Positions 1-64,000 of a stretch of 64,000 bases of DNA are shown piece after piece. Every line of letters starts with the position of its first letter. Within the stretch, counting starts at the first letter, position 1. The notes beneath the pieces were generated by a model. It had not been told where the DNA came from. It worked only from the letters and a program-made list of their open reading frames with translations, and searched no databases. This stretch comes from Bacillus weihaiensis. GTDB taxonomy: Bacteria; Bacillota; Bacilli; Bacillales; Bacillaceae. Both the position numbers and the translations under genes were made by a program. The DNA lies in the NCBI RefSeq assembly GCF_001889165.1, contig NZ_CP016020.1, positions 1,090,501 through 1,154,500 of the forward strand. Reading direction: 5' to 3'.

Positions 1-399
1 CTATCTATTGAACAACTCCATACGCAATACCGTCCTGGTGGCTGGACTATTCAACAGGTAGTTCACCATATGGCTGATAATGATATGAATGCCTTTATCC
101 GTTTCAAAAAAGCACTAACCGAAGATAACCCAATTGCAAGTTCTTATCGAGAAGATTTATGGGCAGAATTGAGCGATTATCAAAATACGCCGATTGAAAC
201 ATCTTTAAACCTTATTGAATCAATCCACTGTAGATTCGTAATATTATTCTGTTCATTATCCACATATGACTTTGAAAGGACATTTAAGAGTCCTACACAC
301 GGCTTAATGAATCTAGATGTTGCAACACAAAGGTATGCTTGGCACGGTAGACATCATATTGCACAAATTGAGGCTCTTAAACAACGTATGGGTTGGTAA
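1..399 (+). CDS. yfiT: YfiT/BstA-type DinB-fold bacillithiol transferase, 5' partial
   Basis: The reading frame is open from the first base, so the gene starts upstream of the window and only its last 132 codons are visible. The segment RPGGWTIQQVVHHMAD followed by the C-terminal AWHGRHHIAQI is the metal-binding histidine pattern of the DinB-like YfiT family, which in Bacillus transfers bacillithiol to electrophiles and toxins in the cytoplasm. The family is usually about 170 residues, so roughly 40 are missing. A terminator follows. I am confident of the fold family and less sure of the exact substrate. Confidence 0.82.
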   Translation, partial: LSIEQLHTQYRPGGWTIQQVVHHMADNDMNAFIRFKKALTEDNPIASSYREDLWAELSDYQNTPIETSLNLIESIHCRFVILFCSLSTYDFERTFKSPTHGLMNLDVATQRYAWHGRHHIAQIEALKQRMGW

Positions 400-450
400 T
401 TCGATAGCCTTTTTTTAAAAGATTGTGAAAAAATGTACTTAAACTATAGG

Positions 451-485
451 GTGCTTTCCTTAAAGAAAGGGAAAGCATTTTTTTG
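451..485 (+). terminator. Rho-independent terminator of the yfiT-like gene
   Basis: The stem GTGCTTTCC / GGAAAGCAT is followed by a run of T, about 50 bases after the stop codon. Confidence 0.8.
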
Positions 486-491
486 TATCAG

Positions 492-524
492 TTATTGAAC
501 TATAGTGGCAGGTTAGTTCAACAA
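492..524. repeat. 33-bp palindromic intergenic element, copy 1
   Basis: The arms are TTATTGAACTA and TAGTTCAACAA around a GTGGCAGG centre. It is one of five related 33-mers in the first 4.5 kb, each lying between short genes. Stem and centre match the copies at 956 (split by the intron), 4079, 4139 and 4489. Confidence 0.75.
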
Positions 525-568
525 AAGTATAGTTTTTATGGGAAAATAAATTGAGGAGGGTTTAAATT

Positions 569-937
569 TTGAAGTATATCGCTATGCTTATAATCTTCTG
601 TTTTACAATATTATTCGTTTATGATTACTTTCCAAATAATTCTCTATTAGTGGAAGTGCCAAAGTCTGTATTTAGTTTTCTTGTTATTGGATTGTATTTA
701 GTAAGTATGTTATTCAAAAGGAAAAGAAGTGTTGATAGTAAAAATGTATTAAAGTGGCAAGTATTTACTATTGTTTATATCCTTTTTCTAATGGGGTTGT
801 TTACCATTTTAGGCGGGGAATCGACTACTGGAATATCATTTAGTAATGGTTACTTTTGGATTGTATTATTTATAGCACTTATCGGAATATTTTTTCAATG
901 GAAGAAGGTTAGGAATTCACAATCAGTATCCAGTTAA
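569..937 (+). CDS. Small four-TM membrane protein of unknown function
   Basis: This 122-residue protein is almost entirely hydrophobic, with about four membrane spans (roughly residues 3-20, 32-50, 64-84 and 95-112) separated by short basic loops such as FKRKRS. It starts at a TTG codon. That start is supported by a GAGGAGGG ribosome binding site eight bases upstream, and no ATG fits. I recognise no family. It occupies one single-gene unit between two copies of the 33-bp palindrome, which suggests it was acquired as a cassette-like unit. Confidence 0.7.
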   Translation: MKYIAMLIIFCFTILFVYDYFPNNSLLVEVPKSVFSFLVIGLYLVSMLFKRKRSVDSKNVLKWQVFTIVYILFLMGLFTILGGESTTGISFSNGYFWIVLFIALIGIFFQWKKVRNSQSVSS

Positions 938-955
938 ATTTTTGATTAATATAAC

Positions 956-974
956 TTATTAAACTATCGGAGCA
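956..974. repeat. 33-bp palindromic element, copy 2, left part (split by group II intron)
   Basis: TTATTAAACTA followed by TCGGAGCA matches the left half of the other copies. The right half resumes at 3612 after the intron; joined, the two halves align base for base with the copy at 4139 through GCAGAATAGT. Confidence 0.75.
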
Positions 975-1679
975 GCGCGACAAGTTTTGTCATAAGCGCT
1001 TATGTGTGAAAAGACAAGGGATTTCTACGGAAATCCTAACTTCATAACCGAGGATAGGAATGATAAAACCACGTATTTTGAAACTATCCCATTAATATTC
1101 CTGCATGCGTCATAATTGACTGATTATGGGGTCTGGAGCTCAGGTGAAGTCGGCAGAACAAAGGCTGAAGCCATTCCGTGTGGAAAGGGTATGCCAATGG
1201 ATATGCCGGATGGCTGAAAAACTAAATATGGTGAGAATTATCTTGTGGAAAAGAACAGACGAACTTCCGAATGTACGGGTCTAGAGTTACGAGCAATAGG
1301 AAACTATTGTCCCATCGTACGATGGGGTGAGTGACGTAGAGTAAAAATTGCTCCTCTGAAACACGTTATATCGAACTATGGCGATATCCAGCTCACAGGC
1401 TTACAGGAAGCACCTAAGTTTAGAATGGATAGCTAGGTTATAAGGTACTTGGAAAGTAAGGGACGTTGATTCAAGGGCTGTCACCCAAAACGGTTGCTAT
1501 AAGTTTATGACGAAATGCATTTGTCCTTATGAGGGTAGGGGTACGACTGGTGAAGCCTTTGTAATGAAGGTGGAGGAACAGCCCCAAGTCTAGCGATAGT
1601 TTTAATTATTTTTCAAATGTGCATTGCACCGGTCGGGTAAGAACGTGGGAACATCACTTCATAAAGGAATGATGCCACA

Positions 1680-3473
1680 GTGCAAGCTCTACGATACTGG
1701 GATTATTATGATATGACTGACACCTTTACAGACTTACATCAACGGGCAAAAAATAAAGAAACGTTCCATTATCTATACGACATTATCACGTCGAGGAATA
1801 ATATTTTATTAGCTTATCGAACAATTAAGTCAAATAAAGGGTCGAAGACTCCCGGTACAGATGGGAAAACCATATTAGATATCGAGAAACGAACCGAGAA
1901 TGAATTAATAGAAGAAGTACAGAGACAGCTCAAGAATTATCGTCCAAAGAAAGTAAGACGGAAACTGATAGAAAAAGATAATGGCAAAATGCGACCATTA
2001 GGCATTCCATGCATCCTCGATAGAATTATTCAACAGTGTTTTAAACAAGTGCTAGAGCCAATCGCGGAAGCTCACTTTTACAACCACAGTTACGGATTTA
2101 GACCTCTACGGTCTACCCACCATGCAATGGCAAGAATACAATTTTTAGTTAATCATTCAAAACTTCATTACGTTGTAGACATTGATATTAAGGGATTCTT
2201 TGACAATATCAATCACACACTACTAATTAAACAACTATGGAGTATAGGCATTCGAGACAGACAAGTCCTCGCATGTATTGCTAAAATGTTAAAAGCCGAG
2301 ATTGATGGCGAGGGTATCCCTACTAAAGGCTCTCCGCAAGGTGGGTTGTTATCGCCGCTGCTATCAAACATTGTTTTAAATGAGCTAGACCAATGGGTGG
2401 CGAATCAATGGGAACTATTCCCCCTTCATAAATCATTCAAGTCTAGGGAAGGTGAACTTCTCGCGAAAAAGCGCACTCATCTAAAAGAAGGTTATCTGGT
2501 ACGTTACGCAGATGACTTCAAAATACTTTGTCGAGATTGGAAAACAGCTGAAAAATGGTATCATGCAGTAAAGCTATTCCTAAAAGAACGTCTAAAACTT
2601 GATATATCACCAGAAAAATCGAAGATTATTAATCTACGTAAGCATGCATCTGCTTTTCTTGGATTTACCATACTCGCAAATCGTAAAGGTAAAAAAAGAG
2701 TGGCTCACACTTTTGTTCGAGCCGAGAAAGTACAGAAGATAAAAGCTGAAACAAAGAAACGGATTGAAATACTTCGCTCTTCACCAACAGCTGAAAATGC
2801 TTTGCGTTTTAATAGTTTTGTCTTAGGGTTACATAATTACTTCTGCAGAGCTACACACGTTAATTTAGCGTTCTCGCGTCTTGCTTATGAAATAGGTGCA
2901 ATGATGTACAATCGTCTTAAGCCTATCGGGAAATATTCACATCCAACGAATGCACCACCAACTTATAAGAAATTTTATAGTTTGGGGTTCAAGACATTTG
3001 AAATTGCTGGTATTCACCTTTTCCCACTCGCCAATGTTCAGACAAAAAACGTTATTAGCTTCACACAAAGTCGAACACCATTCACGATGGAGGGACGAGA
3101 GCAGATTATTAAAAATTTGCAAAAGAATATTAAGCATGAAATAGCTTTATTACTGGAATCGAAAATCCCGACACGGAGTGTCGAATATATGGACAACCGA
3201 ATTAGTCGATACAGTATGAAAAAAGGAATCTGTGAAATCACGGGATTATTCCTCCAAGCACAAGATGTGCACTGTCATCACTATATTCCTATACATCTGG
3301 AAGGAAGTGACAAGTTTCATAACTTACGCATCCTTCACAAAGATGTACATAAACTTATCCATATGAAAGATTCAGCTAAGATAGATTTACTCAAGAAAAT
3401 TCTGGGCATCACAGAACCGATGCTTAAGAAAATCAATAAATATCGGGAAAAATGTGAGTTAGAAATTATATAA
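1680..3473 (+). CDS. ltrA: Group II intron reverse transcriptase/maturase with HNH endonuclease
   Basis: This 597-residue multifunctional intron protein helps fold and splice its own intron RNA and copies it into DNA at new sites. The N-terminal RT domain includes RPLGIP near 106, SPQGGLLSPLLSN near 218-230 and the catalytic YADD at 276-279. A maturase (X) region follows at roughly 350-480. The C-terminus carries an HNH nuclease, with CHHYIPIHLEG and HNLRILHKDVHKLIH. No frameshift or stop interrupts it. The start is GTG with AAGGA eleven bases upstream; an ATG twelve codons in is an alternative. The intact frame suggests a recently active intron. Confidence 0.93.
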   Translation: MQALRYWDYYDMTDTFTDLHQRAKNKETFHYLYDIITSRNNILLAYRTIKSNKGSKTPGTDGKTILDIEKRTENELIEEVQRQLKNYRPKKVRRKLIEKDNGKMRPLGIPCILDRIIQQCFKQVLEPIAEAHFYNHSYGFRPLRSTHHAMARIQFLVNHSKLHYVVDIDIKGFFDNINHTLLIKQLWSIGIRDRQVLACIAKMLKAEIDGEGIPTKGSPQGGLLSPLLSNIVLNELDQWVANQWELFPLHKSFKSREGELLAKKRTHLKEGYLVRYADDFKILCRDWKTAEKWYHAVKLFLKERLKLDISPEKSKIINLRKHASAFLGFTILANRKGKKRVAHTFVRAEKVQKIKAETKKRIEILRSSPTAENALRFNSFVLGLHNYFCRATHVNLAFSRLAYEIGAMMYNRLKPIGKYSHPTNAPPTYKKFYSLGFKTFEIAGIHLFPLANVQTKNVISFTQSRTPFTMEGREQIIKNLQKNIKHEIALLLESKIPTRSVEYMDNRISRYSMKKGICEITGLFLQAQDVHCHHYIPIHLEGSDKFHNLRILHKDVHKLIHMKDSAKIDLLKKILGITEPMLKKINKYREKCELEII

Positions 3474-3527
3474 TCCAGAACCAAGAGTAACTTGAAACTT
3501 ATAATTAATATAACTTCGTTAGATGGA

Positions 3528-3561
3528 ACGCGGAATGCTAGGAAACTGGCACGTTCCGTGT
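3528..3561 (+). other. Group II intron domain V hairpin
   Basis: ACGCGGAA pairs with TTCCGTGT (one G-U), then a T opposite an ACG bulge, then GCTAG-GAAA-CTGGC. The geometry is that of domain V, the catalytic core. The catalytic triad reads CGC rather than the commoner AGC. Domain VI follows at about 3562-3609. Confidence 0.8.
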
Positions 3562-3611
3562 GGAGCAGGGGAAAAGCCGGAGATAATCTCAAACGCTTAC
3601 CTATTGCTAAC

Positions 3612-3626
3612 GAATAGTTGAACTAG
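3612..3626. repeat. 33-bp palindromic element, copy 2, right part
   Basis: GAATAGTTGAACTAG completes the element begun at 956. Its TAGTTGAA arm pairs with TTAAACTA on the other side of the intron. Confidence 0.7.
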
Positions 3627-3682
3627 AATGATTGAAACTTTATTTTCACCTGACCGTAAATAACAATTGGAGGTGAAGAAAT

Positions 3683-4090
3683 ATACTAGCATTCATTTGG
3701 TTTATAATTGGTGTTATTGCTTTAATACAGGGTTTTGTGAATTTTATAAGAACAAATAATCTTATCCGCAAATCAGTCTTGATTAAAGGGAAGATTGTTG
3801 ATTTTAAAAAGAAAAGAATAAGAAAAGGAACTGGAATTCAATCATTTATACCTATTATTGAATTTGTTGATGAAAATGATGGTTCAGTCAAGACTTTTGA
3901 GTCCAATTCAGGATTTACTGAAGGTAAGTATTCAATAGGTGATATCCTTGAGGCTTGGTATTGTTCAAATGGTGATGAAACCGAACTAATTATAAACAAT
4001 TGGTTTACAAAATGGGTTGGAATAATATTTTCTATTATTGGGATTATTCTTATTATCAGTTGGGGATTATGGTTTATCTTATTCAACTAA
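3683..4090 (+). CDS. DUF3592-like membrane protein, probable ATA start
   Basis: The layout is an N-terminal membrane span, a soluble strand-rich middle (KGKIVDFKKKRI to NGDETELI) and a C-terminal span, as in the DUF3592 family of unknown function. The only ordinary start in frame, GTG at 3737, would remove the first span and has no ribosome binding site. A strong GGAGGTG site ends eight bases before an in-frame ATA codon at 3683, from which the missing hydrophobic helix reads without interruption. I infer initiation at ATA or a recently lost ATG. It fills another single-gene unit between palindromes. Confidence 0.55.
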   Translation: MLAFIWFIIGVIALIQGFVNFIRTNNLIRKSVLIKGKIVDFKKKRIRKGTGIQSFIPIIEFVDENDGSVKTFESNSGFTEGKYSIGDILEAWYCSNGDETELIINNWFTKWVGIIFSIIGIILIISWGLWFILFN

Positions 4091-4111
4091 CGGGTGCAAG
4101 AGTTTTACAAG
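4079..4111. repeat. 33-bp palindromic element, copy 3 (degenerate)
   Basis: TTATTCAACTAACGGGTGCA matches the left half of the other copies. The right arm (GAGTTTTACAA) is degraded. It overlaps the stop codon of the DUF3592-like gene. Confidence 0.5.
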
Positions 4112-4138
4112 GGATTGCTGCTGCGGCAACTACTTTCT

Positions 4139-4171
4139 TTATTGAGCTAACTGGGCAGAATAGTACAATAA
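4139..4171. repeat. 33-bp palindromic element, copy 4
   Basis: TTATTGAGCTA and TAGTACAATAA flank a CTGGGCAGAA centre. This is the best match to the intron-split copy. It lies 60 bases after copy 3 with no gene between them. Confidence 0.7.
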
Positions 4172-4205
4172 GGGATATATCTTTCGGAGAGAGCAGAGGT
4201 TAAAT

Positions 4206-4499
4206 ATGAAACAATTATACTTGTCATTAAAAAAAGCTGGCTTAATGTTTAAAGGACATACTGAGCAGGGAGAGGTTGATTTCATTATTCTTGAAACCTA
4301 TGAGAATGGAACATCAACATCAGTTGATATAAATACATTGGAAGTGTTTTTCGGAGATATAGAAGGAAATCCTACCTATAAAGCCTTGTCGGGTTCTCAT
4401 ACTTTTAAATTGGAAGATACCCAATACACTAGGACAGCCGAAGAAATGGGTTATCAAAAGTATTTCGACCAATGGAAAAAGCAAGGATTATTAAACTAA
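4206..4499 (+). CDS. Hypothetical 97-residue protein
   Basis: This is a short soluble acidic protein with no signal peptide or membrane span. An AGAGG site seven bases before the ATG supports the start. I recognise no family. The stop codon lies inside palindrome copy 5. As a lone small gene between two palindromes it has the same layout as its neighbours. An immunity or antitoxin role would be a guess. Confidence 0.55.
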   Translation: MKQLYLSLKKAGLMFKGHTEQGEVDFIILETYENGTSTSVDINTLEVFFGDIEGNPTYKALSGSHTFKLEDTQYTRTAEEMGYQKYFDQWKKQGLLN

Positions 4500-4521
4500 C
4501 AGGTCCCATTGTTTAATAAGA
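4489..4521. repeat. 33-bp palindromic element, copy 5
   Basis: TTATTAAACTAA and TTGTTTAATAA surround a CAGGTCCCA centre. It is nearly self-complementary and overlaps the end of the 97-residue gene. Confidence 0.6.
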
Positions 4522-4595
4522 GCAGTCGTTTCTTGTAATAACGGTGTAGAATATCGGAATAAGACATGAGGTAAATTAATCATGAGGTGGTCCAT

Positions 4596-5303
4596 ATGTG
4601 GCACAAAATTCTGTTTTTACTGGTCATGATTAATGCTATTTCTGCTATTTCTAATTATCAAAGTATGACAACAGTATTTGCTCAATACAAAAAAGTTATT
4701 TCAAAATCAGAAGAAGCGAATGTTTTTTTATATGCTACTCAATTAGATAGAAAAAATGATATGTAAAGGGATTTCGAAATGAAGATTGATGGGGGAACAA
4801 GATATTTTCCTTATTGGATGAATGTAACCAATCCTACATATGCCCCAAGAATCCTAAATAATGATTTAAATCAAGATGAGAATAAAGATTTAACTATTGT
4901 ATTAACAAAAGGCTATGGCACAGGGGTTTTAGATAGTGAAGTCCATGTATTAAATAAATCCCAAACTAATATAGGCGAGATTTATGAAGAGGTTCTAGTA
5001 GACAATCCCATAGCGATTATTTTGAAAAATGTTAAAACAAAGCTGACACAACATGTAGCTGTAGTGTCTATTGGCGATAAGAACACAGTAATTAATATCG
5101 AAAAGTTTCAAATCCCACTAGACCATTTGTTTAAAGATGTTGCTTTTGGCAGTATCGTCAAATTTGATGTGGTTGATAATCATTTGGTTGCTTCTATAGG
5201 TGCTCAAATTACTCCCGCTATGTTCATTGGTACGATTGAAATTACTTATGAATTTAAAGATAAAATGTATCAACCAAAGAAGATTAAGTTTAAATCAGAA
5301 TAA
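4596..5303 (+). pseudogene. Secreted hypothetical protein, interrupted by one in-frame stop
   Basis: Codons 1-56 (ATG at 4596 after a GAGGTGG site) give a signal-peptide-like N-terminus, MWHKILFLLVMINAISA. They end at TAA (4764-4766), followed in the same frame by 4779-5303 (174 codons: YFPYWMNVTNPTYAP..., LTIVLTKGYGTG...). The second part lacks its own secretion signal and a good ribosome site. Reading through the stop gives DM*RDFEMKI, where a Tyr-Lys in place of stop-Arg would restore a continuous secreted protein. I recognise no precise family. The second part alone could still be made from its ATG. Confidence 0.6.
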
Positions 5304-5449
5304 ATAAATTGATAAGAACTGATACTCTGCTCGATGTCACATTTTTATATCTATAATCGAAGTAAACTAATACACCAACTCCCTTTTTTAATACCCAAGT
5401 GCATTTAATTTATTTTCTCTCAATAGGATAAATTTAGGGAGGGATAAAG

Positions 5450-6364
5450 ATGAACTCTAGAGTTTTATTTATGGGAGGTTTTCTTCAAAAAAGTGAAATC
5501 AAGAAAGCAAATTTAGATGATATTCGTTTAAATAAAGTAAATGTTAATCAGAAGTATTTTCGCCCATCCTGCTTGTCTGCCTTAAATTCACGAATATTTC
5601 CATTTGCATTTTTTGACCCTTATTATGAAAAAGATGTGTCTGAAATTCACTTACCTCAAAACTTAATGACTTCACCTAAAAATGCCATATTAAACTATTT
5701 TAGTGTCTTGAGGGAGGCTGCAATTTTTACAGAGGGAAAGACAGGAGGCTGCGGTACAGTAGGTATGGCAACTATTCCATATCCAGTTGCTTATCAATTT
5801 CTTACTGAAGATTATCAAAAAAGAGTTACATATCATGATTTTTTACATTCTTTTCAGAATATTGGTCATATTAATTTGATTAAATTAAAAAGAGTAAATA
5901 GTGTATCTAACTCACAAAATAGTTGGCGCTTTTTCGTTGAAGTGGAGACAATTGAAGGTGCAGGAAAGGATGTTACTTACTTTGCTTATTACTATGGATT
6001 TATAACTGTCAAACAAGAAAATAATAGGTTTAAGATTGATGATATGGTTTTTAACGGTGAAGACTTTTTATGTGCAGCTTATCACGGATGGAGTCATGAT
6101 GCAGAAGCAGTTGTAGACATAAAATATGGTGAATGGTGTAAGCTCGTTAGAAGAAGGCATCCAACATATAAACAAGGATATATAAAGTATATTTATTTTT
6201 ATGGTACAGATGGTCACAACTACCTTTTTGTTTTTTTTGAATTAACGAATGGAACCGACATTGAAATCGCTCAATATAAACAAGGGATAAGTGGTGAGTG
6301 GGTCTTAATAAAAATTAATCCAAACAAATGTATAGAAAGAAATAATTTATCGAGCGAAAAATGA
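5450..6364 (+). CDS. Hypothetical 304-residue protein
   Basis: The start ATG has a strong GGGAGGG site seven bases upstream. The protein has no signal peptide or clear membrane span. It is rich in aromatic residues, with short stretches such as TGGCGTVGMATIPYP and LCAAYHGWSHDAE that look conserved. I do not recognise a named domain. It is monocistronic with its own terminator. Confidence 0.6.
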   Translation: MNSRVLFMGGFLQKSEIKKANLDDIRLNKVNVNQKYFRPSCLSALNSRIFPFAFFDPYYEKDVSEIHLPQNLMTSPKNAILNYFSVLREAAIFTEGKTGGCGTVGMATIPYPVAYQFLTEDYQKRVTYHDFLHSFQNIGHINLIKLKRVNSVSNSQNSWRFFVEVETIEGAGKDVTYFAYYYGFITVKQENNRFKIDDMVFNGEDFLCAAYHGWSHDAEAVVDIKYGEWCKLVRRRHPTYKQGYIKYIYFYGTDGHNYLFVFFELTNGTDIEIAQYKQGISGEWVLIKINPNKCIERNNLSSEK

Positions 6365-6405
6365 TGACTTAGAGTTTACATCAATTCTAAGCTATCATTT
6401 TTTTC
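6363..6405 (+). terminator. Rho-independent terminator
   Basis: GATGACTTAGA pairs imperfectly with TCTAAGCTATC and a T run follows. It overlaps the stop codon of the preceding gene. Confidence 0.65.
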
Positions 6406-6531
6406 TTCTCTATTGTTAATTAATATTTAAGTTAATGTCCTCATTTGTTTGGCGAGGATGGAGCTCGATTCGACCTATTAAGTATTGAAATAATATAATG
6501 CATGTGCTACATAATTCCGAGGAGGATAAGG

Positions 6532-7575
6532 ATGCTGGTAAAAATCAAATTAGAAGAAAACATGGAAGCAAGGAAAATGAAAAAGAATGAATATGATATC
6601 TCCAAAGTTACTTATAAAAGCTTAGGTTTGATAGAAAATGCTTTAGAAGAGTTTCTACAGGAAAACATTGAGGTGTTAACCCAAGAAGAAGATTACGACT
6701 TAATGGTAATCGGCAAACAAGTTCGAAATAACAACAACAAGCGAACCGATTTAGTCGCACTCGATAGTAATGGGAATGTTGTAGTTATCGAAATCAAGCG
6801 AGACGAGGAAGATATGCGAATGAGAAAGGATAATTTTGAATCGCAAGCGATTCGGTATGCCGCGTCATTCACTAAAATTACGAGTGTAGAAGGATTGGTA
6901 GAAAAAGTGTATGCTGATTACTTAGTGAGATACGAACATATTACAAGAGAATCGGCTATCGAGACAGGAATATCCCGTATCCTCCAATTCTTAACAAAAT
7001 ATGATTCATTTGATAATTTCAATGCAGACCAACGTATTATACTGGTTGCTTCGAGTTTTGATACGAATGTCTTGTCTGCTTCTGCTTGGCTATTATCTAA
7101 ATCAGTAGATATTTCTTGCTTTGAAATTGCACCTCAAGTAATTGAAGGGGAAGGGGGCACGGAATATCTCCTTGAAATAAAGAAACTATTGCCTCTTGGT
7201 TCCGATGAGGATTATTTTACAGAAATTATTAGCAGTGAGCAAAAACGCCCTTCCGCAAGAAAACAATCTAAAGGGACAAGAAAGACATTTCCGAAACTTA
7301 CACATATGCTTGAGGTCGGGATTGTGGCAGACGGGGATGAAATTTTCTTTAAAAATCGAGAAGATGAATCCCAAGCTTTTCTTCATAAAGGTAATAATGT
7401 TGAGTTCCAAGGCAAGATTATTTCTTTAAATGCTTGGGCAAAACAGTTCGCCGCAAGTGGGAAAGTAAACGCATATGATTATGCAATAGTGAAGGAGCAA
7501 AAACAAACATTATCAGAACTTCGCTTGAAACATTATGATTTGTTTGATGGCATGGGTTTTGACCCTATTCAATAG
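6532..7575 (+). CDS. PD-(D/E)XK nuclease-like protein (DUF91/NucS-like) with RAMA/DUF4357-like C-terminus
   Basis: The N-terminal half carries RTDLVALDSNGNVVVIEIKRD, the D-x(n)-ExK signature of PD-(D/E)XK nucleases, in a context like DUF91/NucS-type proteins. The last 85 residues (LEVGIVADGDEIFF... ISLNAWAKQF) resemble the small domains attached to restriction enzymes (RAMA or DUF4357). The start is the ATG at 6532, six bases after GAGGAGG; the upstream ATG at 6502 has no such site. It stands alone, without a methylase partner. A DNA-repair or solitary defence nuclease role is inferred from the family. Confidence 0.68.
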   Translation: MLVKIKLEENMEARKMKKNEYDISKVTYKSLGLIENALEEFLQENIEVLTQEEDYDLMVIGKQVRNNNNKRTDLVALDSNGNVVVIEIKRDEEDMRMRKDNFESQAIRYAASFTKITSVEGLVEKVYADYLVRYEHITRESAIETGISRILQFLTKYDSFDNFNADQRIILVASSFDTNVLSASAWLLSKSVDISCFEIAPQVIEGEGGTEYLLEIKKLLPLGSDEDYFTEIISSEQKRPSARKQSKGTRKTFPKLTHMLEVGIVADGDEIFFKNREDESQAFLHKGNNVEFQGKIISLNAWAKQFAASGKVNAYDYAIVKEQKQTLSELRLKHYDLFDGMGFDPIQ

Positions 7576-8139
7576 TAAAGTTGGGTCTGATAAATTTTAA
7601 TGTTGAATTACGATAAAATTATAGGGAACTTGAAATAAGGGGAGATTTTACATCAAAGGTTAAAATCGCTCGTTTAATTCTATTGATGGTGGCATAAAAG
7701 GAATGTCTTTCCATATAGCCACCATTTTGCATATAGTGTCATTGAGGTGATGCAGCGTGAGCAAGTCGTCTTCTCCGTTAAGTTAGGTAAAGAAACTTAT
7801 GGAACACAACACGATGAAAAATGAAGAAGCATTTCTGAAAGCACTTGAGTTTTACTTTGGGATAAATAGAAACCAAGGTGGAAGATGAAAATAAAAACGA
7901 GCCTACTTTCCAATTAAACTTGGAAAGTAGGCTAATTTAATTTATATAAACAATATTATTAACACTAATGTTATTTTACAGGTAATTAGTTGTAAGACCA
8001 GTATCAATACTCGACCACTCATAGTGTATTTGCTCTAGAACTTAATAAGAAGAATTTCTTATTTTTGTGACATTTATATGTTAGATTGTGGTAAAATTTT
8101 CTTATTGATTTTACTTAAATTAGGGGGATAAAGTGACGA
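7576..8139. other. Intergenic region with two hairpins, no gene recognised
   Basis: A hairpin at 7686-7725 (ATGGTGGC / GCCACCAT with an inner GGAA / TTCC) probably ends the nuclease transcript. Short open stretches at 7750-7888 look like gene debris, but I cannot assign them. A strong terminator is at 7901-7932. Confidence 0.5.
7901..7932. terminator. Strong hairpin terminator
   Basis: A perfect 13-bp stem, GCCTACTTTCCAA / TTGGAAAGTAGGC, with A-rich sequence before and T-rich sequence after, so it could act in both directions. Confidence 0.75.
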
Positions 8140-9555
8140 ATGAATTATTTCTTAAAAATGCTTTCCTTGTTATTGTTAATTACGATTGTAGGTTGTAGCC
8201 AAGAAACCACTGAAAAACCAAAGGAAAAAGAGAATAGAGAAGTGAAAGAAGTTAGTACAAATCATAACGATACAGAAGAAAAGGTAGAAGATATAATATG
8301 GACACTACCTGAAATAGAATTAACAAAAAGTGAAGTAGTAATGTACGAAAACGAAGTCGGTTCTATTGGATTTTATGGGTATAGACAAAATGAAGAAGGA
8401 ACATTTGATGTCGTTTTAAAATACGAAGAAGAATTAACTAAAGCAGATAACACAGATATGCAAATGAAAGTAATATTAAACGATAGTAATGATTTTGTAT
8501 TAGATAATGATGACAGAATAGAAATTAGAAAATTTGATAATGTAGAATATCACATTTATAAATCAGAAGATAATGTAGAAGGAAGAAAAATTGCGAGAGT
8601 GGATTTAAGTTTGTTTAACGACATTGATGGGAATTTTAATGAGGAAAATATGGTAACAATTGAAATTCCACAGACAGAAGAAGTGGTTAAATTAAATGGA
8701 ATTGAATTCAATCAAGAAGAGAAAAAAGAAGAAGCATTTGTTAGAGAAAATGAGGAGATGAAAATAACTATTCAATCTGTAGCACCGATGGATATCTCCT
8801 TTAAAACCCTTCAATTAGTAGGGAATATTGAATTCAAAAAAGATATCGAAGGAAAACCCGAACTTACACTATTTCAACCAGAAATGGGGATAAGTGAAAT
8901 CATTGAATTAGAAACTAACAACGAAGGCGATACTTTTTATAAAGGAACTACTGTAGATTTTGTTCAAAATATCGAATTAGCTTATCCTTTGGGTAAAAAT
9001 AGCATACATTCTATCAATTTTACAATTGGAAACGAATTGTTTGCTATTAATCAAAATACAGGTGAAGAAATGAATGAAGGGATAATGACCAATTTTGAGC
9101 AAGAAAACGAACGATATTTAGATAAAAAAACATTAGAAGGTTTTATTGATGCAAGTGGAACAAGGGTCTACGATGCTATTCAATTGACTAACCCGTTTTT
9201 TAGTCATGGAGTAGGAACAGATAGTTTTGCTGAGTTTGAGTATGTAGTTGGAGGATATGATTCACTTTCATTTCAATTTGGAGCAGCACAAAACGAAAGT
9301 AAAACAAACCAACAGTATGATGTATATGTATACGGCGATGATTTCTCTTTTGAAGAAGGTCAAATTAAACCAACTGGAGAAGTTCTATTCTCTAAACAAA
9401 TAAAGTCTGATACCCCGTTAGAAGAAGTTAGTATTGATGTAAGTGGAGTTAAAAAAGTAACACTTTTCATTGATTCAAATATTCCTTCTGGAGATGAAAA
9501 CGAAGAAGAAAGATATGTTCCTATTATCATTTCAGAAGTGAGAGTTCAAAGGTAA
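8140..9555 (+). CDS. Large lipoprotein, possible NPCBM-like C-terminal domain
   Basis: A lipoprotein signal (LLLLITIVGC, Cys at about residue 19) indicates anchoring to the outer face of the membrane. An acidic linker follows, then a long beta-rich region. The last 130 residues (FFSHGVGTDSFAEFEYVVGG, QQYDVYVYGDD, KKVTLFID) resemble NPCBM-type carbohydrate-binding modules; this is suggestive only. An AGGGGG site lies twelve bases before the ATG, somewhat far. A terminator separates it from the next lipoprotein gene. Confidence 0.65.
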   Translation: MNYFLKMLSLLLLITIVGCSQETTEKPKEKENREVKEVSTNHNDTEEKVEDIIWTLPEIELTKSEVVMYENEVGSIGFYGYRQNEEGTFDVVLKYEEELTKADNTDMQMKVILNDSNDFVLDNDDRIEIRKFDNVEYHIYKSEDNVEGRKIARVDLSLFNDIDGNFNEENMVTIEIPQTEEVVKLNGIEFNQEEKKEEAFVRENEEMKITIQSVAPMDISFKTLQLVGNIEFKKDIEGKPELTLFQPEMGISEIIELETNNEGDTFYKGTTVDFVQNIELAYPLGKNSIHSINFTIGNELFAINQNTGEEMNEGIMTNFEQENERYLDKKTLEGFIDASGTRVYDAIQLTNPFFSHGVGTDSFAEFEYVVGGYDSLSFQFGAAQNESKTNQQYDVYVYGDDFSFEEGQIKPTGEVLFSKQIKSDTPLEEVSIDVSGVKKVTLFIDSNIPSGDENEEERYVPIIISEVRVQR

Positions 9556-9580
9556 TCTCTAAAAAGTTATGTTATTCTTT

Positions 9581-9605
9581 GGCAGGTTTATTCCTGCCTA
9601 TTTTT
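9581..9605 (+). terminator. Rho-independent terminator
   Basis: GGCAGG / CCTGCC stem followed by TATTTTT. It lies between the two lipoprotein genes, so it rules out an upstream TTG start for the second. Confidence 0.75.
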
Positions 9606-9641
9606 GAGATGATTTTACAACTGGAAAGCGGAGGAAAGCTT

Positions 9642-10844
9642 GTGAAACGTACATTAATTTTGTTACTTGCCATACTAATTATATTTACTGGATGCAGCAA
9701 TAACAATGAAACTGTAGATAGCACAAAAGATTCTAGTGCTGAAGCACAACAAGCAAAGAGAATTGAAGCTAAAGGTGAGAATAAGGCACAAGAGGTAGTT
9801 AATAACGAGCAACCAGAAAAATCTTCTAAGCCTGAAGAAATTCTTACATGTAAAAAAGATGACCCTGAAAATCAAGAAAATAAATTGCCCCAGGACACTG
9901 GTTTTATTGACCCGTTTAATAATGTAAAACTGGAAGAAGGGAATGTAACAATTGGTAATGAGAATTTCAATTTTAAGTTCATTAAAGAAGCGAACTATGA
10001 AAATACCGCAGCTACTTTGATTGGCTCTAGTGAGAATTATTTGTTATTTCACAATTACAACGGTGTATTGAGCTATTATGATAAAAAGATTCCAAAAAAA
10101 TTCGTTATTGATGAACATATTAACATTGCCTCTATTTCACCAGATGAGCGCTACATTATATATACGAAAAATGCTATCAAGAAAGAAGCTTTTTATTATT
10201 TAGATTTAGAAACTTTTGAAAAAAACGAGTTTGATATTTATCTTCACGATAACCATATGGAAGCAATAGATATGGCAATTAAAGATGGACTAGTCTATTT
10301 TATTGTTAAAGAAACGGACTCAGGAAAAACGTCTATTCACTATACAGCACTACCGTCTTATGTAGACAATTATTCAAAAACTGAAAGAAATTCTTCAATA
10401 GACATAAATGCTGATAAACTTTTTTTGTTTAATAATGATGTTTTCGCATTTAATAAAGACAAGGATTCTTTTGAGAAAATTATTCCTAATAATCCAACCG
10501 AATCATTTATCAAAATTACTAGCGAAGATGTAACAGAGCTGTTTGGATTCGATTATGCTGATGATAGCAATTGGGTAATAGGAGTAAAAACTAAGCAAGA
10601 CGAAAGTGTGATTATCACACCTTCTGAAAAAGTAAAGTGTTATGAAGCTGCTATGAAAACAACTTTGTTTGATGATAATTTTTTGCTTATAAATGATAAT
10701 TTGTCTCTCTACCTGTTCGATTTAACAAATAATGAATCTAGTTTGATTAAATCTGATATTACAGATTACTTTGTTATCAAGAACAGAATCATTATTCAGA
10801 CTAATAATGGAGAGTTTTTAGAGTTAAGCAATGGACAACTATAG
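9642..10844 (+). CDS. Lipoprotein of unknown function
   Basis: This 400-residue protein begins at GTG 9642, six bases after GGAGGA. A longer frame from TTG 9579 is open but runs through a terminator hairpin. The signal sequence KRTLILLLAILIIFTGC ends in a lipobox. A charged linker follows, then repeated strand-like segments (YIIYTKNAIKKEAFYYLDLE and similar) that could form a beta-propeller. No family is recognised. Like the preceding gene it encodes a surface-anchored lipoprotein, but the two do not look homologous. Confidence 0.65.
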   Translation: MKRTLILLLAILIIFTGCSNNNETVDSTKDSSAEAQQAKRIEAKGENKAQEVVNNEQPEKSSKPEEILTCKKDDPENQENKLPQDTGFIDPFNNVKLEEGNVTIGNENFNFKFIKEANYENTAATLIGSSENYLLFHNYNGVLSYYDKKIPKKFVIDEHINIASISPDERYIIYTKNAIKKEAFYYLDLETFEKNEFDIYLHDNHMEAIDMAIKDGLVYFIVKETDSGKTSIHYTALPSYVDNYSKTERNSSIDINADKLFLFNNDVFAFNKDKDSFEKIIPNNPTESFIKITSEDVTELFGFDYADDSNWVIGVKTKQDESVIITPSEKVKCYEAAMKTTLFDDNFLLINDNLSLYLFDLTNNESSLIKSDITDYFVIKNRIIIQTNNGEFLELSNGQL

Positions 10845-11026
10845 AAGAAGAGGATACGGAACCATAAGTGAAAATTGAGCATACATTTAGATGAAGAAAA
10901 TATAGGGAAATCAGTTAAGAAATCATTAAATCAGAAAATCTAATGCTACCAAAAAGAAAGTCAATTAGCTAAGGGTGATATTGAAGATTTTTCAAGTGTT
11001 TATCATTTTTGCAGAGGAGATATTGA

Positions 11027-11626
11027 ATGTCAAAGAAAAATTATTATAAAGACGAACTTGATGAAGATTTAATGGAATATTCTAGTTGGGGAGATTACGA
11101 GGCTGAAATAGAACTTGAAGAGCGGGGGTATGTAAAAAGCAAGGGGCATTGGGTAAATGATGATAGCTCAACTGTATTCGCAATTGGTATTATAAAAATA
11201 GCATTAGTAATAGCACTATTAATATTTGTTTTTATTGGAGCACATTTTATAATTGGGATGTCGGTAGTATATCAGGTATATATTTATATAGGATTTGTGG
11301 TTACTACAGTTTTAATGTATTTAACACGAGCCAAATCAAAATTTTTTAATTTTTTATTTTATCTAGGATGTCTTGCAATAGCTACAAGGCAATTTGCTAA
11401 TTTTATAGGGCACTTTATTGGTGAAGATTATATGACATATGTATTTATACAAGACGCTGATACAGATGTCTTATTTAAATCTGGTTTTTATTATATTGTA
11501 TATACGCTAATTGTACCGTATCTAATGATGAAAAGTATTTTAGCCATTGTAAGAGAAATCAGGGGAGTCCCCAAAAATAAAAAAGTCAGAAACCCTAGTG
11601 GGATTTCCAAGCAATCAAGATTATAA
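11027..11626 (+). CDS. Membrane protein of unknown function
   Basis: An acidic 50-residue cytoplasmic N-terminus (ELDEDLMEYSSWGDYEAEIELEERGY) precedes about four membrane spans between residues 50 and 175 and a basic tail. The start is supported by GAGGAGAT five bases upstream of the ATG. I recognise no family. It is a single gene with no functional neighbour. Confidence 0.6.
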   Translation: MSKKNYYKDELDEDLMEYSSWGDYEAEIELEERGYVKSKGHWVNDDSSTVFAIGIIKIALVIALLIFVFIGAHFIIGMSVVYQVYIYIGFVVTTVLMYLTRAKSKFFNFLFYLGCLAIATRQFANFIGHFIGEDYMTYVFIQDADTDVLFKSGFYYIVYTLIVPYLMMKSILAIVREIRGVPKNKKVRNPSGISKQSRL

Positions 11627-11801
11627 AGAGGAATGTGGATAGAAAGTAATTGAATGCAATTCAGCATAATTAAAAGAAGCAACAAGATATTTTGTATAAG
11701 TAGTTCGGATAATGTGGAGAAAATCTAAATTTTCAGACCATATAACAAACGTTTTCATAGCATAAAATACAAGTGAATAAACAATATAATTAGCATACAA
11801 A

Positions 11802-11828
11802 AAAGCTTGGGAAGTTTTCCAAGCTTTT
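11802..11828. terminator. Bidirectional terminator
   Basis: AAAGCTTGG / CCAAGCTTTTT stem between convergent genes, with A before and T after. Confidence 0.7.
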
Positions 11829-11893
11829 TGCATTTAATGAACCATTCTTATTGAATTAACGAAGCCATTTATTGAAAACAAATTCTTTTCCTA

Positions 11894-12115
11894 TTATTCT
11901 TGATATTCTTGGTCAGGTTTGTATTCTAAAATATCACCAGGCTGACAGTCTAAAGCCTTACAAGTTGCCTCTAAAGTGGAAAATCGAATCGCTTTTGCTT
12001 TTCCATTTTTCAATATAGAAAGATTAGCCATCGTTATTCCCACCTTCTCAGAAAGTTCTGTTACGCTCATTTTCCGTTTTGCTAACATCACATCAATATT
12101 AATAATAATCGCCAT
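11894..12115 (-). CDS. YozG-type XRE-family transcriptional regulator
   Basis: This 73-residue protein is essentially one Cro/C1-type helix-turn-helix (MSVTELSEKVGITMANLSILKNGKA), ending CKALDCQPGDILEY as in YozG-like regulators. Such genes normally follow a DUF2975 membrane-protein gene; here that partner is present only as a 3' remnant (12126-12320). The start is the ATG at 12115, preceded by GAGGTGG; the GTG nine bases upstream overlaps the ribosome site. Having lost the upstream half of its operon, the gene has probably lost its native promoter. Confidence 0.78.
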   Translation of the reverse strand: MAIIINIDVMLAKRKMSVTELSEKVGITMANLSILKNGKAKAIRFSTLEATCKALDCQPGDILEYKPDQEYQE

Positions 12116-12125
12116 ATTCGCCACC

Positions 12126-12320
12126 TCAGACCGTTAAATCATTTTCTGATTTTATATCAATCGCTTCTTTTAAAAGCCTTTGAAGAACAGCAGCAAAGAC
12201 TGCGATAATCATTGAAGCAAAAGTGAGGATGAATCCTAAGCCAATAACACCTGTTATGTCTTCCCCTTCACCTGCCGTGAGTATAATCACAGATATTAAC
12301 CCTATTAGAACTAAACTAAG
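12126..12320 (-). pseudogene. DUF2975 membrane protein, 3' remnant
   Basis: On the minus strand this stretch reads LVLIGLISVIILTAGEGED, then VFAAVLQRLLKEAIDIKSEN and DLTV before a stop, which is the typical C-terminus of DUF2975 proteins paired with YozG regulators. The reading ends near 12320, where plus-strand hsdM homology begins. About two thirds of the protein is missing. The loss looks like one edge of a deletion. Confidence 0.72.
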
Positions 12321-13620
12321 AGAAAATGTTATTCCAGAAGGGTATAGGTGGGATGATTTAACGGAAAAAGAAGGTACAGAACTTAAGAAGTTCTACCAGA
12401 AATTATTGCTTGAACTGGGAAATAATTCAAATCCTATATTAGGACAAATATATGGTGATGCAGCTACTAGTATTTCAGAACCGAAGAACCTTGAGAAAAT
12501 TATTAAATCCATTGATGCACTTGATTGGTATCATGCAAAATATGAGGGTCTCGGAAACCTATATGAAGGATTATTAGAAAAGAATGCTAGTGAGAAGAAA
12601 TCTGGAGCGGGACAATACTTTACACCTCGCGTTCTAATAGATGTAATGGTTCAATTGATAGACCCAAAAATAGGTGAGAAATGTAATGACCCTGCGGCTG
12701 GAACATTTGGATTTATGATTGCTGCAGACCAGTATTTGAAAAATAAAACAGACGACTATTATGAAATTTCACCTCAAGAAGCCGAATTTCAAAAGAAAGA
12801 GGCTTTTACGGGAATGGAACTTGTTAAAGATACCCATCGTTTAGCATTAATGAACGCTTTGCTTCATGATATCGAAGGCAAAATCGAACAAGGTGACTCT
12901 TTATCAAGTAATGGCAAGTGGATAAAAAATATTGATGTTATTTTAACAAATCCTCCATTCGGAACGAAAAAAGGTGGGGAAAGAGCTACTCGTGATGACC
13001 TAACCTTTACGACTTCCAACAAACAATTGAATTTCCTGCAATTGATTTATAACGCGCTAAAAGATAACGGACAAGCTCGTGCAGCAGTCGTTTTACCTGA
13101 TAATGTTTTATTTGAAAGCGGGATAGGTGCACAAATTCGCCGAGATTTAATGAATAAATGTAACTTGCATACTATTCTGCGCCTTCCAACTGGTATATTT
13201 TATGCACAAGGTGTAAAAACAAATGTGCTGTTCTTTACAAGAGGAACGACAGACCAAAATAATACGAAAGATGTTTGGGTCTATGACCTGAGAACAAACA
13301 TGTCATCTTTTGGTAAGAGAAATCAATTAAACCTCGGACACTTCGAAGGGTTTATGAAGGCATATGTAGCTGAAGACCGTACAAAAGTAGTAGATGAGCG
13401 ATGGAACCTGTTTACGCGTGAACAGATTGCACAAAAAGATGACAGCCTAGATATAGGTCTAATTGCAGATGAATCCCTTACATCATATTCAAATCTACCA
13501 GACCCAATCGAATCAGCAGAAGAAGCTATCGCTAAGCTTCAACAGGCAATGGATTTATTAAATGAAGTAGTTGAAGAGTTACGTGCTGTTGAAGATGACG
13601 AGGTGGACGTAAATGAGTAA
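12223..13620 (+). CDS. hsdM: Type I restriction-modification DNA methylase subunit HsdM, 5'-truncated
   Basis: HsdM transfers a methyl group from S-adenosylmethionine to adenine as part of the M2S complex. The catalytic domain is intact: the SAM-binding region NDPAAGTFGFMIAADQYL and the NPPF motif (ILTNPPFGTKKGG). The N-terminus is not: HsdM homology begins only at ENVIPEGYRWDDL (about 12322). The first roughly 33 residues are the antisense of a DUF2975 gene, and about 40 residues of the normal HsdM_N helical domain are missing. GTG 12223 or ATG 12229 would be chance starts without a ribosome site. Overlap with hsdS by 8 bases is normal. Activity is doubtful. Confidence 0.85.
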   Translation: MRMNPKPITPVMSSPSPAVSIITDINPIRTKLRENVIPEGYRWDDLTEKEGTELKKFYQKLLLELGNNSNPILGQIYGDAATSISEPKNLEKIIKSIDALDWYHAKYEGLGNLYEGLLEKNASEKKSGAGQYFTPRVLIDVMVQLIDPKIGEKCNDPAAGTFGFMIAADQYLKNKTDDYYEISPQEAEFQKKEAFTGMELVKDTHRLALMNALLHDIEGKIEQGDSLSSNGKWIKNIDVILTNPPFGTKKGGERATRDDLTFTTSNKQLNFLQLIYNALKDNGQARAAVVLPDNVLFESGIGAQIRRDLMNKCNLHTILRLPTGIFYAQGVKTNVLFFTRGTTDQNNTKDVWVYDLRTNMSSFGKRNQLNLGHFEGFMKAYVAEDRTKVVDERWNLFTREQIAQKDDSLDIGLIADESLTSYSNLPDPIESAEEAIAKLQQAMDLLNEVVEELRAVEDDEVDVNE

Positions 13621-15091
13621 GAAAAAAAAGACCATCGAAGATTTATTTAATGAAGCTATTGTTCTAGTTGAAGAAGAACCATACTTAGTCCCAAAAAATT
13701 GGGTGTGGACAAAACTTGGTAAGGTAGGTAACTATTATAATGGTAGAGCATTTAAACCAACAGAATGGTCAGATAAAGGAAGACCTATTATTAGAATTCA
13801 AGATTTAACGGGTACAAATAAAGGGGAACCAAACTACTTTGTGGGGCAGGTAGCTGAAAAGCATGAAATAACAAAAGGTGACTTATTAATTTCATGGTCT
13901 GCAACACTTGGTGCTTATATTTGGAACGGAGCAGATGCAGTATTAAATCAGCATATTTTTAAAGTAGAGAGCTTTATTGACAAGAAATATCATTATTTTG
14001 CTATGCAACAGTTTATTTCTTCTCTTTATAGTAAAACACATGGTTCTGGCATGGTACACGTTACAAAGAAAGTATTTGATGAAACCCCTTTTCCATTGCC
14101 GCCATTAAATGAACAAAAACGCATAGCTGAGAAAATAGAGAGTTTATTAAATAAAACCGAAGAAGTAAAGAAATTAATTAAGGAAGCGAAGGAAACATTA
14201 ATACTTCAGATTAATGCAGTTTTAAATAAAGCTTATAAAGGGGATTTAACACAACAATGGCGCAAGAGTAATATTAGTAAATTTACTCGTGAAGAATTTG
14301 TAGCTCAATTAAGTGCTGAAAGAATAAATTTATCTAGGAGTAAGAGAGATAAGGAATATTATATTGAACGCTTTAATTCTTTATTATTAGAACAACCAAA
14401 AAATATCCCTAATGATTGGGTTATGGTTGAATTTGAGTTGATTTGTGACAACATAACCAAGGGTACAACTCCAAAAACCTCAGAGATAACTTTTGAAGGA
14501 GATGTTCCCTTTTTAAAAGTTTATAACATTGTTGATAATCAAATCGATTTTGAATTTAAGCCTGGCTTTATACCTAAAACGGTACATGAAAACAAACTTA
14601 AGCGTTCCATAGTTTATCCAGGAGATGTACTAATGAATATTGTTGGACCCCCACTTGGAAAGGTAGCAATTGTACCTCCTACTTATCCTGAGTGGAATAT
14701 AAATCAAGCAATAGCAATATTCCGCCCCATTAAAGATGTCCTGAACGAATATATTTACTATTCATTATTATACGAAAAAACATTAGAAGAGGTTTTTCAA
14801 GGTACAAGGGGAGTTGTGGGGCAGAGTAATATTTCGCTTGAACAATGTAGAAAATTAAAGTTAGCACTTCCGCCACTAGAGGAACAAATAAAAATTGTAG
14901 AAACAATAAAGTCTACCTTTGAGAGGCTCAAAGTAGTTGAAAACAATATTAATCACTTAAGCAGTGTGCTTGAAAAAACTGAAAAGTCTGTTATGTCAAA
15001 AGCCTTCCGAGGAGAACTTGGAACAAATGACCTTAACGATGAAAATGCGATTGAATTATTAAAGAAAATGATTCAAGAACAAGTAAAATAA
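13613..15091 (+). CDS. hsdS: Type I restriction-modification specificity subunit HsdS
   Basis: HsdS recognises the two halves of the bipartite DNA target. The 492 residues contain two target-recognition domains (roughly 20-175 and 255-425), each followed by a conserved helical spacer with PLPPLNEQKRIAEKIE or LPPLEEQIKIVETIK and the AVLNKAYKGDL / SVMSKAFRGELG repeat. Length and architecture are complete. It overlaps the end of hsdM. No hsdR is present on either side in this window. Confidence 0.93.
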   Translation: MSKKKKTIEDLFNEAIVLVEEEPYLVPKNWVWTKLGKVGNYYNGRAFKPTEWSDKGRPIIRIQDLTGTNKGEPNYFVGQVAEKHEITKGDLLISWSATLGAYIWNGADAVLNQHIFKVESFIDKKYHYFAMQQFISSLYSKTHGSGMVHVTKKVFDETPFPLPPLNEQKRIAEKIESLLNKTEEVKKLIKEAKETLILQINAVLNKAYKGDLTQQWRKSNISKFTREEFVAQLSAERINLSRSKRDKEYYIERFNSLLLEQPKNIPNDWVMVEFELICDNITKGTTPKTSEITFEGDVPFLKVYNIVDNQIDFEFKPGFIPKTVHENKLKRSIVYPGDVLMNIVGPPLGKVAIVPPTYPEWNINQAIAIFRPIKDVLNEYIYYSLLYEKTLEEVFQGTRGVVGQSNISLEQCRKLKLALPPLEEQIKIVETIKSTFERLKVVENNINHLSSVLEKTEKSVMSKAFRGELGTNDLNDENAIELLKKMIQEQVK

Positions 15092-15098
15092 ACAAATT

Positions 15099-15127
15099 AG
15101 GCATCCGATTATCGGGAGCCTTTTTTT
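15099..15127 (+). terminator. Rho-independent terminator after hsdS
   Basis: AGGC..CCGAT / ATCGG..GCCT stem followed by seven T. Confidence 0.8.
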
Positions 15128-15298
15128 ATTGCAGCACATTTGGACTTACAGTGTTGTCCAATCGAAAATCCTTCATACATTATAAAAGTGGCAATTTATA
15201 AATTGTAATTCATAATTAAAAACATTTTGTTTTCATTCGTGAATATTTTTCCCTTTCTTGTTAAATACTGTAAGTATAAACATGGAAGGATGATGGCT

Positions 15299-15463
15299 TT
15301 GAAAAAGCAAGAAGAGATTCAAATTGATTCAGTTCAATATGTTTATGACAAGGAATTTGAAAAGCAATGGAAAGCGTATTATTTCAGTATGGTAAAACGG
15401 GAACTACACCAGATACGGTGGGACGGTGAACATCATGAAAAAAACGGTGATATACGTTCGTAG
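15299..15463 (+). CDS. Small ORF preceding the recombinase pair
   Basis: This encodes about 54 charged residues (KKQEEIQIDSVQYVYDKEFE...). A GGAAGG site nine bases upstream points to the TTG start; two ATG codons at 15290 and 15293 lie too close to it. It ends inside the start of the first recombinase gene, so the two are probably translationally coupled. Function is unknown; a directionality or accessory factor for the recombinases is possible. Confidence 0.5.
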   Translation: MKKQEEIQIDSVQYVYDKEFEKQWKAYYFSMVKRELHQIRWDGEHHEKNGDIRS

Positions 15464-16910
15464 GTCATTAAATGAAATGAAACAAAAAACGTCTATTCCT
15501 TATCAGATTAATACTTGTAAGGACTATGCTGAAAAGCAAGACTGGATGGTGCATGAAGTATTTAATGAGGGAGAGAAATCAGCCAGAAGCTCTGAGCTTG
15601 AGGAACGGAAAGAGATTTCGCGGTTAATGAAAGAAGTGAAAAGTGGTTTCATTGAAAGAATTATTGTTTTTAAGAGAGACCGTATTTCTAGACGAGCAGA
15701 CCAGTATATGGAATTTGTGGAATTATTAAGAGCACATAAAGTTTCCATGCATTTTGCAGGTGATAATGAGCCTCAGATGTTTGATGGGGTTGTCGGTGAT
15801 TTTATTGAACTGTTATTTGGTGCGATATCTGAACATGAAGGAAATAATATTACTCAACGACTCATTCAATCTCGTATTGCTAAAGTAAGAGAAGGAGAGT
15901 GGGGAGGAGGTAGACCACCAAAGTTTTATCATATTAAAGAAATTAATACAGACGGTGAGATTGAGAAAAAGTTAATGATAACCAATGAGAACAAAGAGAA
16001 AATTAAAGAAATTTACGAGTTCGTTGCAAATAGTGATTTTAAAACTGTAAAAGAAGCAAATGTTTCCTTAAAAGGAAAAAGACCATCCTTGAAAAATATT
16101 GATTTAGTGGAATTTATTCCAAAAGAACTCCACAAAGGTTGGATGACAGCAACTTATGAAGGCATTTCAATAAGAAGTAAAGCAGTCAATCCCAGGATAA
16201 AAGCAGTTGAAGAAAAATTATGGAATGCAGCAAATGAAAAATTAATAAAGATGGAAGATTCATTTTTCGAAAAGGAAGTAATTACTGTGAATCCCAAATT
16301 AGAGAAGGTACTCTTTTGCAGCTGTTGTAAAAATCAACTTAGTTCGAAACAAGGTTATTATTTTTGCCCAAATCACAAATCGGGTTTAAGAATCAGTGTA
16401 GAACTGCTAGATAACCAGATTATAAAAGCCGTTCACTCTCGAATTAGTTCTCATGTTGCAAAAAATAAAGCCGAAATCGTTGCTTATGTTACAAAAGAAC
16501 TAATAACACCATTAGAAATCGCCTGCCTAGAAAATGAAAAAGCTATAGAAAATGCACAAGGTATGTTACAAAAAATGACCAGTGTATGTATTGCCAACCC
16601 TTCGAAATACAAAACAGGTGAAGAAAAGAAAAAATTCCTTAAGCCGTATGTTGACGGATATAAGGAGTGCTTTCAGAATTTAAAATTAACAAAAATAAAG
16701 TTAGAAGAAAACCGTGAACGAATTTTTCTTTCATTAAATAAAATGCTCCCAGTTCCAACCATACAATCCCTTTCTAACTATAAACAAAAAGAGTTATTAC
16801 GCTTTTACATTGAAAGAATTGAGGTGGATACAGATTTACATGTGAAAATAATCTACAGAACAGACATGAGAATGAATAGGGAGGAAAGCAATTGTCGAAT
16901 AAGGAAATGA
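15435..16910 (+). CDS. Large serine recombinase 1
   Basis: This 491-residue protein has a resolvase-type catalytic domain: YVRRS with the nucleophile at Ser11, and the arginine cluster FKRDRISRR near residue 80. It continues with a recombinase domain (GEWGGGRPPKFY), a zinc ribbon (CSCCKNQLSSKQGYYFCPNH) and a coiled-coil C-terminus. Such enzymes cut and rejoin DNA at short att sites. ATG 15435 fits the weak ACGGTGA site better than GTG 15426. It overlaps the next recombinase by 19 bases, so the two are made together. Confidence 0.9.
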   Translation: MKKTVIYVRRSLNEMKQKTSIPYQINTCKDYAEKQDWMVHEVFNEGEKSARSSELEERKEISRLMKEVKSGFIERIIVFKRDRISRRADQYMEFVELLRAHKVSMHFAGDNEPQMFDGVVGDFIELLFGAISEHEGNNITQRLIQSRIAKVREGEWGGGRPPKFYHIKEINTDGEIEKKLMITNENKEKIKEIYEFVANSDFKTVKEANVSLKGKRPSLKNIDLVEFIPKELHKGWMTATYEGISIRSKAVNPRIKAVEEKLWNAANEKLIKMEDSFFEKEVITVNPKLEKVLFCSCCKNQLSSKQGYYFCPNHKSGLRISVELLDNQIIKAVHSRISSHVAKNKAEIVAYVTKELITPLEIACLENEKAIENAQGMLQKMTSVCIANPSKYKTGEEKKKFLKPYVDGYKECFQNLKLTKIKLEENRERIFLSLNKMLPVPTIQSLSNYKQKELLRFYIERIEVDTDLHVKIIYRTDMRMNREESNCRIRK

Positions 16911-18490
16911 GCATCGAAGAAAGATTGCTTAATGCCAAGAAAATAGCAACTTATCTGCGGGTATCTCAAGAGAGTCAAGAATATTCACGCCAAAATGATA
17001 TCATTTTACAGTATTTGAAAAATGTTGGAGAAGATGTTGAAACACTAGACTTTAAAGATAAAATCTCAGCAACAAAAAAGCCATTCACCAAAAGACCTGA
17101 TTTAGCTGAACTCCTAGAAGAGGCTCAGGAAAAAAATATTGATGCCGTTGTTGTATCTGATTTGGACCGGCTTTCTCGTCAACCAAAAGAGCATGATGTT
17201 CTTCGTAAGTTATTTCAAAAATTGGATATCCCCGTTATTATTGCTTCTAAAAATCAACTATACACATCAGATGATATCATTCGAAATATTATTGAAGCGG
17301 GATTAAGTAAGCTCGAAACGGATAATATGTCGGTACGGATTCGAAGTGCATTAAATGAGAAAATGAAAAGCGGAAGATGGAGAGGAGGGAAAGTGCCATA
17401 TGGTTTTTCATTAGAAGAAACTGCTGGAGAAAAAAGCCTTGAATTTATCGATGGAGAGATTCAAATCGTAAAACAAATCTTTGAATGGTACAGCACGAGT
17501 GGAACTTTTAACAGTATCGCCAAAAGATTAAATGAATTGTACGGCGGTTATACCTCTATAAGCCAGGAGCAGAAAAAATGGACACCGAATAAGGTAAAAT
17601 ACATTGTTACAAATCCTATTTATATGGGCGCATATGTATATCATCGCTTTCCAAATGAGGGAGGTTATGTATTTAAGGACAGAAGTGAATGGACAGAAGC
17701 TACAGGAACGAATGTCATTAATAATTCACCGATTTCAAAAGAGCTGTGGGAACGGTGTTGGCAAAAATACACTAAATTGAAATCGAGTGCACCGAAGTAT
17801 TTAAATACCTCATTTTATTTTAAAGGAATATTAAAGTGTATGTGTCCAGCATGCAATGGAGCCTCTTTTTCTACAAAAGACCAGCGTAGTAAAGGAAGAG
17901 GCTCAAGGTGGTATATTAGTCCGTGTAAGAAAAAAGTTCGTGCAGATAAGTTAGATGAAGAGTTTGATAAATATTGGTCCTGGTTACAAGAAAAAAGTGA
18001 TAAATTATTCCAAGAAGAAGTAAGAATTCTTTTACTGGAGGAATTACACTCCCTACAAGCAACCAAAGATAATAACGATATTATGTATTCTGAAAAGATG
18101 GCGTTATTAAAAGAGATAAAGTCAGAAGTTAAAGAAATAACTGAAGAATGCAAGATGGGAATAGAAGAATTCGTGAAACATGAAAATGAAGTTTTGATTG
18201 CACTTATCGTGACTCAACAGCAGCTAGAGAATCAATTAGCTCAATTAGAGCAAGAGAATAAAAAGTTTGATTTTTCAATCAAGAAGTTAGAAGCAGTATT
18301 AGCAGAACCAGCTAATAATACATTTGATAAAAGCTTACTACCTGAGAGTTTTGATAAATTAAGTCATGCTGATAAACGTTCCATCGTTTTGATGACTGTA
18401 AAAGAGTGTAAATATACCATTGATAATGAGAAGAACGGAAAAATTGAATTCGCTTTTCATTTTCCATTTAAGAACTATTTTGAAAAGTAA
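16892..18490 (+). CDS. Large serine recombinase 2
   Basis: The 532 residues have catalytic Ser25 in YLRVS, the DLDRLSR arginine motif, a recombinase domain (GRWRGGKVPYGFS), a degenerate zinc region (CMCPACNGASF, then a later cysteine) and a long coiled coil (about 380-480). It starts at TTG 16892 with a good GGGAGG site. It is not a duplicate of recombinase 1; the two share only the family motifs. The overlapping arrangement recalls paired recombinases such as CcrA/CcrB of SCC elements, where both proteins are needed. Confidence 0.9.
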   Translation: MSNKEMSIEERLLNAKKIATYLRVSQESQEYSRQNDIILQYLKNVGEDVETLDFKDKISATKKPFTKRPDLAELLEEAQEKNIDAVVVSDLDRLSRQPKEHDVLRKLFQKLDIPVIIASKNQLYTSDDIIRNIIEAGLSKLETDNMSVRIRSALNEKMKSGRWRGGKVPYGFSLEETAGEKSLEFIDGEIQIVKQIFEWYSTSGTFNSIAKRLNELYGGYTSISQEQKKWTPNKVKYIVTNPIYMGAYVYHRFPNEGGYVFKDRSEWTEATGTNVINNSPISKELWERCWQKYTKLKSSAPKYLNTSFYFKGILKCMCPACNGASFSTKDQRSKGRGSRWYISPCKKKVRADKLDEEFDKYWSWLQEKSDKLFQEEVRILLLEELHSLQATKDNNDIMYSEKMALLKEIKSEVKEITEECKMGIEEFVKHENEVLIALIVTQQQLENQLAQLEQENKKFDFSIKKLEAVLAEPANNTFDKSLLPESFDKLSHADKRSIVLMTVKECKYTIDNEKNGKIEFAFHFPFKNYFEK

Positions 18491-18540
18491 ACTGAACACC
18501 CCATAAATAATGAAGATTTGATTAGAAAAGTGAAAATTAT

Positions 18541-18588
18541 GAAGAAGGACGATTTTAAAGGTAAACTTTAGAGTCGTTCTTCTTTTTT
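18541..18588 (+). terminator. Terminator after the recombinase pair
   Basis: GAAGAAGGACGA pairs with TCGTTCTTC and a T run follows. Confidence 0.7.
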
Positions 18589-18864
18589 TATGCCGATTGC
18601 ATATCATAATAAAATAATTTAATGGAAATCTTTGCATTTTGATTAAACGAAATAAGGATTCTTAATGAATTAAATAAAATGAAATTAAGTTAAATTAAAT
18701 GAAGTTAAAACATGAGGGGTTTTTGGCTTTTTTGGAGCTTGTCCCAGCAGTTCATTAAAAATTCAAAATGTAAAATGTAAGAATTCCAGTTCGACAATTA
18801 CTGGAAATAGTAGTTTCTAGAGCATGAAAAAAATGCAATTTTGAATTATTCTATACCTTTATAT

Positions 18865-19085
18865 GTCGGTTATTTGTACAAGCCTTTGCTTATTGTCGGT
18901 TATTTGAAACAATCACTATAGCGATTGTTTCAAATAACCGACATGAAGAAGCGTTGATATTGCTCAAACCCCGTGTACCGCATGGTTTGAGCATTTTGTG
19001 TTTTATTTTGAATTTTTAGACAAAAGATAAAACTCCTTTTGTCGGTTTTTTGTTCTGTTGTCGAATGCAAGTCGGCTATTTGTTC
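18865..19085. repeat. Iteron-like array of GTCGGYTATTTG repeats
   Basis: Five copies are present: GTCGGTTATTTGTAC at 18865, GTCGGTTATTTGAAAC at 18895, its inverted copy ending at 18942, GTCGGTTTTTTGTTC at 19041 and GTCGGCTATTTGTTC at 19071. Both direct pairs are spaced exactly 30 bases apart. The copy at 18895-18914 and its inverse at 18923-18942 form a perfect 20-bp-arm palindrome with an 8-base loop. Repeats of this kind are usually bound by a dedicated protein, most simply the HTH protein encoded just downstream. Confidence 0.8.
18962..18992 (+). terminator. Hairpin, possible terminator within the repeat array
   Basis: GCTCAAACC / GGTTTGAGC stem followed by ATTTTGTGTTTTATTTT, lying between the first three and last two repeats. 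Confidence 0.5.
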
Positions 19086-19241
19086 GCTTATCAATTAATA
19101 TTAATTGAGCAATGTCACCAATCTAATGTTATTAAAAGAATATTGCAATGATAATATTGCAGAAGATATTTTTTAAAAAGCAAATTATTACGGTTTATCT
19201 CATATAATCCCAAGAGGACTAAATTCCCAGGGAGGTCAGTT

Positions 19242-20264
19242 ATGGAACGAACATTAAATACGGAAGAAGCTTTGAAAATCCTTAAAGATTGTTACATTAC
19301 AGATTCTGTTCAAACTCTGCGGAAGTGGATAAGAGAAGGGAGAATTATCGCAGCAGGTACGCCATATAAGCAAGAGGGATACATCATTAAGGAAGAGGAT
19401 TTAAAAGCATTTATTGAAGAAGAACGACCAGGGCTTTTAGAGATTTTAAAGGTTTATCATCAAGTAAATGACAGGATTCCTACTGGGATAACTTCCATTG
19501 TAAATAAACGGAAGTTAAAGGTTCCAAATGAAAAAATAAATTCAACAATTGAAGTAAAAGAAAATCAAGAGATGGAACCAAGTAATGAAACAGCTACGAT
19601 ATTTGAAATGTTATTGGAACTTGAACAGGAAATAAAAGAACTACATGTGCAAATTGAAGCAATAATCCAAGATGAAAATGAAAATAAAGATTTTGAAAAA
19701 ATGATAGAAGAAAAATTAAAACAAGTAAAAAATGAAATCCTGGCTGAATTGAATAACCAAACAAATGTACAAAAGGATAAAACTGAAAAAATAGTTAGAC
19801 GCGGCAATCATGGAGTAAAATCGGAAAATGAGTTTGTTGCATTCTTTAGAAAAGAATTTTGGAATTCCAATCCAGCAAACGAGAGATTAAAGGGAGAAGC
19901 AAATAAGAAATTTAAAGAAGAAGCAGGAAACGCTTATTCTTATTTTTATAACGATGATGGAAGGTTCCGTGATGAAGACTTACAAAGCGAAACTGGAGAA
20001 TATGAACTTATATTAACGATAAATAATCAAGAGTTGATAATTACCGGACAAAATAGAAAGGAAATTATGAACGAATACTTTGAAATAGTTATTTTACCAA
20101 AAATACAAAATGGAGAAAAAGCATTTGAGGAAAATACTGTTGAATTAAGCAATCCCGAAAATAAGGTGACTAAGAGCATTGAACCTGGTGGTGGATATGT
20201 TGAAGAACTTGATTTATCAGGATTATTAAAAGTAAGTGCAAATGAAAAAGTGGAACCTTTATAG
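19242..20264 (+). CDS. MerR/excisionase-like HTH protein
   Basis: The N-terminal 70 residues (EEALKILKDCYITDSVQTLR, KWIREGRI, YIIKEEDLKAFIEE) form a winged helix-turn-helix of the MerR/excisionase type. A coiled coil follows at about 120-185 (LEQEIKELHVQIEAIIQD...), then an uncharacterised C-terminal domain (FFRKEFWNSNPANERLKGEA...). The start has a GGGAGG site. It is the first gene after the repeat array and likely binds it. Plasmid partition or replication, or control of the recombinases, would both fit; I cannot choose from sequence alone. Confidence 0.65.
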   Translation: MERTLNTEEALKILKDCYITDSVQTLRKWIREGRIIAAGTPYKQEGYIIKEEDLKAFIEEERPGLLEILKVYHQVNDRIPTGITSIVNKRKLKVPNEKINSTIEVKENQEMEPSNETATIFEMLLELEQEIKELHVQIEAIIQDENENKDFEKMIEEKLKQVKNEILAELNNQTNVQKDKTEKIVRRGNHGVKSENEFVAFFRKEFWNSNPANERLKGEANKKFKEEAGNAYSYFYNDDGRFRDEDLQSETGEYELILTINNQELIITGQNRKEIMNEYFEIVILPKIQNGEKAFEENTVELSNPENKVTKSIEPGGGYVEELDLSGLLKVSANEKVEPL

Positions 20265-20278
20265 GCTCCGCTTTTTCA
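20244..20278. terminator. Bidirectional terminator between convergent genes
   Basis: GAAAAAGTGGA / TCCGCTTTTTC stem overlapping the 3' ends of both flanking genes. Confidence 0.7.
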
Positions 20279-20614
20279 TCGTAGTTTTTTATTCATAAAC
20301 CACTCTATAGATGTTTCTAAATTATGTATGATGAACTCGGCAGCTTCTTCATCTACATTTTGTAGTGCTTTCACCTGTTGGACAGCTCGGCTAAGTCGGG
20401 TATTCGTTTCATCGTTTGTTTCTAAGTTCAGGGGTAGCAGGGCAAGTTCTTCTTGTAATCTCTGAAGGAGTGTAAAGTTAATGTTTTCTGTTTTGCCATT
20501 TTCTAATTGACTCAAGTAACCTGATGATATATCTAATATTCGGGCAAATTCGTTCAATCCATAACCTTTTTGGGTGCGTAGTTCCCTAATTTTTTCTCCT
20601 AAGTTACCTAGCAT
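20276..20614 (-). CDS. XRE-family regulator
   Basis: This 112-residue protein has an N-terminal Cro/C1-type HTH (IRELRTQKGYGLNEFARILD, then ISSGYLSQLENGKTENI) and a helical C-terminus for dimerisation. The start at ATG 20614 is set by GGAGGGG six bases upstream. It is divergent from the ABC-3C-like operon, with about 220 bases between, so it probably controls that operon or itself. Confidence 0.8.
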   Translation of the reverse strand: MLGNLGEKIRELRTQKGYGLNEFARILDISSGYLSQLENGKTENINFTLLQRLQEELALLPLNLETNDETNTRLSRAVQQVKALQNVDEEAAEFIIHNLETSIEWFMNKKLR

Positions 20615-20838
20615 ACAGTTCCCCTCCATTTTTATCCTACCAATATAATTCGATATGTCTTTTGGAAAGACCTTTATGATTACGAATGGACTTTAAATGT
20701 AATTGGAATCATTTTTTGTAAACTTAGAAATGATGTAGGTTTTTCTGTCAATAGATACCTTTAATTCGGAAAATAATGACAATAACTGATAGGTATTTTA
20801 TAATAGCTTTAAGTGTTTTTTTCTGGAGGTATTATCAA

Positions 20839-22071
20839 ATGTTTGAACTAATACATAAAAATAATAACAAAAATATCGTTCTATTTATTCATGGATTTAC
20901 TAGTAACAACGATACGTGGGTTAATTCAAACGGAGTTCCTTTTCCAAATATGTTGCTAGAACATGAGGTTATAAAAAAAAATTTTGATTTTGCTTATCTG
21001 TCATATGATACCGAACTATTAAACTTTTACAGAGTGAAAGCAGGATTAAGTTTTATTGGTCGAACTGTTTTTGGTGGCAATGCAGTTGCAAAAAAAAGTT
21101 TAGATATATTGCAATTGAGTGATTATATATCAACCACTATATCGCTTAACTGTAGTGATTATGAAAGTATAGTGATTGTTGCACATAGCATGGGAGGACT
21201 AGTTTCCAAAGGGTATATATTAAAAGATTTGGAAAGAAATAAATATACTAAAGTTAAATTGTTACTTTCTTTAGCAGTACCACATAATGGTTCTAATTGG
21301 GCTGCTGTTGGAAAAAATTTATTCAAGAAAAATAAGCAAGTAATAGATTTGGAACCGTTAAGTAAAACATTGACTGAGCTTACTAACAAATGGCTTTGGC
21401 AAGAAGAAGGTCTACCTGAAACCGTTTATCTTATTGCTCAGCATGATGAAGTCGTAGAAGAAACAAGCTCAACTGGGCATGAAAAGACAAGGCAGTCACA
21501 ATTTTACTGTCGTGATAATCATTTTTCAATAACTAAACCAGAAAATGAAAACACAAATAGCTTTTTGACGGTGAAAAAATATTTATTAGAAGTTTCAGAG
21601 AAAAGTGAAACTAGTGTTGAAGTAAAAAAATTTAATGACATTGGTCAATATGATAAAGAAATATTTGTTATAAAATTAATATTAGCAGATGTTCATAAGA
21701 CAGTAATTGGAAGTTCTAAAGAAACTTTTTATAACGCTGAATATATTACAAAATATTTATTATCTCAAAAAATTAATATGTCGCACCTTGAGGCGCTATA
21801 TACGAAAATTAAACATTTATATACTATTCATTTCGGCGAACTATTGTCAGGAAAAATTAAAGATAGTACAGAATTAGTAACGGTTTTACATGGGCAAATT
21901 CTAAAACAAGATAGAAATTTTTTAAAAAGTTCCCTTACAATGATTGATGCTCTTCAAAAAACAGGCATGTTACACCAGTTAGCCAATAATTTAGATAGTG
22001 AAATTATGTGGGCAAAAGAAACCCAAATTGAGAAAGTTAATGAACTACGTGGGGAACGAGCACATGATTAA
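20839..22071 (+). CDS. ABC-3C system alpha/beta hydrolase effector
   Basis: This 410-residue protein combines an alpha/beta hydrolase with an ABC-3C-type C-terminal domain. Hydrolase features are the IHGF oxyanion motif near residue 19, nucleophile elbow AHSMGG with Ser117, an AQHDEVV segment and a CRDNHFSI histidine region, as in lipase-like enzymes. The C-terminal 130 residues contain KTGMLHQLANNLDSEIMW, the hallmark of ABC-three-component effectors. The start is ATG 20839, eight bases after CTGGAGG. It overlaps the middle-component gene by 8 bases. The likely job, by family, is a membrane-lipid or other hydrolytic attack released on infection. Confidence 0.78.
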   Translation: MFELIHKNNNKNIVLFIHGFTSNNDTWVNSNGVPFPNMLLEHEVIKKNFDFAYLSYDTELLNFYRVKAGLSFIGRTVFGGNAVAKKSLDILQLSDYISTTISLNCSDYESIVIVAHSMGGLVSKGYILKDLERNKYTKVKLLLSLAVPHNGSNWAAVGKNLFKKNKQVIDLEPLSKTLTELTNKWLWQEEGLPETVYLIAQHDEVVEETSSTGHEKTRQSQFYCRDNHFSITKPENENTNSFLTVKKYLLEVSEKSETSVEVKKFNDIGQYDKEIFVIKLILADVHKTVIGSSKETFYNAEYITKYLLSQKINMSHLEALYTKIKHLYTIHFGELLSGKIKDSTELVTVLHGQILKQDRNFLKSSLTMIDALQKTGMLHQLANNLDSEIMWAKETQIEKVNELRGERAHD

Positions 22072-22570
22072 AGTTCCATTTATTGTTCCTGAATTTGACA
22101 TTAATATTAGACTTGGAAGGGCTTTAATTATAATAAATTATTTATCTACTCTGCGAAATGGCAGAGAGGTTCTCAATCTAGAAAAAATCGTAATTTTTGA
22201 TTTTTTATTACACCATCCAAAGATTTTATACCACATATTAGAAAGTGAAGGTGTAAATAATCCATTTGATTTAGAGGATTATGATACTGAGTCAATTGAG
22301 ACAATTTCTCCAACCAAGTTACTGCTCTTTGAAAGAGATACAATAAAGGAAATTACTAAATTGTTGTATACTAAACAATTAATAAGCATTAATGTAAAAG
22401 ATGATATTTATTTCAAACCTACAGACAATGGAAAAAAATTTGTTGAACAAATGGCGTCTAGTTATTTAATGCGTTTGAAAATAATGGCAGATTCCATGAC
22501 TAAACTAAAGTCTTTAACAATATCACAATTAAAAATGAAGGTAGTCCCTTTTATTCAAGGAGAAAATTAA
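22064..22570 (+). CDS. ABC-3C system middle component
   Basis: This 168-residue protein starts at ATG 22064, inside the end of the hydrolase gene. It is helix-rich, with a winged-helix-like C-terminal half (LLYTKQLISINVKDDIYFKP, then TDNGKKFVEQM). Gene size, position between effector and ATPase, and overall pattern (RLGRALIIINYLSTLRNGRE, then a hydrophobic helix) fit the small middle components of ABC-three-component systems, which bridge effector and ATPase. It ends one base before the ATPase start, indicating one operon. Confidence 0.72.
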   Translation: MIKVPFIVPEFDINIRLGRALIIINYLSTLRNGREVLNLEKIVIFDFLLHHPKILYHILESEGVNNPFDLEDYDTESIETISPTKLLLFERDTIKEITKLLYTKQLISINVKDDIYFKPTDNGKKFVEQMASSYLMRLKIMADSMTKLKSLTISQLKMKVVPFIQGEN

Positions 22571-24532
22571 ATGAATAAATCAGCAGCAAATCTAAAAATA
22601 AACAAATTAGTTCTTGTGGGTAGGGATAAAAATTATGTAGTTGAATTTCACAAAGGCTTAAATATTATATATGGTGATTCAGACACTGGTAAGTCAAGTA
22701 TATTAAATTTAGTAAATTATTTATTAGGGTCAAAAAATATTTATATGTATGAAGAACTTGAAATACATGGTAAAGAAGCTTTATTAGAAGTTTTACTTAA
22801 CGGAGAGTTATTTACTATTAAACGGGATATTTTTAACCCTAATGATTTTATAGAAGTTTATCCTTCAAGCATTGAAGATATGGAAGGCACATTTCCTTTA
22901 GAATTTGGACCCGACTATAAAAAGACTGGTCCAAATGGTTTTTTCTCAGATTTTTTACTTGAATCTTTAAATATTCCCCTAATTGAAGTAAAACAGGCAC
23001 CGACAAAAGCAGATTCCAAAACCATACGATTAAGTTTCAGGGATATCTTTAAATTTTGTTATCTTAATCAAGATGATGTGGGTAACAGAGATATGTTAGA
23101 TAGAAAGAACTTTAGTGTTTTCACTAAAAACAAAGAAACCTTTAAGTTTATTCACAATCTTCTCGATACCCAGATATTACAAATGGAAAAAGAGTTATCA
23201 GAAAAGAGAAGGAAAAAGAATGAACTTTTAGCAGAATATAAGATAATTTCAACCTTCTTAAGAGATGCCAAGTTTGAGACAGAGGATAGCATAAATCATA
23301 AAATTGAACAAATTAGCCTAGAGCTTAAATTCGTTGAGAGAGAAATCAGTAAAATTAACACTACTCTGTTATCTGATACAGAAAAATTTGAGGATTTACG
23401 AGAAGATATTTTGTTGTTGGAACAACAAATTAGCGAAACTCATGTTGGAAAATCGATAAAAGAAACGCAACTTGAACAGAATGTTAGGTTAAGAAAAGAA
23501 TATAAAAAGGATATTGATAAGCTAAAAGCTGCAATTGAAATCAAAGAAGCCTTGCCAGAACATGATGGGGAACTAGATTTAAGTTGTCCAGTATGTGATA
23601 ACGCTATAGTTCTTGATTCTCACGATAATACAATAATACAATATGAAGAACAAATGCTAAAAAATGAAATAAAAAAAATAAAATCAAGAATAGATGATAT
23701 TGATGGTTTGATAATAGAGCAACGAAATGCAGTTTATATCTTTGAGGATAATTTAAGAAAATGGAAAAATGAATTAGCTGAAAAGAAGAATACCCTTGAT
23801 ATGAACACCAAGGAAATTATATCTCCATATTTGGCTCAAAGAGATGAAATGATGTCTAAGAGAGCTACTATTTATGAGACTAAACAAAGAATCTTATATT
23901 TTCAAAAAGTAAGAACAAAACTAAACAAGTTAAACCACAATGCAGAAACTATTCAAGAGCAAATTACTGAATTAGAAGGAAAGCTAGAAGGCTTAAAAAA
24001 TGGTACCCCTGAAATTGAGCAGGTAATTGGAGATATTGCTGATATATTAAGTGATTATTTACAAATAATTCCAATACGGAACGCTCATGGGATATCAATT
24101 AATAAAAACTCTCTTCTTCCAGTAGTGCGGAATAAAGATTATCATAATTTAACTTCGGGCGGGTTGAGAACTATTGTTTCTATAGGATACTTTATTAGTC
24201 TACTAAAGTATGGGGCTAATAATAATACTTATTTGCCAAGTATATTAATGATTGATACTTTAGCTAAATATTTGGGAACAAATGATACGAGTTCTAATGC
24301 AGACATTATTAGAGAAATTTTTGATGATGAGGGACTTAAAGACCCCAAAAAGTATGTCAACCTATATAAATACCTTGTAAGTCTTCATGAAAATTTGAGT
24401 GATACCCATCAAATTATTGTTGTTGATAATCAACTTCCAAGAGGATTGGAAGTCACACTGAAACAGTTTGTAGTTAAGCATTTTAGTGTAGACGGTATAG
24501 GGGATTCAAAAGGCTTGATAGATAACGCTTAA
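22571..24532 (+). CDS. ABC-3C system SMC/Rad50-like ATPase
   Basis: The 653 residues have an N-terminal Walker A, GDSDTGKS (35-42), and a long coiled coil (about 205-330 and 355-490) broken by a CPVC zinc-hook-like motif (339-342). The C-terminal ABC half has the LTSGG signature and Walker B-like SILMIDTLAK. This is the layout of Rad50/SMC-type ATPases, which sense DNA or nucleoprotein structures. In this operon it would be the sensor that controls the hydrolase. No key motif is missing. Confidence 0.82.
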   Translation: MNKSAANLKINKLVLVGRDKNYVVEFHKGLNIIYGDSDTGKSSILNLVNYLLGSKNIYMYEELEIHGKEALLEVLLNGELFTIKRDIFNPNDFIEVYPSSIEDMEGTFPLEFGPDYKKTGPNGFFSDFLLESLNIPLIEVKQAPTKADSKTIRLSFRDIFKFCYLNQDDVGNRDMLDRKNFSVFTKNKETFKFIHNLLDTQILQMEKELSEKRRKKNELLAEYKIISTFLRDAKFETEDSINHKIEQISLELKFVEREISKINTTLLSDTEKFEDLREDILLLEQQISETHVGKSIKETQLEQNVRLRKEYKKDIDKLKAAIEIKEALPEHDGELDLSCPVCDNAIVLDSHDNTIIQYEEQMLKNEIKKIKSRIDDIDGLIIEQRNAVYIFEDNLRKWKNELAEKKNTLDMNTKEIISPYLAQRDEMMSKRATIYETKQRILYFQKVRTKLNKLNHNAETIQEQITELEGKLEGLKNGTPEIEQVIGDIADILSDYLQIIPIRNAHGISINKNSLLPVVRNKDYHNLTSGGLRTIVSIGYFISLLKYGANNNTYLPSILMIDTLAKYLGTNDTSSNADIIREIFDDEGLKDPKKYVNLYKYLVSLHENLSDTHQIIVVDNQLPRGLEVTLKQFVVKHFSVDGIGDSKGLIDNA

Positions 24533-24708
24533 TGGATATGAGAATAATTTAAAGAATATTAATAAATCACTTTAGAATTAGAGGTATGCTTTTGCTACGA
24601 GCAATGAGGAGGAATTAACTAGCCAAAACAATGAATAGCGTACTAGACAAATAGAGAATATGCTAAACGTATATCAAATTTGAAATTACTGGTTTATAGC
24701 AAGTGAAA

Positions 24709-24735
24709 AACGACTCAAGTTGGGTCGTTTTTTTT
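24709..24735 (+). terminator. Terminator of the ABC-3C-like operon
   Basis: AACGAC / GTCGTT stem followed by a long T run. Confidence 0.8.
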
Positions 24736-24844
24736 TTACGAAATCCAATGAATTTATAATGTCCACCTTTATTCGGTAACTATGCTTATTATTAGGGGTT
24801 ATACATAAAAAGTTCATAAATAAGAATAAAATGTTTTTATATAT

Positions 24845-24874
24845 GAATAACAGTTAGATTTTTCCACATACTAT
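24845..24874 (+). promoter_or_regulatory. Candidate sigma-E-like promoter of recombinase 3
   Basis: GAATAACA (with the ATA core of sigma-E -35 elements) and CATACTAT (7 of 8 to CATACAMT) are separated by exactly 14 bases. The spacing matches mother-cell promoters. The -35 element is weak and the region is AT-rich, so chance is possible. Confidence 0.38.
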
Positions 24875-24967
24875 ATTTAAATAAGGCAAGAAAGGATGAT
24901 GAATAAAAAGTAAAAGTTGCATATCGCTAGCCTGCTAGAAATAAAGTTCAATTAAGAAGGTGATAGC

Positions 24968-26434
24968 ATGCAGCACTATGCCGTTTATGTACGTGTATCA
25001 ACAGACCGTGATGAACAAGTTTCATCTGTAGAAAACCAAATGGATATCTGTCGAAATTGGTTAGAGAGAAATGGGTATCAATGGGATGAGGACTGTGTTT
25101 TTAAAGATGAGGGCATAAGTGGAACATTGTTTATTGACAGACCAGCTATTCAATTAATACTTGAAAAAGCAAAGCAAAAGAAACTTGATATGGTCATTTT
25201 TAAATCGATTTCCCGTTTAGCCCGTGATTTAAAGGATTCACTTGAAATAAGAGAAGTTTTTTTGGCACATAATGTGCGAATAATTTCAGTTGAGGAAGGT
25301 TATGACTCGAATAAAGCTGGAAAAAATGATATGGCTTTCGAATTATGGTCATTATTCTCAGCTCAATATAGTCGAACATTATCTTCAAGTATCAGTGCCG
25401 CCTTAGCTGCGAAAGTCAGACGAGGAGAACATATTGGGAAAGTTCCGTATGGATATGACCGAATGGAACAAAAACTTGTCATAAATGAAAATGAAGCAGA
25501 GGTCGTTCGCCAAATTTATAAGTGGTACAACGATGGATGGGGATTTAAGAAAATTTCAAACGAATTAAACGAATTGGGGATTAAGCCTAAAAATAATAAA
25601 GTATGGCAGCTAACATCTGTACAGAGATTGATTCGTAATACTATTTATAAAGGAACCTTTATCTTAAATCAGTATACGAATGTGAAAGTTGGAGGAAAGA
25701 AAAAACAAATTCGGAATCCGCCAGAAAAATGGATAGTTTTTGAAAATCATCATCCTGCTATTGTTGATGAAGAAACATGGAATAAAGCGAATAAAGAGCA
25801 CTTTAAATCTAATAAAGTCCGTATAACACCATGGAACGAATTTCGATACCTAGCAAAGTGTTCAGAATGTGGTTCAAATATGGTTATTGTTCAATCGTAT
25901 AAAAAGAAGAAAAGCGGAGAACGAACCGAGTGGAAGTATTTGAAGTGTTCGCAGTATCGTCGAGCAGGTAAACATGGGTGTGTTAACCATACACCTATTC
26001 AATATGAGGATTTTAGACAGTTTATTCTTAACCTATTAATGAAGAAAGGTGAATCTGTCTTGTTTAACCTTTCAACTAATGTTGTAAATGAGCAGGCAAA
26101 GCAAGAACGGAAATTGCAGCAGGCACTAAAACAAAACGAACAACGGAAGAAGAATCTACTTGATTTGTATTTGGATGGTTTAATCGATAAGGATGAGTTT
26201 GAAAAGAAGCGTCAGGAAGTCGAGGAGGTAATAACAAAAACAAATAACCAGTTGTTTATTATTAAACAATCGGAAACTGTTCAAACGAACATCCAGACAA
26301 TAAAAGATGCGTTTCAGGAGTTACAAAATCAAAACCAGGATTTGTTTGATGTATTCCAAACTTTAATAGAAGAAATTATCATTCATCCTGATGGGACGAT
26401 TGATATTACGTACACATTCGAAGAGCCAAAGTGA
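24968..26434 (+). CDS. Large serine recombinase 3, next to the gerE junction
   Basis: This 488-residue site-specific recombinase has catalytic Ser11 (YVRVS), the SISRLAR motif, a recombinase domain (GEHIGKVPYGYDRM), a zinc ribbon (CSECGSNMV ... CSQY ... GCVNH) and a coiled coil at about 375-430. The start has an AAGGTGAT site. It is the nearest recombinase to the truncated gerE gene, 700 bases away with one gene between. I infer that it integrated the element and may excise it, as SpoIVCA does for skin. Motifs are all intact, so it is likely active. Confidence 0.92.
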   Translation: MQHYAVYVRVSTDRDEQVSSVENQMDICRNWLERNGYQWDEDCVFKDEGISGTLFIDRPAIQLILEKAKQKKLDMVIFKSISRLARDLKDSLEIREVFLAHNVRIISVEEGYDSNKAGKNDMAFELWSLFSAQYSRTLSSSISAALAAKVRRGEHIGKVPYGYDRMEQKLVINENEAEVVRQIYKWYNDGWGFKKISNELNELGIKPKNNKVWQLTSVQRLIRNTIYKGTFILNQYTNVKVGGKKKQIRNPPEKWIVFENHHPAIVDEETWNKANKEHFKSNKVRITPWNEFRYLAKCSECGSNMVIVQSYKKKKSGERTEWKYLKCSQYRRAGKHGCVNHTPIQYEDFRQFILNLLMKKGESVLFNLSTNVVNEQAKQERKLQQALKQNEQRKKNLLDLYLDGLIDKDEFEKKRQEVEEVITKTNNQLFIIKQSETVQTNIQTIKDAFQELQNQNQDLFDVFQTLIEEIIIHPDGTIDITYTFEEPK

Positions 26435-26449
26435 TGTTGGAGGGTTTAT

Positions 26450-27091
26450 ATGGATTCGAACTTAGAAATGAGCAAGTTTATTGATGTAAATAATGACGAG
26501 AATGAAAATGCCCCATCTGTTCTTTATAAAAAGGCAGTAAGTTATATGGATAGAGGGTACTATTGGGAGGCAATAGACCATTACGAAAAAGCAGCGAATT
26601 TAGGTTATGTTAAAGCTCAGTCCGATTTAGCCAACCTATATCTTTATGGTGTTGAGGAAATAGGTATTAAATCGTATCATCCTAATGCATTAAAGTGGTT
26701 TCGAAAGCTTGCTGAACAGGGTGACGAAGAAGCACAATTTCAGTGTGATTATCTATATTACTACGACTTACGGAATTCTCAAGAATCTAAGGAAACAATT
26801 GAAGAGTTTTTAGAGACTTCGGAGGTTGAGGATACTAATGCTTTTAAGTTAGCGGGACAAATGTATTATTTCGGTGAAGGTATTGAAAGAGATGTACAAC
26901 AAGGAATTGAATACTTCAGGAGAGCGGCTGACCAAGGAGATGTTGATGCACAATTAGCGGTATGCGCATGTTGTTATGAAATTGGAAAACTCGGTGAAAC
27001 CATTAGCTACTTAAATATGGTCGAAACAAATCATTATGAATTAACGGATAGTCATAAGGATTGGATAGCACAAATTAAGTCTAATCTTTAA
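26450..27091 (+). CDS. Sel1-repeat protein
   Basis: The 213 residues contain several Sel1-like (TPR-related) repeats: YYWEAIDHYEKAANLGYVKA, PNALKWFRKLAEQGDEEAQ and QQGIEYFRRAADQGDVDAQ. Such repeats form a protein-binding solenoid. The start has a GGAGGG site, and the gene follows the recombinase by 15 bases, so the two are co-transcribed. A role in helping or restraining recombination is possible but not shown. It is the last complete gene of the accessory block before the gerE remnant. Confidence 0.82.
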   Translation: MDSNLEMSKFIDVNNDENENAPSVLYKKAVSYMDRGYYWEAIDHYEKAANLGYVKAQSDLANLYLYGVEEIGIKSYHPNALKWFRKLAEQGDEEAQFQCDYLYYYDLRNSQESKETIEEFLETSEVEDTNAFKLAGQMYYFGEGIERDVQQGIEYFRRAADQGDVDAQLAVCACCYEIGKLGETISYLNMVETNHYELTDSHKDWIAQIKSNL

Positions 27092-27107
27092 TTAGACGGA
27101 GTTTTTT
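27079..27107 (+). terminator. Terminator at the right end of the accessory block
   Basis: GTCTAAT / ATTAGAC stem overlapping the stop codon of the Sel1 gene, followed by GGAGTTTTTTG. Confidence 0.6.
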
Positions 27108-27133
27108 GTTTAAATGGTTTGCAAACACAACGC

Positions 27134-27220
27134 ATCACAAATGCGATGCAAAAGCTTGGTGTTAAGGGACGTTCTCAAGCGGTTGTTGAGCTCCTTCGAA
27201 TGGGTGAACTAGAGCTCTAA
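27134..27220 (+). pseudogene. gerE: gerE, 3' fragment; gene interrupted by the accessory element
   Basis: Twenty-eight codons read ITNAMQKLGVKGRSQA then VVELLRMGELEL and stop. From memory, B. subtilis GerE ends in the same residues from NAMQ onward. GerE is the 74-residue LuxR-type DNA-binding protein that acts last in the mother cell, switching on coat genes after sigma-K. Similarity begins at the Ile codon (27134); upstream of it the frame is unrelated. The next gene, ysmB, is the usual neighbour of gerE. The N-terminal 46 or so codons are not in the window. The gene is either split by an excisable element or destroyed. Confidence 0.85.
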
Positions 27221-27224
27221 CCAA

Positions 27225-27262
27225 AACCGGCTAACCTTTTTAGGAAGGGAGCCGGTTATTAT
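27225..27262 (+). terminator. gerE terminator
   Basis: AACCGGCT / AGCCGGTT stem followed by ATTATTTTCCC. It is retained just after the gerE remnant. Confidence 0.75.
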
Positions 27263-27448
27263 TTTCCCTTTAGATAAAGAGCATATCTTCTAGAAGGCAG
27301 TTACCCTTTATGACTTAGCGATAAGCTGAGTTTCTCTATACGTATAAATAGATGTAGCTTGCATTTTTTAAAGAAAACATGGAAAATAACATGTGATACA
27401 GATGTGGAATTTGATCATGCAGTAGAAACTAGTTTAGTGAGGGTAAAA

Positions 27449-27901
27449 ATGATGAATAATCAAACGACGGCTACGAATCAAACGGTAGCTGACCTGGAAA
27501 AAGCACTTCGACATATATCAGGGATTATTAAACAAAAGGGCCGAGAAATATTAAGTGACTACCATATTACCCCCCCTCAATTTATCGCATTACAATGGTT
27601 ATGGGAAAATGGGGACTTAACAATTGGAGAGCTTTCAAATAAAATGTTTTTAGCATGTAGCACAACAACAGATTTGATTGATCGAATGGAAAAGAGCGAG
27701 TTAGTTGTTCGAGTGAAGGACCCGAAGGATCGACGCGTTGTTCGAATTCATTTATTAGAAGAGGGCGAACGGATTATTGAAGAGGTTATTCATAAACGTC
27801 AACATTATCTTGCAAACATGCTTATTGATTTTGAAGAGGATGAAATTGTGACATTACAAAAATCACTGTTAAAGCTACAGCATGAAATGAGAGAAGAATG
27901 A
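27449..27901 (+). CDS. ysmB: MarR-family transcriptional regulator YsmB
   Basis: The 150 residues form a MarR winged helix ([20 protein letters not shown], then [32 protein letters not shown]). ATG 27449 follows GTGAGGG by five bases; the longer frame from 27359 has no ribosome site. Its place between gerE and racE is that of B. subtilis ysmB. The stop codon lies ten bases before the racE start. Its targets are unknown. Confidence 0.85.
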
Positions 27902-27911
27902 GGGCGATTTT

Positions 27912-28712
27912 TTGAAAAGACCAATCGGTGTCATTGATTCTGGGGTAGGCGGTTTAACGGTTGCCAAAGAAATAATGAGACAATTACCAAAGGAAGAAAT
28001 CATCTATTTAGGTGATACAGCGCGTTGTCCATATGGACCACGTCCTGCAAATGAAGTGACTCGTTTTACATGGGAAATGACAAATTACTTATTAGAACAT
28101 CACCATATTAAGATGCTCGTTATCGCATGTAATACTGCAACAGCTATTGCTTTACAGGAGATTCAGGAAAAGGTCAAAATACCGGTTATTGGTGTCATTT
28201 TCCCAGGTGCTAGAACGGCTCTGAAAGTAACGAAAAATGATCAAATTGGTGTTATTGGTACAGTTAATACCATTAAGAGTGCCGCGTACGAGGTCGCTTT
28301 AAAAACGCTAAATAATCAAGTGAAGGTTGAGAGTTTAGCGTGTCCAAAGTTTGTACCATTAGTGGAAAGTGGTGAGTATGAGGGGGATCATGCTAGAGAG
28401 ATGATTGAAGAATCCTTGCTGCCATTTAAGCAAAGTGATATAGATACGTTAATCCTCGGCTGCACCCATTATCCAATTTTACAAACGCAGATTGAAGATT
28501 ACATGGGACAAGCTGTTAAAATTATTTGTTCAGGGGATGAGACAGCTAGAGAAGTGAGTACAATTTTATCCTTTGAAAATATCCTTAATCAAGATTCAGG
28601 TGAGAAGAACCATCTTTTTCTTACGACTGGACCAAAGGAATTATTCGAGAAGATTGCATCAAAATGGTTTGAACAGCCAATTCAACATGTTCAATCTATT
28701 TCATTGGGATAG
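27912..28712 (+). CDS. racE: Glutamate racemase RacE/MurI
   Basis: This enzyme interconverts L- and D-glutamate in the cytoplasm, supplying D-Glu for peptidoglycan. The 266 residues show [28 protein letters not shown] with catalytic Cys73 and GCTHYP with catalytic Cys184. It starts at TTG with GAGGG upstream and is coupled to ysmB. Complete. Confidence 0.97.
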
Positions 28713-28721
28713 TTTATAAAA

Positions 28722-28752
28722 GCACGGCGCCTTATAGGTTCCGTGTTTTTTT
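28722..28752 (+). terminator. racE terminator
   Basis: CACGG..CCT / AGG..CCGTG stem followed by seven T. Confidence 0.8.
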
Positions 28753-28841
28753 AGTACCCTATAACTTGGAGACTGAACGGTAAGAACTAGAAGTAGACTC
28801 TAAATAAGGGAAATGAATGTTCGTTTTAACGTGTTTCTAAA

Positions 28842-28901
28842 AGTTTGTACAAAAAATCGGTCTAAATTAGGGGATAGCTCGTATACATAGTAGTACAAAC
28901 T
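28842..28901. repeat. 9-bp inverted repeat upstream of gerM
   Basis: AGTTTGTAC (28842-28850) and GTACAAACT (28893-28901) are perfectly complementary and bracket the probable gerM promoter region. This could be a regulator-binding pair or chance. Confidence 0.35.
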
Positions 28902-28919
28902 GCCTTTGGAGGGATATGA

Positions 28920-29993
28920 ATGTCTAAATACAACAAAAAGATTGCAGTTACAGTTATTGCTTCATCAGTATTACTTTCAGGCTGTGGATTATTTGATGCA
29001 GAAAAAGCAGCAAAAGAAATTGATCCGCCACAGGATGTAACAATTCAAGAAGATGGAACGCAAATGGAAGGCGAAGGTGCTGTAGAGGATGTGAAAGGTG
29101 AAGAAGCTGAGACAACAGTTACGAGTCAATTGTTTTTATTGGATAAAAATGGTTTTGTTGTTCCTTATACGATGAATTTACCTAAAACAGATAGTGTAGC
29201 AAAACAATCACTCGAATACTTAGTTGAGGGTGGCCCTATCTCAAATGTACTTCCAAATGGATTTAAGGCCGTTTTGCCGCAAGACACGGAAGTATTAGGT
29301 GTAAACATTAAGGAAGATGGTACAGCTGTAGCTGATTTTTCTAAAGAATTTAATAACTATAAAAAAGAGGATGAAGCAAAAATACTTCAGGCTATCACAT
29401 GGACGTTAACTCAATTTGAGTCTGTAAAAAAGGTGAAAATTTGGGTGAATGGACATGAACAAACAGAGATGCCTGTTAATAGTACACCGATACAAGATGG
29501 AGTAAGTCGTGAAAATGGAATTAACCATGACTCTTCTGATGTGGTTGATATCACGGATACACATCCTTTAACAGTGTATTATTTAGCAGAAACGGATGGA
29601 CAGCAGTATTATGTCCCTGTAACGAAGCGAATTAGTAATGAAGAGACAGATCCTATCGTCTCGGCTGTTAATGAACTAGTCAAGGGTCCTTCACCATCAT
29701 TAGGGTTGATGAGTGATTTTCAGGACGAAGTAACTCTTTTAAGTGCACCACAATATGCTGATGGAAAAGTAACGTTAGATTTTAATGAATCAATTTATGG
29801 AAGCTTTGATGAGGAGAATAAAGTGATTTCCTCACAGGTTTTACATTCACTAGTCCTAACTTTAACGGAACAACCAGGTGTTGAAAGTGTAGCTGTCACT
29901 GTAAATGGGCAAGCAGATTTACTTAATGAAAATGGTGAAAAGCTAACAGAGCCTGTAACACGTCCGTCAAAAGTGAACACAGGTAGTTTTTAA
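28920..29993 (+). CDS. gerM: Spore germination/sporulation lipoprotein GerM
   Basis: A lipoprotein signal (IASSVLLSGC) and two GerMN domains (about residues 65-185 and 205-335) identify GerM. In Bacillus this lipoprotein takes part in the channel complex between mother cell and forespore during engulfment and is needed for proper spore formation. The 357-residue length is normal. A GGAGGG site lies before ATG 28920; an ATG four bases upstream is out of frame. In B. subtilis the gene is sigma-E dependent; I find no convincing sigma-E promoter here. Confidence 0.93.
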   Translation: MSKYNKKIAVTVIASSVLLSGCGLFDAEKAAKEIDPPQDVTIQEDGTQMEGEGAVEDVKGEEAETTVTSQLFLLDKNGFVVPYTMNLPKTDSVAKQSLEYLVEGGPISNVLPNGFKAVLPQDTEVLGVNIKEDGTAVADFSKEFNNYKKEDEAKILQAITWTLTQFESVKKVKIWVNGHEQTEMPVNSTPIQDGVSRENGINHDSSDVVDITDTHPLTVYYLAETDGQQYYVPVTKRISNEETDPIVSAVNELVKGPSPSLGLMSDFQDEVTLLSAPQYADGKVTLDFNESIYGSFDEENKVISSQVLHSLVLTLTEQPGVESVAVTVNGQADLLNENGEKLTEPVTRPSKVNTGSF

Positions 29994-30165
29994 TAATTGG
30001 TTTTTGATATACTATATAAAGGGTAAAAGAGAGGTAGGCTATGACCTACCTCTTATTCGTGCTAGAAAAGCGTTTATCCATACATACTTACAAATCAATT
30101 CGTGAAGGATGCTGGAGACTACTATCTGCTCATTCACGCTACATTTCTCGAAGGAGGGCTTTAAA

Positions 30166-30927
30166 ATGCGAAAAGATGGACGAAAGAACAATGAATTACG
30201 CGACGTACATATTGATAAAAATTTTATCATTCATCCAGAAGGATCTGTTTTAATAACAGTCGGTCAAACGAAGGTCATTTGTAATGCGAGTATTGAAGAC
30301 CGAGTTCCGCCGTTTATGCGAGGAGAAGGAAAAGGCTGGATAACAGCAGAATATTCCATGCTCCCTAGAGCCACAGAGCAACGAACAATACGAGAAGCTT
30401 CAAAAGGGAAGATTACAGGTCGAACAATGGAGATCCAACGCTTAATCGGAAGAGCGCTCCGTGCTGTTGTCAATTTAAACGATCTTGGTGAGAGAACAAT
30501 TTGGATTGACTGTGATGTTATTCAAGCTGATGGAGGAACGAGAACAGCGTCAATTACAGGGGCATTTGTAGCAATGACACTTGCTCTTGGGAAACTAATG
30601 AATGATGGGAAAATTAAAAAGATGCCAATCACAGATTTTCTTGCTGCCATTTCTGTTGGAGTAGACGAGGAACAAGGGGAGATTCTCGATTTAAACTATC
30701 AAGAGGATTCTAAGGCTGAGGTAGACATGAATGTCATAATGACAGCACAAGGAGAACTTGTCGAGGTCCAAGGTACAGGGGAAGAATCTACTTTTACAAG
30801 AGCTCAGTTAAATAGCATGTTGGATTTAGCGGAACAGGGAATTAAGTCTCTTGTTGAAATACAAAAAGAGGCTTTAGGAGATCTTGCTCTATTAGTAGAG
30901 AAGAATGCCAATAAGCAAGGGGAATAA
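30166..30927 (+). CDS. rph: Ribonuclease PH
   Basis: RNase PH is a phosphorolytic 3'-5' exoribonuclease that trims tRNA 3' ends. The 253-residue protein shows the family core: [28 protein letters not shown] and [23 protein letters not shown] 30166 is chosen for its AAGGAGG site; the longer frame from 30109 is spurious. Its stop shares one base with the next start, so it is coupled to ysnA. Confidence 0.97.
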
Positions 30928-31517
30928 TGATGAAGCAGATTCTAATTGCCACTATGAATAATGGAAAAGTGAAAGAGTTCGAAAGTATGCTTCAGCCACT
31001 AGGATATGAAGTGAAATCTCTCCTTGATCTACCTCAAGCGATTGATGTAGAAGAAACCGGATTAACATTTGAAGAGAATGCTCAATTAAAATCAGACACC
31101 ATAGCAGCTCAATTCCAAATTCCTGTCGTTGCAGATGACTCCGGTCTAGAAGTTGATTATTTAGATGGACGTCCTGGAGTCTATTCAGCTAGATATGCTG
31201 GTTTGGAAAAAAGCGATCAAAAAAATATGGACAAGCTAGTAGACGAGTTAAAAAATGTCCATGATGAAAAGGATCGTTCGGCTAGATTTGTCTGTGTCTT
31301 ATCCATCTCCATACCAGGAGAGGCGACTAAGACGGTAAGAGGGACATGTGAAGGGTATATAGCCAAAGAGCCTAGAGGAGAAAATGGCTTTGGCTATGAT
31401 CCTATTTTTATCTTGAAAGACCAAGATAAGACAATGGCAGAATTAACTAAGGAAGAGAAGAATAAAATAAGTCATCGTGCTAACGCATTACAAAAATTAA
31501 AGGCTCTTCTTTACTAA
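30927..31517 (+). CDS. ysnA: dITP/XTP pyrophosphatase (RdgB/HAM1 family)
   Basis: This house-cleaning enzyme hydrolyses non-canonical purine triphosphates (ITP, dITP, XTP) to monophosphates. The 196 residues include the N-terminal TMNNGKVKEF, VADDSGLEVDYLDGRPGVYS and GENGFGYDPIF. The start TAATGATG overlaps the rph stop; either of two adjacent ATG codons could be used. Confidence 0.95.
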   Translation: MMKQILIATMNNGKVKEFESMLQPLGYEVKSLLDLPQAIDVEETGLTFEENAQLKSDTIAAQFQIPVVADDSGLEVDYLDGRPGVYSARYAGLEKSDQKNMDKLVDELKNVHDEKDRSARFVCVLSISIPGEATKTVRGTCEGYIAKEPRGENGFGYDPIFILKDQDKTMAELTKEEKNKISHRANALQKLKALLY

Positions 31518-31701
31518 AGGTTCTCATTGAAATAGTAGGAACAGTGTATGTAAGATAGCTAAGGAATGATTCTAAGAAGAAAAAAGGCCACTACTCTTTA
31601 TACAGTGCTGTTTTCCCTAAATGAGCAACAAAGTGTACGAAAGCAGCCTTAATAAAAGGCGAGTATAAAAATAAGGAAGAATAAATAAGGGGGGAGAACA
31701 T

Positions 31702-32211
31702 GTGAAAGCTTTAGTGGTAAGTGATAGTCATGGGTTAACAAAAGAATTAGACATGATTGTAAAAAGGCATATGACAGAAGTAGATTTTATGCTTCATTGC
31801 GGCGATTCTGAACTGGAATCTACGAGCTCAGAGCTAAGCCCATTCTTAGGAGTAAAAGGAAACTGTGACTTTGGGTCAGACTTACCCAATGATGTAATTA
31901 GTGATTTAGGAGAATTAAGCTTTTTGATGGCGCATGGTCATTTATATGATGTGAAAAGTACGTTGATGCGACTGAATTATCGTGCAGCGGAACTGGGCGT
32001 TAACCTCGTCTTCTTCGGTCATTCTCATATTGCTGGAGCTGAACTAATTAACGATATCTTATTTATTAATCCAGGTAGTATCAGATTACCGGTTATGCGT
32101 AGGCAAAAAACTTATGCAATGATCTCAGTGGAAAAAAGAGAAGTAACAGTGACGTTTTATGAGGTGAACGGAGAAGTAGTCGAAGAGCTTTCTAAAACTG
32201 TCACACTATAA
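31702..32211 (+). CDS. ysnB: YfcE/MJ0936-type metallophosphoesterase
   Basis: This 169-residue calcineurin-like phosphoesterase has metal ligands in SDSHG (near 8-12), HCGDSE, VKGNC, MAHGH and GHSH. It is probably a small cytoplasmic phosphodiesterase whose natural substrate is unknown. GTG 31702 is preceded by GGGGGGAG; an overlapping ATG at 31700 is followed at once by a stop. The gene order matches B. subtilis ysnB. Confidence 0.92.
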   Translation: MKALVVSDSHGLTKELDMIVKRHMTEVDFMLHCGDSELESTSSELSPFLGVKGNCDFGSDLPNDVISDLGELSFLMAHGHLYDVKSTLMRLNYRAAELGVNLVFFGHSHIAGAELINDILFINPGSIRLPVMRRQKTYAMISVEKREVTVTFYEVNGEVVEELSKTVTL

Positions 32212-32387
32212 ATAACAGACCTGTACTATTTGCAAGTAGGTATTTGAGTATAAAGTTTGTGCTCATTCCTACTTGCTAGTGAATCATAAAAGGGAATCTA
32301 GGTAGTCAGCTAAGAGCAAATATGATAAAATAGACGTAGAATAGTTACAAGAAATTAAAAAAAGATATAAAATGTTGATAAAAGTGA

Positions 32388-32416
32388 TTGACTTTTGTTC
32401 CATTACGAAATATAAT
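32388..32416 (+). promoter_or_regulatory. Sigma-A promoter of the tRNA-Arg gene
   Basis: TTGACT and TATAAT with exactly 17 bases between, about 37 bases before the tRNA 5' end. Confidence 0.8.
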
Positions 32417-32452
32417 AATAAATGTCGCTGATAATTAATTAATATCATATAT

Positions 32453-32529
32453 GTCCCAGTAGCTCAGCCGGATAGAGCATACGCCTTCTAAGCGTACGGT
32501 CGGGAGTTCGAATCTCTCCTGGGACGCCA
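32453..32529 (+). tRNA. tRNA-Arg (anticodon UCU)
   Basis: A 77-base cloverleaf: acceptor GTCCCAG / CTGGGAC, D-arm AGCTCAGCCGGATAGAGC, anticodon loop CTTCTAA with TCT (reads AGA), T-arm GGGAGTTCGAATCTCTC, discriminator G and encoded CCA. It has its own promoter and terminator. Confidence 0.97.
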
Positions 32530-32543
32530 TTAACTTACATATT

Positions 32544-32575
32544 AACCCTTCATGTATCTACATGAAGGGTTTTTT
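32544..32575 (+). terminator. tRNA-Arg terminator
   Basis: AACCCTTCATGT / ACATGAAGGGTT stem followed by T residues. Confidence 0.85.
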
Positions 32576-33051
32576 GCTGGTTTGGAGAATGTGCCTTGTA
32601 AGAAAATGGTTCTTTCTAATTGTAACAGATGTAACAGTTACCTATAACAGACTTCACATAATTAGGAACAAATTGATAATTCCTTCTTAGAGAAACATCA
32701 AATTAAGGAATAGTTTAGCTCAAAGTAAAAAGAGTTTTCTGATGTAGGTTAAATTCATTTTGAATAACCACAATGTATAAGGATAAAGTGACGTAATAAG
32801 AGCATAACCAAATAAAAAGTGTGTGAGAAAGTATGACATCTTTCTTTTCAATTTTTTAACCATTCACTATTATGTTACTAACGAAACAATTCCTCTTTAT
32901 TTACCACACTCTTTCCTACCCATCCGCAAACGTGGATTTTTCATATTTCCTAATTTTTTTAAATAAAATGCTTTTCCATTTATACCAAGGATGTAAGCGT
33001 ATACAAATTATTTAATTAATCTAAATTATCTAATAATTCTAAAAAACACTG

Positions 33052-33080
33052 TTGACACTAGGATTTATTGAGCGTAATAT
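33052..33080 (+). promoter_or_regulatory. Sigma-A promoter of ilvE / ilv-leu operon
   Basis: TTGACA and TAATAT separated by exactly 17 bases. It is the best promoter upstream of ilvE. Confidence 0.8.
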
Positions 33081-33112
33081 AAGTTCAAATAAAAGTTACA
33101 CGAACATTTGAA

Positions 33113-33127
33113 AAAGTGTAGAAAATT
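33113..33127 (+). promoter_or_regulatory. Probable CodY binding site
   Basis: AAAGTGTAGAAAATT matches the CodY consensus AATTTTCWGAAAATT at 11 of 15 positions. It lies just downstream of the ilvE promoter, a usual place for CodY roadblock repression of branched-chain amino acid genes. Confidence 0.5.
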
Positions 33128-33211
33128 GAAAATATTTAAAGTCTTTTACTCCACAGTCATAATGTTCAGTGATCGAGCAGATTCAACTTATGCAAAGAAA
33201 GGCGTGCTCTT

Positions 33212-34117
33212 ATGGGTGAACAATGGATCTTTCTTAATGACCAATTCGTAAAGAAAGAAGATGCGAAAATTTCAGTTTATGATCACGGTTTTTTATATGG
33301 TGACGGTGTGTTTGAGGGAATTAGAGTATACAGTGGAAACATCTTTCGAATGAAAGAACATATGGACCGACTTTATCAATCAGCTAAATCAATCCTGTTA
33401 ACCATTCCGTATACTCAAGAAGAGTTGACTGAATTAGTCGTAAATACCGTCCAAAAGAATGGATTGAGTGACGCGTATATTCGTCTAGTGGTTTCAAGAG
33501 GGGCTGGAGATTTAGGGCTTGATCCATATAATTGTAAACGTGCTAACACTGTTATCATTGTTGAGCCACTATCTATTTTTCCAAAGCATCTTTATGAAAC
33601 AGGAATTGATATTGTTACAGTTGCTACGAGACGAAATAGACCTGATGTATTAAGTCCAAAGGTCAAATCCTTAAATTATTTAAATAATGTATTAGTTAAG
33701 ATTGAAGCTCACTTAGCAAATGTAAGTGAAGCGCTCATGCTAAATGATCAAGGATATGTTGCTGAAGGCTCTGCAGATAATGTATTTATTTTGAAAAACG
33801 GGAGGTTATTAACACCCCCTGGATATATAGGTGCTCTTGAAGGGATTACTCGAAACGCCATCATTGATATTGCAAATGAGATGGGATACGAAGTAAAAGA
33901 AGAGCCATTTACTCGACACGATGTGTATACAGCTGAAGAGGTTTTCTTAACTGGAACAGCTGCAGAGGTCATCGCTGTTGTGAAAGTAGATGGACGTATC
34001 ATAGGTGATGGTGTTCCTGGAGATCAGACAAAAAAACTTCTTGAAGCTTTCCGTCAGAAAGTAGTGGAAGAAGGCGTAAAAGTGGAAGATTTGCCACAAA
34101 GTCTTCATGTTAGCTAA
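33212..34117 (+). CDS. ilvE: Branched-chain amino acid aminotransferase
   Basis: This class IV PLP aminotransferase carries out the last step of leucine, isoleucine and valine synthesis, using glutamate. The 301-residue protein has YDHGFLYGDGVFEGIR (24-39), the PLP lysine Lys152 in VKSLNYL, EGSADNVF, and TGTAAEV near the C-terminus. It is the short bacterial type, as in Methanothermobacter or E. coli IlvE. It precedes the T-box leader without a terminator, so it may be read with the ilv-leu operon. In B. subtilis the aminotransferase genes are elsewhere. Confidence 0.94.
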   Translation: MGEQWIFLNDQFVKKEDAKISVYDHGFLYGDGVFEGIRVYSGNIFRMKEHMDRLYQSAKSILLTIPYTQEELTELVVNTVQKNGLSDAYIRLVVSRGAGDLGLDPYNCKRANTVIIVEPLSIFPKHLYETGIDIVTVATRRNRPDVLSPKVKSLNYLNNVLVKIEAHLANVSEALMLNDQGYVAEGSADNVFILKNGRLLTPPGYIGALEGITRNAIIDIANEMGYEVKEEPFTRHDVYTAEEVFLTGTAAEVIAVVKVDGRIIGDGVPGDQTKKLLEAFRQKVVEEGVKVEDLPQSLHVS

Positions 34118-34149
34118 CAACGTGCATACATTTTAATAGTATAAAGCTA

Positions 34150-34446
34150 TGAAGAGGATAAGTAGTCATTGGTCAAGTATTTACAGAGAGCCGGGATAGC
34201 TGGAAGCCGGTAATACTCCCAAATGATGAACTCGCCTCTGAGTGTTAATCCGAAATTTTAGTAGGGTTAGCCGAGTCCCATTCTTCGGTACTCGTTACAA
34301 AAGAGAACAGAGAATCTGTTCGCAAGGTGGTTGAACGTTGACCACGAAGAAGGGTGGTACCGCGAAAAAGTTTATTAACCTTTTTGCCCCTTTAGACACA
34401 CAATGGATCGTTGTGTGCTCCAAGGAGGGGTGGGAAGGTTTTTTAT
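34150..34446 (+). promoter_or_regulatory. T-box leader (leucine) of the ilv-leu operon
   Basis: The conserved T-box AGGGTGGTACCGCG is at 34351-34364, and the stem I motif AGAGAGCCGGG near 34178. The probable specifier loop GAACTCGCC holds CTC (34231-34233), a leucine codon. The 3' end folds into a terminator (CCCC ... GGGG and AACCTT ... AAGGTT followed by six T). Uncharged tRNA-Leu should stabilise the antiterminator and allow transcription of ilvB onward. Confidence 0.93.
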
Positions 34447-34495
34447 TTGGTAACATAAATCAGAAATTTCAAAAAAATATAAGGGAGGAAAGAAA

Positions 34496-36217
34496 ATGAG
34501 TACAAATGTACAGTTGAATAAGTCAGCTGCCACATGTACAAACACGATGTCAGGGTCTCAAATGCTAATTGAAGCACTAAAGCAGGAAAAGGTAGAAGTC
34601 CTTTTTGGTTATCCTGGTGGGGCGGTGCTACCGATTTATGATAGCTTATATGATTCTGGTGTGTTCCATGTATTATCCCGACATGAACAAGGAAGTATTC
34701 ATGCAGCAGAGGGCTATGCTAGAGTCTCAGGTAAACCTGGTGTTGTCATTGCAACCTCTGGTCCTGGAGCAACGAATCTAGTGACTGGATTAACAGACGC
34801 AATGATTGATTCTCTACCTTTAGTTGTATTTACAGGTCAAGTTGCATCATCTGTTATTGGATCAGATGCCTTCCAAGAGGCGGATATTTTAGGGATTACG
34901 ACACCAATAACAAAGCATAATTATCAAGTTCGTGATGTGAATGAGCTCCCAAGAATTATTAAAGAAGCCTTTCATATAGCAACTACAGGTAGACCTGGAC
35001 CAGTGTTAATTGATATTCCTAAAGACATTTCGGTCTTTGAAGGGGAATTTAATTATGATGAACCTGTAAATTTACCGGGCTATCAGCCTACGAATGAACC
35101 GAATTACTTGCAGATTAGAAAATTAGTAGAAGCGGTAAGTAGAGCGAAAAAACCTGTCATTTTAGCGGGAGCTGGAGTCCTTCATGCCAAAGCTTCTCAG
35201 GAATTAATTACATTTGCAGAACAGCAACAAATTCCAGTGACAAATACTTTATTAGGCTTAGGCGGCTTTCCTGCAAATCATCCCTTATTCCTAGGAATGG
35301 CAGGAATGCATGGAACGTATGCGGCGAATATGGCCCTTTACGATTGTGACTTGTTAATAAGTGTTGGCGCGAGATTTGATGACCGTGTAACAGGAAACTT
35401 AAATCATTTTGCTAAAAAGGCAACTGTTGCTCATATTGATATCGATCCTGCAGAAATAGGTAAAAATGTCCCGACGCAAATACCTATTGTAGGAGACGCT
35501 AAGTTAGTTTTAGAGCAAGTAATTAAGCAGGATGGTAAACAAGGTGATCATAGTGAGTGGAGTCAAGTGGTTGATAAAAATAAACGAGAATATCCTCTTT
35601 GCTATAAAGAAAGTGATACCGAGCTAAAACCTCAGTATATGCTAGAACTCATTCACAAATGGACGAATGGAGAAGCAATTGTTACAACGGATGTTGGTCA
35701 ACATCAAATGTGGGCTGCTCAATATTATCAATTCACATCTCCTGATCGCTGGGTAACGTCGGGTGGGCTTGGAACCATGGGATTTGGTCTTCCTGCAGCA
35801 ATTGGGGCCCAATTTGCAGATCGGGAAGCAACAGTTGTAGCAGTTTTAGGTGATGGAGGTTTTCAAATGACTTTGCAAGAGTTATCTGTCATTTATGAAC
35901 AAAAACTTCCAATTAAGATTGTTATTTTAAATAATGGATCTTTAGGAATGGTAAGACAATGGCAGGAATTATTTTATGAAGAGCGTTACTCTCATTCAAA
36001 ATTTGTTTCTCAGCCTGATTTTGTCAAACTATCTGAAGCGTACGGTATTAAGAGTGTGAGAATTGAAAACAGTGAAGGCTGGGAGGAAAAGCTTCAAGAG
36101 GCAATTACTTCAGATGAGCCTGTTTTGTTAGATATTCATGTGAGTAAAGATGAAAATGTCTATCCGATGGTTGCATCCGGTAAGGGGCTACACGAAATGG
36201 TAGGTGTAAAACTATGA
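34496..36217 (+). CDS. ilvB: Acetolactate synthase large subunit
   Basis: This ThDP- and FAD-dependent enzyme joins two pyruvates, or pyruvate and 2-oxobutyrate, as the first common step to valine, leucine and isoleucine. The 573 residues show the N-terminal ThDP region ([13 protein letters not shown] ... [15 protein letters not shown]) and the C-terminal [12 protein letters not shown]...[12 protein letters not shown] ThDP/Mg motif. A GGGAGG site precedes the ATG. It overlaps ilvH by four bases. Confidence 0.98.
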
Positions 36218-36729
36218 AACGAATCCTATCCTTGACCGTCCTCAATCAGACAGGGGTTTTAAACCGAATTACTGGTTTGTTTACAAAAAGACATTACAAC
36301 ATTGAAAGCATCACAGTTGGTCATGCAGAAACAGAAGGTATTTCGCGAATGACCGTTGTTGTAATTGTTCAAGAGGAAAAGGAAGTAGAACAGATTACAA
36401 AGCAGCTAAACAAGCAAATTGATGTTTTGAAAGTCATTGATATTACAGCACAATCGATTGTGTCAAGAGAGCTTGCTCTCATAAAAGTCATGTCGACTGC
36501 TGCAAATAGAATGGAATTACAAGGCCTCATTCAACCTTTTAGAGCAACCATTATCGATGTGAGTCGTGAAAGTGTCGTGGTTCAGGTAACAGGTGAACCA
36601 GAGAAAATTGAAGTGTTAATTGATTTATTAAAGCCATATGGAATTAAAGAAATTGCTCGAACGGGCACAACTGCTTTTACAAGAGGTACTCAAAGATCCT
36701 TAAAAGAAGTTCCGGTATCAATTGTGTAA
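36214..36729 (+). CDS. ilvH: Acetolactate synthase small (regulatory) subunit
   Basis: The 171-residue protein begins with an ACT domain ([17 protein letters not shown] ... [10 protein letters not shown]) that senses valine and activates the large subunit. A second regulatory domain follows (LALIKV ... [18 protein letters not shown]). The ATGA overlap with ilvB keeps the two subunits in step. Confidence 0.97.
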
Positions 36730-36733
36730 ATAG

Positions 36734-39386
<2,653 letters not shown>

Positions 39387-39407
39387 GTTACTCGAAAGGG
39401 GTAGAAC

Positions 39408-40517
39408 ATGAAGAAAACAATTGCATTGTTACCGGGTGATGGGATTGGGAAAGAAGTGGTAGATGTAACAGTAGAAGTGTTAAAAACTGTTGCAGAACAT
39501 TTTCACCATCAATTTCATTTTGAGTATGGACTTATTGGTGGAGAAGCGATTGATCAAAAAGGAAATCCATTACCAGAAGAGACAATCACAATGTGTAAAA
39601 ACGCAGATGCGATTATTTTAGGAGCAGTTGGTGGTCCGAAATGGGATCAAAATCCTGTACACCAACGACCAGAGCGTGGGCTACTAGCTCTTAGGAAAGA
39701 GCTTGATTTATATGCAAATCTTCGACCGATTCATACATTCGAGAGCCTAATTGATTCTTCCCCTTTGAAAAAGGAGTATGTAAATGGAGTAGACTTTGTA
39801 ATAGTCCGAGAACTTACAGGTGGACTATATTTTGGAAAACCGAGTGAGAGGGTGGACTATCAGGGGGAAGAAGCGGTAGTAGACACACTTTTTTATAAAC
39901 GCCAGGAGATAGAGAGAATTCTTGTCACAGCATTTGAAATAGCCTCCCAACGACGAAAGCATGTAACATCTGTTGATAAAGCAAATGTGCTGGAGTCTAG
40001 TAGAGTTTGGAGAGAAGTAGCTGAAGAGGTTGCAGCGAGATATCCAGAGGTAACTTTAGAGCATATGCTGGTTGATAATGCTGCGATGCAAATCATTCGT
40101 TCGCCTAGACAATTTGATGTTGTGGTAACAGAGAATATGTTTGGCGATATTTTAAGTGATGAGGCATCTGTTATAACAGGTTCTCTAGGGATGTTATCCT
40201 CTGCTAGTTTATCCTCAACTGGGTTACATTTATATGAACCAGTTCATGGCTCAGCGCCTGACATCGCAGGGGAAAATAGGGCAAACCCAATAGCAACCAT
40301 CTTATCTGCAGCCATGATGCTTAGACAATCCTTTGGGCTAGAAGAAGAAGCTAAAGCGATTGAAAAAGCAGTCGATAACGTATTGAATTCAGGAGCTAGA
40401 ACAGCAGATTTAGCCCCTTATGGGAACCCTATGTCAACAACAAGAATGGCAGAGGAAATTAAACATGCATTAGCGGACGATCATGCTATTTTAAACATTA
40501 TGGAAGCCTATTCCTAA
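39408..40517 (+). CDS. leuB: 3-Isopropylmalate dehydrogenase
   Basis: An NAD-dependent decarboxylating dehydrogenase and third step of leucine synthesis. The 369 residues show [21 protein letters not shown] and [25 protein letters not shown]-like sequence (here GMLSSASLS). A good ribosome site (AAAGGGG) is upstream. It is followed by an internal hairpin before leuC. Confidence 0.97.
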   Translation: [369 protein letters not shown]

Positions 40518-40554
40518 TTTTAAAACAGAGATTATATAAAATAATGATAGTTTT

Positions 40555-40592
40555 TGAGGGGATTGACAGGTTACCGTCAACCCCTCATTTTT
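40555..40592 (+). terminator. Intra-operon hairpin between leuB and leuC
   Basis: TGAGGGG(A)TTGAC pairs with GTCAACCCCTCA and is followed by TTTTTC. It has the form of a terminator but lies inside the operon, so it may lower leuCD expression or protect processed mRNA ends. Confidence 0.6.
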
Positions 40593-40616
40593 CAATCTTA
40601 TAAAGGAGGTTAAGGG

Positions 40617-42047
40617 ATGACGATGAAGCCAAGAACCATTATTGAAAAGATCTATGATGAGCACATTGTTCAGCAAGAAAAGGGGAAACCAGATTTACTA
40701 TATATTGATTTACATCTGATTCATGAAGTAACCTCCCCACAGGCTTTTGAAGGTCTTAGAGAGAAGCAGAGAAAAGTTAGACGACCGGATCGAACATTTG
40801 CAACGATGGATCACAATGTACCTACTGTTAATCGATTTGTCATTAAGGATGAGGTGGCAAAAAATCAAATTAATGCACTAGAGAGAAACTGTCAAGAATT
40901 TGGCATACGATTAGCTGACTTAAACAGTCAAGATCAAGGCATCGTTCATGTTATAGGACCTGAATTAGGACTGACATTACCAGGAAAAACGATTGTATGT
41001 GGAGATAGTCATACATCAACACATGGAGCATTTGGAGCTATTGCGTTTGGTATCGGTACAAGTGAAGTGGAGCATGTGTTAGCAACCCAAACACTGTGGA
41101 GACAACGTCCTAAAACCTTAAACATTCACGTTCCAGGTAAATTAGAACCAGGCGTTACAGCCAAAGACGTTATTTTAGCTGTTATTGGTAAATATGGAGT
41201 TCGATTTGGAACAGGATATGTTATTGAATATACAGGTGAAGTCATTGAAAGCCTATCAATGGATGAACGTATGACGATATGTAATATGTCTATTGAAGCG
41301 GGGGCAAGAGCGGGTCTTATTGCACCGGATGACACAACGTATTCTTATATTAAAGGAAGAAAATATGCACCTAAGGGTGAAGAATTTGAGAAGGCTGTCG
41401 AGTATTGGAAAACCCTAAAGACAGACGAAGGTGCAGAATACGATATGGTTATTACTTTAAATGGGGAAGATATTCCACCGATGGTTACGTGGGGGACAAA
41501 TCCAGGTATGTCAGTTGGTGTACACGAAAACACTCCTGATTTAGGTGATTTCCATAATGAAGAAGATGTGGAAGAGGCAAAGCGTGCATATCAGTACATG
41601 GGGCTTGAACCAAATACACCAATTGAAGAAATCACTGTTGAGCATGTTTTTATAGGGTCCTGTACAAATTCACGTATGACGGACCTTAGACAGGCTGCAG
41701 AAGTCATTCGAAAGTTTAAAGATAAACAAGTTCCAGAGCAAGTACGCGCGATTGTCGTACCGGGTTCACAAACTGTCAAGAAGAGAGCGGAAGAAGAAGG
41801 ATTAGATGTAATCTTTAAAGAAGCTGGCTTTGAGTGGAGAGAGTCTGGCTGTAGCATGTGCCTAAGTATGAATAATGACGTAGTACCGGAAGGAGAAAGA
41901 TGTGCTTCAACATCGAACAGAAACTTCGAAGGACGACAAGGTAAGGGAGCAAGAACGCATTTAGTTAGCCCAGCTATGGCTGCTGCCGCTGCTCTTTTCG
42001 GACGATTTGTGGATGTTCGACATATTCAAGAAGGTGCACTTACTTAA
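40617..42047 (+). CDS. leuC: 3-Isopropylmalate dehydratase large subunit
   Basis: This subunit of isopropylmalate isomerase carries the [4Fe-4S] cluster. The 476 residues contain [13 protein letters not shown], the cluster cysteines in GSCTNSR and [10 protein letters not shown], and the [20 protein letters not shown] motif. It follows a strong AAGGAGG site. It acts with LeuD. Confidence 0.97.
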
Positions 42048-42086
42048 ATAACGTTCGTTTATACTAAAACTTTTGGAGGGAATAGG

Positions 42087-42683
42087 ATGAAGGCTTTTAA
42101 AACCCATATTGGAAAAGTGGCGGTTTTAAATCGTGCAAATGTTGATACTGACCAAATCATCCCTAAGCAATTTTTAAAAAGAATTGAAAAAACAGGCTAT
42201 GGACGATTCGCATTTTTTGACTGGAGATATTTGCCTGATGGGTCAGAAAATCCAAGTTTTGAATTAAATCAAGAAAAAGCAAAAGGTGCAACAATACTTT
42301 TAGCTGGAGAAAATTTTGGCTGTGGTTCATCACGTGAACACGCTCCCTGGGCTTTGTCTGATTATGGCTTTCAAGTCATTTTAGCCCCTTCCTATGCAGA
42401 TATTTTCCATCAAAACTGTCTGAAAAATGGTTTGTTACCAATCAGTCTAGAGCAAAGTCAATTAGATCTTATTCGTACTAAATCAACTCAAGATCACTAT
42501 TCATTAAAAATTGATTTAGAAAGCCAAACGTTAACGGATGATGCGGGTCTTACTCTCTCTTTTTCAGTCGATTCTTACTGGAAAGACATGTTGTTGCATG
42601 GCAAGGATGAGATTGATTTAACTTTACATTATCAAGAGAGAATCAAGGATTATGAAGAAAAGAGAAGAGCTGTGTTTTTATAA
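42087..42683 (+). CDS. leuD: 3-Isopropylmalate dehydratase small subunit
   Basis: The 198-residue swivel domain partner of LeuC. It has RANVDTDQIIPKQFLK near the N-terminus and the substrate-binding FGCGSSREHAPWAL. It is the last gene of the ilv-leu operon and is followed by a long inverted repeat. Confidence 0.97.
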   Translation: MKAFKTHIGKVAVLNRANVDTDQIIPKQFLKRIEKTGYGRFAFFDWRYLPDGSENPSFELNQEKAKGATILLAGENFGCGSSREHAPWALSDYGFQVILAPSYADIFHQNCLKNGLLPISLEQSQLDLIRTKSTQDHYSLKIDLESQTLTDDAGLTLSFSVDSYWKDMLLHGKDEIDLTLHYQERIKDYEEKRRAVFL

Positions 42684-42726
42684 TTTTAGGTTGATCATGG
42701 AAATCAAAAGCTAAACGACATAAGAT

Positions 42727-42852
42727 AATGAGGCTGGGACAGAAGTGCCTGGCACCTTATCGTAACGACTATATGTACGCACTGATTTATCTAGTGCACA
42801 CAATAGTTGTATCGGAGGGTGCCTGGCTCTTTGTTTTGTCCCAGTCTCATTT
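42727..42852. repeat. Long inverted repeat after leuD, probable operon terminator
   Basis: AATGAGGCTGGGACA (42727-42741) pairs with TGTCCCAGTCTCATT (42838-42852), and inner GCCTGGCACC pairs with GGTGCCTGGC-side sequence. The whole 126-bp unit folds into one long imperfect hairpin. The AATGAG-CTGGGACA end resembles a repeat I recall from Bacillus intergenic regions. Confidence 0.65.
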
Positions 42853-43093
42853 GTTTGTTACTCTCTAACCATATAAAAATTATTTTACCTGATAAGAAAA
42901 TTTCATATAGGAAACATTAATGACGTTGATGATGAGAATGATAATGGTAGTAAGGATTTGAAATTAAGAGCTTGGTGGGAAGACCTAGAGAGTCTTCTGT
43001 TCGATACTGTGGAGTGGACTACTAACGCTTGTTTTCATTTCTATGGATTGTTACACTTGAATGCAAAGAAAGGTTGCTGGAGTTGACCAACAC

Positions 43094-44113
43094 ATGAATG
43101 AGAAAAAACAATCTAATATTATTGCTTTTCCTAATTTGAAAGACCGATACATTGATAAAGGAATGACGTTATTAAAGGAGAAGAAATTCCAAGAAGCACT
43201 ATCCATGTTTTCAGAAGCAAGTGAGTTGAATGAAGATAAAGCGGAAATTCAACTAGGTATGGCCATATGTTTAATGGAGCTTGGAGAATTACATGAAGCA
43301 AAGGATATTTGTAAGAGGATGCTACAAGAGGATATCGGGCATTATTTTACAGTCTTACAAATTTATTTAACCATTCTCATTCAATTAAGAGAATATCAAG
43401 AAGTTCAGACGACGATCGAAGCCGTTCTTGAAGAAAATCAGTTACCGGCAGAAAGTGCAGAGCATTTTTATAAGCTTTTAGAATTTAGCAGGAGAATGGT
43501 CCAACAAGAGGAAATTCTGATTGATGACATTGATGGAGAAATCAATGAAATGGATCCATCATTTTATCTTGATGAGGTTCTTGAGGATGTATCAAAGCAA
43601 CTAAGGTATATCGAATCACTAAAGGATCGAAATATTGCCAAGCATTTTTCAGGTTTGCAGGTATTACTCGATAATCCTTTAGGACACCCTGTCATAAAAT
43701 CAATGATTTTGCAGCTAATGATTGAAAATGAAGTAGAGAAAGAAGTGTTAGTAACTAAATTTGGTCAGTCATTGAATGTGAAACCAGTGAATCTGCAGGA
43801 TATCCCGTCATCACCTTTCACAAAAAAAGTCCTGACCATTCTTGACGACACATTAGGAAATGAAAATCCTACTTTATTTGAAGCGGTGAAAGAGGTTTGG
43901 TTACGCCATTTATACGTTATGTTTCCATTTCTTCCTGAACCTACTGAGGCAAACCTATGGGCTGCGGCTTTACATAAGGTTGGTTATGAAATGCATGGAA
44001 TTGAAATTGACCAACAGGAACTAGAAGAAGTATACGGTCATTCTTTTGAGCTATTGCATGAAGCATGCCAAAAAATATATCAACTAGAAGAAATTTCTTA
44101 TCTTCAAATATAA
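43094..44113 (+). CDS. ysoA: TPR-repeat protein YsoA
   Basis: This 339-residue cytoplasmic protein has N-terminal tetratricopeptide repeats (YIDKGMTLLKEKKFQEALSM, FSEASELNEDKAEIQLGM) and an uncharacterised helical C-terminal half. It lies between leuD and tig, as ysoA does in B. subtilis. The start is taken as ATG 43094 (GGAG eleven bases upstream); an ATG at 43061 is also in frame, without a good site. Function is unknown. Confidence 0.82.
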   Translation: MNEKKQSNIIAFPNLKDRYIDKGMTLLKEKKFQEALSMFSEASELNEDKAEIQLGMAICLMELGELHEAKDICKRMLQEDIGHYFTVLQIYLTILIQLREYQEVQTTIEAVLEENQLPAESAEHFYKLLEFSRRMVQQEEILIDDIDGEINEMDPSFYLDEVLEDVSKQLRYIESLKDRNIAKHFSGLQVLLDNPLGHPVIKSMILQLMIENEVEKEVLVTKFGQSLNVKPVNLQDIPSSPFTKKVLTILDDTLGNENPTLFEAVKEVWLRHLYVMFPFLPEPTEANLWAAALHKVGYEMHGIEIDQQELEEVYGHSFELLHEACQKIYQLEEISYLQI

Positions 44114-44121
44114 GCTAGTTG

Positions 44122-44149
44122 TTGAAAGGTAACTTTTCTATGTTATAAT
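44122..44149 (+). promoter_or_regulatory. Sigma-A promoter of tig
   Basis: TTGAAA and TATAAT separated by 16 bases, about 225 bases before the tig start codon. Confidence 0.65.
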
Positions 44150-44181
44150 AAAATGGTTGCAAAATAGTGATCCTCGTATGC

Positions 44182-44221
44182 AAGGTCTTTTCATTGTGGG
44201 CAAAATGATCTTCTTTTTTTA
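44182..44221 (+). terminator. Terminator-like hairpin in the tig leader
   Basis: AAGGTCTTTT pairs imperfectly with AAAATGATCTT and is followed by CTTTTTTT. It lies between the promoter at 44122 and tig, so it may attenuate tig or release a short leader RNA. Confidence 0.5.
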
Positions 44222-44371
44222 CGAAATCCTAAGCATGTTTAGTTATCGGTGATACATTACCGTACATAAAGAAGGTATATATTTATGGTCACATGTTCAA
44301 AATGGACAAGCAACCATCCTATACCTATCACTTATTCGCACAATCATTATAGATTTTTGGAGGGACAGCAT

Positions 44372-45661
44372 ATGTCAGTAAAATTTGAAAAATTAGAGGG
44401 GAACGAAGGCGTTCTTACGGTAGAAGTTCCAGCTGAAGAATTCACTTTAGCACTTGACGAAGCATTTAAAAAGGTAGTAAAACAAGTATCTATTCCAGGA
44501 TTCCGTAAAGGTAAAATCCCACGTAGCTTATTTGACCAACGTTTTGGTGTAGAATCTTTATATCAAGATGCGTTAGACATCATCTTACCTAAATTCTACC
44601 CAAATGCTGTAGAGGAAGCTGGAATTGATCCAGTAGATCGTCCAGAAATCGATGTAGAACAAATTGAAAAAGGCAAGAGCCTTATCTTCACTGCAAAGGT
44701 TACTGTTAAGCCTGAAGTTAAATTAGGTGAATACAAAGGTCTAGAAGTGGAAAAGATGGATGATACTGTAAGTGAAGAAGATGTTGAGAACGAATTAAAG
44801 CAACTTCAAGAGCGTCATGCTGAACTTGTTGTTAAAGAAGAAGGCGCAATTGATAATGGTGACACTGCTATTATCGACTTTGACGGCTATGTAGATGGCG
44901 AGCAATTTGAAGGTGGAGCTGCAGAGAACTATTCATTAGAAATCGGTTCAGGTTCATTCATCCCAGGCTTTGAAGAGCAACTTGTTGGTTTAGAAGCTGG
45001 AGCAGAAAAAGACGTTGAAGTTACTTTCCCTGAGGAATACCATGCTGAAAACCTTGCAGGTAAACCAGCGGTGTTTAAAGTGAAAATTCATGAAATCAAA
45101 ACAAAAGAACTTCCTGCTTTAGACGATGATTTTGCTAAAGATGTAAATGAAGAAGTTGAAACGTTAGAAGAGCTTAAAGCTCAAACAAGAACTCGTTTAG
45201 AAGAGTCAAAAAAATCAGATGCTGAAAATCGCCTACGTGATACATTAGTTGAGAAGGCAGCTGAGGGTGTAGAGGTTGACATTCCAAACGCACTTGTTGA
45301 AAACGAAATTTCTCGCATGATGCAAGAATTCGAGCAACGTTTACAAATGCAAGGAATGAACCTTGACTTATACTTCCAATTCTCAGGTCAAGACGAAGAA
45401 GCGTTAAAAGCTCAAATGAAAGAAGATGCTCAAAAACGCGTGAAATACAACTTAACATTAGAAGCAATTGCAAAAGCTGAAAACATTGAAGTTTCTGATG
45501 AAGATGTTGAAGCTGAAATTGCTCAAATGGCTGAAATGTACAACATGCCTGTAGAGAATGTTAAGCAAGCATTAGGCGGATCTGCTGATGGACTTAAAGA
45601 AGATATGAAAGTTCGTAAAGCGATCGATTTCCTTGTAGAAAATAGCAAAGTTACTGCATAA
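44372..45661 (+). CDS. tig: Trigger factor
   Basis: This ribosome-bound chaperone and prolyl isomerase meets new chains at the exit tunnel. The 429 residues show the ribosome-binding loop [12 protein letters not shown], a central FKBP domain ([19 protein letters not shown] ... [12 protein letters not shown]) and the helical substrate-binding C-terminal domain. ATG 44372 has a TGGAGGG site; the longer frame from 44285 does not. Confidence 0.97.
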
Positions 45662-45672
45662 TATAATTAAAG

Positions 45673-45705
45673 AAACAAGGCGCGAGTAAATCGTGCCTTG
45701 TTTTG
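45673..45705 (+). terminator. tig terminator
   Basis: ACAAGGCGCGA / TCGTGCCTTGT stem followed by TTTTG. Confidence 0.8.
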
Positions 45706-46028
45706 TACAAAGATGTTTTATTTATATTCCTGAGGGAATGATATAAGAAAGCCATTACATACATAAACTAGAAGAAGTAATGAGTTCATAACATAATAAA
45801 TGGATTCTTCGCATAACATGAAGGACTATCGATTTCTAAAAGAATTTGTTCGCTATCATTTCAGGCACTTGAAGTAGTATTAGTACCAATCAACACTCTA
45901 CTTATGGTAAAATGCAATACATACCTGCTATACATTTGATTGTATGATAAGGCCTATTGATCTTCATACTAGAAGAATATACAGAACCTAGTTTTTATGA
46001 AGAGATAAAGATACAAGGGGTGAAAAAA
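45706..46028. other. tig-clpX intergenic region
   Basis: AT-rich, with no gene. It must contain the clpX promoter, but I see no near-consensus pair and no clear CtsR direct repeat. Confidence 0.4.
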
Positions 46029-47294
46029 ATGTTTAAATTTAACGACGAAAAAGGACAACTAAAATGTTCGTTTTGTGGTAAAACACAAGATCAGGTTCGT
46101 AAATTAGTTGCGGGACCTGGAGTTTATATATGTGATGAATGTATTGAGCTTTGTACTGAGATTGTAGAGGAAGAACTTGGTACTGAAGAAGAAGTAGAAT
46201 TCAAAGATGTTCCGAAACCAAAAGAAATTCGTGAAATCCTTGATGAATATGTAATCGGTCAAGATAATGCGAAGAAATCATTAGCGGTTGCTGTTTATAA
46301 TCACTATAAGCGTATTAACTCTAATAGCAAAATCGATGACGTTGAGCTTTCTAAGAGTAATATTTCAATGATTGGACCAACTGGTAGTGGAAAAACATTA
46401 CTTGCTCAAACGTTAGCTCGTATTCTAAATGTACCGTTTGCTATAGCAGATGCAACCTCTTTAACGGAAGCGGGATATGTAGGAGAAGACGTAGAGAACA
46501 TCCTTCTCAAACTGATTCAAGCAGCAGATTATGATGTTGAAAAAGCAGAAAAGGGTATCATCTACATCGATGAGATCGATAAAGTGGCTCGTAAGTCGGA
46601 AAACCCATCAATCACTCGTGATGTATCAGGAGAAGGTGTACAACAAGCCCTATTGAAAATTCTTGAAGGAACTGTGGCAAGTGTTCCTCCTCAAGGTGGA
46701 AGAAAACACCCACATCAAGAGTTTATTCAAATCGATACGACAAATATCTTATTTATTTGTGGTGGAGCATTCGATGGGATTGAACAAATCATCAAAAGAA
46801 GACTTGGTCGTAAAGTAATCGGTTTTGGTTCTGATAATAAAAATGCAGATCTAGACAAAAAAGCTTTATTGTCTCAAGTATTGCCAGAAGATTTACTTAA
46901 ATTTGGTTTAATTCCTGAATTTATTGGTCGTCTGCCAGTTATCGCTAGCTTAGAACCTCTTGATGAAGAAGCATTAGTTGAAATTCTAACAAAACCTAAA
47001 AATGCTCTTGTGAAGCAATATCAAAAAATGCTTGATCTTGACGGAGTTGAACTAGAGTTTGAAGATGGCGCATTACTAGAGATTGCTAAGAAAGCAATTG
47101 AACGAAAAACAGGAGCACGTGGTCTTCGATCCATTATTGAAGGCATGATGCTTGATATGATGTTTGATCTACCATCTCGTGATGATATTACGAAAGCTAT
47201 TATTACAGATGCAACGGTTAAGGGAGAAGCATTACCAAAGTTAGTTTTAAATGATGGTACTGTTATCGAAGAAGATAAAAAAACATCTGCATAA
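46029..47294 (+). CDS. clpX: ATP-dependent Clp protease ATP-binding subunit ClpX
   Basis: This AAA+ unfoldase feeds substrates to ClpP. The 421 residues have an N-terminal zinc-binding domain (Cys13, Cys16, Cys35, Cys38), Walker A GPTGSGKT, Walker [10 protein letters not shown] and the ClpP-contacting IGF-type loop (KVIGFGSDN). ATG 46029 follows AAGGGGTGA; the upstream 24 codons in frame are spurious. It has its own terminator. Confidence 0.98.
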
Positions 47295-47298
47295 GAAA

Positions 47299-47328
47299 AA
47301 GAAGCTGAGCAATCAGCTTCTTTTTTTT
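47299..47328 (+). terminator. clpX terminator
   Basis: GAAGCTGA / TCAGCTTC stem with eight T. Confidence 0.85.
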
Positions 47329-47926
47329 ATGTAAAACTAAAATAAAGGTACCATTCTAATGAAAAAGCTACTCTCGCTGTGCGGAAGAGAAATACCTTGT
47401 ACTTAGTAGAAACATCAGATTTTTGTGGTTTCTTAAATAGAATATCTATGCAATTCACCCTTCGTATTTCACTAAAGTCGTGACATCTTGCTTTCAGACC
47501 CACCTCTAGGGCTACATAATTCATTCACAAATCTCCCTGTATATAGTAGATTTAAACCTCCCAATCAATTTACTATTCATTCAGATGGTCATGATCGTAT
47601 GGTCATCGGAATGTTTAATACATGCTAAGATGTTCTCTCCTCCTTTCATGCTGATCATACAAAATAGATTCTGTAAATTTATGTTTATTCGTACCAATGC
47701 TCGGAGATACTAGCTATACATAACCATTTTTAAATAGAGGTTAACTTAACAAAAAAAGGTCTATTAAAAGAGCATGAAGTGCTTTTCTAATGCGATGAGA
47801 CCAGTGTTTCTAAACATCTGGCGTTTCAATCTTACATATTAGGAACAAAAAAGATGCTTGGTATAGTAGGTGAAATGGAACGAACAGCATGGCGGTACTT
47901 AAGACATCATTGTAGGAGGGACAAAA
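47329..47926. other. clpX-lonB intergenic region
   Basis: Six hundred bases without a supported gene. A 65-codon minus-strand frame at 47327-47524 lacks a ribosome site and is not convincing. The lonB promoter should lie near the right end (sigma-F in B. subtilis), but I find no clear match. Confidence 0.5.
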
Positions 47927-49603
47927 ATGAGTTGGACTAGTATAGCTCTATTTATTCAGTTGTTTTTTGGTATTATAATTGGGATGTATTTTTGGAACTT
48001 ACTGAAAAACCAAAGAACCCAAAAGGTTTCTATAGATCGTGAATCAAAAAAAGAAATGGAACAATTGCGGAAAATGAGAGCGATAAAATTAACAGAACCA
48101 TTAGCGGAAAAGGTTCGTCCGAAAAGCTTTCAAGATATTGTTGGTCAAGAGGATGGGATAAAATCATTACGTGCAGCTTTGTGTTCTGTTAATCCACAGC
48201 ATGTAATTATCTATGGACCGCCGGGTGTTGGGAAAACAGCCGCAGCTAGACTTGTCCTTGAGGAAGCTAAACGGAATAAACGTTCACCTTTTAAAGAAAA
48301 TGCAGTATTTGTAGAACTAGATGCAACAACAGCTAGATTTGATGAGCGAGGTATTGCAGACCCTTTAATTGGTTCTGTTCATGATCCGATTTATCAGGGG
48401 GCAGGTGCAATGGGGCAAGCAGGAATTCCACAACCAAAACAAGGAGCTGTTTCACATGCTCATGGTGGAGTGTTGTTTATAGATGAGATAGGAGAATTGC
48501 ATCCTATTCAAATGAATAAGCTTTTAAAGGTACTTGAAGATCGTAAAGTATTTTTAGAAAGTGCTTATTATAATGAGGAAAACACTCAAATACCTACCCA
48601 CATACATGATATTTTCAAGAATGGTTTACCTGCTGATTTTAGATTAATCGGTGCAACAACGAGAACACCGAGTGAAATTCCTCCAGCTATTCGATCTAGA
48701 TGTTTGGAAGTGTTTTTTAGAGATCTTGATCAAGATGAATTGTTCGTAGTAGCAAAAAAAGCTGCGGATAAAGTCAATATGAATGTTAGTGATGAAGGGG
48801 TGAATTTGCTTACCTCATATGTGCGTAATGGTCGAGAGGTTGTCAATCTCATGCAAATTGCAACTGGAATTGCTTTGTCTGAAGATCGACAAGATCTCAC
48901 TGTAGAGGATATAGAATGGGTGATAAATTCTAGCCAATTAACTCCTAGATATGAACGGAAAATAAATGAGAATGCCTCAATAGGTCTTGTTAATGGCTTA
49001 GCGGTACATGGACCAAATACAGGTGCATTACTTGAAATAGAGGTGACAGTGATCCCAGCTGAAAAAGATAAGGGAACAATCAATATTACCGGTATTGTTG
49101 AAGAAGAAAGTATTGGTGATCGTTCTAAGTCAATTAGAAGAAAAAGTATGGCTAAAGGGTCAATAGAGAATGTCTTAACCGTTCTTCGATCCATGGGAAT
49201 TCATGCAGGTGATTATGATATTCATGTTAATTTTCCAGGGGGAACACCGATAGATGGGCCATCCGCGGGAATTGCGATGGCAACCGGCATTTTTTCCGCC
49301 ATACATCGTATTGCCATTAGCAATAAAGTAGCGATGACTGGAGAAATTAGTATCCATGGTAATGTGAAACCAATTGGAGGAGTTATTCCAAAAATTAAAG
49401 CAGCAAAAAAAGCAGGAGCTGAAATTGTGATTATCCCTGAAGAGAATATGCAATCTATTCTCCAAGACATTGAAGGAATTACAATCATCCCTGTATCACA
49501 TTTACAAGAAGTATTTGATATAGCACTAGTAAACCCGCCAACTGAGTTAGACCGTTCAATCCTAGATGAAGACACAGATTTCCCGCAACAGGAATCTGTT
49601 TGA
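47927..49603 (+). CDS. lonB: Lon-like ATP-dependent protease LonB
   Basis: This membrane-anchored Lon-type protease acts in the forespore in B. subtilis. The 558 residues start with a membrane helix (IALFIQLFFGIIIGMYFW), then an AAA+ module (Walker A GPPGVGKT, Walker B LFIDEIGE) and a C-terminal protease domain with the Ser in DGPSAGIAMAT and a Lys in KPIGGVIPKIKAAKKAG. A GGAGGG site precedes ATG. Complete. Confidence 0.96.
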   Translation: MSWTSIALFIQLFFGIIIGMYFWNLLKNQRTQKVSIDRESKKEMEQLRKMRAIKLTEPLAEKVRPKSFQDIVGQEDGIKSLRAALCSVNPQHVIIYGPPGVGKTAAARLVLEEAKRNKRSPFKENAVFVELDATTARFDERGIADPLIGSVHDPIYQGAGAMGQAGIPQPKQGAVSHAHGGVLFIDEIGELHPIQMNKLLKVLEDRKVFLESAYYNEENTQIPTHIHDIFKNGLPADFRLIGATTRTPSEIPPAIRSRCLEVFFRDLDQDELFVVAKKAADKVNMNVSDEGVNLLTSYVRNGREVVNLMQIATGIALSEDRQDLTVEDIEWVINSSQLTPRYERKINENASIGLVNGLAVHGPNTGALLEIEVTVIPAEKDKGTINITGIVEEESIGDRSKSIRRKSMAKGSIENVLTVLRSMGIHAGDYDIHVNFPGGTPIDGPSAGIAMATGIFSAIHRIAISNKVAMTGEISIHGNVKPIGGVIPKIKAAKKAGAEIVIIPEENMQSILQDIEGITIIPVSHLQEVFDIALVNPPTELDRSILDEDTDFPQQESV

Positions 49604-50110
49604 TTCATTAAGGAGAATGAAAAAAATGGCTTAATCTAAGTCACTAAAACAAACGAAGAATAAGGCAAGATAACTCGTTCTTTTAAGATGCGACGACCAT
49701 TCTCTGTGGTGAAGTGCTGATACTTGCGCTGTGCTTCATCGATGGCTACCGGGTAATGACCAACGTAATCAAATAAAAAACGCTGTTGACTAGACAATCA
49801 ACAGCGTTTTTTATTAGAAACAAGAACGTTTGTTCATTATATTAACCGGCATCTCCTACATAATTGATTGTAGCCACTCTAAAAAAGGAAAAGCCTCATA
49901 TATTTTCTAAGTTCTCCAGGTGTTAACAGGTACCCATATTTATAAAAAGTTTGTCCCATTTATATTCTTTTCCTCATTTTCTTTTTCAAATGAGCGGATT
50001 AGGGTATACTACGTATGGGTCAAAAGTTAATGGCTACAATTAGACACCCGAAAAAGAATAGGATAGAATTGAACAATAACAATTATATACTGTCATGGAG
50101 GTGTTAGCGC
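49604..50110. other. lonB-lonA intergenic region
   Basis: A strong hairpin is at 49775-49812. On the minus strand, 49635 to about 49810 is open for roughly 50 codons and reads FDYVGHYPVAIDEAQRKYQH, then FTTENGRRILKERV. It looks protein-like, but I cannot identify it and it has no clear start; it may be a gene remnant. Confidence 0.4.
49775..49812. terminator. Bidirectional terminator after lonB
   Basis: AAAAAACGCTGTTGA / TCAACAGCGTTTTTT, a perfect 15-bp stem. Confidence 0.8.
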
Positions 50111-52435
50111 ATGGCGAAATCAACTACTCAAATTGTCCCTCTCCTACCGCTAAGAGGATTACTTGTATATCCTACAATGGTATTGCATTTGGATGTAGGA
50201 AGAGATAAATCTGTTCAGGCGTTAGAAAAAGCAATGATGGAAGATTCAATGATCTTTTTAACGACTCAAAAAGAGATTTCGATAGATGAGCCAACGAAGG
50301 AAGATATTTTTGAAATTGGAACGTTGACGAAAATAAAACAAATGTTGAAGTTACCAAATGGTACGATTCGCGTTCTTGTAGAAGGAATTGAACGTGGAGA
50401 AATTATCTATTTTGTCGAAGAAGATCCGTTTTATTCAGTCGAAATTGAGCTACATCCTGATCCAGAGGCAAAAAGTGTTGAAGAAGAAGCGTTAATGAGA
50501 ACGATGCTAGAGTATTTTGAACAATACATAAAGCTTTCTAAAAAAATATCTGCTGAAACGTATGCGACAGTTACAGATATTAATGAACCAGGAAGAATGG
50601 CAGACATTATTTCCTCGCACTTACCTTTAAAGCTAAAGGAGAAACAAGAAATACTAGAAACATTAGACGTAAAGGAAAGACTTAATAGAGTCATCTCTAT
50701 TATTCATAATGAAAAAGAAGTACTTCAGTTAGAGAAGAAAATTGGTCAGCGCGTAAAAAAATCGATGGAACGAACTCAAAAAGAATATTACCTTCGTGAG
50801 CAAATGAAAGCTATCCAAAAAGAGCTTGGTGAAAAAGAAGGGAAGCTTGGTGAGGTTTCGACTCTTACTGAAAAAATCGAAGAGGCTGGAATGCCAGATC
50901 ATATAAAAGAGCTAGCTTTAAAAGAATTGGATCGGTATGAAAAGGTACCTTCAAGTTCAGCAGAGAGTGCCGTCATTCGCAACTATATTGACTGGTTGCT
51001 TTCACTTCCTTGGACAAAGGCTACAGAAGACCGATTAGACGTTAAAGTAGCAGAAGAAATTCTTGATGAAGAGCATTACGGACTAGAAAAGGTAAAAGAA
51101 CGAGTTATAGAGTATTTGGCTGTTCAACAATTAACAAATTCCTTGAAAGGGCCTATCCTTTGCTTAGCTGGACCTCCTGGAGTCGGAAAAACGTCTTTAG
51201 CTAGGTCAATAGCAAAATCATTAAATCGTCATTTTGTAAGAATTTCATTAGGTGGGGTTCGAGATGAATCTGAAATAAGAGGCCATCGTAGGACCTATGT
51301 AGGTGCAATGCCAGGTAGAATCATTCAAGGAATGAAAAAAGCTGGTACAGTAAACCCTGTCTTTTTGCTTGATGAAATTGATAAAATGTCCAGTGATTTT
51401 AGAGGAGATCCTTCTTCTGCAATGCTAGAGGTTCTTGATCCTGAGCAAAATCATACCTTCAGTGATCATTACATCGAAGAAACCTATGATTTATCTAAAG
51501 TTATGTTTATTGCAACAGCGAATAATTTAGCGACAATACCAGGTCCACTTCGTGATCGAATGGAAATTATTAACATTGCTGGATATACCGAGTTGGAAAA
51601 AATCCACATTGCTAAAGATCATTTATTACCACGTCAATTAAAAGAGCATGGTCTTAAAAAATCTCACTTGCAAATTCGTGAAGATGCCATTCAAAGCATC
51701 ATACGTTACTTTACAAGAGAAGCTGGTGTTCGTGGACTAGAACGTCAATTAGCAGCGGTATGTCGAAAAGCTGCTAAATTGATTGTAAAGCAAGAGAGAA
51801 AGAAAATCGTCATTACCGACAAAAATATCGAGGACTTTTTAGGGAAGAAGAGATTTCGATATGGTCAAGCTGAACTGGAAGACCAAGTTGGTGTAGCGAC
51901 AGGATTAGCTTATACAACTGTTGGTGGAGACACTTTATCCATTGAAGTCTCAGTAACTCCAGGTAAAGGGAAGTTGCTTCTAACAGGTAAGCTTGGAGAT
52001 GTTATGAAGGAATCTGCCCAGGCTGCATTCAGTTATATTCGCTCAAGAGCTAATGAATTGAACATTGATAGTGCTTTCCATGAGAAGAATGATATTCATG
52101 TCCATGTTCCAGAAGGGGCTGTTCCTAAGGATGGGCCTTCAGCTGGGATTACAATGGCGACAGCCTTAATATCTGCCTTAACAGGTCGTGCTGTTAGGAA
52201 AGAAGTTGGAATGACAGGGGAAATAACCCTACGTGGTAGAGTGCTACCAATTGGGGGATTAAAAGAGAAAACATTGAGTGCGCATAGAGCAGGGTTAACA
52301 AAGATTATTGCACCTAAGGATAATGAGAAAGATTTAGATGATATTCCTGAAAGTGTTCGAAATGAGTTGACCTTTGTTCTTGTATCTCATTTAGATGAAG
52401 TACTAAAACATGCATTAACAGAGGAGAAAGAATGA
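50111..52435 (+). CDS. lonA: ATP-dependent protease La (LonA)
   Basis: A cytoplasmic Lon protease that removes damaged and regulatory proteins. The 774 residues have the Lon N-domain ([19 protein letters not shown]), a coiled linker, AAA+ module ([13 protein letters not shown] near 355, [10 protein letters not shown]) and a Ser-Lys protease domain ([25 protein letters not shown]). A GGAGG site precedes it. It overlaps ysxC by four bases. Confidence 0.98.
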
Positions 52436-53016
52436 AAGTTACTAGCTCAGAAATCGTAATAAGTGCCGTAAAGCCAGCCCAATATCCTGAAGGGAACTTA
52501 CCTGAAATCGCATTAGCTGGTAGATCCAATGTGGGGAAGTCATCATTTATTAATAAAATGTTAGCAAGAAAGGCTCTTGCAAGAATTTCCTCTAAGCCAG
52601 GTAAAACGCAAACCTTAAACTTTTATATCATCAATGAAGTTTTACATTTTGTTGATGTACCTGGATATGGGTATGCCAAGGTAAGTAAGTCAGAACGAGA
52701 AGCTTGGGGGAAAATGATTGAGACCTATATTACATCAAGAGAACAATTGCGTGCAGTTGTATTATTAATTGATGTAAGACATCCGCCTACAAGTGATGAC
52801 GTCTTAATGTATGAATTCCTAAAGCATTATGATATCCCTGCAATCATTGTGGCCACAAAAGCAGATAAGATTCCAAAATCAAAGTGGCAGAAGCATACAA
52901 AAGTAATTAAAGAGAAATTAAACATGGACAAAAATGATTCCTTTGTTTTATTTTCATCTGAAACAGGACAAGGAAAAAGCGAAGCATGGAAAATCATTGA
53001 GGACTATACTTCATAA
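52432..53016 (+). CDS. ysxC: Ribosome biogenesis GTPase YsxC (EngB)
   Basis: An essential GTPase for assembly of the 50S subunit. The 194 residues contain G1 [10 protein letters not shown]2-region [11 protein letters not shown]3 DVPGYG, G4 ATKADK and G5-region FSSETGQG. It is translationally coupled to lonA through ATGA. Confidence 0.97.
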
Positions 53017-53021
53017 AAAAA

Positions 53022-53069
53022 GTGGCTGACCTAAAAGTCTAGATTTTAGACCTTGGGTTAGCCTTTTTC
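53022..53069 (+). terminator. lonA-ysxC terminator
   Basis: GGCTGACCTAAAAGTCT pairs with AGACCTTGGGTTAGCC and TTTTTC follows. Confidence 0.75.
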
Positions 53070-53178
53070 ATTGCACGGAATCCAATAAGAAACGATTGAA
53101 TGAGGATTTCTTTGCGTTGCGTACCTGTAAAAAATAAGAAAGAGTGCTCAAGAGGTCGTTATTTAACAACCAATTGAG

Positions 53179-53670
53179 TCACCCTCTTTTTCTTGTTCTA
53201 TATAAGAGAAAGCCACCTACTAAAAGAAATAGAAAAGGCCAATATGTTTCAAGTAAAGTTACTCCAGCCTGTATGAAGGATAAGGAATCAATAATTCTTT
53301 GTAGAAAATGTAAAATGAGTGCAAGTAGGAAAAGAATGACACCTTGAGATGCTCCATTTTTTGTTTTTAAAGAAGTCAATAGGAAGCTAACAGCAAGGAT
53401 GAATAAAAAAGCCGGTGCATGGTCAGGCCAAGTATTTAATCGTCCGTGATAAATAAAGTGAATACCGAGACCGACTAAAGTTATACCTGGAAGAATCGCT
53501 GTATTGTCCTTCTCAAAATGGCCACTTATTAAAAAAGCGAAGCCCAACAGAATAAGGAGAAATTGCCAACTTGATTGATGCTCAAATAAATAAATTTCAA
53601 ATTTTTGCAAAGAATAATAAAGACCGATACCAAAAATGACGATTGCTGGGAAAAGGGATATTTTTTTCAT
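53179..53670 (-). CDS. ysxD: YsxD-like membrane protein
   Basis: The 163 residues have about six hydrophobic spans with short loops, resembling LiaI/LiaF-type membrane domains. On the minus strand GAGGTGA precedes ATG 53670 by four bases. Its place between ysxC and hemA is that of B. subtilis ysxD. Function is unknown. Confidence 0.8.
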   Translation of the reverse strand: MKKISLFPAIVIFGIGLYYSLQKFEIYLFEHQSSWQFLLILLGFAFLISGHFEKDNTAILPGITLVGLGIHFIYHGRLNTWPDHAPAFLFILAVSFLLTSLKTKNGASQGVILFLLALILHFLQRIIDSLSFIQAGVTLLETYWPFLFLLVGGFLLYRTRKRG

Positions 53671-54192
53671 GAATTCACCTCTAATAGTTAAATATATGGG
53701 TATATAGGTATATAAGAAGGCTCTTTTCTAAAAGCTTGTTGTTTTTACTGTTCTTACGAATATACGGTGATTAAAAGAAAGGGGCTGCCTATTTTTACTT
53801 CTAACCGTTAGTGAAGATCGACAATAATGTTTCTTACTAGAAGCAACAAATTTTTTCGAAAATAGCCTTGGTTTCTAATTAAATCGTTCAAGGAATGAAA
53901 ACGTAGCCATACTTTATGTAAATATGTTATTATTTACTAGGTGAACAAGTCCATTAACTTGATTATTAGGTCTTTTTTTGTTATTGTACTCAAAGAGAGT
54001 ATGAAGAAAATTGTCTGATTATGTAGATCGTTTTACAGAAGAAAAATATGATAAATGACTACTTTTTTACCTATCTAAACATAGTTTATCATATCATATA
54101 GTTTCAAACAGTGTTCACATTATTTAGGAAGAACGTGTTTAAGATCATGTTATACTATAGTAACAATCCTGGATTTGGGGGTGCAAAGGGTA
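53671..54192. other. ysxD-hemA divergent intergenic region
   Basis: It is AT-rich, with a perfect 7-bp inverted pair GTAAATA / TATTTAC (53918-53937), a weak hairpin with T run near 53950-53982, and an extended -10 for hemA at 54148. No gene. A PerR box, known for hemA in B. subtilis, is not evident. Confidence 0.5.
54148..54156 (+). promoter_or_regulatory. Extended -10 promoter element of the hem operon
   Basis: TGTTATACT (TG-N-TATACT), about 37 bases before the hemA start, with no strong -35. Confidence 0.5.
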
Positions 54193-55548
54193 ATGCATAT
54201 TCTAGTTGTCGGATTAAATTATAAAACTGCCCCTGTTGAAATTCGTGAGAAGCTCTCATTTCAGCCTAATGAGCTAGCAGACGCGATGAAACAGCTAAAA
54301 AAACAAAAAAGCATTCTAGAGAATGTGATTGTTTCTACATGTAATCGTACTGAGCTTTATGCAGTTGTCGATCAATTGCATACTGGTCGTTATTATATAA
54401 AGGCATTTTTAGCAAATTGGTTCGGATTAGAGAAAGAGGAGATTTCTCCGTATTTAACGATTTATGAAGCGGATGGAGCAATTGAACACCTATGTAAGGT
54501 TGCATGTGGGCTTGATTCTATGATCTTGGGTGAGACTCAAATCTTAGGACAGGTTCGTTCTAGCTTTTTATTAGCTCAAGAAAATCAAACGATCGGTACT
54601 ATTTTCAACCAGCTGTTTAAACAGGTGGTCACTTTAGCGAAACGCTCACATTCTGAGACAGATATTGGATCGAATGCTGTTTCAGTTAGTTATGCTGCGG
54701 TCGAATTAGCTAAAAAGATCTTTGGTGATTTACGTTCGAAGCATGTATTGATCTTAGGTGCAGGTAAAATGGGAGAGCTAGCTGTTCAAAACCTACATGG
54801 GAATGGAGTAGGGAAAGTAACGGTCATGAATCGAACAGTAGAGAAAGCAGAGCAACTAGCAAATCGCTTTGATGGGCATGCAAAAGGAATGAATGAACTC
54901 CAATGTGGTCTTGTGGAGGCAGATATCTTAATTAGTTCAACAGGTGCTAAGGATTTTGTTGTCACAAAAGAATTGATGTCACATGTTGAAAAAATGAGAA
55001 AGGGTCGTCCACTTTTTATGGTCGATATAGCTGTACCACGCGATCTAGATCCAAAGTTATCTGAGCTTGAAAGTGTATTTTTGTACGATATCGATGATCT
55101 ACAAGGAATTGTCGAATCAAACTTAAACGAGCGTAAAGTAGCAGCTCAACGAATCGAACTGATGATTGAAGCGGAGATTGTTCAATTTAAGCAATGGGTG
55201 AATACACTTGGTGTAGTTCCTGTTATTTCTGCTTTACGTCAAAAGGCATTGAATATTCAAGCGGAAACAATGGAAAGCATTGAACGAAAAATGCCTAATT
55301 TAACTGATCGCGAAAGAAAAGTTCTTAGTAAGCATACAAAAAGCATTATTAATCAATTGCTAAAAGATCCGATTGTTAAAGCAAAGGAGCTATCTGCTGA
55401 ACCAAATGCTCAAGAGTCTTTACAGTTGTTTATGAAAATATTCAATATTGAAGATGATGTAAATGAGCAGGTAGAAAGAGAAGGCTTGCATAATCCTTCT
55501 CCTAAAAATGAGCAGGTGTTCAATTATCGTGCTTCACTTCAATCGTAA
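54193..55548 (+). CDS. hemA: Glutamyl-tRNA reductase
   Basis: The first step of haem synthesis by the C5 route: it reduces glutamyl-tRNA to glutamate-1-semialdehyde with NADPH. The 451 residues show [17 protein letters not shown], catalytic Cys50 in [10 protein letters not shown], the Rossmann GAGKMGELA and the C-terminal dimerisation helix. ATG 54193 is chosen over an in-frame start at 54175 because the alignment to other HemA proteins starts at [10 protein letters not shown]. Confidence 0.97.
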
Positions 55549-55566
55549 GTGAAAGGACTTTTCGCT

Positions 55567-56397
55567 ATGGAGATGAGCTTAACTAGATTAAATGAAATAA
55601 CAATTATTCTTTACGCATTATGTGTACTTTTATATTTTATAGACTTTTTAAATAATAACCGGAAGGCGAAACGAGCTGCCTTCTGGTTGCTTTCTATTGT
55701 TTGGTTTTTACAAACAATTTTTTTATTTGCACGTATGTTTGAAACAGGTAGATTCCCAGTTCTTAACGTGTTTGAAGGATTGTATTTCTATACGTGGGTC
55801 TTGGTAACACTCTCACTTGTATTAAACAAATTTATTAAAGCAGAATTTATTATCTTTTTTACTAATGTAATAGGCTTTATTATGATGGCTTTGCATACGT
55901 TTGCGCCAGCTCAATATGAATCTGCTGCTGTTTCAACTCAGCTTGTATCAGAATTATTGTTTATCCATATTACGATGGCGATTCTTTCATATGGAGCGTT
56001 CTCACTATCATTTGTTTTCTCAATTTTATACACCATACAATATAATTTGTTAAAAAAGAAAAAATGGGGAAAGCGTCTCCTACGTTTAGAGGATTTATCT
56101 AAACTTGATCATATGTCGTATGTATTAAATGTGATTGGTGTACCAATGCTGTTATTAAGTCTTATATTAGGTATCATTTGGGCCTATATTAAATTGGAAA
56201 ACTTCCATTGGTATGATGCGAAGGTGCTCGGTTCATTTACCGTATTACTTACATATAGCGTCTATTTATATGTGAGAATTGTCAAGGAATTACAAGGAAA
56301 GTCTGTGGCATTTATAAATCTAGCCGCGTTTTTAATTTTGTTAATAAATTTTTTCTTATTTGGTAGTTTATCAAGATTTCATTTTTGGGATTCTTAA
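55567..56397 (+). CDS. hemX: HemX membrane protein (CcsA-like)
   Basis: A 276-residue integral membrane protein with eight or so spans, of the cytochrome c assembly (CcsA/ResC) superfamily. In B. subtilis it lowers the cellular amount of HemA. ATG 55567 has an AAAGGA site nine bases upstream; the GTG at 55549, directly after the hemA stop, lacks one. Second gene of the operon. Confidence 0.92.
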   Translation: MEMSLTRLNEITIILYALCVLLYFIDFLNNNRKAKRAAFWLLSIVWFLQTIFLFARMFETGRFPVLNVFEGLYFYTWVLVTLSLVLNKFIKAEFIIFFTNVIGFIMMALHTFAPAQYESAAVSTQLVSELLFIHITMAILSYGAFSLSFVFSILYTIQYNLLKKKKWGKRLLRLEDLSKLDHMSYVLNVIGVPMLLLSLILGIIWAYIKLENFHWYDAKVLGSFTVLLTYSVYLYVRIVKELQGKSVAFINLAAFLILLINFFLFGSLSRFHFWDS

Positions 56398-56424
56398 TTT
56401 GGCATAGAGATGTAGGAGGAAATT

Positions 56425-57360
56425 ATGAGAAAGATTGTAATAGGGTCAAGAAGAAGTAAGCTCGCCTTAACACAGACGAACTGGGTTATTAATCAATTAA
56501 AATCGTTCGGTTTACCTTTTGAATTCGAAGTAAAGGAAATTGTTACGAAGGGCGATCGTATATTAGATGTAACCTTATCAAAAGTGGGTGGCAAGGGACT
56601 TTTTGTTAAAGAAATTGAGCAGGCGATGATTGATGGAGACATCGATATGGCTGTTCATAGCATGAAGGATATGCCGGGGATTTTACCGGAAGGATTAACG
56701 ATTGGGTGTATCCCAGATCGGGAAGATTATCGAGATGTCCTTATCTCAAAAGACCATAAAAAATTATCTGAACTACCAGCTGGAGCAGTTGTTGGCACAA
56801 GTAGTTTAAGAAGAAGTGCACAGCTGTTAATGGAACGACCAGATTTAGACATTAAATGGATTAGAGGAAATATTGATACACGCCTTGATAAATTGAAAAC
56901 AGAAGATTATGATGCCATTATTTTAGCAGCAGCTGGTTTATCACGAATGGGCTGGAGTAAAGAGATTATTACCGAATTTTTGGAACCAGAAACATGCTTA
57001 CCGGCTGTTGGTCAAGGAGCACTTGCTATAGAATGTCGTGAGGATGATAAAGAGTTATTAGAGCTGCTTGCGAACTTAACAGATCAGAAAACGAAGTTAG
57101 CCGTAACCGCTGAAAGAACATTCCTTACAAAAATGGAGGGTGGCTGCCAGGTTCCTATCGCTGGGTTTGCTACTGTAACGGATGATATGCACATTTCATT
57201 CACAGGGTTAATTGCTTCGCCAGACGGGAAAGAGGTTTATAAGCAGAATGTAAGTGGGGAAGATCCTGTAGCATTAGGAAGTGAAGTAGCCCAAACGTTA
57301 ACTAGTCAAGGAGCCAAGGCTTTAATTGACAGAGTAAAAGAGGAGCTAGACCATTCATGA
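56425..57360 (+). CDS. hemC: Porphobilinogen deaminase (hydroxymethylbilane synthase)
   Basis: It polymerises four porphobilinogens into hydroxymethylbilane. The 311 residues show [42 protein letters not shown] and the dipyrromethane-cofactor cysteine in [10 protein letters not shown]. It overlaps hemD by four bases. Confidence 0.98.
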
Positions 57361-58154
57361 AACAGAATAGTCCTTTACAGGGGAAACGAGTATTAATTAC
57401 ACGTGCTAAACCTCAAGTAGAAGGATTTATTCGGAAAATAGAAGAAGTAGGTGGAGTTGCAGTCTCAGCTCCTCTTCTTCAAATTCAACCCTATGATGAA
57501 AATAAAGAAGAGATCAAGCAAACGTTAGATCAGCTTTCCAACTATGATTGCATAGTATTTACAAGTGCGAATGGTGTAAAGTTTTTTAAGGCTTACATAG
57601 ATCACTATCACATGTCATATGACAGTCTTAGTCATATGGTTGCTGCATCAGTCGGAAGAAAAACAACAGAGCAAATGAAACAGCTGAATTTGGATGTCTC
57701 CATCGTCCCTGAGGAGTTTGTCGCAGAGAAATTAGCCGAAAAGATAGCGGGAGCTCTTCCTGAAAAGAGTACCGTATTAGTAGTCAGAGGAAACTTGGCA
57801 AGAGATGTCCTTGTGACGGAATTAACGGCAAAAGGATTTCATGTGACTGATTTGGTTGTTTATAAAACAACGCATGATATGGAGGAAGCCAAGAAGATAG
57901 AGACCTACCTTTTACATGATGAGCTAGATTATATTACGTTTACAAGCTCGTCAACAGTTGATAGCTTTATGAAGGTTTTAAATCAAGAGCATTTACATAA
58001 GCACTTAGAGAAGATCACGTTTATTTGTATAGGACCTATAACAAAGCAAACGTTAGAGGAATATGGCTTTACTGGCTTCATGCCAATATCTTACACAATT
58101 GATGATATGGTCAAACTCATGATTAATCTTGAGCAAAATAGAGGAGGATGTTAA
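57357..58154 (+). CDS. hemD: Uroporphyrinogen-III synthase
   Basis: It closes hydroxymethylbilane with inversion of ring D. The family is poorly conserved, but the 265 residues show the bilobal pattern: [12 protein letters not shown] at the N-terminus, [10 protein letters not shown], and late [11 protein letters not shown] and [14 protein letters not shown]. It lies between hemC and hemB with direct contact on both sides. Confidence 0.95.
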
Positions 58155-59138
58155 ATGGATATCCAGTTTGCAAGACACCGTCGTTTACGTAATACAACGA
58201 ATTTACGAGCTTTAGTAAGAGAAACGCATTTAAGAGCTGAAGACTTTATTTACCCTCTTTTCGTAGTAGAAGGAAAAAATAAAAGAAATGAAGTTCCATC
58301 AATGCCAGGTGTGTATCATATTTCACTAGACTTATTACAAGAAGAGATAGAAGAGATTGTATCACTTGGAATAAAATCAATTATCTTGTTCGGTGTTCCT
58401 GACCATAAAGACGAGGTAGGTTCTGAAGCATATAACGAAGAAGGGATTGTCCAAAGAGCTACACGTTTGGTTAAAGAGGCGTTTCCGGATTTAGTAGTTG
58501 TTGCAGATACATGCTTATGCCAATATACAGATCACGGACATTGTGGAATTGTTGAATATGGAAGTATTTTGAACGATCCTACGTTAGATTTATTAGCAAA
58601 AACAGCTGTTAGTCAGGCGAAAGCAGGTGCTGATATTATAGCACCTTCAAATATGATGGATGGGTTTGTTGCTGCCATTCGTCATGGATTAGACGAAGCA
58701 GGCTATGGTCATATTCCAATTATGTCGTATGCGGTAAAATATGCGAGTGCCTTTTATGGTCCATTCCGAGACGCTGCTCATAGTACACCTCAATTTGGTG
58801 ATCGAAAAACTTACCAAATGGACCCTGCTAATCGCGATGAAGCATTAAGAGAGGCCCAGTCTGATCTTGAGGAAGGAGCAGACTTCTTAATTGTAAAACC
58901 AGCACTTGCTTATTTAGATATCATTAGAGATGTGAAGAATAACTTTAATATACCTGTTGTTGCTTATAATGTAAGTGGAGAGTACTCAATGATTAAAGCA
59001 GCAGCTCAAAACGGTTGGGTTGATGAAAAGGCGCTTGTTATGGAAATGTTGATTGGAATGAAGCGTGCAGGTGTCGATTTAATGATCACTTATTTTGCTA
59101 AAGATGTAGCACGTTGGTTGAAAGAAGAAGCGAAATAA
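58155..59138 (+). CDS. hemB: Delta-aminolevulinic acid dehydratase (porphobilinogen synthase)
   Basis: It joins two ALA molecules into porphobilinogen. The 327 residues include the zinc-binding cysteines [14 protein letters not shown] and the two active-site lysines in [15 protein letters not shown] and [12 protein letters not shown]. The ATG follows the hemD stop immediately, with AGGAGG in the end of hemD. Confidence 0.98.
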
Positions 59139-59341
59139 TTCATTTATTTTTTTTGTGTGTAGGGAGTAGAAACTAGTTTTTTTAGTAGCTCTTTTCTACC
59201 TTCTCCATTATTCGGATGAAAAATCAACTCTCACTTTTTAGAGAACCATATATTTGTACCCAAGATCTTTAAAATAAAAATGGCTATTAAAAATCAAATG
59301 ATACAAGCTTCTACTATTGAACTCCAGGAAGGGGAATGAAC

Positions 59342-60628
59342 ATGAGAAGTTATGAAAAAAGTGAAAATGCGTTTCTTGAAGCAAAAGGGTTAATGCCAGG
59401 TGGTGTGAATAGCCCTGTACGTGCCTTTAAATCTGTCGGAATGAATCCTATCTTTATGGAAAGGGGAAAAGGTGCGAAAATAGTTGATATTGATGGCAAT
59501 GAGTATATTGACTATGTTCTCTCATGGGGACCCCTTATTCACGGACATGCGAACGATACAGTCGTTGAAGCAATTAAGAAGGTAGTAGAATCAGGTACGA
59601 GCTTTGGCGCGCCAACCCTTATTGAGAATGAATTAGCAAAGCTAGTTATCGAACGAGTTCCATCAATTGAAGTTATTCGAATGGTAAGCTCTGGAACGGA
59701 AGCGACGATGAGTGCCCTGCGATTAGCTAGAGGGTATACAGGTCGTAACAAAATTGTAAAATTTGAAGGTTGTTACCATGGGCATGGGGATTCCTTACTT
59801 ATTAAAGCAGGCTCAGGTGTAGCTACTTTAGGCTTACCTGACAGTCCAGGTGTACCAGAGGGGATTGCTAGTAATACAATTACTGTCCCTTACAATGATC
59901 TTGAGAGCATCCGTTACGCATTTGAACAATTTGGTGAAGATATTGCAGGTGTCATTGTAGAACCAGTAGCAGGTAATATGGGAGTTGTTCCTCCACAACC
60001 TGGCTTTCTAGAAGGGTTAAGAAATGTAACAAATGAGTACGGTTCCTTACTTATTTTTGACGAGGTTATGACAGGATTCCGCGTTGATTATGGTTGTGCA
60101 CAAGGTTTCTATGATGTGACACCTGATATCACCTGTTTAGGAAAAGTTATTGGTGGAGGGCTACCTGTTGGTGCATACGGTGGAAAAGCAGAAATTATGC
60201 AACAAATTGCTCCGAGTGGACCTATTTATCAAGCTGGTACATTATCAGGGAATCCATTAGCGATGACAGCAGGTTACGAAACATTAAGACAATTAACAAA
60301 AGAATCTTATTCAGAATTTCAACGTAAAGCAGATCTCCTTGAAGAAGGATTGTCAAGTGCAGCTAAGGAATATGAAATCCCACACACAATTAACCGAGCG
60401 GGATCTATGATAGGTTTCTTCTTCACAAATGAAGAGGTAACAAACTATGAAAAAGCAAAAACATCAAATTTAGACTATTTTGCTCACTATTATCGTAGTA
60501 TGGCTAATGATGGAGTGTTTTTACCACCTTCTCAATTTGAAGGGCTATTCCTATCAACAGCACATACCGACGAAGATATCCATTACACAATTGAAGCTGC
60601 TAAAAGAGCATTTGCTAAATTAAAATAA
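59342..60628 (+). CDS. hemL: Glutamate-1-semialdehyde 2,1-aminomutase
   Basis: This PLP enzyme makes ALA from glutamate-1-semialdehyde, the product of HemA. The 428 residues show [15 protein letters not shown], the PLP lysine in [17 protein letters not shown] and [18 protein letters not shown] 59342 (MRSYEKS) matches the usual start and spacing to AGGAAGGGG; an ATG two codons upstream is also in frame. A 200-base gap separates it from hemB, so it may have its own promoter. Confidence 0.97.
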
Positions 60629-60648
60629 TCCGTCAACATGCTATGACA

Positions 60649-60698
60649 AAACCAAATGTACCGATCAAATTCTTGATTGGGCGTTTGGTTTTTTTTAG
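60649..60698 (+). terminator. hem operon terminator
   Basis: AAACCAAATG..CC.ATCAA pairs with TTGATTGG..GTTTGGTTT and T residues follow. Confidence 0.8.
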
Positions 60699-60906
60699 TT
60701 TATGTTGTTTAAATAGATGGGGATTAGAAGGAAATAAGCGTTGTATATGGGAAATGACAGATTACCTGCCATTATATTAGCAAAGAGGATGATAAAAATC
60801 AGGATGACTATTCGTATCAACAAACATGAATAAATGACACGCTACTTGTGACATACTAACCCCTACATACATACTAGGTTAGGTTTTCTAAAGGAGTGAG
60901 TATTCA

Positions 60907-62457
60907 ATGAAGCTAAGTCGTCCTCGAATACCCGCATCACATACAGAAGAACAAGTGAAATATGCAAGCTTCTCGGAAGACTACGTAAAGAATATAGATA
61001 TGTTAAAAGAGCTATTTTATTTTCCAGAAAATCAGGATTTTATCATTCGAGAACTCTTTATTGACTCATTACAAAAAAAAGCAACCTTGTTTTTTTTAAC
61101 AGGCATGAGTGATGTTCAAACGATTGAAAGTGAAATTCTTACACCACTTATGCAGCAAGGGGCTCCACTGGAAAAATCAGTTGATTCTAATGAAATCTCA
61201 TCCTTTTTAAAGAATCATATTATGTCCTCGCAAACGGTTGAGGAAGTAGAGACAATGGAAGACGGAAAAAAAGAATTACTTATGGGCAACTCTCTCTTAT
61301 TAGTAGAAGGAAGTAAATATCCGCTTCGAGTCACTGCGAGCGGCTTCGAAAAGAGAAGTGTAGACAGAGCACAGGATGAAAATATCTTAAAGGGACCTAA
61401 AGAAGCATTTATTGAGTCTATTAATGTGAATATCTCCTTGGTTAGAAAGCAGTTACGCTCCAATGAATTAATAACCGAATATTTAACAGTAGGCGAGAGT
61501 GGATTAAGTAAAGTAGCGCTTTTATCAATGAAAGATACAGTGAATCCTCAATTAGTAGAAAAGGTAAAAAAAAGAATAAGTCAAATAAAAAAAGATGAAA
61601 TTCAAAACTTAGCTATACTCGAACAACATCTTGAAGAGAGACCTTATTCCATTGTGCCCACTATCCTATATACTGAAAGACCAGACAGAGCGGTGTCTTT
61701 TTTAAGAGAAGGTCATATTGTTATTTTAATGGACAGCTCACCAAGCTGTTTAATAGCACCAGTGACATTCTGGAGTTTGTTCCATACATCTGAAGACTAT
61801 TATAGCAAATGGGCATATGGGAACTTTTCGAGAATCATTCGAATCTTAGCGATTTTTACAACCATTCTAACACCTGCCATCTATATTGCAGCGACAAATT
61901 TTCATATTGAAATGTTACCGACTGACTTAGTACTTGCCATATCAGCAACAAGAGAGAGAGTACCATTTCCTGCCATTTTTGAGGTTGTGTTATTACTGGT
62001 CGCATTTGAATTAATTCGCGAGGGAGGGATTAGAGTTCCTTCTCCCATTGGACCTACTATCGGAATTGTAGGTGCATTAATTTTAGGACAGGCTGCTGTG
62101 GAAGCAAATATTATTAGTCCCATCTTAGTTATTGTTATTGCGGTGACGGGGCTTGCATCCTTCGCCGTGCCTAACCTGTCTTTTACCTATATGATTAGAC
62201 TTTCAACCTATATTTTTCTTATATTTGGTGCCTTTTGGGGACTATTCGGTATTGCTTTGTGCATGACCATGAGTATTTCTTATTTGACCTCCGTTAAGTC
62301 CTTTGATGTCCCGTTTTTATCTCCAATGGCACCTCATTATCCTTCCTCTAAAGATATGATTATTAGACCACCTTTGTGGAAAATGTGGCTTAGACCATTA
62401 AATATATTCCCAGCTGAAAATAAGAGAATGAGTCAGGAGGAAGAAGATTCCAAATGA
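60907..62457 (+). CDS. GerA-family spore germination protein, A subunit
   Basis: This nutrient-germinant receptor subunit sits in the spore inner membrane. The 516 residues have a soluble N-terminal half (FFLTGMSDVQTIESEI ... RKQLRSNELITEYLTVGE) and a C-terminal membrane region of about five spans containing REGGIRVPSPIGPTIGIVGA, a signature of GerAA/GerKA proteins. It is the first gene of an A-B-C receptor operon with ATGA overlaps. Which germinant it detects cannot be told from sequence. Confidence 0.93.
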   Translation: MKLSRPRIPASHTEEQVKYASFSEDYVKNIDMLKELFYFPENQDFIIRELFIDSLQKKATLFFLTGMSDVQTIESEILTPLMQQGAPLEKSVDSNEISSFLKNHIMSSQTVEEVETMEDGKKELLMGNSLLLVEGSKYPLRVTASGFEKRSVDRAQDENILKGPKEAFIESINVNISLVRKQLRSNELITEYLTVGESGLSKVALLSMKDTVNPQLVEKVKKRISQIKKDEIQNLAILEQHLEERPYSIVPTILYTERPDRAVSFLREGHIVILMDSSPSCLIAPVTFWSLFHTSEDYYSKWAYGNFSRIIRILAIFTTILTPAIYIAATNFHIEMLPTDLVLAISATRERVPFPAIFEVVLLLVAFELIREGGIRVPSPIGPTIGIVGALILGQAAVEANIISPILVIVIAVTGLASFAVPNLSFTYMIRLSTYIFLIFGAFWGLFGIALCMTMSISYLTSVKSFDVPFLSPMAPHYPSSKDMIIRPPLWKMWLRPLNIFPAENKRMSQEEEDSK

Positions 62458-63545
62458 GAATGGACCGAAAGCTAGGAATGAGGGAATTTACTGCACTAAT
62501 TGTAGTAACCATCGGATCAAAACTAACGGATATGACCTCGACAATTCTGTTTAAAGAAGCTGGACATTCAGCATGGATGGTGCCGATCGTATCAGGGGTA
62601 TTTATGCTCATTCCATTACTCGTTTTGATAAAGTTAGTAAAAGCCTTTGAAACAAAAGGACTTATTGAAATCATCTACACACTGACGGGAAAGTATATAG
62701 GGTTTATTTTGAGCATATCCTTATTTTTCATTGCCTACAGTAGTACGGTGTTAAATACAAGAGGCTATGTAGATATCTTAAATTCATTATATTTTCCTAA
62801 TTCACTAACCATTCAGCTTTACATCATTTTAATGGTTGCTATATTTTTTGTATCTAAGAGAGGATTTTTAAATATAGGCTACACCGCGTGGATAAGTGTA
62901 CCCTATATTACTGTATCATTTATCATCTTAATTCTGCTCATTTGGAGAGAGTTACATATTTCATATATTTTCCCTCTTGGTGGATATGGGATCGGGTCTC
63001 TTGTTAAAACAAGTGTTAACTATTCAAGTATTGTTGGAGATATTTTTTTCTTTTCTGTTCTGTATCCTTACTTTAGAAATTATAGGACATTTCGCAATGC
63101 AAGCATCTTAGGCTATTCCATTGTTATTTTTCAGTTAACGGTGTTTTTTGTTGTGTACCTCATGACATACGACTTTCCGATCATCGATAATGTATTATAT
63201 CCATTTCATGAGATAACGAGAATGGTTCAAGTTGGACGTGTGTTATCGAATGTAGAGGCTATCTTTTTAGCCTTTTGGAGTGTCGCAAGCATTCTTCGAT
63301 TTGCTGTCTATTTGTATATCTCTGTAGCGATTTTTAGTTATAGTCTTAAGATTAAAGAGTTTGAGCCACTGCTTCTACCTTTTGCGGCGTTAACGATCAT
63401 GCTTGGTGTTATTCCAGACAATGCAGTAGAGAATGTCCTAGTCTATCGTAGTCAATATGTTCTTAATACAAGCTGGATTTACTTAGTTTGCCTTCCTATC
63501 CTCTTATGGGCTCTTGCTAAATGGAAAGGAGTAGTGGCTAAATGA
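62454..63545 (+). CDS. GerB-type spore germination permease-like subunit
   Basis: The 363 residues form about ten membrane spans of the APC transporter superfamily, as in GerAB/GerKB, the subunit that binds the germinant. MRMDRKLGMREFTALIVVTI at the N-terminus and the spacing of helices fit the family. Four-base overlaps with both neighbours indicate strict co-translation. Confidence 0.92.
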   Translation: MRMDRKLGMREFTALIVVTIGSKLTDMTSTILFKEAGHSAWMVPIVSGVFMLIPLLVLIKLVKAFETKGLIEIIYTLTGKYIGFILSISLFFIAYSSTVLNTRGYVDILNSLYFPNSLTIQLYIILMVAIFFVSKRGFLNIGYTAWISVPYITVSFIILILLIWRELHISYIFPLGGYGIGSLVKTSVNYSSIVGDIFFFSVLYPYFRNYRTFRNASILGYSIVIFQLTVFFVVYLMTYDFPIIDNVLYPFHEITRMVQVGRVLSNVEAIFLAFWSVASILRFAVYLYISVAIFSYSLKIKEFEPLLLPFAALTIMLGVIPDNAVENVLVYRSQYVLNTSWIYLVCLPILLWALAKWKGVVAK

Positions 63546-64000
63546 AAGCTCACGTACGGTATTTTTGGCTACTTGTTATCATCCTCATCAGCTGTAGTGG
63601 ATGTGCAGATAAAATTGAAATTGAAGAGGAAGGATTTGTGTTAACGTTAGGCATAGACTTAGCAGAGGATGGAGAAGGTCTTGCGATAACTTATGAAATT
63701 GCCGATCCTATGGCAGGTAACCCAGGGAGCGATCCTTCCAGAGAAGAGGTCCAGGCTATTACATTGAATGCCCCAGATATTTTATCGGCGAGAGATTTAA
63801 CGAATGCGTCGGAAACAAGAAATGTGAATTTTTATCATACAAAAGCCATTGTTTTCAGTGAAAAATTAGCAAGGTCAGAACGATTTTTAGAAGTGATAGA
63901 AATGTTAACTCGTGATAGACAAATACGAAGAACAATGTATTTTATCATTTCAAAGGAACGAGCAGAGGAGTTTATCCGAAATAATAAACCCGCTCTTGAA
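63542..64000 (+). CDS. GerC-type spore germination lipoprotein, 3' partial
   Basis: The frame opens at ATG 63542, overlapping the stop of the B gene, and runs off the window after 153 codons. The signal LLVIILISCSGC ends in a lipoprotein cysteine. KIEIEEEGFVLTLGIDLAED and NFYHTKAIVFSEKLAR are typical of Ger(x)C proteins, which anchor the receptor on the outer face of the spore inner membrane. The family is about 370-400 residues, so over half is missing. Confidence 0.92.
   Translation, partial: MKAHVRYFWLLVIILISCSGCADKIEIEEEGFVLTLGIDLAEDGEGLAITYEIADPMAGNPGSDPSREEVQAITLNAPDILSARDLTNASETRNVNFYHTKAIVFSEKLARSERFLEVIEMLTRDRQIRRTMYFIISKERAEEFIRNNKPALE

Follow-up and report, generated by a model that had tools for sequence, protein, structure and literature searches.

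gerE is required for spore formation and encodes a regulator of the mother cell. Several other sporulation genes harbor excisable serine-recombinase elements, namely skin in sigK, SPbeta in spsM, vfbin in spoVFB and yin in yabG, and the available portions of the two reports consulted mention gerE only in passing (PMC6957869, PMC10747680). Like the island described here, these elements encode serine recombinases and are placed within sporulation genes; their targets differ. The closest described counterpart is gin of Bacillus cereus ATCC10987 (Abe et al. 2017, PMC5595907). As far as the accessible text of that paper extends, the gin elements known in 2017 came from a handful of strains of B. 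cereus and B. toyonensis, and one prophage was mentioned besides; gin of B. cereus was excised in sporulation only, not with mitomycin C, and cleavage was predicted at the AA of gerE nt 145-146. The same text describes GirX as a directionality factor of 42 aa, places GirC at 52% to the integrase of a B. glycinifermentans gerE prophage, and records recJ in the gin of four B. cereus strains, not as a defining feature. It also reports that B. subtilis spores without GerE are lysozyme-sensitive and germinate poorly. Within the open-licence literature, in those parts open to us, this was the only paper devoted to a gerE-intervening element, and absence from that literature is weak evidence.

Here we follow up a preliminary description of one 64,000-nucleotide stretch of DNA (the window, C1:1090501-1154500), in which a broken gerE was noticed and likened to gin. 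We conclude, with a probability of about 0.88, that the island within this gene is a gin-type gerE-intervening element that is excised in the mother cell during sporulation to restore gerE.

Results

gerE is split at codon 49

The genome consists of two contigs (4.36 Mb, 99.99% complete). Codons 49-74 and the stop codon of gerE lie in frame on the forward strand of the window, followed by the transcription terminator of the gene:

27116..27165 (+): attR, comprising the element arm (27116-27139), the crossover AA (27140-27141) and the gerE arm (27142-27165)
27140..27220 (+): 3' part of gerE (codons 49-74 with the stop codon), whose 5' counterpart lies left of the window, at C1:1089660-1089805
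27225..27257 (+): gerE transcription terminator, stem of -18.4 kcal/mol, z -3.3

Codons 1-48, together with the shared AA, are found on the same contig at C1:1089660-1089805, some 0.7-0.8 kb to the left of the window. Identity to B. subtilis GerE is 94% for the 5' part, over residues 1-53 (E 5e-27), and 87% for the 3' part, over residues 44-74 (E 1e-10). The PDB entry for GerE is 1FSE. Codon 49 presumably falls within the recognition helix. sdhA-sdhB flank the split gene on the left, and a MarR-type gene followed by glutamate racemase flanks it on the right; we take the MarR-type gene to occupy the place of ysmB. The neighboring positions of the two fragments, their identities and their common frame led us to reject a chance resemblance. 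A second, intact copy was likewise rejected: a search of the genome found none, the remaining nine of 11 matches being at most 48% identical. The sigK gene of this host is uninterrupted.

Most of what the preliminary description had read from the window alone was borne out. The gerE remnant sits where expected before ysmB-racE, its terminator is a real stem, the N-terminal codons lie beyond the window as proposed, and a 5' fragment is indeed present beside sdhB at the left end of accessory DNA that carries three serine recombinases. No complete gerE turned up elsewhere in the genome. Its placement of the GerE C-terminus at 27134-27220 was right as to the GerE 3' part and wrong as to the start: the Ile-Thr codons at 27134-27139 belong to the element arm of attR, so the host part begins at 27140.

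Both junctions share an AA dinucleotide

The AA of attL is located at C1:1089804-1089805, giving an island of 27,836 bp from AA to AA. The split falls within gerE nt 138-146 and both ends have a short sequence in common; the attL and attR of this element agree at nt 138-141, 143 and 145-154. A sequence shared by the two junctions had been anticipated in the preliminary description, and takes the form of the AA core with neighboring bases. For comparison across genomes, we aligned left and right junctions over gerE nt 121-180, setting up 41 pairs from 42 genomes; one draft genome (G034) was left out because its gerE 3' piece of 19 bases was too short for a match. Only nt 140, 145 and 146 were identical in 41 of 41 attL/attR pairs, which makes the AA at nt 145-146 the only invariant dinucleotide.

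The reconstructed attP is an inverted repeat centered on this AA. In this island 19 of 24 positions agree between its two element arms; the mean is 17.1 of 24 over 40 complete pairs, compared with 8.6 for the host arms. The GCATC/GATGC pair that had been suggested as part of the att core forms the inner part of this repeat. With so nearly symmetric an attP, polarity is probably set by the AA alone, which would let elements insert into gerE either way round. In Gottfriedia endophytica the whole element (26,566 bp) is reversed, with girC touching attL and girX at attR; girC also abuts the gerE 5' part in Perspicuibacillus, and lies on the gerE 5' side, 3.6 kb away, in Gracilibacillus halophilus.

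The island carries three serine recombinases and defense cargo

At 33.0%, the G+C content of the island is below that of the window's right flank (37.3%). Its left part runs from attL through a girX-like gene of 39 aa, a weakly DinB-like gene and a group II intron with its maturase to a PDC-S11 gene. The middle holds a decayed second girX, a gene with an NPCBM domain, a gene that looks lipoprotein-like by eye, and a type I methyltransferase with its specificity subunit. Two overlapping serine recombinases, an LmuA-C-B operon, a third serine recombinase and a Sel1 protein make up the right part, which ends at attR. The features are:

C1:1089928-1090047 (outside the window): girX-like gene, 39 aa, the first gene inside attL
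1035..3610 (+): group II intron inserted into the element; its reverse transcriptase/maturase is at 1680-3473
6502..7575 (+): PDC-S11-type candidate defense protein (cargo)
7729..7866 (+): decayed second girX copy; CATA box and ribosome site kept, frame broken (by eye)
12223..15091 (+): type I DNA methyltransferase (12223-13620) and specificity subunit (13613-15091) (cargo)
15426..16910 (+): girA-type serine recombinase, 494 aa, overlapping the next gene by 19 bases
16892..18490 (+): girB-type serine recombinase, 532 aa, adjoining and overlapping the girA-type gene
20776..24532 (+): Lamassu-type defense operon (cargo), with LmuA at 20776-22071, LmuC at 21998-22570 and LmuB at 22571-24532
24968..26434 (+): girC-type large serine integrase, 488 aa, with Resolvase, Recombinase and zinc ribbon domains
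26450..27091 (+): Sel1-repeat protein, between girC and attR

The integrase at 24968-26434 is the sole full-length match of the GirC family in the genome. The overlapping genes at 15426-16910 and 16892-18490 form a two-gene operon of the girA-girB type and are candidate homologues of B. cereus girA and girB. A search for close plasmid relatives of this pair found none, the best whole-length matches reaching 21-23% identity, so the link to pMC319 described for B. toyonensis was not reproduced. After the decayed girX copy comes an NPCBM-type gene, the same one that Cytobacillus firmus has close to girX. The decayed copy suggests that the island grew at its left end or duplicated that end. No restriction subunit for the type I system was found among the ORFs scanned, and neither capsid, portal nor terminase genes were matched in 20 ORFs searched with Pfam and 13 window ORFs searched with PHROGs; the PHROGs matches labeled tail or lysis were weak (E 0.0096 and 0.7) and fell on a recombinase.

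Comparison with described gerE elements

The likening to gin in the preliminary description proved apt: the island has a recombinase of the girC type, a gene of the girX type and a pair of the girA/girB type. To the extent that PMC5595907 was available, B. cereus gin and the present island share the target gene, codon and AA crossover; similar sizes (28.6 kb and 27.8 kb, respectively), lower G+C and a lack of phage structural genes; two adjacent serine recombinases and one separate; a gene of about 40 aa towards the left end, girX in B. cereus and a predicted directionality gene here; and genes of the restriction/modification type. They differ in that the host here is a Metabacillus, and that, of the nine bases common to both junctions in B. 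cereus, attL and attR here disagree at nt 142 and nt 144, with agreement continuing further right, to nt 154. The cargo also differs, consisting here of Lamassu, the group II intron and PDC-S11, with no DHH/RecJ domain in the 20 ORFs scanned with Pfam; and this island has a decayed second girX copy in addition to the girX-like gene placed first inside attL. The assignment to the gin kind is indirect as regards proteins, the probable likeness of its GirC and GirX to those of B. cereus running through relatives and domains.

The B. glycinifermentans gerE prophage has an integrase of the same family, that of strain GO-13 being 54% identical to the one here. GirC-family phages more generally share the attB and the attP symmetry, and several have a girX-like gene; unlike the window element, for which none was found among the ORFs scanned, two phage records contain structural genes.

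GirC relatives split gerE across spore formers

We searched 80 genomes of the family for GirC relatives at E 1e-120 or better. Thirteen had one, and gerE was att-split at the AA in 13 of these 13; one of them, G034, had an intact gerE copy as well. The same split accompanied a distant integrase (E ~1e-75 to the GirC profile) in two further genomes (G020 and G069), bringing att-split gerE to 15 of 80, one with an intact copy too. A further candidate (G033) was removed from this count, as its gerE is fused to racE-like sequence and has no att arm. There the gerE 5' part continues in frame into the racE-like sequence as a 332-aa open frame (L213, G033:C1:3218914-3219084); we read this fusion as the product of a deletion or a faulty assembly, not of an att event.

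Across a sample of 397 genomes of the order, GirC was found in 13. At least 16 (about 4%) contained only a gerE 5' fragment, 11 with GirC and five with the distant clade, and this count of split genes is a lower bound. One candidate, G238, was rejected as a divergent intact gerE, and seven further genomes of its genus were counted as intact on similar scores. G135 has a partial GirC beside a gerE 3' piece on a small contig, plus an intact gerE, in an assembly with 6% contamination.

Named genomes yielded 47 GirC loci, and 41 had a gerE fragment within the fetched stretch. The others comprise two loci that reach contig ends (L123 and L131), one that stops 19 bases into gerE (L127), one whose genome has its gerE halves at contig ends (L114), a partial match (L134), and L133 from Neobacillus jeddahensis, where girC is internally deleted and an intact gerE lies on another contig. 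Among 26 genomes reached through these loci, 25 had only a gerE 5' fragment; the exception, G486, is that of L133, with its intact gerE and broken girC, and is the same genome as G242 in the order sample (same gerE coordinates). Going by the record titles, the genera extend from Bacillus, Metabacillus, Cytobacillus and Virgibacillus to Brevibacillus, Aneurinibacillus, Laceyella and Thermoactinomyces. These numbers suggest that splitting of gerE is common. A further 47 GirC relatives were on viral contigs; Caldibacillus phage CBP1 holds one at 55%, and related integrases also occur in ordinary temperate phages.

Several loci merit separate mention. A second, distant integrase clade uses the same AA in gerE with other arm sequences (L232-L237, from G169, G020, G069, G227, G218 and G394). 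The girC of the gerE element in B. glycinifermentans GO-13 (L015, G027) has one in-frame TGA and may for that reason be inactive. The N. jeddahensis locus (L133, 11190-11250) has a girX copy and, in joined form, an inverted repeat like that of attP, within a degenerate element outside gerE, and what appears by eye to be a RecJ-like gene adjoins the girC with its large internal deletion. A record titled Roseburia sp. 1XD42-34 (L100) resembles a Virgibacillus locus (L101), and its organism name may be wrong.

Excised forms, probable transfer and constraint on the split halves

A B. altitudinis record deposited as a circular plasmid of 40,956 bp contains phage genes, a girX-like gene and a GirC-family integrase, and its last and first bases together form the predicted attP with the joint at AA. 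That the record starts exactly at this joint may reflect where the assembler cut the circle. Near attP it also has an AimR-type arbitrium receptor, according to the record annotation (L272, 198-1286). In draft genome G034, one contig runs from attL to attR and another holds an intact gerE, so integrated and excised states were probably both present in the sequenced DNA. Elements lying on single contigs ranged from 4,079 to 50,185 bp. The stretch of the present island from girC to attR (24739-27259) is 89% identical to C. firmus, compared with mostly 64-75% for the chromosome to the right of gerE, where two short stretches (76 and 99 bases) reach 79 and 88%; this difference points to transfer between genera.

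No stop codon was seen in 44 distinct 5' halves and 51 distinct 3' halves of split gerE. Measured against the nearest intact sequences, which are often distant relatives, pN/pS was 0.081 for 5' halves and 0.115 for 3' halves, with 0.061 and 0.034, respectively, for intact genes. The split halves are constrained, their pN/pS being low but above that of intact genes; part of this signal, and perhaps most of it, predates the insertions.

A rival reading is that the island is a dead insertion that has broken gerE permanently, leaving a host that makes spores without GerE or none. Decay does occur, as in the internally deleted girC of N. jeddahensis (L133/G242) and the B. glycinifermentans girC interrupted by TGA. 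Here, however, neither girC nor the girX-like gene is damaged, the two att arms and the two halves of gerE are likewise intact, the codons on either side of the island are still GerE-like and in frame, and sigK is uninterrupted, making a dead insertion highly improbable.

A girX-like microprotein and an upstream box accompany GirC

Relatives of the 39-aa girX-like product occur in many elements and share a core like LKxGKExYGTxxxEEAFxKAxxPYF. With a profile of 28 sequences, some from the genomes searched, and a threshold of E below 1e-13, matches were obtained in 15 of the 397 order genomes: 12 of 13 with GirC (all but G135) compared with three of 384 others (G137, G219 and G242; Fisher p 2e-19). 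Weak matches in G298 (3.6e-5) and G390 (7.4e-4) would raise the latter to five of 384. When genomes contributing rows to the profile (G000, G088, G133, G311, G459 and G242) were left out, the counts were seven of eight and two of 383. In the 4.1-kb element of G133, the girX-like gene is directly upstream of girC. The protein had no Pfam match, one NCBIfam match far below its cut-off (E 0.14), and weak matches to PHROGs 14553 and 14915, both of unknown function. By size and setting, it is about what would be expected of a GirX-like directionality factor.

Upstream of the girX-like gene, 20 of 31 loci, some of them closely related, have a box consisting of GTMC and CATA separated by 13-17 bases, with a spacing of exactly 14 in 19 of the 20. 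Mononucleotide shuffles of the same regions gave a mean of 0.2 and a maximum of 2. The CATA resembles what we take to be the -10 element of mother-cell sigma factors; the usual sigma-E and sigma-K patterns were each present at one of 31 loci. No such box precedes girC in the window. A stretch GAATA ... CATACTAT upstream of girC is common to the window, C. firmus and Neobacillus niacini and absent in Gottfriedia, and by eye it resembles a possible sigma-E site.

Least probable of all is an ordinary integrated island that uses gerE as its attB and excises for transfer only, outside the sporulation program, a reading that would suit the related integrases of ordinary temperate phages, which must excise in vegetative growth, and the rarity of canonical mother-cell promoter patterns upstream of girX, but sits poorly with a non-random GTMC-N14-CATA box found in phages and islands alike and, from the accessible text of PMC5595907, with the sporulation-limited, mitomycin C-insensitive excision of B. 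cereus gin and the defective B. subtilis spores formed without GerE.

Discussion

We favor a gin-type element that leaves gerE during sporulation. Under this model, the integrase encoded at 24968-26434 would have inserted the island by recombination between gerE, at the AA in codon 49, and an attP built as an inverted repeat. Vegetative cells would be left with a truncated GerE, a 58-aa ORF lacking the C-terminal third. In the sporulating mother cell, integrase and girX-like protein would both be made, the latter presumably setting the direction of recombination; the 27.8-kb circle would then leave at the same AA, and the rejoined gerE would probably yield a working regulator. The predicted timing and restriction to the mother cell would allow the spore line to retain the island.

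Several aspects of this work appear to be new: the spread of these elements, the invariance of the AA over many of them, a second clade of integrases, the family of girX genes together with the box upstream, and elements lying in reverse. We met none of them in the open-licence literature, in the portions available. We consider it reasonably likely that gerE codon 49 is a standing developmental docking site throughout the spore-forming Bacilli, on whose AA at least two deeply separated integrase clades have converged in the form of 4-kb cassettes, defense islands and phages. The main clade would be accompanied by one conserved microprotein of the girX type and by a promoter-like box responsible for switching on excision when spores form, and either orientation would be possible.

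These results supply a predicted family of directionality factors and a promoter-like box, both of which can be tested in B. subtilis. A further question they raise is why a regulator of the mother cell should be invaded by mobile DNA time and again. As the mother cell is bound to die, leaving its chromosome may be cheap for the element.
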